Below, piece by piece: positions 1 through 40,422 of a DNA stretch of 40,422 nt. How positions within the stretch are numbered: position 1 is the stretch's first letter; each line of letters opens with the position of its first letter. Under the pieces are notes generated by a model. The model saw nothing but the letters and a program-made list of their open reading frames with translations. It did not search any database and had not been told where the DNA came from. Position numbers and translations under genes: made by a program. The stretch covers positions 1 to 40,422 of the forward strand of contig JAILDN010000023.1 in NCBI GenBank assembly GCA_024689425.1, in the 5' to 3' direction. The stretch comes from Methanobrevibacter sp. (lineage in GTDB: Archaea; Methanobacteriota; Methanobacteria; Methanobacteriales; Methanobacteriaceae).

Positions 1-210
1 GAATTAATCAATATTCACCGAAATTTCAAAAGTAAAAAAATCTATTGTAGAATGAATAAATTTTAATAATCATTTAATAATTATAATCAATTGTCAAATA
101 ATATAATAAAAATAAAACGAAATGATAAAAATTGTAAAATCTGTTGAAATCTCCAAAAAAATATATTGAATAATAACTTTTATATTGGATTTAAAATAAT
201 ATTACTAACA

Positions 211-765
211 ATGGCATTTGATATCATCTCAACATTACTAATCGCAATAGCACTGGCGATGGATGCATTCAGTGTATCTCTGACAAAAGGATTTACACAA
301 AAAGATTTAAATACATCCCAAATATTTTATTACGCACTATTTTTCGGATTTTTCCAGTTCATGATGCCAATATTAGGTTACTATTGTGGTGAAGTAATCA
401 GCACATTCATTGCCTCAATCGCTTCTTTTGTAGGATTCATTCTACTTCTGGCAATAGGTCTTAATATGATAAGGGAAAGCCTTGCGAATGACGATGATGA
501 AATTACAGATAAGTTTAACTTTACGGAAGTCACCTTACTTGCAATAGCCACCAGCATTGACGCATTTGCAGTGGGATTAACATACGCTATATTAAAATAC
601 GAAATCTTTATCCCATCCATCATTATTGGTGTAGTTGCATTTCTATTTACATTGCTTGGAATATTTTTAGGTAAGAAAATAGGAAACAACCTTGGAGACA
701 AGTTCCAAATCGTTGGTGGAGCAATACTAATTTTAATAGGCATAAAAATATTATTGGGATTTTAA
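211..765 (+). CDS. mntP: Putative manganese efflux pump MntP (YebN family)
   Basis: Six-TM protein with two internal repeats (ALAMDAFSVSLTKG / ATSIDAFAVGLTYA) typical of MntP; first good ATG at 211, not the upstream TTG of the ORF track. Confidence 0.88.
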   Translation: MAFDIISTLLIAIALAMDAFSVSLTKGFTQKDLNTSQIFYYALFFGFFQFMMPILGYYCGEVISTFIASIASFVGFILLLAIGLNMIRESLANDDDEITDKFNFTEVTLLAIATSIDAFAVGLTYAILKYEIFIPSIIIGVVAFLFTLLGIFLGKKIGNNLGDKFQIVGGAILILIGIKILLGF

Positions 766-2141
766 TTGGAATCTTCCGGCCTGTCCCAGATTCTACTATA
801 TTTGCGTATGAATAACTTTGCCCAGATGTAACCTACAGTTCCACCAATGAAACAACCCAAAATAACACCAATATATATTCCTATGACTCCCCAGCCGAAA
901 ACAAAACCTAATATGTAAGCACATACTGTTTCCAATATCAATGATCTAAGCAAAGTAATGATTAATGAATAAATACCTTTACCTACACCCTGGAAAACCA
1001 TTGATGACATCATTCCATGAGGAACTGCCAAAACAAACAGACTCAAAATAGATATTGCAGTAGCTATTTGAGGAGACAAACCTGCACTTGCTGATGTGTA
1101 TGAAAACAAAGTTGCAAGTGGAGCTGAAAATATAAACATCACAACCCCTATGGCAATTGACAGTGCAAATCCCAATTTTATGGAAAATGAATGGCTTGTC
1201 TTTAAATTTTTAAAGTTATGAGCACCATAAGATACACCTGCAACGGTTAAAACGGCTGTTCCGATACCAATTAATGGTATCATAGCCAGTTGAACTATTC
1301 TCATTGATGCAGTATAGACTGCCACGGCCGTTGTTCCTGATGCAACCACAAGCATTCCATTGATTGCAATGGCCAAAATTGAAAAGACAATGTTTTCAAG
1401 AGTTGACGGAATTGCCACCTGCAAAGTATCCAGCATTATTTTTGTTTCATAGCTGAAGTTTTTAGGGGTCAAATCCAAAAACAAATCCTTTTTACCCCAA
1501 ATCCAGTAAGACATAACAAGACAGGACAATGTAGCTGACAGTACAGTAGCCCATGCCGCACCGGTGATTCCAAGTCCTAAAACATAGATGAATATAGGAT
1601 CTAGGATGATGTTCATTACTGCAGTAACGGCAATCGCATAAGTTGCCCTTTTCATGTCCCCTTCAGACCTGAATATTGCGGAGGCAACGCCTGAAAATAC
1701 GAAAATTATGAGCGCTCCAAATACAATATTTCCGTAATCAAGTGCATACTGAATTGTATTTCCTGCACCCATCATTTCAAGCAAATTTCTCATGAATATT
1801 AACATCAATACAGTAAAAATCACTGATACAATAACGCACAATAGGATTGCATGCAAACCTGCATTGTTTGCCTGTTTGAAGTTTTTGGCACCGATGAACC
1901 TCGCAATCAATGAATTTGCACCTGCTCCGATACCATTACCCAATCCTACCAAAACCATAAATAATGGAGTGATGAATCCTATGGCTGCAAGAGCATCCGG
2001 TCCGAGTCCTGAAACCCAAATACTGTCTGCAATGTTATACAACATGATTAGAAGCATTGAAATCATCATCGGAATGCTCAAGCGGATGATTGCGTTTTTC
2101 GGATCTCCTGTAATCATTTCAATATTTTTATTTTTGCTCAT
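762..2141 (-). CDS. MATE family efflux transporter
   Basis: 459 aa, 12 TM; PKNAIIRLSIPMMISMLLIMLYNIADSIWVSGLG and GIGAGANSLIARFIGAKN motifs. Confidence 0.92.
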   Translation of the reverse strand: MSKNKNIEMITGDPKNAIIRLSIPMMISMLLIMLYNIADSIWVSGLGPDALAAIGFITPLFMVLVGLGNGIGAGANSLIARFIGAKNFKQANNAGLHAILLCVIVSVIFTVLMLIFMRNLLEMMGAGNTIQYALDYGNIVFGALIIFVFSGVASAIFRSEGDMKRATYAIAVTAVMNIILDPIFIYVLGLGITGAAWATVLSATLSCLVMSYWIWGKKDLFLDLTPKNFSYETKIMLDTLQVAIPSTLENIVFSILAIAINGMLVVASGTTAVAVYTASMRIVQLAMIPLIGIGTAVLTVAGVSYGAHNFKNLKTSHSFSIKLGFALSIAIGVVMFIFSAPLATLFSYTSASAGLSPQIATAISILSLFVLAVPHGMMSSMVFQGVGKGIYSLIITLLRSLILETVCAYILGFVFGWGVIGIYIGVILGCFIGGTVGYIWAKLFIRKYSRIWDRPEDSN

Positions 2142-2274
2142 TTTCTATCAAATCCAATTAAAAAATTTCTTGTGATTAATCAAATCAAAATTAGTTCATA
2201 TGCACTCCAAATCACAATATAAGAAAAGACGATAGTTCTAGATTAGTTTCTAATAGTATATAAATTATTGCTTT

Positions 2275-3249
2275 TTAATAATTAAATCTTTTAAATTCCT
2301 CATAATCATTGGATTTTATTACATCCAGGAAAAATTTCCTTTTAACAGGACCCAACTCGGACAGATAATCCTCATAATAGAGAGAATCCTTAATTAATAG
2401 GTAATCCTCATGAATCAAATCAAACAGCGGTGCTTTGCACTCATCAACGATTTCTGCCAAAGCCATACGAGGACCGTTAATCTTATAAGCAATCAAATCA
2501 TATTTATATTCTTCGTAAAAGCCATTTTCAATGAAGCGTTTCATTAGTTCCTGACCTGCCGGAACGGTATCTAGGTAACTGCAGTCAACCACATGAGTGA
2601 TTGAAGAAGAGTGTTTTCTCCTATAATATAAGTGCTTGCGCAGAATTGCAATTCTTTGAGCTTTCAAGTAAATTTCAAAGAAAAATGGCATATCTTCAAA
2701 GTATATTCCTTCCGGGAACTTAACATCTGCTCTTTTCAAAAATGAATTCTTGTATAGCTTTTGACAAACCCCTACAGACAAGTCAAATAAAAACTCTTTA
2801 GTATCTTCAGGCCCAAACACCTTGTCATCAAAAGATTCGTCAAATGAATTTAAGTTAAACCAGTCATTTTGATAAATGCGCCCAGTATCATCATCATAGT
2901 TAATCATTTGATACATTAAAATATCAGTATCCTTTAAAACAGCTTCAGCATATGCTTCTTCAAGGGCTTCACTGATAAACCAGTCATCCCCATCAAGAAA
3001 AGCAACATAATCCCCCTGAACTATTTCTAAAGCTTTGTTTCTACTGGCTCCAGGACCAATGTTTTCCTGGTCAATTACCTTAATCCTCTCATCACTATAG
3101 GAGTTAATTATATCCAATGTAGAGTCGGTTGATCCATCATTGATGATGATCAACTCCCAATCTGTCAATGTCTGACCCAAAATGCTTTCGATAGCTCGAC
3201 TTATATATTTTTCTTCATTGTAAACACATAAGATTACAGATACTTTCAT
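2275..3249 (-). CDS. Glycosyltransferase family 2
   Basis: N-terminal VSVILCVYNEEKYISRAIESILGQT and DGDDWF motifs. Confidence 0.92.
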   Translation of the reverse strand: MKVSVILCVYNEEKYISRAIESILGQTLTDWELIIINDGSTDSTLDIINSYSDERIKVIDQENIGPGASRNKALEIVQGDYVAFLDGDDWFISEALEEAYAEAVLKDTDILMYQMINYDDDTGRIYQNDWFNLNSFDESFDDKVFGPEDTKEFLFDLSVGVCQKLYKNSFLKRADVKFPEGIYFEDMPFFFEIYLKAQRIAILRKHLYYRRKHSSSITHVVDCSYLDTVPAGQELMKRFIENGFYEEYKYDLIAYKINGPRMALAEIVDECKAPLFDLIHEDYLLIKDSLYYEDYLSELGPVKRKFFLDVIKSNDYEEFKRFNY

Positions 3250-3998
3250 ATTAACTGCCTTATCAACTTTTCAATTTCCGAAATATTATTTCCAATCAGA
3301 AGATTATGCTTTGTATTTTCAAAGAATACCAATTTTGAATCCTTAATATTATCATTTAATATATATTGTAGATTATTGGAGGATATTTCATCGTCCTTAC
3401 CTGCTAAAATTAAAGTAGGAACATCAATATCTTTGAGATTATTTGTAACATTGAAATCAATGCCTATTTCTATGCCCTGCCTTATCCCATCCAGATTGGC
3501 GCTTTGAGCTTGCAAAACCTTATATCCCTGAAGCATATCATAATTTTCCTCAAGGATATCTTTCGGCAAAACATAATCAATTATAGCATCGAAAAATTCT
3601 TCGAAACCTATATTGATTGCATTTTCAAGCTCTAAAAACTTTAATCTTAAATTATCGTCAACTTCACTGAAACTTGACATTATAACCAAATTTTCAACGG
3701 ATTCTGGATATTTCAGTGCGAATTTCAAGGCAACATTTCCCCCTAAGGACAATCCTATCAAAGAAGCCTTTTCAATATCAAGCTTCAACATTAACTCATG
3801 CAAGTCATCTGCCAAATCATCCATCGTGAAATCTGTAAATTCACTTTTTCCATGGCCCCTTAAGTCATATCTCAATATCTGATAATTCCTTGATAGTTTT
3901 GAGGACAATTTTATCCAGTATTCAAGACTATCACTCAAGCCATGTATGAAAACTATGGTATCCTTACCTGCACCTTCAAGAATATAGTTGCATTCCAT
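3246..3998 (-). CDS. Alpha/beta hydrolase
   Basis: VFIHGLSDS, LRGHGKS, GLSLGGNVAL nucleophile elbow, ENTKHNLL; 4-bp overlap with the GT2 gene. Confidence 0.88.
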   Translation of the reverse strand: MECNYILEGAGKDTIVFIHGLSDSLEYWIKLSSKLSRNYQILRYDLRGHGKSEFTDFTMDDLADDLHELMLKLDIEKASLIGLSLGGNVALKFALKYPESVENLVIMSSFSEVDDNLRLKFLELENAINIGFEEFFDAIIDYVLPKDILEENYDMLQGYKVLQAQSANLDGIRQGIEIGIDFNVTNNLKDIDVPTLILAGKDDEISSNNLQYILNDNIKDSKLVFFENTKHNLLIGNNISEIEKLIRQLI

Positions 3999-4073
3999 GA
4001 TATTATATTATATTAAACTAATTAGATATGATTTTTGTAAAGGTATATAAAGCAGAGCTCCAATAATAATAAC

Positions 4074-4934
4074 ATGAAATCAAAATTGAAAATAGCTAAA
4101 ACAATTTCAACATTTACAAATCCACCAATTATCAGCATTCCGTTATTCCTGATAATCTGTTTAACATTGACAATAAATAATTTATGGGAATTTCCTCTTT
4201 TAGAATTAATATCTATTGTTTTTGCTTCAATTTTACCTATGGCCATTATCCTTTTCTGGGCCAAAGTAAGCGGGGATGACAATGACATTTCTACCAGACA
4301 AAACCGTTATGTCCCTATGATTATTGGAACAGCATCATACTTTATCGGATTTTTAATATGCTTATTCTTGAAACTTAATTCGTTCCTGACATTTCTTCTC
4401 CTGTGCTATGCCGTTAACACATTCATCATGATGTTGATTACAACACAATGGAAAATAAGCATTCACACCACCGGTTTAAGCGGCCCAGTTTGTGCTTTAA
4501 TCATTTTATTGGGACCTATCGGCGCTATTTTTGGCTTGATTTATCCTGTTTTAATCTGGTCAAGAGTAACTCTTAAAAAGCATACAATGGCACAGGCAAT
4601 TGCAGGTGGTGTTGCAGGGTTTTTCCTGACCGCCGTTGAGATGTTTTTATATATTGCTATTTTTAATTTGAATGTGGGCAACATCTATCCATTTTTATAT
4701 GTTTGCGGATTTATCCTAGCAATCATATTTACACCAATCATCTTAGGAATATTTACCTATTTGAACCAGAAGAATTCATTGATATTTTATTTTGTTGAAA
4801 TCATTGGATTCTGCTTCTTTTTAGCAGTTTGTCCAATTGATGTTACCTTGATTTATGTATTAGTAACAATTGCATCAATATACATCAGCTACTATGCTGG
4901 TGAAAGGTTCGAGTGGTACGGTATTGTCCAGTAA
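4074..4934 (+). CDS. Polytopic membrane protein, PAP2-phosphatase-like
   Basis: 286 aa, multiple TM; DISTRQNRYVP and WKISIHTTGLSGPVCAL resemble PAP2-type motifs. Confidence 0.55.
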   Translation: MKSKLKIAKTISTFTNPPIISIPLFLIICLTLTINNLWEFPLLELISIVFASILPMAIILFWAKVSGDDNDISTRQNRYVPMIIGTASYFIGFLICLFLKLNSFLTFLLLCYAVNTFIMMLITTQWKISIHTTGLSGPVCALIILLGPIGAIFGLIYPVLIWSRVTLKKHTMAQAIAGGVAGFFLTAVEMFLYIAIFNLNVGNIYPFLYVCGFILAIIFTPIILGIFTYLNQKNSLIFYFVEIIGFCFFLAVCPIDVTLIYVLVTIASIYISYYAGERFEWYGIVQ

Positions 4935-4968
4935 AAAAAAATAAGAGTAAAGTGTTGATTTTCAACAA

Positions 4969-5328
4969 TTATCTATTGTCTAAAATTCTTCCAGTGTCAA
5001 TTTTTTTGGTGTTATAGCTAACTGCCTTGTGCACGCCGTTTAATGATTGTTTTAAATTGCCCGCAATCACTTCACGCAATTCATCATCAAAAGGAGCAGT
5101 CTTATCTCCATAAAATTCACAAATTTTAGAAATCTTTTTATCCTCAAGGAATATGAAATATTCCTTCCAATCATCAGTCAAATCTTCCAAAAGGCTTTGA
5201 ATGTGGAAGAATTGCTTATTTAATTTGACTGCTTTTTCATAAGCTTCCTTTTCCAGACTTGAAAATTCAGTTATTTCCTCTTTAGTGTAATCTTTCAGTA
5301 ATTTCTTTTCAGCCATACTATTCACCAT
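4969..5328 (-). CDS. Hypothetical helical protein
   Basis: Open 119-aa frame with typical codon usage; no recognised domain. Confidence 0.65.
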   Translation of the reverse strand: MVNSMAEKKLLKDYTKEEITEFSSLEKEAYEKAVKLNKQFFHIQSLLEDLTDDWKEYFIFLEDKKISKICEFYGDKTAPFDDELREVIAGNLKQSLNGVHKAVSYNTKKIDTGRILDNR

Positions 5329-5414
5329 TTTAAAGAATTGTTAGTTAAAAATAGTTATTTTTAAGATAATATTTAAAGTTTTTTCTGAAAATTAAAAAAA
5401 AGAAAAAGAAGAAT

Positions 5415-6002
5415 CTATTCAAGATCTTCTTTCCAGGATTCATTTATTGGTTTTTTATTATAAAGAGTATATGAAACCTCAGATATTGTATCATACATCT
5501 TGTTGATACCATCGTGTGTTTTTTCATAATTGGCAGTACGATCGTTTCTTATTCCTATCTTTGCAGCTTCTGCGTATGAATTGATGTCCGCTCCAAGGTA
5601 GATGAATTCCCAGCTGAGGTTGCCAATCATGTTTTTGATTTGGGATTTAGTGAATTCTTTTGAGGAGTTTTCATATCCGTCTGTTGTAATTACAAAGAGT
5701 ACTTCATTGTCAATTTCCCTTTCCATTGTTATGATAGTTCTTCCGATTGCATCCAAAAGTGCTGTTGAGCCCCTTACATAGTATTCTGTTTCGGTTAATT
5801 CCTCAATGTCGTATAGGTCTTTTCTCTTGTACAATACTTCATATCCATGGTCAAAAAGGATTGTAGTTACTTTAGCCTGCACTTCCTTCTTTTTTTGATC
5901 CTTGATGAATGAATTGAATCCTCCTATGGTGTCCTTTTCAGACCCATGCATGGAGCCGCTTCTATCAAGCAGGAATATTATGTCAATGCTTTCTTGTTTC
6001 AT
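5415..6002 (-). CDS. VWA domain protein (small, cytosolic)
   Basis: IIFLLDRSGSMHG MIDAS motif; SD GGAGG precedes ATG at 6002, so the ORF-track start at 6023 is probably too early. Confidence 0.87.
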   Translation of the reverse strand: MKQESIDIIFLLDRSGSMHGSEKDTIGGFNSFIKDQKKKEVQAKVTTILFDHGYEVLYKRKDLYDIEELTETEYYVRGSTALLDAIGRTIITMEREIDNEVLFVITTDGYENSSKEFTKSQIKNMIGNLSWEFIYLGADINSYAEAAKIGIRNDRTANYEKTHDGINKMYDTISEVSYTLYNKKPINESWKEDLE

Positions 6003-6086
6003 GGTTAATGCCTCCGTTATCATATTGTGTTTAAATTGTTGTAATTTAGAATATATAAAGTTGTCGAAAATTTTAAAAAAAAAAGA

Positions 6087-6758
6087 TTAAATTGAATTAA
6101 AATAATCCTGCGTTAACTTGCAATTGCTCAAGCATTTAGAACAGCCCAAACCTTTCTTATACTGGTCAATTACATATTCACTGCAGGTTTTAATGTCTAT
6201 TATGTCTTCACGAGTCAATCTGGAATTCCATTTTGTAGGGTTGATTGCACCAACGGGACATGCCTTCTGGCACTCTTCACATTCATCGCAAAGGGAATCA
6301 GTGATTGGAGATGAAACCTCAAGAGGCATATCGGTCAATACGGAAGACAATGCAACGGCAGAACCATATTCCTCAGTGACAAAAAGGGCAGATCTTCCAA
6401 TCCAACCCAAACCTGAAGAGGTTGCAAGGGTCTTATAGGGAAGTCTTGAAAGCAATTTATCCATGTCTATTTCATTTCTATCCAAAGTCAATGCAAATGC
6501 ATCATATGAATTACTCTTGATTAATCTTTCCACATCCATTGAAATTTCCCTCAGTTCAGCTATTATCCCGTGAAAGCGAGTCCAATAATATTGATAGTCC
6601 TCATCAATAAGGGCTTGAATGCAATCCTTTGGAAGTTTCATGACCAATGAAATTCCATAATTAAAATCTGGAAATTCACTAACATTTATTTCAGTATATC
6701 CAACTTTTGAAACTCCCCTTTTAATCAAATACTCCTTTAATACATTTCCATCGAACAT
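6087..6758 (-). CDS. Epoxyqueuosine reductase-like 4Fe-4S protein
   Basis: CDECEECQKACPVGAINP and CSKCLSNCK cysteine clusters; QueG-like fold region GLGWIGRSALFVTEEYGSAV. Confidence 0.8.
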   Translation of the reverse strand: MFDGNVLKEYLIKRGVSKVGYTEINVSEFPDFNYGISLVMKLPKDCIQALIDEDYQYYWTRFHGIIAELREISMDVERLIKSNSYDAFALTLDRNEIDMDKLLSRLPYKTLATSSGLGWIGRSALFVTEEYGSAVALSSVLTDMPLEVSSPITDSLCDECEECQKACPVGAINPTKWNSRLTREDIIDIKTCSEYVIDQYKKGLGCSKCLSNCKLTQDYFNSI

Positions 6759-6829
6759 TATTTAATTCTATTACAATAGTTATATTTAAATATGATGTCG
6801 ACATATCATTATATAACTCGTGTTATTTT

Positions 6830-6843
6830 TTAGGTTAATCTAA
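6830..6843. promoter_or_regulatory. Imperfect DtxR/IdeR-like box (TTAGGTTAATCTAA)
   Basis: Near-palindrome with TTAGG half-site, 22 bp centre-to-centre from the next box. Confidence 0.5.
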
Positions 6844-6850
6844 ATAAAAA

Positions 6851-6866
6851 TTTAGGTATGCCTAAA
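6851..6866. promoter_or_regulatory. DtxR/IdeR-like box (TTTAGGTATGCCTAAA)
   Basis: 6-bp perfect arms TTTAGG/CCTAAA around TATG. Confidence 0.68.
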
Positions 6867-6907
6867 AATTAACGAAATATTTATATACTATGAGTTACTA
6901 CATTATA

Positions 6908-7127
6908 TCTAGTGATGTAAAGTTAGGTTCGCCTAAAAACACATTGCTTAAAAAACATTATTAGTCGAAAGACATTATCTCCAAAAAAACACGAATGAAT
7001 TAGTTTTCCACAATTTTCTAATTCATAAGAAAAAATTTTTTCTGCCAAATAAATTTTTTCCAAAAAAAAAACAAGTCAATAAGGCGTTTACACTGCCATT
7101 AAACGCCTCTTATTATCCCTATTTTTT
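6908..7127 (+). ncRNA. Candidate structured, metal-regulated small RNA
   Basis: No ORF; TATA box at 6880-6887; inverted repeats ATGAATTAG/CTAATTCAT (6995-7026) and AGGCGTTTA/TAAACGCCT (7082-7108), then a T-tract at 7122-7127. Boundaries and strand are inferred. Confidence 0.4.
6923..6936. promoter_or_regulatory. DtxR/IdeR-like box (TTAGGTTCGCCTAA)
   Basis: Arms TTAGG/CCTAA around TTCG; about 40 bp downstream of a TTTATATA box (6880-6887). Confidence 0.68.
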
Positions 7128-7191
7128 AAAAAAATATCTTATTTATTAATAATATTAATCTAAAAAAAATAAAAAAAGTAAAGAGTTAAAA

Positions 7192-7737
7192 TTATAAATA
7201 ATTTTGAGCTCTTTGTTCGAAATGTGCTTTAGGATATCCGCAGACAGGACACATTTCAGGTGCATTAGGACCTTTCATAATGAATCCGCAGTTTTCACAT
7301 TTCCATTCAACATCTTCTTCTTTGGAAAATACAGTTTCATTCTCAACTGTGTCGAGTAAAGCTCTGTATCTTTCTTCATGTTCTTTTTCGATTCCGCCAA
7401 CTTTCTCAAACAAGAATGCGATTTTTGCAAATCCTTCTTCACGAGCAGTTTCTGCAAATTCTTTATACATTGAAGTCCATTCTTCGTTTTCACCGTCAGC
7501 AGCCGCATTTAAGTTAGCAATGGTGTCAGGAATTTCTTCACCGTTTAAAATTTTAAACCAAATTTTAGCATGTTCTCTTTCGTTTTTTGAAGTTTCCATA
7601 AAAATATCATGGATTTGAACATATCCTTCTTCAGCTGCTTTATTAGCAAAATATTGGTATTTAGTGTGAGCTTGGGACTCACCAGCGAATGCTGCTTTTA
7701 AATTTTCTTCAGTTTTTGTGCCTTTTAAATCAGTCAT
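7192..7737 (-). CDS. Rubrerythrin
   Basis: [31 protein letters not shown] and C-terminal rubredoxin-like [10 protein letters not shown]...[14 protein letters not shown] at 7737 with SD GGAGAT. Confidence 0.96.
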
Positions 7738-7881
7738 GATTACATCTCCAATAATATATTTTTTATACAAATTGATATAAAAAAATAGTGATTTGATTTT
7801 TGAAATTATGACAAAAACAAATTTAAATTGTATTTAATCGTTTGATAAAAAACATATACGATAAAAATTAAATCAAATATT

Positions 7882-8973
7882 ATGGATAGGCAAAAAGTAA
7901 TTATCAAAACAAGTATTATAGGTATTATCGTAAACATAATACTGGTTATTTTTAAAGCAACAGTGGGGATTCTGGCAAATTCAATAGCCATTACTTTAGA
8001 TGCGATAAACAATCTCACTGATGCATTGTCTTCAATAATCACCATCATTGGAGCAAAATTAGCTGGAAAAGCACCTGATAAAAATCACCCTTACGGATAT
8101 GGAAGAATTGAATATTTTTCATCTGTAATCATTGCTGCCATAGTATTGTGGGCAGGTATAACTGCACTGCAAGAATCCTGGCCAAAAATATTCCATCCGG
8201 ATGTTACCTCATACACAACAGCTTCATTAGTCATTGTTGCAGTGGCTGTTGTTGTCAAATTCGTTTTGGGACGTTATGTAAAAGGTGTCGGTGAAAATAT
8301 CAACTCACAAGCACTAGTTGCATCTGGAAGTGATGCATTTTTTGATGGGATACTCTCCTTTTCAACTTTAGTTGCAGCTATTATTTCAATTTTCTATAAC
8401 ATTAGCCTTGAAGGAATTTTGGGTGTTATCATATCCTTTGTAATTATAAAAGCAAGTATTGATATGTTAAAAGAAACCATTGATAGCATGATTGGTTCTA
8501 GAGTTGACTCTGAATTGTCTTTAAAGATTAAAAAGTCAATTGAAGAAGTTGATGGAGTATATGGGGCATATGATTTGAGTTTACATAATTATGGTCCCGA
8601 GCAGATGCAAGGGTCCGTTCATGTAGAGATTGATGATAACTTGACTGCAAAGGAAATTCATACATTGAGTCGTGAAATCACATTAAAAATATATCAGGAA
8701 TTTTCAATTATCCTAACGGTTGGAGTTTATGCAAGGAACGATAAATTTGACTTCATTAGAAATGATTTGGAAGAAATTGCCTCCAAATATGAAGAAGTCT
8801 TGCAGATTCATGGATTCTATGTATATGAAGATTTAAACCTCATAAGCTTTGATTTGATAGTTGATTTTGATGCAGATAGAGAAAAAGTAAAAAAAGAAAT
8901 TTTAGATGAAATGAAAAACAAGCATCCTCAATTCGAATATATAATAATCGATGATTATGATGTAAGTGACTGA
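7882..8973 (+). CDS. Cation diffusion facilitator (CDF) family transporter
   Basis: ITLDAINNLTDALSSIITIIGAKLAGKAPDKNHPYGYGRIEYFSS. Confidence 0.94.
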   Translation: MDRQKVIIKTSIIGIIVNIILVIFKATVGILANSIAITLDAINNLTDALSSIITIIGAKLAGKAPDKNHPYGYGRIEYFSSVIIAAIVLWAGITALQESWPKIFHPDVTSYTTASLVIVAVAVVVKFVLGRYVKGVGENINSQALVASGSDAFFDGILSFSTLVAAIISIFYNISLEGILGVIISFVIIKASIDMLKETIDSMIGSRVDSELSLKIKKSIEEVDGVYGAYDLSLHNYGPEQMQGSVHVEIDDNLTAKEIHTLSREITLKIYQEFSIILTVGVYARNDKFDFIRNDLEEIASKYEEVLQIHGFYVYEDLNLISFDLIVDFDADREKVKKEILDEMKNKHPQFEYIIIDDYDVSD

Positions 8974-8979
8974 AAAAAA

Positions 8980-9015
8980 TATGGGATTATAATTCCCATA
9001 ATTTACTTTTTTTTA
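8980..9015 (+). terminator. Intrinsic-type hairpin terminator after the CDF gene
   Basis: TATGGGA-TTATAAT-TCCCATA followed by a T-run. Confidence 0.68.
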
Positions 9016-9285
9016 AAAAAAATTAAAAATATTCAATGGTATATGAAATTCATTATACAATATATGCTTACAATAGAAACATACGTTTACATTATAATAA
9101 AAGTAGAAAAAATCAAAAAGCCTTTAAAACCCTTTAATTAATAAAATAAGTAAAAATCATGTAAAATACTTATTGCATATTTTTACAGTATAGTATCATT
9201 TCAAGTGTAAAATTTTTAATAGAAAAATTCTTTTATATACGGACCGACAAATAAGAAAATAACAAAAATTTCAGGAAAAATTCAT

Positions 9286-10236
9286 ATGGACATACTAATA
9301 ATTGGTGCAGGTGCCGTTGGAATAGGCCTTGCAACATCACTACTTTCACAGAAGGTTAATGTTTCAATATTTGCAAGAGGCGAAACCGCAAAGGAAATAA
9401 GAAAAAACGGCCTTAAAAGAACTGGCCTTTTTACACACTACTCATTTACACCCAATGAATTCAACGTTTATGAAGATTACTGTGAAATTCCTGCCAATTC
9501 ATTTGATTATGTACTTGTATCAAGCAAGACAACCTCAAATAATGAAATAAGCAAAAAGTTAAACGAAAACAGAAGTATTCTAAAAGATGGCTTTAAGATT
9601 TTGATATGTCAGAATGGGTTTGGAAACGATGAGGCCTACTTAAGATTCTTTAAAAAAGAAGAGGTATTCTGCGCCCGAATCATTACAGGATTTACAAGGC
9701 CTGAGCGCTATATCAGTGAAGTTACAGTTTACACAGAGCCAATATTGCTTGGATCACTTCAAGGCCAGGACATCACACACCTCAGGGAAATGGCGGATAA
9801 AATTACCGCATCCGGCATTAACTGTGAGCTAACCGAAAACCTGGACCAATACTTATGGGCGAAAATGCTATATAACTGTACTTTAAATCCTTTAGGAGCA
9901 ATTTTGGATGTTACCTATGGAAAATTGACTGAAAACGAATACTCAAAAGAACTGATGGACAGAATTATCGATGAGATATTTGAAGTCATTGAAGCCTCAC
10001 CATATACGACCCTATGGGACAATGCGGACGAATACAGGAAAATATTCTACTCAAAACTGGTCCCTGATACATACAATCACTATTCATCAACACATCAGGA
10101 CATAAAAAGAAAAATAAAAACGGAAATCGACACCCTAAACGGCAAAGTCATAGAACTTGGAGATGAATATGGTGTCGATGTAAGCACGAATAAGATAATC
10201 TACAATTTAATCAAAGCTATTGAAAGCGAATTTTAG
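9286..10236 (+). CDS. 2-dehydropantoate 2-reductase (ketopantoate reductase family)
   Basis: N-terminal GAGAVGIGLATSL Rossmann motif; LWAKMLYNCTLNPLGAILDVTYG. Confidence 0.88.
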   Translation: MDILIIGAGAVGIGLATSLLSQKVNVSIFARGETAKEIRKNGLKRTGLFTHYSFTPNEFNVYEDYCEIPANSFDYVLVSSKTTSNNEISKKLNENRSILKDGFKILICQNGFGNDEAYLRFFKKEEVFCARIITGFTRPERYISEVTVYTEPILLGSLQGQDITHLREMADKITASGINCELTENLDQYLWAKMLYNCTLNPLGAILDVTYGKLTENEYSKELMDRIIDEIFEVIEASPYTTLWDNADEYRKIFYSKLVPDTYNHYSSTHQDIKRKIKTEIDTLNGKVIELGDEYGVDVSTNKIIYNLIKAIESEF

Positions 10237-10529
10237 TTTCCCAATCTTTCCAATAGCTCTATTATTTTCTTGTTTTGGTCTATAAGTTCCTTATTTTGTA
10301 ATATTAAGATATCTAACTTTTGATCTGTTGTAGACATTTCTCTAGGTTTGCTAGGTATTTGCTGATTATTCTCATCAACTTGAGGTTTGGATGTTTTTAC
10401 ACGGTTTGAAAAGCGTTTGATAGGTGTTTCTTGATGCCTTGAAGGATTTTCTTTCCTGAGGCGTGTTCCACAATCAACACAGTAAACATTGTCATCACTG
10501 TATTCTTTTTTGCATTTAGGACAAAACAT
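10233..10529 (-). CDS. Zinc-ribbon domain protein
   Basis: MFCPKCKKEYSDDNVYCVDCGTRL. Confidence 0.82.
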   Translation of the reverse strand: MFCPKCKKEYSDDNVYCVDCGTRLRKENPSRHQETPIKRFSNRVKTSKPQVDENNQQIPSKPREMSTTDQKLDILILQNKELIDQNKKIIELLERLGN

Positions 10530-10648
10530 TTTTAATCACCCCAACAATTGAGTAAATAATTAATTATCCATAATATTATTTATACTTTATTATTAAATTG
10601 TACATAAAACCGTTCAGGACATTCTAAAAACTTAAATAGTAGTAGGTA

Positions 10649-10701
10649 GTAAAATAGTATTGTTCATATTTTACATACTATTTTTTTATAATATGAACAA
10701 T
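10649..10701. repeat. Overlapping inverted repeats upstream of an SseB-like gene
   Basis: ATTGTTCATATT (10659-10670) / AATATGAACAAT (10690-10701); competing AAAATAGTA (10651-10659) / TACTATTTT (10676-10684) and GTAAAATA (10649-10656) / TATTTTAC (10667-10674). Confidence 0.75.
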
Positions 10702-10712
10702 GGTGATGGTTA

Positions 10713-10751
10713 ATGATAAGCATTCGTTTGTATTCCTTTAGTGGTGTTTAG
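10713..10751 (+). CDS. Possible 12-aa leader peptide (MISIRLYSFSGV)
   Basis: Strong SD GGTGAT (10702-10707), 5 nt before ATG, immediately after the inverted repeat. Confidence 0.3.
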   Translation: MISIRLYSFSGV

Positions 10752-10812
10752 GAAGAGAATGCTTATTTGTTTAAAAGAAACTTATTTTGAAGAATTATTT
10801 ATAGTGATTATT

Positions 10813-11298
10813 ATGAGTGAACTAAAAGAATTAATTCAAAAATTTATAGAACTCGATGACAGTTTAAATGAAAAAGCAGAACAGTTGGAAGAATCAGAAG
10901 AAGCTTATGAAAAGTTTGAAGCTGACCACATTGACCAAATCAATGAATTGAACGAAACTTATCATGAAATAGAACATATGGTATTCCATGAGGAATTCAT
11001 AATTGTTTCCAACCAATCAAATGAGGAAAAGGAAGTTGTTGCATTAATTATCAGTGATGAAGAAGCAGAAGATGAAGAATTTGTTATTCCTGTATTCACT
11101 GATGAGGAAGAAGCTGAAATAGCTATCGAAGAATTCAAAGAACAATTCGGAGAAATAGAATTTACCTGCGAGAAAAAAGCTGGAAACGAAATAGTTGAAG
11201 ACCACCACGATGACGAGGATTTCGTAGGTCTTGCGATTAACGCACCTCAATGGGACTTCGTAATTGCAACTGAAGATGTCCACGACTGCAGCGAGTAG
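10813..11298 (+). CDS. Acidic SseB-like domain protein
   Basis: FVIPVFTDEEEAEIAIEEF and FVGLAINAPQ resemble SseB N-terminal domain motifs; ATG at 10813 with upstream GTGAT. Confidence 0.6.
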   Translation: MSELKELIQKFIELDDSLNEKAEQLEESEEAYEKFEADHIDQINELNETYHEIEHMVFHEEFIIVSNQSNEEKEVVALIISDEEAEDEEFVIPVFTDEEEAEIAIEEFKEQFGEIEFTCEKKAGNEIVEDHHDDEDFVGLAINAPQWDFVIATEDVHDCSE

Positions 11299-11300
11299 AC

Positions 11301-11576
11301 ATGATGAAATTCATATGCCCAACATTAGGCGAAGATCACGAAAGGGATTTCCTTGTAACAGGAACCCTAGATGATTTTAAGATAATAGTATTTTCTGATT
11401 TGGAAAACTACAATGAAGGATTTGAATATTTAAAAATAGCTGACTATGAACCATGTGAAGTCTCAATAGACTTATTCAAAAATTTGGCTGAAAATGATGA
11501 TGAGTTTAATGGTCTTGTTTTGAATATTCACTCTGAAAAGAAAATTATTACAAAAGAAGAAATCAAGAAGCTATAA
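11301..11576 (+). CDS. Small SseB-like domain protein
   Basis: KIIVFSDLENYNEGFEYLKI and FNGLVLNIHSEKKIITKEEI match the pattern of the flanking SseB-like paralogs. Confidence 0.55.
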   Translation: MMKFICPTLGEDHERDFLVTGTLDDFKIIVFSDLENYNEGFEYLKIADYEPCEVSIDLFKNLAENDDEFNGLVLNIHSEKKIITKEEIKKL

Positions 11577-11834
11577 TTCTTCTTCATCTTCTTCAATAAT
11601 ATCATTATTATAATATTTATATCTGTAAGACATTTTAAATCCAGATATAGCTTCTCTTCTTGGTCTGCGTTTTTTGATTATCCTTTCTGTATTTTTATAC
11701 TCCTCTTGGTAATGCTTATTCAAGTTTTTATTTTCACGAAAATAACTTCCACGTTGTCTTTGGTGAGGAGCCTTATACATTCTTTTTCTAAGTAAACGCC
11801 TGCGACCAGTCACTAATTTTAACACAAAAACCAC
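11571..11834 (-). CDS. Hypothetical Arg/Lys-rich small protein
   Basis: 87-aa open frame with basic N-terminal part and acidic tail; start uncertain. Confidence 0.5.
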   Translation of the reverse strand: MVFVLKLVTGRRRLLRKRMYKAPHQRQRGSYFRENKNLNKHYQEEYKNTERIIKKRRPRREAISGFKMSYRYKYYNNDIIEEDEEEL

Positions 11835-12032
11835 TTATTTCTTATTTCTGTTTAAGTTTTTAGTTGCAGATTTATCTAAAGTAGCTTGGATTTCATCAAT
11901 TCTTTCAACTACAACTTTAATAGCTTGTTCACCTTGACGAGTAGGGTTAATACCTTGTTCAACAAGTAATGCGTCCCTGATATCTCTTAACCTATCAATT
12001 GAATCAATTTTCATTATTGTACTGTAAAACAT
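11835..12032 (-). CDS. Hypothetical small protein
   Basis: MFYSTIMKIDSIDRLRDIRDALLVEQGINPTRQGEQ...; GGAG SD upstream of ATG at 12032. Confidence 0.55.
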   Translation of the reverse strand: MFYSTIMKIDSIDRLRDIRDALLVEQGINPTRQGEQAIKVVVERIDEIQATLDKSATKNLNRNKK

Positions 12033-12151
12033 TCTAACATGTCTCCTTAATAACTTACTATATAATATGAATCTCCTGATAAAAAACACTTTTGTTGGAA
12101 ATAATTTTGCCAATAGACCAATTTAAATAATTGAAAAATTAATTAATTATT

Positions 12152-13057
12152 ATGTTTGAAAAATTACAAGTAATCTATTTGGCAGGAGGTTGCTTTTGGG
12201 GTGTTGAAGCATATATTTCAAGATTGAAAGGAGTCAATCAAACGGAAGTCGGCTATGCCAACGGGCGGGATTTGGCACCGACCTATGAAAAAGTATGTAC
12301 AGGAAAAACAGGCCATGCGGAATGTGTCAAGGTCACTTTCAATCCCCAAATCATCTCTTTAACTGAAATCTTGGAGGAATTTTTCAAAATAATTAATCCC
12401 TACAGTCTCAACAGGCAAGGAGCAGATGTCGGAACACAATACAGGACAGGAATTTACTGGCAGGACCCATCACAGAGAAGTACCATTGTAAAATTTTTAA
12501 ATGAAAAACAAAAGCAAGCCGAAAAAAAGATTGTTGTCGAAGCCCATGAAATCGGCAATTTTTTCCCGGCCGAAGACTATCATCAGAAGTATCTTGAAAA
12601 AAACCCGCAGGGCTATTGCCATGTTGATTTATCTTTAATAGACGATAAAGAATTCAACCACTTAAGTCCAGAAGAGTATAAAATAACACAGCTTTCAATG
12701 ACAGAACTGCCACATAGTGGAAAATATGATGACTTTTTTGAAGAAGGTATATATGTAGATGTTGTAAATGGTGAAGTTCTCTTCACTTCAAAGGACAAAT
12801 TCAAATCAAACTGCGGCTGGCCATCATTTTCAGCATCTGCAAGTGACGATGCCATAGTCAAACACAGGGACTTCAGCTTTGGAATGGTAAGGACCGAAGT
12901 TCGAAGCAGAAAGGCAAATTCGCACTTGGGCCATGAATTCAATGACGGGCCAAACGAATCAAAAAGATACTGCATCAATTCTGCAGCTTTACGGTTCATA
13001 TCCAAAAAAGACTTAAAAAAAGAAGGATATGAAGAATACATTAGTCTTTTTGACTAA
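12152..13057 (+). CDS. msrAB: Bifunctional peptide methionine sulfoxide reductase MsrA/MsrB
   Basis: GGCFWGVEAYISRLKGV (MsrA) and CGWPSFSAS...RTEVRSRKANSHLGHEFNDGP...RYCINSAALRF (MsrB). Confidence 0.95.
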   Translation: MFEKLQVIYLAGGCFWGVEAYISRLKGVNQTEVGYANGRDLAPTYEKVCTGKTGHAECVKVTFNPQIISLTEILEEFFKIINPYSLNRQGADVGTQYRTGIYWQDPSQRSTIVKFLNEKQKQAEKKIVVEAHEIGNFFPAEDYHQKYLEKNPQGYCHVDLSLIDDKEFNHLSPEEYKITQLSMTELPHSGKYDDFFEEGIYVDVVNGEVLFTSKDKFKSNCGWPSFSASASDDAIVKHRDFSFGMVRTEVRSRKANSHLGHEFNDGPNESKRYCINSAALRFISKKDLKKEGYEEYISLFD

Positions 13058-13177
13058 TATCTCAAATCCATATTATTCCACTCTAAAATTATTGTCACAA
13101 CTTATAAAAAATTGCCCTCACTTACAAACTTTCCAAAGAAAAAATACTATAAAGACCAAACACAATAGTTAATAACA

Positions 13178-13552
13178 ATGAAAGTTGAAGACATTAAAAA
13201 TCCTGAATTGAAACAGTACATTACAATGAGTTATATGCATGAGGAAAACAATAACTCCGAAATGGTTGAAAAAACAAATAAACAAATCAAAGAGTATTTG
13301 AAAGATAATGATTTTATCATATCAACTGAAAATGGAAAGTTAGTCAAAATTCCATACGGCAATGACGGAAACTATGTCATTCCAATTTTTACTGACCTGG
13401 CTGAATATAATCGTGGTATGGAATATTATAGATTAAACAATATGGATGAAAATAAGGATTTTACTTTGGGAAAAATAGAAAAAATAGATGATCCCAATTT
13501 CTTAGGATATCTAATTAACATAGCCAGCGTCAGCTATATTACTCAGCTTTAA
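13178..13552 (+). CDS. SseB-like domain protein
   Basis: YVIPIFTDLAEYNRGMEYYRL and FLGYLINIASV. Confidence 0.6.
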   Translation: MKVEDIKNPELKQYITMSYMHEENNNSEMVEKTNKQIKEYLKDNDFIISTENGKLVKIPYGNDGNYVIPIFTDLAEYNRGMEYYRLNNMDENKDFTLGKIEKIDDPNFLGYLINIASVSYITQL

Positions 13553-14414
13553 AGAAGCTGTCGTCAATTTGATTTACGATTTCAACGAATCTTTTTGAAA
13601 CTTCACCGTCAGGATCGATTGTTGATACGACACCGTCTTGATTTGGTGAATCGCTTACTTTTTCTGTCAATGGCAAGTCTCCGAAATATTCGATTTCCAT
13701 CTCTTCGGAAAATGATTCACCATCACCGACACCGAAAATATTTAATTTTTCACCGCAGTGAGGACAGATGTAATAAGCCATGTTTTCAATAAGCCCTATG
13801 TTTTTAACATTCAGCATATTGACCATCCTTACACATTTCAAAACGTCTTCCTGTGACACAACATTCGGTGTAGTTACCATCATTACAGCATCGATGTTAG
13901 GAATAGTCTGTAAAACGGTTAACGGTTCATCTCCAGTTCCCGGAGGGTTATCGATGATTAACACGTCAAGTGGACCCCATTCTACTTCCGCAATCAATTG
14001 CTTGATGGAACCTGATTTCTGTGGCCCTCTCCATATGATTGGAGTGTCGATACTTTCCAACATGAATGCCATTGACATTACTTTCAAACCGCTTGGAGCT
14101 TCAATAGGAACCATATTGCGGTTTTCATTAATGTATAACTGTTCACCTTCCAAACCAAGCATTTTTGGAATATTAGGTCCATGGATATCAGCATCCAAAA
14201 TACCTGTGGAGAACCCTAACTTTTGGAAAGTTTCAGCAAGGTTTGCTGCAACAGTGGATTTTCCGACTCCGCCCTTTCCACTCATGACGGCTATCTTGTA
14301 CTTGATTTGGCCTAAGTTTCTTGCCAATTTAATTTCTTGCTCAATCATCTGCTTTTGTTGTTCGGGAGTCATTTCGCCCCCATGACCATGACCATGATGT
14401 TGTTGTTCTGCCAT
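13539..14414 (-). CDS. Mrp/NBP35-family Fe-S cluster carrier ATPase with His-rich N-terminus
   Basis: MSGKGGVGKSTVAANLA, DADIHGPNIPKMLG, CPHCGE; N-terminal HHGHGHGG. Confidence 0.93.
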   Translation of the reverse strand: MAEQQHHGHGHGGEMTPEQQKQMIEQEIKLARNLGQIKYKIAVMSGKGGVGKSTVAANLAETFQKLGFSTGILDADIHGPNIPKMLGLEGEQLYINENRNMVPIEAPSGLKVMSMAFMLESIDTPIIWRGPQKSGSIKQLIAEVEWGPLDVLIIDNPPGTGDEPLTVLQTIPNIDAVMMVTTPNVVSQEDVLKCVRMVNMLNVKNIGLIENMAYYICPHCGEKLNIFGVGDGESFSEEMEIEYFGDLPLTEKVSDSPNQDGVVSTIDPDGEVSKRFVEIVNQIDDSFFKAE

Positions 14415-14432
14415 TCAAATCACTTCTCTCAT

Positions 14433-15764
14433 TTAATTAAATTTTTTACTTACCTCTTCAACTGCAAGTATTAACGGGTCTGTAACCATAGATACAGGAG
14501 GTGCATAAGCAAATTCTATATTGCTTAAATCAAAGCATGTTAAACCTTCAGTAATAGCTAAAGTCATAGTATCGATTCTTTCAGCCACCCTTTCTTCAGC
14601 TATTATTTGACAACCTATAATGGTTCCATTTCCATCACAAATAACTTTAATATCCATCGGTTTTGCATTAGGATAGTAGCGTGCCCTTGTAAGCGCTTCA
14701 ACTTTTTGCACAACCGGCCTGATTCTATTTTGCTGAGCAAAACTGCTGGTATAACCTACTGCACCGAATTCCAATTTTCCGACTTTGGAAACCATTGAAT
14801 TTAAAACCGGATTGAATTTGGATTTTTTGTTACAGATTGTACGTGCCAATGTTTTTGATTCACGAACTGCAGTTGTACCTAACTGTGAAATGGTATTGGA
14901 TCCCAAAATCAAGTCTTTTGATTCAACACAATCTCCAACTGCATATACGTCTTCCACTGAAGTTTCCATCCGATCATTGACAAGAATTGCCCATCTTCCA
15001 ATTTCACAACCTGCCATACGGGCAAGTTCGAGTTCTGCCCTTACACCTGTAGCTAAAATAACCATGTCTGCATCAATGAGGTCTTTATCTCCAAAGCAGG
15101 CCTTTTCAACCTTTTCATCACCAATCAATTTAGTGATTGGCTTTCCTAAAACAACATTGATGCCTTCACTTTCAAGATATTCAACCAAGATATCTGACAT
15201 ATCCTTATCAAGAGACCTTGGAACAATTTGAGGCATCATTTCACTCAATGTTACATTCAATCCTTGTTTCATCAATGCAAAAGCTATTTCGATACCTATT
15301 AAACCTGCACCAGTGACAATTGCGCTTTTGGCATCTTTCATTGCTTCTTGAACTTTTATTCCATCTTCGATATTTCTGATTTGGAAAACACCCTCCAGAT
15401 CCACTCCATCCATAGGAGGAACAAATGGATTTCCACCAGTAGCTAAAACCAATTTATCGTATTTGATTTCAGTCTCTTTGGAATTGCTTTCATAAGTCAC
15501 AGTTTTAGCATCACTATCAACAGCTGTAACTTCAACTTCAGTGATAATATCAATATCTTTAGCTTTATAATCTTCAGGAGTCCTCATTATAATGTCATCA
15601 AAAGATTTGATTGTTCCAGATAAGACGTAAGGAATGGCACACGGAGAGTATGCAACCTTATTATCTCTTGTAAGAACAACAATCTCACAATCTTTGTCAA
15701 GTTTACGAATGTTTGAAGCTGTAGATATACCTCCAGCTCCTCCACCGACAATCACTACTTTCAT
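14433..15764 (-). CDS. FAD-dependent oxidoreductase, CoA-disulfide reductase/NADH oxidase-like
   Basis: VVIVGGGAGGISTASNIRKLD, SPCAIPYVLSG, VTGAGLIGIEIAFAL, VYAVGDCVE. Confidence 0.9.
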   Translation of the reverse strand: MKVVIVGGGAGGISTASNIRKLDKDCEIVVLTRDNKVAYSPCAIPYVLSGTIKSFDDIIMRTPEDYKAKDIDIITEVEVTAVDSDAKTVTYESNSKETEIKYDKLVLATGGNPFVPPMDGVDLEGVFQIRNIEDGIKVQEAMKDAKSAIVTGAGLIGIEIAFALMKQGLNVTLSEMMPQIVPRSLDKDMSDILVEYLESEGINVVLGKPITKLIGDEKVEKACFGDKDLIDADMVILATGVRAELELARMAGCEIGRWAILVNDRMETSVEDVYAVGDCVESKDLILGSNTISQLGTTAVRESKTLARTICNKKSKFNPVLNSMVSKVGKLEFGAVGYTSSFAQQNRIRPVVQKVEALTRARYYPNAKPMDIKVICDGNGTIIGCQIIAEERVAERIDTMTLAITEGLTCFDLSNIEFAYAPPVSMVTDPLILAVEEVSKKFN

Positions 15765-15897
15765 TTTAACAAAACCTTTTTCATAAAATTAATTATTTAA
15801 CACTATATAATATAATAATTGAACCTATAAATAATTAAAGTATTTTTGGAAAAAAAATAAATTATATTATCAATTATGAAATAATTGACAATTTAAA

Positions 15898-16284
15898 TTA
15901 AATAATAACGCCTACAATAAACAACAAAGTAGAAACTATTACAATTATTTCCGCTATAACAAATGTCTCTTCGTACTCTATTAATTTAAATGAACAGTAA
16001 AATGACAACAATAGACTTAACATTGGATATAGCATTAATCTATCTTCATTAATCATTCTTACATGAAATATTGAACCAAAAACAGATATTATACCAATAA
16101 TTATTGCCAAAATACCAAAAATCTTCAATGCTCGGATTTTTTTAGCTTTAAAACCATCATTTTTAATGGGTGAAGAAACATTTTGAGGAATTTCTTGGCG
16201 TATTTCGGGGTTTAATCTAGTTCCACAATTTTCGCAAAATAGAGAATTATCTTCTGCTATCTTTCCACAGTTTGGACATTCCAT
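15898..16284 (-). CDS. Zinc-ribbon membrane protein
   Basis: MECPNCGKIAEDNSLFCENCGTRLNPE followed by three or four TM segments. Confidence 0.78.
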   Translation of the reverse strand: MECPNCGKIAEDNSLFCENCGTRLNPEIRQEIPQNVSSPIKNDGFKAKKIRALKIFGILAIIIGIISVFGSIFHVRMINEDRLMLYPMLSLLLSFYCSFKLIEYEETFVIAEIIVIVSTLLFIVGVII

Positions 16285-16355
16285 TGTTCATCCTCCTAAA
16301 CAGCCATTTCATTTTAGAAATCACTTGTTATTATATAATTATTATATTTAAAATA

Positions 16356-16856
16356 TTAATAATTTGTTATAATAATCTCATTTAACATTTTTTGAAGATA
16401 AGTCTTTTTAAAAACGAATACCCTCTTGTTTATTTTCCTATCGTTTAGGATTTCTTCTTCATTTAAGCGAAATGCCGCCAGATATTTCGTATCCCCCGCC
16501 CTTAGATTATGGGCATGATTTGTATCAATCATCCCCTTAATATATTCATAGTCCTTTTTGATTAAATCCAAGTCTTGGGTAATGTCAAAAAACTCCAAAT
16601 CGGTGATGATGTCATTGAAATACCATATGATACATATCTTATTGAAGTCAATTAGTTCTTTAAATGAAATTAAGTCATTATAATCAATTGAAGTCAGTTT
16701 AAAATGAGCTTTCGGGTATCTTCTGCGACAATTCTTATAGCCATATTCAAGAATAGCTACTTTGATGTTAATGCTTTCAATCGCATCAATTACTTCATCG
16801 TCTATATCACTAATGGACTTTCCAATTAAGCTTTCAAATTCATCCATTTGAATCAA
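16356..16856 (-). CDS. Diverged MutH/Sau3AI-like protein
   Basis: AHNLRAGDTKYLAA resembles the MutH/Sau3AI AHxLxxGDTxYLGA motif; N-terminal LIGKSISDI and VAILEYGY also fit; catalytic positions look altered. Confidence 0.5.
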   Translation of the reverse strand: MIQMDEFESLIGKSISDIDDEVIDAIESINIKVAILEYGYKNCRRRYPKAHFKLTSIDYNDLISFKELIDFNKICIIWYFNDIITDLEFFDITQDLDLIKKDYEYIKGMIDTNHAHNLRAGDTKYLAAFRLNEEEILNDRKINKRVFVFKKTYLQKMLNEIIITNY

Positions 16857-16876
16857 AAAATAAAAAAAGAGAGGAA

Positions 16877-17557
16877 TTAATCAAAATTAATTCCGGTAAT
16901 TCTTAAACCACCATAATGGGATTTATATTTGATGTTTAATCCAATCAATAATGGTGTGATTTTTTCAATGATACGTGCTTTTTCCAAAATTCCCGTGTCA
17001 ATTGTTTTAATTCCAGGGATTTTGTCAATGATTTCAGCAGCGATTTCTTTGGATTCCTTATCATCACCTGCAATCAAACAGTCACAGTCGATTTCTTCAG
17101 GGATGTTTGCCAAGTGTGAGTTAGAAATATTACAGAATGCGCAGATTACTTTTGCGCCGGTACCTTCCAATATTTTTGCAGTTCTCTCAGCAGCAGATCC
17201 TTCCATTAAATCTACAAATCTAAATGGTTTTCCACCTATTGCAGTTTCTAAAGGTACAGTTGCATCCATAACTATTTTGTTTTCGCAGAATTCTTTAATT
17301 CCTTCCAATGTCGGTTTTTGAGCAGCCAAAGGTACGGTGATAATCAAAACGTCCCCTTCTTTTGCAGCATCTTCATTTGCCATTCCCTTCATTGTTGATA
17401 AATCATAATCCGCCAAGTCTTTTTTAGCCTGTTCAACAACTTCAAGTGCTTTTTCTTCTTTTCTAGAACCTATGATAACGTCAACACCTTCAATAGCTAA
17501 TCTTTCACCGATTCCTAAACCTTGAGGTCCAGTTCCACCAATAATACTTACAATCAT
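16877..17557 (-). CDS. npdG: NADPH-dependent F420 reductase (F420H2:NADP oxidoreductase)
   Basis: IGGTGPQGLGIGERLA, VIIGSRKEEKA, MDATVPLETAIGGKPFRF, CDCLIAGDD. Confidence 0.95.
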   Translation of the reverse strand: MIVSIIGGTGPQGLGIGERLAIEGVDVIIGSRKEEKALEVVEQAKKDLADYDLSTMKGMANEDAAKEGDVLIITVPLAAQKPTLEGIKEFCENKIVMDATVPLETAIGGKPFRFVDLMEGSAAERTAKILEGTGAKVICAFCNISNSHLANIPEEIDCDCLIAGDDKESKEIAAEIIDKIPGIKTIDTGILEKARIIEKITPLLIGLNIKYKSHYGGLRITGINFD

Positions 17558-17600
17558 TTTTTCACCTAGTTATTATTATATATTTTTTAGTAAAAATATC

Positions 17601-18149
17601 TTATTTTTTATCAAACAAGATGCCACCAACGAATATCAGATATTCAGGCAGGCGATTGTCTTTCGCATATAAAATTTTAAATCCAAAAATATCTTCAATT
17701 AACTGATCAACATTTCCGCCTAAAGATTCTATGGAATATCTCATTTTAAATGGCATTTTGCAGGGCATTCCGAATTCACGAGTGCATTTCATGCATAAAT
17801 TACAGTTTCCCAAAAACAAAGCATATGAATTCTCATCCTCTAATGTATAAATGTCATTCATCAGTTTGACTTTCATTCGCTCCAATCTTTTTAAAATGAA
17901 CTCCAATTCTTTATCTGAATATTCCATAGCCAATTCTTCATCTGAAAAATCAAGCTTAAATGCAATAATCTTAAGTTTATTGAAAGAATTCCAGACTTCC
18001 ATCACATCAAAATCAAATGGTGGACAGTTCCAATTTTTCCCGTAATTTTCACATTCTTCACATAGGCCCATGAAACGTTCAATATCAACATAGTTTTCTA
18101 TAAACTCTTCGACATCAACATCGGCTGTGAGTTTTTTAATTTCAACCAT
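17601..18149 (-). CDS. DUF2284 metal-binding domain protein
   Basis: CEECENYGKNWNCPPFDFD and CNLCMKCTREFGMPCKMP. Confidence 0.82.
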   Translation of the reverse strand: MVEIKKLTADVDVEEFIENYVDIERFMGLCEECENYGKNWNCPPFDFDVMEVWNSFNKLKIIAFKLDFSDEELAMEYSDKELEFILKRLERMKVKLMNDIYTLEDENSYALFLGNCNLCMKCTREFGMPCKMPFKMRYSIESLGGNVDQLIEDIFGFKILYAKDNRLPEYLIFVGGILFDKK

Positions 18150-18301
18150 GTTAATACTTATAAAATGAAATGTTAATAAATATTTCTAAAATTGAATTTT
18201 AAAAAAAGAAATAATAAGATGTGAAGAAAAGCTCTTTAGGCTTTTACAGTTACTTTGTTTGCAAAATATATATTTTTGCGAAACGAAAATTATTTAAAAA
18301 A

Positions 18302-18330
18302 AGTAAAAAAAGAGCTATCATAAGATAGCT
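18302..18330 (-). terminator. Hairpin terminator after mch
   Basis: AGCTATC (18313-18319) / GATAGCT (18324-18330) followed on the minus strand by TCTTTTTTTACTTTTTTT. Confidence 0.72.
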
Positions 18331-18338
18331 AGTTAAGT

Positions 18339-19313
18339 CTATTCATCTACTCCAAAGGATTTTTTAAGTAAATCTGCGTTTACAAAACCTTCTTTGTAGA
18401 TTTTACCAGTAGTTAAATCATTAATAACAACTTCTGCTGGAGCAAACATTCCTTTATCGATTTGGTAGAAGTCAAATCCTGCTTCTTTAAATACATCGAA
18501 GAATGGTTTACCATATCCGTCAGCTGCTGAAGATGGTAATTGAGCAGCCACATCAGCGATATCGTCGCCTTCTTCAGATTCAACATAGTAGTAAGTTCTT
18601 CCACCGAATAAAACAGCATCGTTAGTTTTACCCATAGCTTTCAATCCATCAGGATCAACCGGTGCAATTGGAGCAATACCTGCAGCATGTTTTACTTTAG
18701 TTACGTCGAATTTAATGAATTCCAACATTTTGTAAGTACCGTTTTCAACAACTCTTCCTGAAATCTGGATGGAACCAACTAAAGAAGAAGTAGGAGCAAC
18801 AAGCAAGTAAACGTTTGCCACATCAACATTACATTCATCGGCAATGTATTGTGCAACATCTTCACCAGGCAATACATCAGCTTCCAAAGTTAAAATAGCC
18901 AAGTCAGCATCCTTATCTTCATATCCAATTTCTTCATAAGTTTCAGCCGGTTTTAAAGCAATAGCACGAGCCGGACCGGAACCTAATGCAAAGAAATCAC
19001 CTACACTAACAGACCAACCTGCTTTTTGGGAACCTAAAGTGGAAATGGAAGGAGAGTCAGTTTTAATTTTTACAGAAGGAAGAGCGAATTTTTCAGACAA
19101 GTCGCCAGGAATTGAAATTCCAACATCTGCAAGTCCACCGAGACAAACTTTAGTATAAAGTTCACCCGCCTTAAAACTTCCATCTACATTAACACCACAG
19201 TCTAAAACAGTAGCACCATTTTCTAAAGTGGATACTGCGATGTTTAATGCATCAGCTTTTTCAATCATTACATCTACGGTTTTTTTAGCTTCTAAGTTTA
19301 CACTTACCATCAT
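18339..19313 (-). CDS. mch: Methenyltetrahydromethanopterin cyclohydrolase
   Basis: VSVNLEAKKTVDVMIEKAD...GATVLDCGVNVDGSFKAGELYTKVCLGGLADV...SGPARAIALKPAETYEEIGYED. Confidence 0.97.
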   Translation of the reverse strand: MMVSVNLEAKKTVDVMIEKADALNIAVSTLENGATVLDCGVNVDGSFKAGELYTKVCLGGLADVGISIPGDLSEKFALPSVKIKTDSPSISTLGSQKAGWSVSVGDFFALGSGPARAIALKPAETYEEIGYEDKDADLAILTLEADVLPGEDVAQYIADECNVDVANVYLLVAPTSSLVGSIQISGRVVENGTYKMLEFIKFDVTKVKHAAGIAPIAPVDPDGLKAMGKTNDAVLFGGRTYYYVESEEGDDIADVAAQLPSSAADGYGKPFFDVFKEAGFDFYQIDKGMFAPAEVVINDLTTGKIYKEGFVNADLLKKSFGVDE

Positions 19314-19333
19314 TTAACCTCGAATAAATATTA

Positions 19334-19352
19334 AACCTATAAATATTAGGTT
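19334..19352. promoter_or_regulatory. Inverted repeat AACCTA-N7-TAGGTT in the mch promoter/leader
   Basis: Perfect 6-bp arms, about 20 bp upstream of the mch start, overlapping an AT-rich TATA-like segment. Confidence 0.45.
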
Positions 19353-19510
19353 ATTAATTAAAATTATGTTTTATTCTTATTTAAATGTGCCTAAATTAAT
19401 TTTAAAAAAGGAATGGTTATTTACTATTTTCAACTTCAGATGCAGCATAAATCGAAGTAGGTATTAAATAAATTTTCTACAATAATAAAAAAAAGAAAAG
19501 AAAAAAAGAT

Positions 19511-20055
19511 TTAGATATAGCTTTCATCCTTTTTTCTGAAGTGTGCTTGCGGGTGGTCACATAACGGACAGACTTCTGGTGCGTCCTTTCCATAATGGAT
19601 GTATCCACAGTTATTACATTTCCATGCGATTTCTTCATCTTTTACAAAGACTTTACCAGCAGCAAGTTTATCTGATAAAGCGTTGTATCTTTCTTCATGA
19701 GCCTTTTCAGTAGCTGCAGCGGCATCAAACAAGTCAGCTATATCATCCAAGCCTTCTTCACGTGCTTCAGCTGCGAAGTTTTTATACATTACGGTCCATT
19801 CTTCGTGTTCACCTGCTGCGGCATCAGCGAGGTTAACCTCAGTAGGAGGTACACTGCCACCGTTCAATAGTTTGAACCAGATTTTTGCATGTTCCTTTTC
19901 ATTGTCAGATGATTCTTGGAAAATGTCTTTAAATTCAACATAACCGTCTTTTTTAGCTTGTGATGCATAAAATTCGTATTTTACACGTGCTTGGGATTCT
20001 CCTGCCAGAGCAGTTCTTAAGTTTTCTTCTGTTTTTGTACCTTTTAATTCTACCA
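19511..20055 (-). CDS. Rubrerythrin (second copy)
   Basis: [32 protein letters not shown]-terminal CNNCGYIHYGKDAPEVCPLCDHPQAHF; ATG at 20055 with SD GGAGAT. Confidence 0.96.
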
Positions 20056-20118
20056 TTTTTATCATCTCCAAAATAAATGGATTATATTATACATAAACTT
20101 TCTAGTATATATACTTAA

Positions 20119-20619
20119 TCAATATCTGTCAAAATGAACCTTTGATTCATCATACCTGAGCTTCACTTCACCTTCATCTACCGGATAGCCAACACAGATT
20201 ACGGAAAAAGGAATGCAATAATCAGGAATTTCCAGATATTCCTTCAATCTCAATGTTCTCTCTTCAATCGGGTGAAACCCCAGCCATACTGCACCAAGGC
20301 CTTCATGGGTAGCCTGAAGAAGAATGTTTTCATTGCATGCCCCCAAATCCTGCTCAATCATCCCGATTACCTTGGCCTCATTTAAGTTGCCTACTGTAAT
20401 AATCAGATGTGAAGCTTTACTTGCGGGCTTTGCAAACTTGTGCATTTTCGAAATGGCTTCCTTGTCCTTTTCATCAGATACAACGATGAACTCCCAAGGC
20501 TGCGCATTGCAAGATGAAGGTGCCTGCATTCCCGCCTTCAGCAGACTTTCAATTTTTTCATCACTTACTTTTTCATCACTAAATCTACGTACACTACGTC
20601 TTTTAAAAATTAAACTCAT
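20119..20619 (-). CDS. Nitroreductase family protein
   Basis: RRSVRRFSDEKVSDEKIESLLKAGMQAPSSCNAQPWEFIVV. Confidence 0.93.
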   Translation of the reverse strand: MSLIFKRRSVRRFSDEKVSDEKIESLLKAGMQAPSSCNAQPWEFIVVSDEKDKEAISKMHKFAKPASKASHLIITVGNLNEAKVIGMIEQDLGACNENILLQATHEGLGAVWLGFHPIEERTLRLKEYLEIPDYCIPFSVICVGYPVDEGEVKLRYDESKVHFDRY

Positions 20620-22176
20620 TTAACCACCAAACAGCTCTTCAATTTCTTCACGGACAAAGGGATAATCATTTACATCAGCCAGTATCTGAATCTGATCGGA
20701 ATATTGGATATTGAAGTCCTCGGTTGGAATGATATACTTACCGTTCCTAATGACAGACACTACAATTGCATTTTTTGGAAATGGAATATCCTTAATTTTA
20801 AAGTTGATGTAATTGCAATCAAGTGGAACAACATATTCACTTAAAACATGCTTGGATGGCTTTTTGACATATTCTCTGTTTTTATCCAAAAGCAATCTGT
20901 CATATAATGATTCATAAATCGGCTCATTTCCAAGAAGTGTTGGAACAACATATGCAATTAAGGAAACGATTATCATTGCAACCAACGATTCGGTTGATCC
21001 TGACATCTCTGCAAGAAGAACTATTCCCGTGATTGGAGAGCGGACAGTTGCTGCAAAAAATCCGGCCATTGAAATGATTATGAACTTGTATATCAGCTCA
21101 TGGCCCAATCCCAATGCAGGAACGCAAACACTTCCGAATATGGCGCCTATATAAGCCCCCAATACCAAGATTGGTAAAAATATTCCTCCTGGAGCCCCTG
21201 ATGAAAATGAAAACATTGAAAACAGATATTTTAAAACCAATAACAGCACCAATACGCTTAATGATGGTATCGCAACATCCAACATGTTCATCATGAAATG
21301 CCCACCATCACTCACTTCAGGTATTGTTAGAGCCACAACGCCTGAAACCAAAAACACCAGCACGAACTTGAGCCATGACGGGATTTCCAATCTTGAAACA
21401 AAGTCAGAAGACTTTATCATTCCAATATTGTAAACGTAACCCAATAAACCGATTATAACTCCAAGAACAATTAAAACCCAAAAAGATTCAAGAGGAATGT
21501 TTAAAACGGGAAATGTCAGTTCAGTTACCTGGCCGAATATAACGTTGGATATGAAATCGGACACAACGGCAGATACCAGTGCAATGAATATCAATGTCTT
21601 ATCAAATCCATGATTAATCTCTTCAAAAACGAATATTACACCAGCCAAAGGCGCATTGAACGCTGCAGTAATACCTACCGCAGAACCTACTAGTATTAAC
21701 CGCAGTTCATCGGTTTTAGATCCTTTAAAAAGCTTTGCAATACCTTTTCCTGCCATACCCCCTATCTGGACTGACGGACCTTCAGGACCTAAGGACAGTC
21801 CGCCCAAAGCGGTTAGTACTCCTGCTACGATTTTAGAGAACAATACCTTAAACCAATTGGCTTCCATATGGCCCTTGACCTCAGCATAAACCTGAGGTAT
21901 TCCGCTTCCAGCTGAATCGACTTCCCATTTGGTTAGCCAATCAACAAAAAGCCCCATAACGGCCAAAGCTATGAAAAACAAGATAATGTATAATAAATTT
22001 CCATGTATTATGGTTAAATAATCCCTTAAAACATGTTCTGAACCATAAAGCAGAAATCTGTAAAGGCAAACCATAAGCCCTGCAAATATACCTACCATTA
22101 CACCCTGAATGGTTAATTTAAAGATATATCTTGGATTTGCGTTCACGGATTTTAATGTTTCATCAAGAGTTTTCAT
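20620..22176 (-). CDS. ClC-type chloride channel/transporter with C-terminal TrkA-C-like domain
   Basis: GSGIPQV, GPEGPSVQIGG, GAPGGIFLPILVLGAYIGA. Confidence 0.93.
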   Translation of the reverse strand: MKTLDETLKSVNANPRYIFKLTIQGVMVGIFAGLMVCLYRFLLYGSEHVLRDYLTIIHGNLLYIILFFIALAVMGLFVDWLTKWEVDSAGSGIPQVYAEVKGHMEANWFKVLFSKIVAGVLTALGGLSLGPEGPSVQIGGMAGKGIAKLFKGSKTDELRLILVGSAVGITAAFNAPLAGVIFVFEEINHGFDKTLIFIALVSAVVSDFISNVIFGQVTELTFPVLNIPLESFWVLIVLGVIIGLLGYVYNIGMIKSSDFVSRLEIPSWLKFVLVFLVSGVVALTIPEVSDGGHFMMNMLDVAIPSLSVLVLLLVLKYLFSMFSFSSGAPGGIFLPILVLGAYIGAIFGSVCVPALGLGHELIYKFIIISMAGFFAATVRSPITGIVLLAEMSGSTESLVAMIIVSLIAYVVPTLLGNEPIYESLYDRLLLDKNREYVKKPSKHVLSEYVVPLDCNYINFKIKDIPFPKNAIVVSVIRNGKYIIPTEDFNIQYSDQIQILADVNDYPFVREEIEELFGG

Positions 22177-22237
22177 TAATTAATAATTGGTCTTAAATCA
22201 TATAAGTTATTTTAGAAAAATAGTGATGAAGATAATA

Positions 22238-22870
22238 TCATTGACACTGATTGATTAACCTGATGATACGTTTAGTAATCGGATAGATGACAATCTCATA
22301 ACCCGTTTTGAAAAATACCTGAGTTACAATCATCAAAAATAATGAAGTTAAAGGCATTGTACCGAAAAAGCCGATTGTAAGGAATATGAAAGAATCAAAG
22401 CTTTCACCGGCGAACGTTGAAACAAGACATCTTAAAAATAGATTTTCTTCAGCTTTTTGCTTTAAAATTACCATCACTTTGGCATTGACAATAGATCCAA
22501 CCAAATATGCTGCAAACCCGGCTATCACTAACCTGAAAGTACTGCCCAAGACAATCGAGTATGCTTCGGAGTTTACAAAAAATGAGGGTGCAGGCAGCAT
22601 TATTGTAATGGTATAAGATATCAATGCAACCACATTCATTATGAAACCCAATAGAATAACTCTTTTGGCCTTCTGATAACCATAGCTTTCAGTCAATATA
22701 TCATTGATGACATAGATTACCGGAAATAATAGAATGGAACAGGGTAACGTAATATAGTAAAGATTAAGTGTTTTGCCGGCAATGATATTTGATATGATTA
22801 TGCTGGCAGTGAAAACACCAGTCAATATTGCATAGATTTCACTTTTCGACATTCCAATTTCCATAAACAT
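22238..22870 (-). CDS. Queuosine-precursor (preQ0/preQ1) transporter, YhhQ/VUT family
   Basis: IISNIIAGKTLNLYYITLPCSILLFPVIYVINDILTESYGYQKAKRVI; FAGESFDSFIFL. Confidence 0.87.
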   Translation of the reverse strand: MFMEIGMSKSEIYAILTGVFTASIIISNIIAGKTLNLYYITLPCSILLFPVIYVINDILTESYGYQKAKRVILLGFIMNVVALISYTITIMLPAPSFFVNSEAYSIVLGSTFRLVIAGFAAYLVGSIVNAKVMVILKQKAEENLFLRCLVSTFAGESFDSFIFLTIGFFGTMPLTSLFLMIVTQVFFKTGYEIVIYPITKRIIRLINQCQ

Positions 22871-22937
22871 ATTCTATTTGAAATTATTAATAAATTATAA
22901 CAGTCCTCTAAAAATTTTTTAATGATAAATAATAAAA

Positions 22938-23957
22938 ATGATTGTAATGTTTGATAAATTAAAAACTACCAACAAAAAGTATCTGAAGATGAATATACTA
23001 TTCTTATTATTGATACTTGCAAACATATTTCTCATGATAGGATTGTATAATCACTATTCACAAATCGGAATTAAAATCGATTTGGACGTCCTTGATAAAC
23101 TTTCAACATTTATAGCCACCATTTCAATTTTAGGATACATATCATTAAAACTACCTAAATTAAGAGAACAGGGCAGTTCATTATACGATATGGGATATTT
23201 GGTTATAATATGTATAATAGGCCTTATGAGTTCCTATTTTGACGAAATGATTGATACACCCGTGCTTTTTGGTTCCTATTTAGATATGTTCAGGGTTTTA
23301 TGTGTAGTTTTAATATTTGTTCTTCTTTCAATGAATTTAAAGCCATTCAAAGAAATCATGAATGGAAAATTTACAAGAAAGAATCAAATAGTGTGTTTTA
23401 TCATATTTGCTCTAATAGGAATTTTTGCTTCACGCTACCATATACTCATTAATGACGCTCCGGCCAACATCAGATGTCTGGTAGTTATGATCAGCGGTTT
23501 ATTCGGAGGTCCTTTCGTTGGAGTACCTGTAGGAATAATAGCTGGAGCATACAGATTCACCTTGGGGGGAGTAACCGCACTGCCGTGTGCCATTTCAACA
23601 GTAATCAGCGGAATCGTTGGAAGTTTATTCTTCATTTGGAATGATAAGAAATTCCCTAAAGCTAGTGTGGGAATCATATTGATGTTTTTATTTACAGGTT
23701 TTGAGATGTTTCTAATCTTTTTCTTAACACCGCCAGATATTTCATTCCCTTTTATTGGACAAATTTATCCATATATGTTATTTGCGTCCGTTATTGGAAT
23801 GATACTATTCACCATAGTTATTAAAGAATACAAAGCAAAAATGGATGCTGAAAGTAAGGAAGAGCTTGAAATTGAAGATATTGAAGTTAAATTAAAAGAG
23901 TATGATGAAAAAATTGAAGAACTTGAAAATGAGATTAAAGAGCTGAAAAATGAATAG
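22938..23957 (+). CDS. LytS-type 5TM receptor (5TMR-LYT) membrane protein with C-terminal coiled coil
   Basis: NDAPANIRCLVVMISGLFGGPFVGVPVGIIAGAYRFTLGGVTALPCAISTVISGIVG; charged helical tail, no kinase domain. Confidence 0.77.
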   Translation: MIVMFDKLKTTNKKYLKMNILFLLLILANIFLMIGLYNHYSQIGIKIDLDVLDKLSTFIATISILGYISLKLPKLREQGSSLYDMGYLVIICIIGLMSSYFDEMIDTPVLFGSYLDMFRVLCVVLIFVLLSMNLKPFKEIMNGKFTRKNQIVCFIIFALIGIFASRYHILINDAPANIRCLVVMISGLFGGPFVGVPVGIIAGAYRFTLGGVTALPCAISTVISGIVGSLFFIWNDKKFPKASVGIILMFLFTGFEMFLIFFLTPPDISFPFIGQIYPYMLFASVIGMILFTIVIKEYKAKMDAESKEELEIEDIEVKLKEYDEKIEELENEIKELKNE

Positions 23958-23989
23958 TTTTTTAATTTAACTAATTTTTATATAAGTGC

Positions 23990-24136
23990 ATGCATTATTA
24001 TGCAAATTTCTCGACTAAGCTTGTTAAAAAGAATTTCAGGCTTCACGACCCCGATTCTCCGCTTTTGATTGGTAATGTCAAAGTTAGCGAAGTTTTAGGT
24101 TTTAACAATATAGAATATATAATTAACAGGGACTAA
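23990..24136 (+). CDS. Small 48-aa ORF (unlisted), or gene remnant
   Basis: MHYYANFSTKLVKKNFRLHDPDSPLLIGNVKVSEVLGFNNIEYIINRD*; protein-like composition in an otherwise non-coding gap. Confidence 0.38.
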   Translation: MHYYANFSTKLVKKNFRLHDPDSPLLIGNVKVSEVLGFNNIEYIINRD

Positions 24137-24151
24137 AGAATTTAGTTTTTT

Positions 24152-24448
24152 TCATTGAATATTTAAAAATTTATTAAACCCGGATAGTGTAAGAATTTCT
24201 CTTATTGCATCATTGACTTTTATTATGCAGGAAATCCCTTGAGGTTTTAATGCTTTTTCAACTTTAACCAATACTCTTAAACCAGCACTAGAAATATATT
24301 CCAAATCAGTGAAATCAATAATTAACGAATCAAAATTACCCATTTCATCCATTATTTCATTTTCAAAATCCGGTGCAGTTACTGTATCGACTTTATTTTT
24401 AACAGTAACAGTTAATTCTTTTTCATTATAGTTTTTAGTAATGTCCAT
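24152..24448 (-). CDS. STAS domain (anti-sigma factor antagonist-like) protein
   Basis: FDSLIIDFTDLEYISSAGLRVLVKVEKAL; probable start MDITKNY at 24448. Confidence 0.9.
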   Translation of the reverse strand: MDITKNYNEKELTVTVKNKVDTVTAPDFENEIMDEMGNFDSLIIDFTDLEYISSAGLRVLVKVEKALKPQGISCIIKVNDAIREILTLSGFNKFLNIQ

Positions 24449-24530
24449 TTTATCACATAATAAAGTATATACTTTTAAATTAATTAAATTTTTGATGTTT
24501 GGAAACATTTCCTATTAGGAATCCCATATT

Positions 24531-24848
24531 CTAGTTAGAGCTTCTCCAAGTGTTTCCGCACTTGGCGCAGCGTATGAAATTGGTTGGTGCTTCATCAGCG
24601 GATCTTGTCTGGACTGTCCACCAGTATCCTTTTGTTCCTCCACATTTGTAGCATGTTATTCTGGTGGTCGGCAAGGCCACATTCTTATTGTCAGTTACAA
24701 TGACTTCAAAATCCTTGTTCTTTTCGCCTTCAAACTTATACTGCTCATCCAAATCATCTTCAGATAAGGATTTTTCATATCCGCAGGAGCATTTGATTTT
24801 GCCGTTTTTAGGCATCAAAAGAGAACCGCATTCCGGACAGAATTCCAT
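24531..24848 (-). CDS. tfs: Transcription factor S (archaeal TFIIS/RPB9-like)
   Basis: MEFCPECGSLLMPKNGKIKCSCGY; ITCYKCGGTKGYWWTVQTRSADEAPTNFIRCAKCGNTWR; SD GGTGAT before ATG at 24848. Confidence 0.95.
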   Translation of the reverse strand: MEFCPECGSLLMPKNGKIKCSCGYEKSLSEDDLDEQYKFEGEKNKDFEVIVTDNKNVALPTTRITCYKCGGTKGYWWTVQTRSADEAPTNFIRCAKCGNTWRSSN

Positions 24849-24860
24849 AAAAATCACCAA

Positions 24861-24899
24861 AAAATAAAAAAAGAGTTCTAGCTAATTAAATAGCTAGAA
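24861..24899 (-). terminator. Hairpin terminator containing the stop codon of the YhgE/Pip gene
   Basis: TTCTAGCTA (24876-24884) / TAGCTAGAA (24891-24899), then CTCTTTTTTTATTTTTT on the minus strand. Confidence 0.8.
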
Positions 24900-26606
24900 T
24901 AAATCTGATTCTTCAAGTTTGCTTTCAAAGTAATGTGCTGCTTCATCCGCTTTATCTTTAATTAAAAGACAAATGATAACTGTTGCAACTAAAATTCCTA
25001 AAAGTACTAAAAATGAAGGAATATAATTGCTCCATAGCAATCCCAATGCAGATTCCCGAATAATATTTATCGCATAGGTCATTGGTAAAAACGGATATAA
25101 AACCTTGAAAATAGGATCCATAATCTCGATTGGATAGATACCACCAGTACCTGAAATCTGGAATACCAGCAGCAGTATTGACAATCCTTTTCCAACTTGT
25201 CCCAGCGCGGATATGAACGAATAAATCAATATCATGAACACAACCGACACAAGCATACATGAAAATATAAACATTATTGGATTATCTATGTCTATTCCAA
25301 TTATGAATGCCAAAGTTATGGTTACTGCTGATTGTAACAGCGCCATGACAATATAGAATCCCAATTTACCGAAATACATTTCAAGAGGAGAATATTTCGT
25401 TCCAGCACTTATTCCCGGCCTAATCATTACACAAGTAATTACAGCTCCTACCCACATTGATAAAACAAGATAGAATGGGGCGACTTGAGAACCATAATTG
25501 GATGCCTGATATAGATTAACCTTTTCAAGATTGATTGGAGAATAGAAATACTGGCCTAAAACACTTTCATTAATTCCTGTTACACCAGCTAAAGAACTGG
25601 AAGCACCTCCAAGAGCAGCTGCGGCCGCATATAATGCTGAAGAAGCAGAACTTGACAGCAAACTTGCTCCAGCAGCCAGGCTTAATGAACCTTGTGCAAG
25701 TTGAGATGAACCCATAGCCAACTGTGAGGAACTTTGAGCCAGATTTCCAGAACCTCCGGCAACCTGAGAACTTGCATTCGCCAGATTAAGTGAACCGACT
25801 ACTACCTGTTTAATTTTACCTTCAGGAAGTGTACTTGGATCAATAGAGGATTGTATTTGTGCTGCACCTTGCTGTACCTTAGCTGAACCTTCAGAAACCT
25901 GCTGAGCACCGCCAGATACCTGGCTGGCACCGGCTTGTATTTGACCTGCACCACTAGATACCTGACCGGCACCGGCTTGTATTTGACCTGCACCTCCAGA
26001 TAATTGTACTGCACCAGATGATAACTTCGCAGAACCTGAGGAAAGAGATGATTGTAACTGACCTAATTTAGAATAAGCGGCCAAATTAATAAATTCAACT
26101 ATTTTAGCATTCATTTCTTTATAAACAGCATTTGCGCCCTGTTGAGCAATTCTTGGCGCTACAGGATTGGTCTTATCATTTACGATATAATATAATATTG
26201 CAGTCTTTGGGTGCTCCGAAGAAATCGAAACAACGTTTTCACTTAGGTTTTGAGGAATAATAATTCCCGAATAATATGTTCCGTTTTTAACACCCTCACG
26301 CAATTCGCTTTCACTTACAAATACCCAATTGAAATCAGTGTTATTTTTCAACGTATTAACTAGTTCATTACCCACATTAATGCTCATATTGTTATATGTT
26401 GTTCCATTATCCAAATTGGCAACTGCAAATTTCATATTGCCTGTTTTTTCATATGGATCCCAACAAGCTTCAATGTTGATAATCGCATATAATGAAGGCA
26501 ATATAATTATAGCTATTAAAACTGTAATAACAATAGGATTTAATAATGCGGAATGAAAATCATGCTTCATAATCTCAATAATATTATTAATATCCCTTCC
26601 GCTCAT
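24894..26606 (-). CDS. YhgE/Pip domain-containing membrane protein
   Basis: N-terminal TM and PSLYAIINIEACWDPY; long heptad SGAGQIQAGAxQVSxGA segment; C-terminal ABC-2-like TM region; SD GAGGTG before ATG at 26606. Confidence 0.87.
   Translation of the reverse strand: MSGRDINNIIEIMKHDFHSALLNPIVITVLIAIIILPSLYAIINIEACWDPYEKTGNMKFAVANLDNGTTYNNMSINVGNELVNTLKNNTDFNWVFVSESELREGVKNGTYYSGIIIPQNLSENVVSISSEHPKTAILYYIVNDKTNPVAPRIAQQGANAVYKEMNAKIVEFINLAAYSKLGQLQSSLSSGSAKLSSGAVQLSGGAGQIQAGAGQVSSGAGQIQAGASQVSGGAQQVSEGSAKVQQGAAQIQSSIDPSTLPEGKIKQVVVGSLNLANASSQVAGGSGNLAQSSSQLAMGSSQLAQGSLSLAAGASLLSSSASSALYAAAAALGGASSSLAGVTGINESVLGQYFYSPINLEKVNLYQASNYGSQVAPFYLVLSMWVGAVITCVMIRPGISAGTKYSPLEMYFGKLGFYIVMALLQSAVTITLAFIIGIDIDNPIMFIFSCMLVSVVFMILIYSFISALGQVGKGLSILLLVFQISGTGGIYPIEIMDPIFKVLYPFLPMTYAINIIRESALGLLWSNYIPSFLVLLGILVATVIICLLIKDKADEAAHYFESKLEESDLF
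25926..25994 (-). repeat. 42-bp in-frame tandem repeat in the YhgE/Pip heptad region
   Basis: GGCACCGGCTTGTATTTGACCTGCACC at 25926 and again at 25968 (offset 42 bp = 14 aa = 2 heptads). Confidence 0.85.
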
Positions 26607-26714
26607 TCTACACCTCAAATTATAAAATATCAATAAAAGTAAAATTGATTATCTTAAATAAAAAAGTAATCTGGTTAATTGTTTTGTAAGAAATAATATT
26701 TAAATTTTAAAAAA

Positions 26715-26742
26715 AAGTAAAAGATAGTAGCGGGCTAACCCG
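26715..26742 (-). terminator. Hairpin terminator at the end of the CobN-like/ExbB cluster
   Basis: CGGG-CTAA-CCCG (26731-26742) with the DUF2149 stop codon in the loop, then CTTTTACTTTTTTTT on the minus strand. Confidence 0.6.
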
Positions 26743-27073
26743 ATACCATAATCATTTTTCCCGTCTTCGGATCTTTATATACTTTACCCATTTCCGTATA
26801 TCCTTGACCAGAACTGTTTGACGTGTTCGGAGTCTCATTCAGTTGCTGTCCCTGAGTAACCTCCGACATGCTGCTGATAGTCTTCATCACCTGCTGCTTT
26901 TGTTCGGAAGTCATGTTTTCATTAAAGACAATAGCCTGCATATTCCAACTAATGATTACGAAAACAAGAAAACCGACTGCAATAACAAGCATTGCATCAA
27001 CAAGGTTTGATGTACCCGCCATGGGGTCTTCTTCAACACGACTAGATCGTCTTCTTTGTTTTTTTCTAACCAT
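26735..27073 (-). CDS. DUF2149 family protein (ExbD/TolR-like topology)
   Basis: DPMAGTSNLVDAMLVIAVGFLVFVI single N-terminal TM with an Asp; C-terminal GKVYKDPKTGKMIMVSG; directly follows the ExbB-like gene. Confidence 0.75.
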   Translation of the reverse strand: MVRKKQRRRSSRVEEDPMAGTSNLVDAMLVIAVGFLVFVIISWNMQAIVFNENMTSEQKQQVMKTISSMSEVTQGQQLNETPNTSNSSGQGYTEMGKVYKDPKTGKMIMVSG

Positions 27074-27078
27074 CTAAA

Positions 27079-27726
27079 TCACTGTTTATTCATATAATCT
27101 AAGACTGCATCAGATAAAGCATCTAAATCAGATAAATAACGGTCATACCAACTACTTCTAAATTTACCAATGACATAACATAAAGCACCGGAACCGATAC
27201 CCACAATGGTTGTGTTGAATGCAAGAGTCAATGACTCTGCAAGGGTATTTACATCACCAGCACCCAATGCTGCAAGACCCGGACCCATAGGAATTAAAGT
27301 TCCCATCAATCCTAAGGTAGGACCTACACGTGTAATAATATCTGTCTGTCTTAATGTAGCATCAATTTTTTCTTCTTCATATTCAACCAATTTACGAGCT
27401 AAAGCTTCTCTAGAATTAAGATCTAAAGAAGATGAACTAGCAATTTCTGTTAAAACCTTTTTTTGTGAAACAGGAATTTCAGCACGTTCAATAATTCCCT
27501 TAAGCGCTTCAACAGACTCTGCTGAATTAATATCATAAATCAAATCCCTAATTAAACTAACAGGGACTTTCTTTCTTGAAGTATACTCAGAAATTATTCC
27601 ACCTAATGCAATAATTGATATAACAACAATAATTATAAGAATAACTAAAACAGGGATAGTTAAACTTTGTGAAATAACATCTAAGGAACCTGTTAAATAT
27701 TCACCACCAGGTATAGTTACATTCAT
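27079..27726 (-). CDS. MotA/TolQ/ExbB proton channel family protein
   Basis: RVGPTLGLMGTLIPMGPGLAALGAGDVNTLAESLTLAFNTTIVGIGSGALCYVI. Confidence 0.92.
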   Translation of the reverse strand: MNVTIPGGEYLTGSLDVISQSLTIPVLVILIIIVVISIIALGGIISEYTSRKKVPVSLIRDLIYDINSAESVEALKGIIERAEIPVSQKKVLTEIASSSSLDLNSREALARKLVEYEEEKIDATLRQTDIITRVGPTLGLMGTLIPMGPGLAALGAGDVNTLAESLTLAFNTTIVGIGSGALCYVIGKFRSSWYDRYLSDLDALSDAVLDYMNKQ

Positions 27727-27740
27727 TATAAATCACCTAA

Positions 27741-28451
27741 TTAATCTAAAATACTCTTTTCTTTTTTATTTAAAAATACTCCAACGCCAACTAAAGCAAC
27801 AATCACGACTATTGCCAAAAGTATATTTGTAGGAGAACTTACGGTAATAGGACTTAATTTCTTAGTTAGTGAAGCAGCTATATTTGGAATTACAATAGCT
27901 GAAAGCAAGAAATAAGCACCCAATAAAAGCATGAAATTTCCTAAAATAACCGGATAAGGTTTAGTCGTGTGTTTAATTACAAAGTTTGATGCGAAGTAAG
28001 CTATGATAATTACTGCCACCAAAGCAGCCGCTGCAAACCAACTTAAATAAAAAGCACCTACTCCAATAGTTGGGGCAACGATTATAATACTTGCAACAAT
28101 TGAACCAAAACAACATGGACAAGGCGCAATTACCGCCAAAGACGTTGCAGTACTAGTATTATGATTATGTACTTTCCATTCTCTGATTGTAAATAAACCT
28201 GCAATAATCATTATTAAAGCCATAATCATATAAAAAATTGAATTATAACTATAAATAGCTTGAGTGAGTTGTTGTGCAAATAATGACGCGATAGCAGAAA
28301 TAATTAAAACTCCACCACCATATCCAACACAAATAATCGCGAATAATTTTCTTGACAAGTTAGCCATTCCTGAAGCTAAACCTACTTTTACACCAAAAAC
28401 TAGGATTGCAGCAAAAATACCGAATTGCCATAAAACACCCATCATATCCAT
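27741..28451 (-). CDS. DUF2162 family predicted transporter
   Basis: Polytopic protein with APCPCCFGSIVASI in a TM region, in the order typical of methanogen CobN/ExbB clusters. Confidence 0.72.
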   Translation of the reverse strand: MDMMGVLWQFGIFAAILVFGVKVGLASGMANLSRKLFAIICVGYGGGVLIISAIASLFAQQLTQAIYSYNSIFYMIMALIMIIAGLFTIREWKVHNHNTSTATSLAVIAPCPCCFGSIVASIIIVAPTIGVGAFYLSWFAAAALVAVIIIAYFASNFVIKHTTKPYPVILGNFMLLLGAYFLLSAIVIPNIAASLTKKLSPITVSSPTNILLAIVVIVALVGVGVFLNKKEKSILD

Positions 28452-28561
28452 ATTTAAATCCTCTCCATAATTAATTAAAAATCAATTACACCTTATTATT
28501 TATTTTTTTTAATATATAAATTAATTCACATCAAAAAAAATAAAAAAATGAATTTAATTTT

Positions 28562-31500
28562 CTAATCAAATTCATCATCATTTTTCTTTCTAAAGTAACC
28601 AATAGAAAAAATTCCTACTAAAACAATTACACATATAATCAATTGTATTGGCATCGATTTTTCTGTAGTGGTACTGCTACTTGAAACGGCTTTTTTAACT
28701 TCATAAGCTTTTGATTTAGATTCAGATCCTGCATCACCAGCACCCTCTGAACTTTGGGCCTCAGATGAAGTAGGTGCCTGTGTAGCTGAATCGCCGACAG
28801 CAGTTGAAGTTTGACCATTGTTTGAATTAGATGTAGGGTTATCTGACTGTACCTTTGATGAACTGGAATTATATAAATTATTTGTATTTGAAGAATTTAT
28901 ACCTGTGTTATCATCAGTCATTTCACTGGCTTCCTCTGCATTAGGGTTATTTTGGAAATTTGCAGGATTAAAGAAATTGTTATTAGTTGCTTGGAAAACT
29001 TGACTAGCGAATTTGGCAAGTAAATTCGGATTAATGAAATTAACCGCCCATTGCATCATAGCAATGTTACCGCAACTACAATCACAACATGCAACACCAT
29101 GATTAATTACTGCCTGTGCCCATTTATTTGCAACATTGGATATGGTACCTGAATCCGTTTGCCAATATCCTTCATAAGCAGCAGTCAATAAGGTTCCCGC
29201 AGAGGAAATAAATGCATAATTATTGTTTCCTGATTGTAACCATTCAGTTACGCCAATTCCATATTTATCATTAAAGTAGGTATTATATGCATCATCCCAC
29301 ATGTAATTTGAAACGGCTTGAGGACGGGTAACTGACCATCCTAATAAATCATTTAAAAATTTATTTGAGATGTATCTAGCACCACTGTATCCTTCTTGCA
29401 TCATTCCAGAAATCCAATCAGGATTGGAATATCTTGTAATGATTTCTTTTGCAATTGCAGTTTCGATTGATGTGGTATAAGGAGTATTTTTATTTCCATA
29501 CATCAATACGTTCATGTTAGGAGCATTTCCATTAATGTATGCCATAGTCATTGAAAGTCCTCCCCAGTAATCAAAGAAGTCATCATTATCCAATACACCA
29601 TAAACATTAGTGTTACGACTAACAATTAAATTATCAGTGTTGTTTAATGCTCTTAAAAATACTAAAGGATTTGTTTCGCCCCAATAGTATCTGGAATACA
29701 TATTACCCATTCTTCCTAGATAAAATTCTGATAATTCATCAGTGTCATTCCAAGTCCAACTTAAAGATACGGATTTGGCTATTCCTGCACCATAATCGCC
29801 GGTTGGCGGAGCAAAAATGCGAGTCATGGCTGATTCTGCGGCATCGGTAGTGTTATAGCCCAATTCTTTATAATAAATAAAATCGGTTACCCAATGTTTA
29901 GAAACATAATTCTCTTCAAAGGATTCCTTTCCAATACCATAATAATCAATACTTTCCATAATCTCATTTAAACCTTCCTTAATCTCTGAACCCCATTTAC
30001 CATTCATCAATTCCTCATTATTTAAAATATAGGAATATGATCTGGCCAATGCAACTCTAAATGCATTGTCCATTAAAATAGCTTGGGTGGAATATAGATC
30101 TCTAAAGTTACCACTTGTAATGACAGTTACATCAATTCTCTTTTTATCCCATCCGTCCGGACGGACTAAATCATCCAGTTTAATATATTCTGGCATGATA
30201 TTAGTTTTCATACCAATACTAACTTCACTATCATCATGCTCATGATTATTATCGCCCTCATTGCTTTCTACATGTTTATAACCACCAGCACTTGGTGATA
30301 ATGAGTAACTAGATTGCATACCTAATAAATATAATACTACAGAAATTAATGCCCCATCATCTCTTGCTGTTTCAACACACCAAATTCCCATGACTAACTT
30401 TTCAACATCATCAGTTAATCCTTCTAAGGCCAATAATGTTAAAACACTTCCATATGCATACGCTTCAGCAGTTGGAAGCTCTTGGGATTGGTCATGGAAA
30501 AAGTTGCCTCCCGTAGGTAATGAATTGATATCTAAAACATCTCCTGCCGGACCTGGAGGAACATAACATCCGTTCAATGAAGAAACAAATGAATCTATCT
30601 CTGATTGGATTGACAACTTAATTAATCCTATGTAAAGTTTAGCATAGTCAAAAGCCGCAATTAAACTAGTTGAATTGGAACCAATAACCTGTGCTACCTC
30701 ATCACTTGAATAATAAATTAAGGAAATAACAACCTTTTCGGATAAATTCATAACATTGCCCCTTTCAAGGGAATTGAGGTCAGAATATTTTTTGGAATAT
30801 TTCAAAAGAGCAATTTCATCATATAAAGATGTTGTGACCCCATTATAGGTAAATTGTTGAGATAATGCTGTTGATACAGATAATCCTATATCCCTATCAG
30901 TCCAATTTTGACCTATCGCATGCAAACCCCATGTGTACAGCTCATTTTGTACTGATTTAATGAAAGAATCGACTGTGGAAACGGCCTCATCTGAAGTGAA
31001 CTTATTAAATGCTTCATCGGTTATGGCCATTGAAGAAAGATAATTATTTGCATTTACAATATACTTAATTTCAGATACAAGTGCATCCTTAGAACTTTGA
31101 TTTAATGCATTTTCATACTCATTAATCAAATTAGCCAAATATGTTAGATTTCCATAAAGTTGAGTATAAGCTAATGGAGAAGTCAAATGAGAAATCATCA
31201 CTGCAAAACCTCTTCTTTTAGCTTGAATTCCTTCACCGAGTCCATCAGAGATATAGAAGTAAATTTGAGGGACATCTCCAACAACAATTGAACCATAATC
31301 CGTTGTTGATAGCAATACTTCTTTTCCAGGCAACCATTCATGGGTAGCATGTCTTCCAACAAAAACCATAGCGGAAGAATAATATTCTTGGAAATAATAA
31401 TATGCCGCCAAATATTGGTGTGTTGGAGCCACAGCTGTACTGTGATACAATGCATCGGAATCTGCTTCCCATCCTCTTTGAGGTTCAGGAGCAACGAAAA

Positions 31501-33628
31501 CATTACCAAAAGTTAAGCCCGGAATTACAAAGTATTCAACACCGTTTTTAGTAATTGTCATGATATTACCTGGCGCTTCGCCCCAACCATTCAAACCTGG
31601 AACGTTCAATTCAGACCATTGCTGTTTATATTTTAAATAAACTTCATAATCTGAATCAGAACCTGATTTCAAATATTGCTTTAATGATGAAACAATATTG
31701 TCTAAAATTGGAACCGCTCTGGAAGTATAGTTATCAGGCAGTAAAGCAACAACCTCACCATACCAATCGGATAGTCTTTCATCCATTGGCAGAGTGTAAT
31801 TGATAGCTATAGCATCTCTTGATAATTCACCGATATATGCAACTGGACCTTCAACAACTTGCAATTTAGAAATAGGTTTTAAATTATTAAACCATTCCAA
31901 ATATTCAGAAACTGGGAGTAAAACAATGTTAGACCTGTTTGATAATTTTTCTAACTCCCCAGGAGCCCATGTAGCTACATTAATACCGCTTTGGATAATC
32001 CTATCTTCTAATTGACTTACATTATCCGGCAATTCACCAACATCATAACCTTCAGATTTTAAAGTGTATAAAAGGTTATAGATACTAGTAATTGAATCTA
32101 AATAACTAGAACCGATATTCTGTTTTCCTGGAGGATAGTTATAGTATATCAATGAAATTTTCTTATCTTCATTTGCACTATACTTTAAATTCGTCCAGGA
32201 CAAGACCCTATCGGTAAATAAATCAATATTCTCTAAATGCGGTTTATATCCAGAACGTTCAGCACCGGTTTCTTTTGATATTTCATGAGTCACTCCACCT
32301 ACAAAAGTGGCTTCAATAATTCCTTGAGCCTCACCAATAGCAACATGCCACCATTTATCACTTCTATTTCCCGGAAGGCCTGTAGTACTTAACTCCCATT
32401 CTTCATTACTTACATAATCTGAATGTACAGCCCTAAATACTGGAACATTTGCCGTTTCGAAAAATTCTGTCACCTTATCAAACAATGTGCCTCCGATACC
32501 ATAAGCCGGCATGGATATAATGGCATCGACATAGCTTTCATAATTTGAAGGATTCTGTGAAAATGAAGCATAATCACTAGCATTAGTAAAGAATTCAACC
32601 ATTGCTTTATATTGGCTATCAGATCCACCAGCAGCAACAATAGGAATGACATTAGCTCCTTTAGCTTCTAAATATTCAATTATAGCATAATAAGGTTCTA
32701 ATGAAGCACTTGAAACATACATATTACTTTCAAGCAAGCCTATAGTAACTTTTCTTGATGAATTGAAATATAATTCCTTATATTCCTCAAATGTCAAATA
32801 TCTATCTCTAAATATTCCATATTGGTAGGATTTATGAAATGAAGGTTCATTATACGAACAATTATAACCGGTTAGATTTAAAGCCCAAAGAACCTGATTA
32901 ATCAGATTTTCTTTATCGTTACAATTTTTGTATAATATTGCCTTATTATAATCGGAATTTACTTTATTACCACTTTTATCTGAAAGATACTCAGTAACAT
33001 CACTATAAGATTGTCCTCTTTTTGTTGTAGTAAAATATTCATTTAAGAAATCAGCAGTATACAAATTATCGTTATCAAAGATTTTATTATAATTAATAGT
33101 AGAATTTTTAACTAAATTAAATGTTTTTAGTTGAGAGCTAGAAGAGGTTTCTAAAATCAAAAACATTTCTTTATTAGAAAGGTTTGGATATTTAATTAAA
33201 AGGTTAGTAAAAACTGAATCAGCATCTGTCGTTAACCAATTAGCTATTACAATATCACTCCCATTAACTAAATTGCATAATTCATCCACACCCATATTAG
33301 AAATTTGACTAGAACTTCTAACCTGAATATTTATGTTCGAAAAATTCATTAAAATCTCTTTTGCTGATGAATCAAAGATATTTGTTCCAGGATTATCACT
33401 AATTAGCAACACAGTTTTATTATATTGCTGATTAGATAAATTTCCAGCCTGAACTTTATTTGATTCAATACTAGTACCATTATTACTAGCAAAAGCCATG
33501 TTTAATGAACCCAAAACTAAAACAAATAAAATAGAATAAATTACCAATTTTTTTAAATTTAAGGTAATTAATTTTCTTTTAATTATTTTAAAACCTCCTT
33601 TTGAAAGAATAATAATTAATTCTTTCAT
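28562..33628 (-). CDS. CobN-like (cobaltochelatase/Mg-chelatase large subunit family) protein, secreted and membrane-anchored
   Basis: VFVGRHATHEWLPGKEVLLSTTDYGSIVVGDVPQIYFYISDGLGEGIQAKRRGFAVMISHLTSPL; N-terminal signal peptide ending MAFASNN; Ser/Thr/Asn-rich linker then C-terminal TM SMPIQLIICVIVLVGIFSIGYFRKK. Confidence 0.9.
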   Translation of the reverse strand: MKELIIILSKGGFKIIKRKLITLNLKKLVIYSILFVLVLGSLNMAFASNNGTSIESNKVQAGNLSNQQYNKTVLLISDNPGTNIFDSSAKEILMNFSNINIQVRSSSQISNMGVDELCNLVNGSDIVIANWLTTDADSVFTNLLIKYPNLSNKEMFLILETSSSSQLKTFNLVKNSTINYNKIFDNDNLYTADFLNEYFTTTKRGQSYSDVTEYLSDKSGNKVNSDYNKAILYKNCNDKENLINQVLWALNLTGYNCSYNEPSFHKSYQYGIFRDRYLTFEEYKELYFNSSRKVTIGLLESNMYVSSASLEPYYAIIEYLEAKGANVIPIVAAGGSDSQYKAMVEFFTNASDYASFSQNPSNYESYVDAIISMPAYGIGGTLFDKVTEFFETANVPVFRAVHSDYVSNEEWELSTTGLPGNRSDKWWHVAIGEAQGIIEATFVGGVTHEISKETGAERSGYKPHLENIDLFTDRVLSWTNLKYSANEDKKISLIYYNYPPGKQNIGSSYLDSITSIYNLLYTLKSEGYDVGELPDNVSQLEDRIIQSGINVATWAPGELEKLSNRSNIVLLPVSEYLEWFNNLKPISKLQVVEGPVAYIGELSRDAIAINYTLPMDERLSDWYGEVVALLPDNYTSRAVPILDNIVSSLKQYLKSGSDSDYEVYLKYKQQWSELNVPGLNGWGEAPGNIMTITKNGVEYFVIPGLTFGNVFVAPEPQRGWEADSDALYHSTAVAPTHQYLAAYYYFQEYYSSAMVFVGRHATHEWLPGKEVLLSTTDYGSIVVGDVPQIYFYISDGLGEGIQAKRRGFAVMISHLTSPLAYTQLYGNLTYLANLINEYENALNQSSKDALVSEIKYIVNANNYLSSMAITDEAFNKFTSDEAVSTVDSFIKSVQNELYTWGLHAIGQNWTDRDIGLSVSTALSQQFTYNGVTTSLYDEIALLKYSKKYSDLNSLERGNVMNLSEKVVISLIYYSSDEVAQVIGSNSTSLIAAFDYAKLYIGLIKLSIQSEIDSFVSSLNGCYVPPGPAGDVLDINSLPTGGNFFHDQSQELPTAEAYAYGSVLTLLALEGLTDDVEKLVMGIWCVETARDDGALISVVLYLLGMQSSYSLSPSAGGYKHVESNEGDNNHEHDDSEVSIGMKTNIMPEYIKLDDLVRPDGWDKKRIDVTVITSGNFRDLYSTQAILMDNAFRVALARSYSYILNNEELMNGKWGSEIKEGLNEIMESIDYYGIGKESFEENYVSKHWVTDFIYYKELGYNTTDAAESAMTRIFAPPTGDYGAGIAKSVSLSWTWNDTDELSEFYLGRMGNMYSRYYWGETNPLVFLRALNNTDNLIVSRNTNVYGVLDNDDFFDYWGGLSMTMAYINGNAPNMNVLMYGNKNTPYTTSIETAIAKEIITRYSNPDWISGMMQEGYSGARYISNKFLNDLLGWSVTRPQAVSNYMWDDAYNTYFNDKYGIGVTEWLQSGNNNYAFISSAGTLLTAAYEGYWQTDSGTISNVANKWAQAVINHGVACCDCSCGNIAMMQWAVNFINPNLLAKFASQVFQATNNNFFNPANFQNNPNAEEASEMTDDNTGINSSNTNNLYNSSSSKVQSDNPTSNSNNGQTSTAVGDSATQAPTSSEAQSSEGAGDAGSESKSKAYEVKKAVSSSSTTTEKSMPIQLIICVIVLVGIFSIGYFRKKNDDEFD

Positions 33629-33655
33629 TAATAACTATATGAATTAGTTATTAAT
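33627..33655. repeat. Perfect inverted repeat abutting the cobN-like start codon
   Basis: ATTAATAACTA (33627-33637) / TAGTTATTAAT (33645-33655), 7-nt loop. Confidence 0.78.
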
Positions 33656-33667
33656 AAATATGATTAA

Positions 33668-33707
33668 AGTATTACTAAAATATGATATTTTAAAAAAAAG
33701 TATTACT
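33668..33707. promoter_or_regulatory. Paired AGTATTACT boxes upstream of the cobN-like gene
   Basis: Two copies (33668-33676 and 33699-33707), 31 bp apart, next to an ATATTTATTA TATA-like box on the minus strand. Confidence 0.72.
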
Positions 33708-33721
33708 AAAGAGGATTCAAA

Positions 33722-33754
33722 AAATAAAAAAGAGAGAAGTTATTGAAACTTCTC
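33722..33754 (-). terminator. Hairpin terminator after the surface protein gene
   Basis: GAGAAGTT (33734-33741) / AACTTCTC (33747-33754), then T-rich on the minus strand. Confidence 0.8.
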
Positions 33755-33756
33755 GT

Positions 33757-36700
33757 TTAAGCAGTTACTTTTATAGTATTTGCAACATTTGTTCCATTGT
33801 AGCTGGAAGTGATAATGTATTCTCCAGGCATTAACCTAATGTTTAACTTAGCATTTCCTTCACTATCAGTAGTTCTACTATAGAACTCACCGTTAATGTT
33901 GAAGGTTACATTTTCGCCAGTAGCTGGATTACCTTGACCATCAAGCAAGTTAGCTACAAATTGGTCAGGAGTACCGTATTTTTTGGTTAAATCTTCAGCA
34001 GACAATACAGGTTTTACAGTAATTTGGTTTGAAACTTTGCATCCTTTATATTCTGCTGTAATTATGTAATCACCCGGACTTAAGTTAATGTTTAACTTAG
34101 CGATTCCGCTTGCATTTGTTGTACGGTTGTAGAATACACCATTGATGTTGAATGTTACAACTTCACCAGCGTCGACTGCTTTTCCATCGTCACCAACAAG
34201 TTTAACAGTGTATTGAGTGCCGTTTTTATAGTATTTGGTGATATCCTTATTTTCAATGATTTTTGATAAAACTGTGATGTTATTTGCACAGTTTTCACCA
34301 GTAGCGGTGTTCATTGCAGTAATGATATAATCACCTTGTTGGAGGTTAATGTTTAATTTTGCTAAACCTTGATTTCCAACGACTTTACGCTCATATAATA
34401 CACCATTGATGTTGAATTTAACTGTAGTTCCTTCAGCAAGGTAATTACCTTGACTATCACGGAATGTTGCATAGTATTGGCTAGCATTTTGGTATACTTT
34501 TACAAGATCTGTACCATTTACAGTTGATAAAACAGTCACAATAGAATTGGCTGTAGTATTATTGAATTTAGTGGTTACAGTATATACTCCAGAGCCTAAT
34601 CCAAGACCAATGCTGGCATTACCGTTTTTATCAGTAGTTTTTGTGTAAGTAACACCATTAATAGTAATTTCTACAGATTTGTTTACAATAGGATTACCTT
34701 GATAATCTGCAACATTTACAACAAATCTTTCTGGTCCTTTGTAGTATTTTTCTACATCAGGAGCTGTGATAACACTGGAAGTATTTTCATTTATCACAAC
34801 AACCATTTGGTGTAAACCTAAAATAGTAGCGCCAGTTGATTCGAAGTAAACACTCAAATCAGTAGAATTGAAATCAAATATAGTGTAAGTAAGAGAATTA
34901 CTAGTTCCATTCCAGACATCAGTGTGAGTTTCTCCATTAACAATTAAATTACCTTCTCCAGCTTGAGCACTAGCAGCAAATACAACGACCATAGAATCAC
35001 CATCAGCTACGCTGAAAGTAGTGTTGAAACCAACAGGTAAATTCTTATTATAAGATTTAGATAACAAATCAGCTTCCTCTAAAATGTAAACATCATATAC
35101 GAAAGGACAGGTTTTATTTTCAACTAAAACAATTAAGTTACTTGGATAAACAGCTGAGGTACCTTTAGTCTTATTAAATTCAAAAGTATTCACACCAGAA
35201 ACAACTAAATCAGTTACATCATAAACAACTAATCCATAGCCATACTTAGCAGAAGCACCGCCTAAATTAGATTGATCACGATAAGAAGCAATAGGAGCAA
35301 TCACTTTACCATTAAATGTAGTATTCCAATTGTTGAAGTCACCTTTTGCATCTTTATCCCAGTTATAAGAGACATATAATAAAGCTTGAGTGACATTACC
35401 ATCAGATGTTAAATTAAACTTATCAGTTCTATTAGTTGCACTACCGGCACTATACTCATCAGTAACTAAAACGATTACTTCTCCTCTAACAACAAATTCT
35501 CTTAAAGTAGAATTAGCTTTAGGATATTCGTAATCTTTACCTAAATAACCGTCATACACAACAACACATGAAACAATTTTTGAGTTTATTATATTGCCGT
35601 TAGCATCTTCAACAACAACAGTATAATTCACTTTTTCATTGTTATTGCCGTTAACGGTATTTTCTGTGATTGGTCTGATAGTTGCATCAACAGCATTGAA
35701 AGTATAAGTTTCACCAGCAGCATAATCATCGATATTTTGAATACTGATTGTTTCATTGCCCATTAAAACTTTAACAACAACATTTTCAGTAGAACCACCA
35801 GTATTTTCAACGGAAACTGTTAAATTATTAATTACTCCAGCATAAATAGAAGGAACACTAGTATATTCAGATTTAATTGTAATGTCAGCAGTAGGTGTTT
35901 TATTTTCATTTACTACGACAACCATTTGGTGTAAACCTAAAATAGTAGAGCCAGTAGATTCAAAGTAAACTTCAATATTATCTGAATCAACATCAGTAGT
36001 ATAAATATCAAAAGACTTAGTAGTACCACTCCAGACATCAGAATGATTTTCACCATTAATGATTAAATTACCTTCACCAGCTTGAGCACCAGCAGCAAAT
36101 ACATACAAAGTAGCATTATCATCAATCACATCAAAGACAGTGTTGAAACCAGTAGGTAAATTCTTATTATTAGATTTAGATAACAAATCAGCTTCTTCAT
36201 AAATATAAACGGTTTTTTCAAATTCAGCTTTTTTGTTATTAGTTAAAACAATTAAGTTACTTGGATAAACCGCAGCATTACCTTTAGTTTTATTTAATGC
36301 AAAAGTATTTTCACCTGCAACAACTAAATCAGTGACATTATAAACAACTAATCCATAGCCATACTTACCATAACCGCCTAAATTAGATTGATCACGATAA
36401 GAAGCAATAGGAGCAATCACTTGATTATTAAATGTGGTATTCCAGGTGTTAAAGTCATCATTAGGATTTTTATCCCAATTATAAGAAACATACAATAAAG
36501 CTTCACTAACATTACCGTCAAATGCTATATTATAGACATCAGTTCTATTAGTATCACCAGCAGCACTATATGTACCATTGGTTAAAACAATAACATCACC
36601 CGTGACAGTGAATTCTCTTAAAGTTGGGTTAGCATTAGGATACTCATAATCTTTACCTAAATTACCATTATATAATACTTTATATGAAGCATTTGTAGAA

Positions 36701-40422: not shown

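Follow-up and report, generated by a model that had tools for sequence, protein, structure and literature searches.

Iron sparing by small RNAs is a textbook bacterial strategy that has evolved several times. RyhB, PrrF and FsrA, all of them bacterial, are made under iron shortage and repress the mRNAs of iron proteins. Few known cells are as rich in iron as methanogens; no iron-responsive archaeal sRNA turned up in the papers searched. The closest working analogue of the locus described here is IsrR of Staphylococcus, a Fur-repressed, iron-sparing sRNA of about 174 nt that occurs genus-wide (PMC9410917). Our results suggest that an intergenic gap (6759-7191) in a 40,422-nucleotide stretch of Methanobrevibacter DNA, here termed the window, probably encodes a trans-acting, base-pairing sRNA of about 215 nt that spares iron and is repressed by DtxR.

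Anatomy and conservation of the RNA

The original prediction for this gap described DtxR-like boxes, a promoter and a series of hairpins in DNA with no meaningful ORF. A sequence check recovered every one of these elements in place, and no ORF of at least 80 aa that could be a gene is present. Searches against Rfam (whole window) and for tRNAs (gap) gave no family over threshold and no tRNA, respectively; hence, no known RNA family was matched in the window. The features of the locus, and of the genes that bear on it, are as follows.

6087..6758, minus strand: QueG-like Fe-S protein, leftward neighbour (partial match below cut-off)
6830..6843, no strand: box 1, TTAGGTTAATCTAA, DtxR-type palindrome with 1 mismatch; position not shared by the family
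6852..6865, no strand: box 2, TTAGGTATGCCTAA, DtxR-type palindrome upstream of the TATA box, within TTTAGGTATGCCTAAA (6851-6866)
6873..6887, plus strand: archaeal promoter, BRE-like CGAAATA plus TATA box TTTATATA (6880-6887)
6911..6948, plus strand: predicted 5' end and 5' hairpin, with outer stem AGTGATGT/ACATTGCT and box 3 as inner stem
6923..6936, no strand: box 3, TTAGGTTCGCCTAA, DtxR-type palindrome just downstream of the predicted start
6964..6973, plus strand: hairpin 2, GTC GAAA GAC in the window copy; longer and in other registers elsewhere
6973..6993, plus strand: unpaired C-rich linker CATTATCTCCAAAAAAACAC, presumed seed for ribosome-binding sites
6995..7026, plus strand: hairpin 3, ATGAATTAG/CTAATTCAT, conserved loop TTTTCCACAATTTT
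7029..7060, plus strand: hairpin 4, GAAAAAATTT/AAATTTTTTC, conserved loop with TCTGCCAAA
7082..7108, plus strand: hairpin 5, terminator stem AGGCGTTTA/TAAACGCCT
7109..7127, plus strand: U-rich tail and presumed 3' end; a TTATCTCTTTTT-type tail is conserved
7192..7737, minus strand: rubrerythrin 1, convergent neighbour and predicted target; ribosome-binding site TTGGAGATGTA at 7741-7751, minus strand
19511..20056, minus strand: rubrerythrin 2, predicted target; ribosome-binding site TTTTGGAGATGATA at 20060-20073, minus strand

Matches to TTAGGN4CCTAA with at most one mismatch number only three in the 40-kb window, where 1.2 are expected, and all three fall within 107 bp. The RNA from 6911 to 7125 has a predicted folding energy of -36.2 kcal/mol (z = -3.9), better than 200 of 200 shuffled sequences. 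The palindrome AGAAAAAATTTTTTCT (7028-7043), originally listed as an element of its own, is present but is not a separate hairpin; it forms the 5' arm and part of the loop of the conserved hairpin GAAAAAATTT[TTTCTGCCAAAT]AAATTTTTTC (7029-7060).

The window genome (G000, contig C49) carries a second copy of the RNA on contig C33, and each relative's genome yielded many matches in a DNA search, frequently arranged in tandem. About 50 copies were retrieved for an alignment, across which the CGAAATA/TATA promoter is kept, and a covariance model was built for searching the family. Of 67 genomes assigned to the genus (Methanobrevibacter as NCBI defines it), 62 gave a hit to this model, at 1-5 copies each, among them 36 of the 37 nearly complete ones; a 150-genome sample of the order added only one more genome. 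When a specific pattern was run against 264 billion bases of named genomes, all 34 matches were to Methanobrevibacter, M. thaueri among them. That the family is real is hardly in doubt, and it is near certain that the gap holds one copy of a multicopy, previously undescribed small RNA family. The several near-identical copies probably raise dosage.

A typical copy consists of a box, 26-28 nt, the TATA box, about 27 nt, the start, the 5' hairpin and hairpin 2, followed by the unpaired linker, hairpins 3 and 4 and the terminator. Among 84 copies with the family TATA box, 81 have a box 26-28 nt upstream of it and 74 have a second one, 41-45 nt downstream of where the TATA box begins and just past the predicted transcription start; the background frequency of such boxes is 0.036 per kb. 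The original proposal, a metal-regulated plus-strand RNA of around 220 nt that starts near 6908, with a roadblock box immediately after the start, is supported by the recurrence of this unit in 62 of 67 genomes, with its spacing fixed and its helices changing in a compensatory manner. In the transcript, the second box would form the inner stem of the 5' hairpin; the 5' helix is present in 77 of 82 copies as against about 20 in shuffles. The outer stem AGTGATGT/ACATTGCT is kept in the predicted fold of eight of the nine copies that lack the second box; some other copies have AAGTGA/TCACTT in its place. Two clades differ in the register of hairpin 2. Of 84 copies, 79 have CTCC and 62 have CAATCTCC in the linker region; the usual form of the linker is CAAUCUCCAAAA, with CAATCTCCAAAA in most copies of the family. 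The loop of hairpin 3, TTTTCCACAATTTT (7004-7017 in the window), is nearly invariant.

The hairpins, whose absence from relatives would have counted against the original prediction, are conserved with compensatory changes. In an alignment fitted to the structure, two-sided compensatory cells number 217 in helices 3, 4 and 5 (67 +/- 7 in shuffles), and the share of paired cells is 93% (at most 50% when slid); an unfitted alignment gives nine pairs with two-sided changes. It is scarcely credible, therefore, that the family is a dispersed repeat or mobile element with no RNA function: its copies are indeed multiple, both dispersed and tandem, but nearly all of them have a regulated promoter with fixed box spacing and a terminator, their helices change in a compensatory manner, and almost every genome of the genus has a low number of copies. 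Also very improbable is a role as a cis-acting leader or attenuator of the downstream gene, or as a small-protein gene. A same-strand ORF lies downstream of 26 of 87 copies, as such a role would predict, but these genes begin at least 125 nt past the terminator and the downstream genes of the other 61 are convergent. A riboswitch or leader was rejected on these grounds. Within the RNA itself, most ORFs are shorter than 30 aa, and they share no common length; a small-protein gene was rejected as no ORF is conserved. The locus thus has the structured, independent RNA with its own terminator and no conserved ORF that is seen in the iron-sparing sRNA class.

Probable control by a DtxR-type repressor

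Boxes of the same type also stand ahead of feoB in the window genome, with three exact matches and one near-exact, and ahead of ABC transporters and a handful of further genes. A single DtxR-family gene was found (contig C69, around 25440-26150; PF02742, E = 2.6e-28), and a near-exact box lies 71 nt before its start, as autoregulation would lead one to expect. Iron-repressor sites at the promoter, another trait of the iron-sparing class, are represented here by predicted boxes with fixed spacing that are shared with feoB and the DtxR gene. On these data, it is highly probable that a DtxR-type repressor controls the RNA, and the signal is very likely to be iron. Box 1 is possibly an extra box serving the leftward QueG-like gene. 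Leyn and Rodionov are said to have described archaeal DtxR regulons in 2015, and an earlier prediction of these boxes is possible.

The DtxR family includes both manganese and iron sensors, and manganese or another metal might be the signal for a similar action against ribosome-binding sites. We regard this as improbable. The genes beside 21 RNA copies are feoB, the gene for a ferrous iron transporter and the commonest neighbour of the family, while rubrerythrin lies beside 13; iron is favoured over manganese because feoB is both preceded by the same boxes and most often adjacent, and the predicted targets are iron-related proteins.

Several other loci are linked to the boxes or depart from them. 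A box cluster beside feoB (L026, 5011-5166) is kept in the window genome, where the RNA model finds no RNA; other genomes have an RNA copy beside feoB, and the cluster is possibly a lost copy. The RNA core also occurs without DtxR boxes and without the usual TATA box, in two copies (L108, upstream of 1501, and L053, upstream of 3256) whose upstream regions differ from the rest of the family and resemble one another; such paralogues may answer to another signal. Exact DtxR-type boxes also lie beside two SAM-dependent methyltransferase-like genes (MNLEGVEKTMLLTLFAKA...; L029, box at 4967, and L031, box at 16062), which may have a role in metal supply.

Predicted mRNA targets

Duplex energies were computed between the consensus linker and gene starts in samples of about 538 kb of the window's own genome and about 800 kb of a second genome (G014), about a third of each. 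Starts of genes for rubrerythrins or proteins with a ferredoxin-type Fe-S motif were more complementary to the linker than the rest in the two genomes (p = 0.0026 and 0.006), a bias equalled by none of 100 shuffled linkers. Conservation among 153 orthologue pairs was highest for three: Mmp3, a small ferredoxin that resembles the delta subunit of 2-oxoacid oxidoreductase, and rubrerythrin 1. Both rubrerythrins of the window match the linker; pairing of rubrerythrin 2 with the linker of the window copy has a computed energy of -16.0 kcal/mol, and TTGGAGATGTA or a close form precedes rubrerythrin 1 in most genomes.

Several of the predicted target sites are kept across the genus and missing from genera that lack the RNA. 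The start of Mmp3, GGAGATTGTATG, is kept in 21 of 25 genus genomes and is absent from the outgroup genomes read, in which the RNA was not found. The exceptions are G012, with no RNA found, G004 and G021, with changed linkers, and G011, in which only one of three RNA copies is canonical. Similarly, TTTGGAGATT or a close form is present at FdhA in 16 of 19 genus genomes, and of the three exceptions, G008 and G013 have a CTCTCC linker instead in their known RNA copies. This co-variation of linker and target is suggestive only, being confounded with phylogeny. In G011 and G021, the FdhA matches (L376 and L377) lie within a longer open frame and run across in-frame stop codons; the outgroup genes L378 and L379 have an in-frame TGA. 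Mmp3 is a subunit of the methyl-CoM reductase activation complex, which works through nitrogenase-like iron-sulfur clusters held by McrC and Mmp7 (PMC12176620); we therefore class Mmp3 as iron-related rather than as a shown iron protein.

Conserved complementarity at the ribosome-binding sites of iron-protein mRNAs, as found in the iron-sparing class, is thus present here, weakened by the fact that much of it is a generic anti-Shine-Dalgarno core. When TCTCC was kept and the flanks were shuffled, the conserved target pairs were not unusual (48 of 150 shuffles were as high) and the excess of iron proteins was modest (1 of 80 shuffles as extreme for both genomes summed, 7 of 80 and 5 of 80 singly). 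Other parts of the RNA were also considered as seeds. The hairpin 3 loop was rejected, with no iron-protein bias and no preferred mRNA partner among gene starts; it may bind a protein. The hairpin 4 loop (TCTGCCA against ATGGCAGA) gave suggestive values only (p = 0.07 in the own genome, p = 0.05 in G014) and is a good match to many rubrerythrin 2 starts. The C-rich motif of the terminator loop gave mostly generic Shine-Dalgarno matches and was discarded.

It is conceivable that an iron-regulated noncoding RNA acts mainly through a protein, such as an Sm-like protein or a translation factor, or on ribosomes through its anti-Shine-Dalgarno motifs. The near-invariant hairpin 3 loop, for which no mRNA partner was found, and the large share of the generic core in the target signal would fit such a role. 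We nevertheless consider it unlikely, as the flanks of the linker are conserved too, iron-related genes are preferred and sites matching the linker are retained in the Mmp3 and FdhA leaders across the genus.

Repression of mRNA targets by base pairing is likely on the basis of these sequence comparisons. In iron-replete cells, a DtxR-family repressor would sit on the palindromes flanking the promoter and keep the gene silent; as iron falls, the repressor would leave and an RNA ending at the terminator hairpin would be made. Its conserved hairpins, a structure derived from comparison, would act as a scaffold displaying the unpaired C-rich linker and the C-rich loops. The linker, which is complementary to the Shine-Dalgarno or start regions of the rubrerythrin, FdhA, ferredoxin and Mmp3 mRNAs, would pair there and block translation of iron-related proteins, and iron would be saved for essential enzymes. 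Where a copy has a different linker sequence, its targets may differ too. Two diverged copies (L062:3237-3560 and L041:4613-4931) have the same hairpin architecture with other C-rich linker and loop sequences, for example CTCTCTTTT and CCACTCCC, and look as though paralogues had changed targets.

Comparison with described regulatory RNAs

On balance, we favour the view that this is the first archaeal iron-sparing sRNA network, one that would repress rubrerythrins, formate dehydrogenase, ferredoxins and Mmp3 under iron limitation and so couple methane formation to the iron supply in methanogens of the rumen and gut. If true, methane output in the guts of livestock and humans would be linked directly to iron by regulation that turns down formate dehydrogenase and a part of the methyl-CoM reductase activation machinery. 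It would also raise the questions of how archaeal sRNAs find their targets, whether they need an RNA chaperone and how targets are divided among sRNA paralogues.

Among archaeal RNAs, sRNA162 and sRNA154 of Methanosarcina mazei and sRNA132 of Haloferax volcanii are likewise intergenic and trans-acting; sRNA162 masks a ribosome-binding site, and sRNA154 and sRNA132 belong to nutrient responses. However, these RNAs come from other orders and are concerned with nitrogen, methylamine or phosphate, not iron, and no relation to them was found. Of the bacterial RNAs, FsrA also places a C-rich motif on the Shine-Dalgarno sequence; RyhB, PrrF and FsrA differ in their control by Fur and their Hfq or FbpABC helpers, and none of them was matched by the Rfam search here. 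The likeness to IsrR is wider: both RNAs are genus-wide, with two iron-repressor boxes at the promoter, hairpins and a terminator, single-stranded C-rich regions, binding to Shine-Dalgarno sequences (predicted here) and an AT-rich genome, and fdhA is among the IsrR targets as FdhA is among those predicted here (PMC9410917). IsrR is, in contrast, a single, Fur-controlled gene of a bacterium that has been tested in the laboratory, while the present RNA is archaeal, DtxR-controlled by prediction, present in 1-5 copies and known from sequence. No relation in sequence or fold to IsrR was found, and the likeness is best read as convergent, since domain, repressor family, sequence and fold all differ. 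Nor is descent from IsrR, RyhB or FsrA indicated, with no Rfam match over threshold in the window and a family confined to the genus bar one genome of the order sample. The RNA is best read as an archaeal analogue of IsrR, RyhB and FsrA that is unrelated to them by descent.
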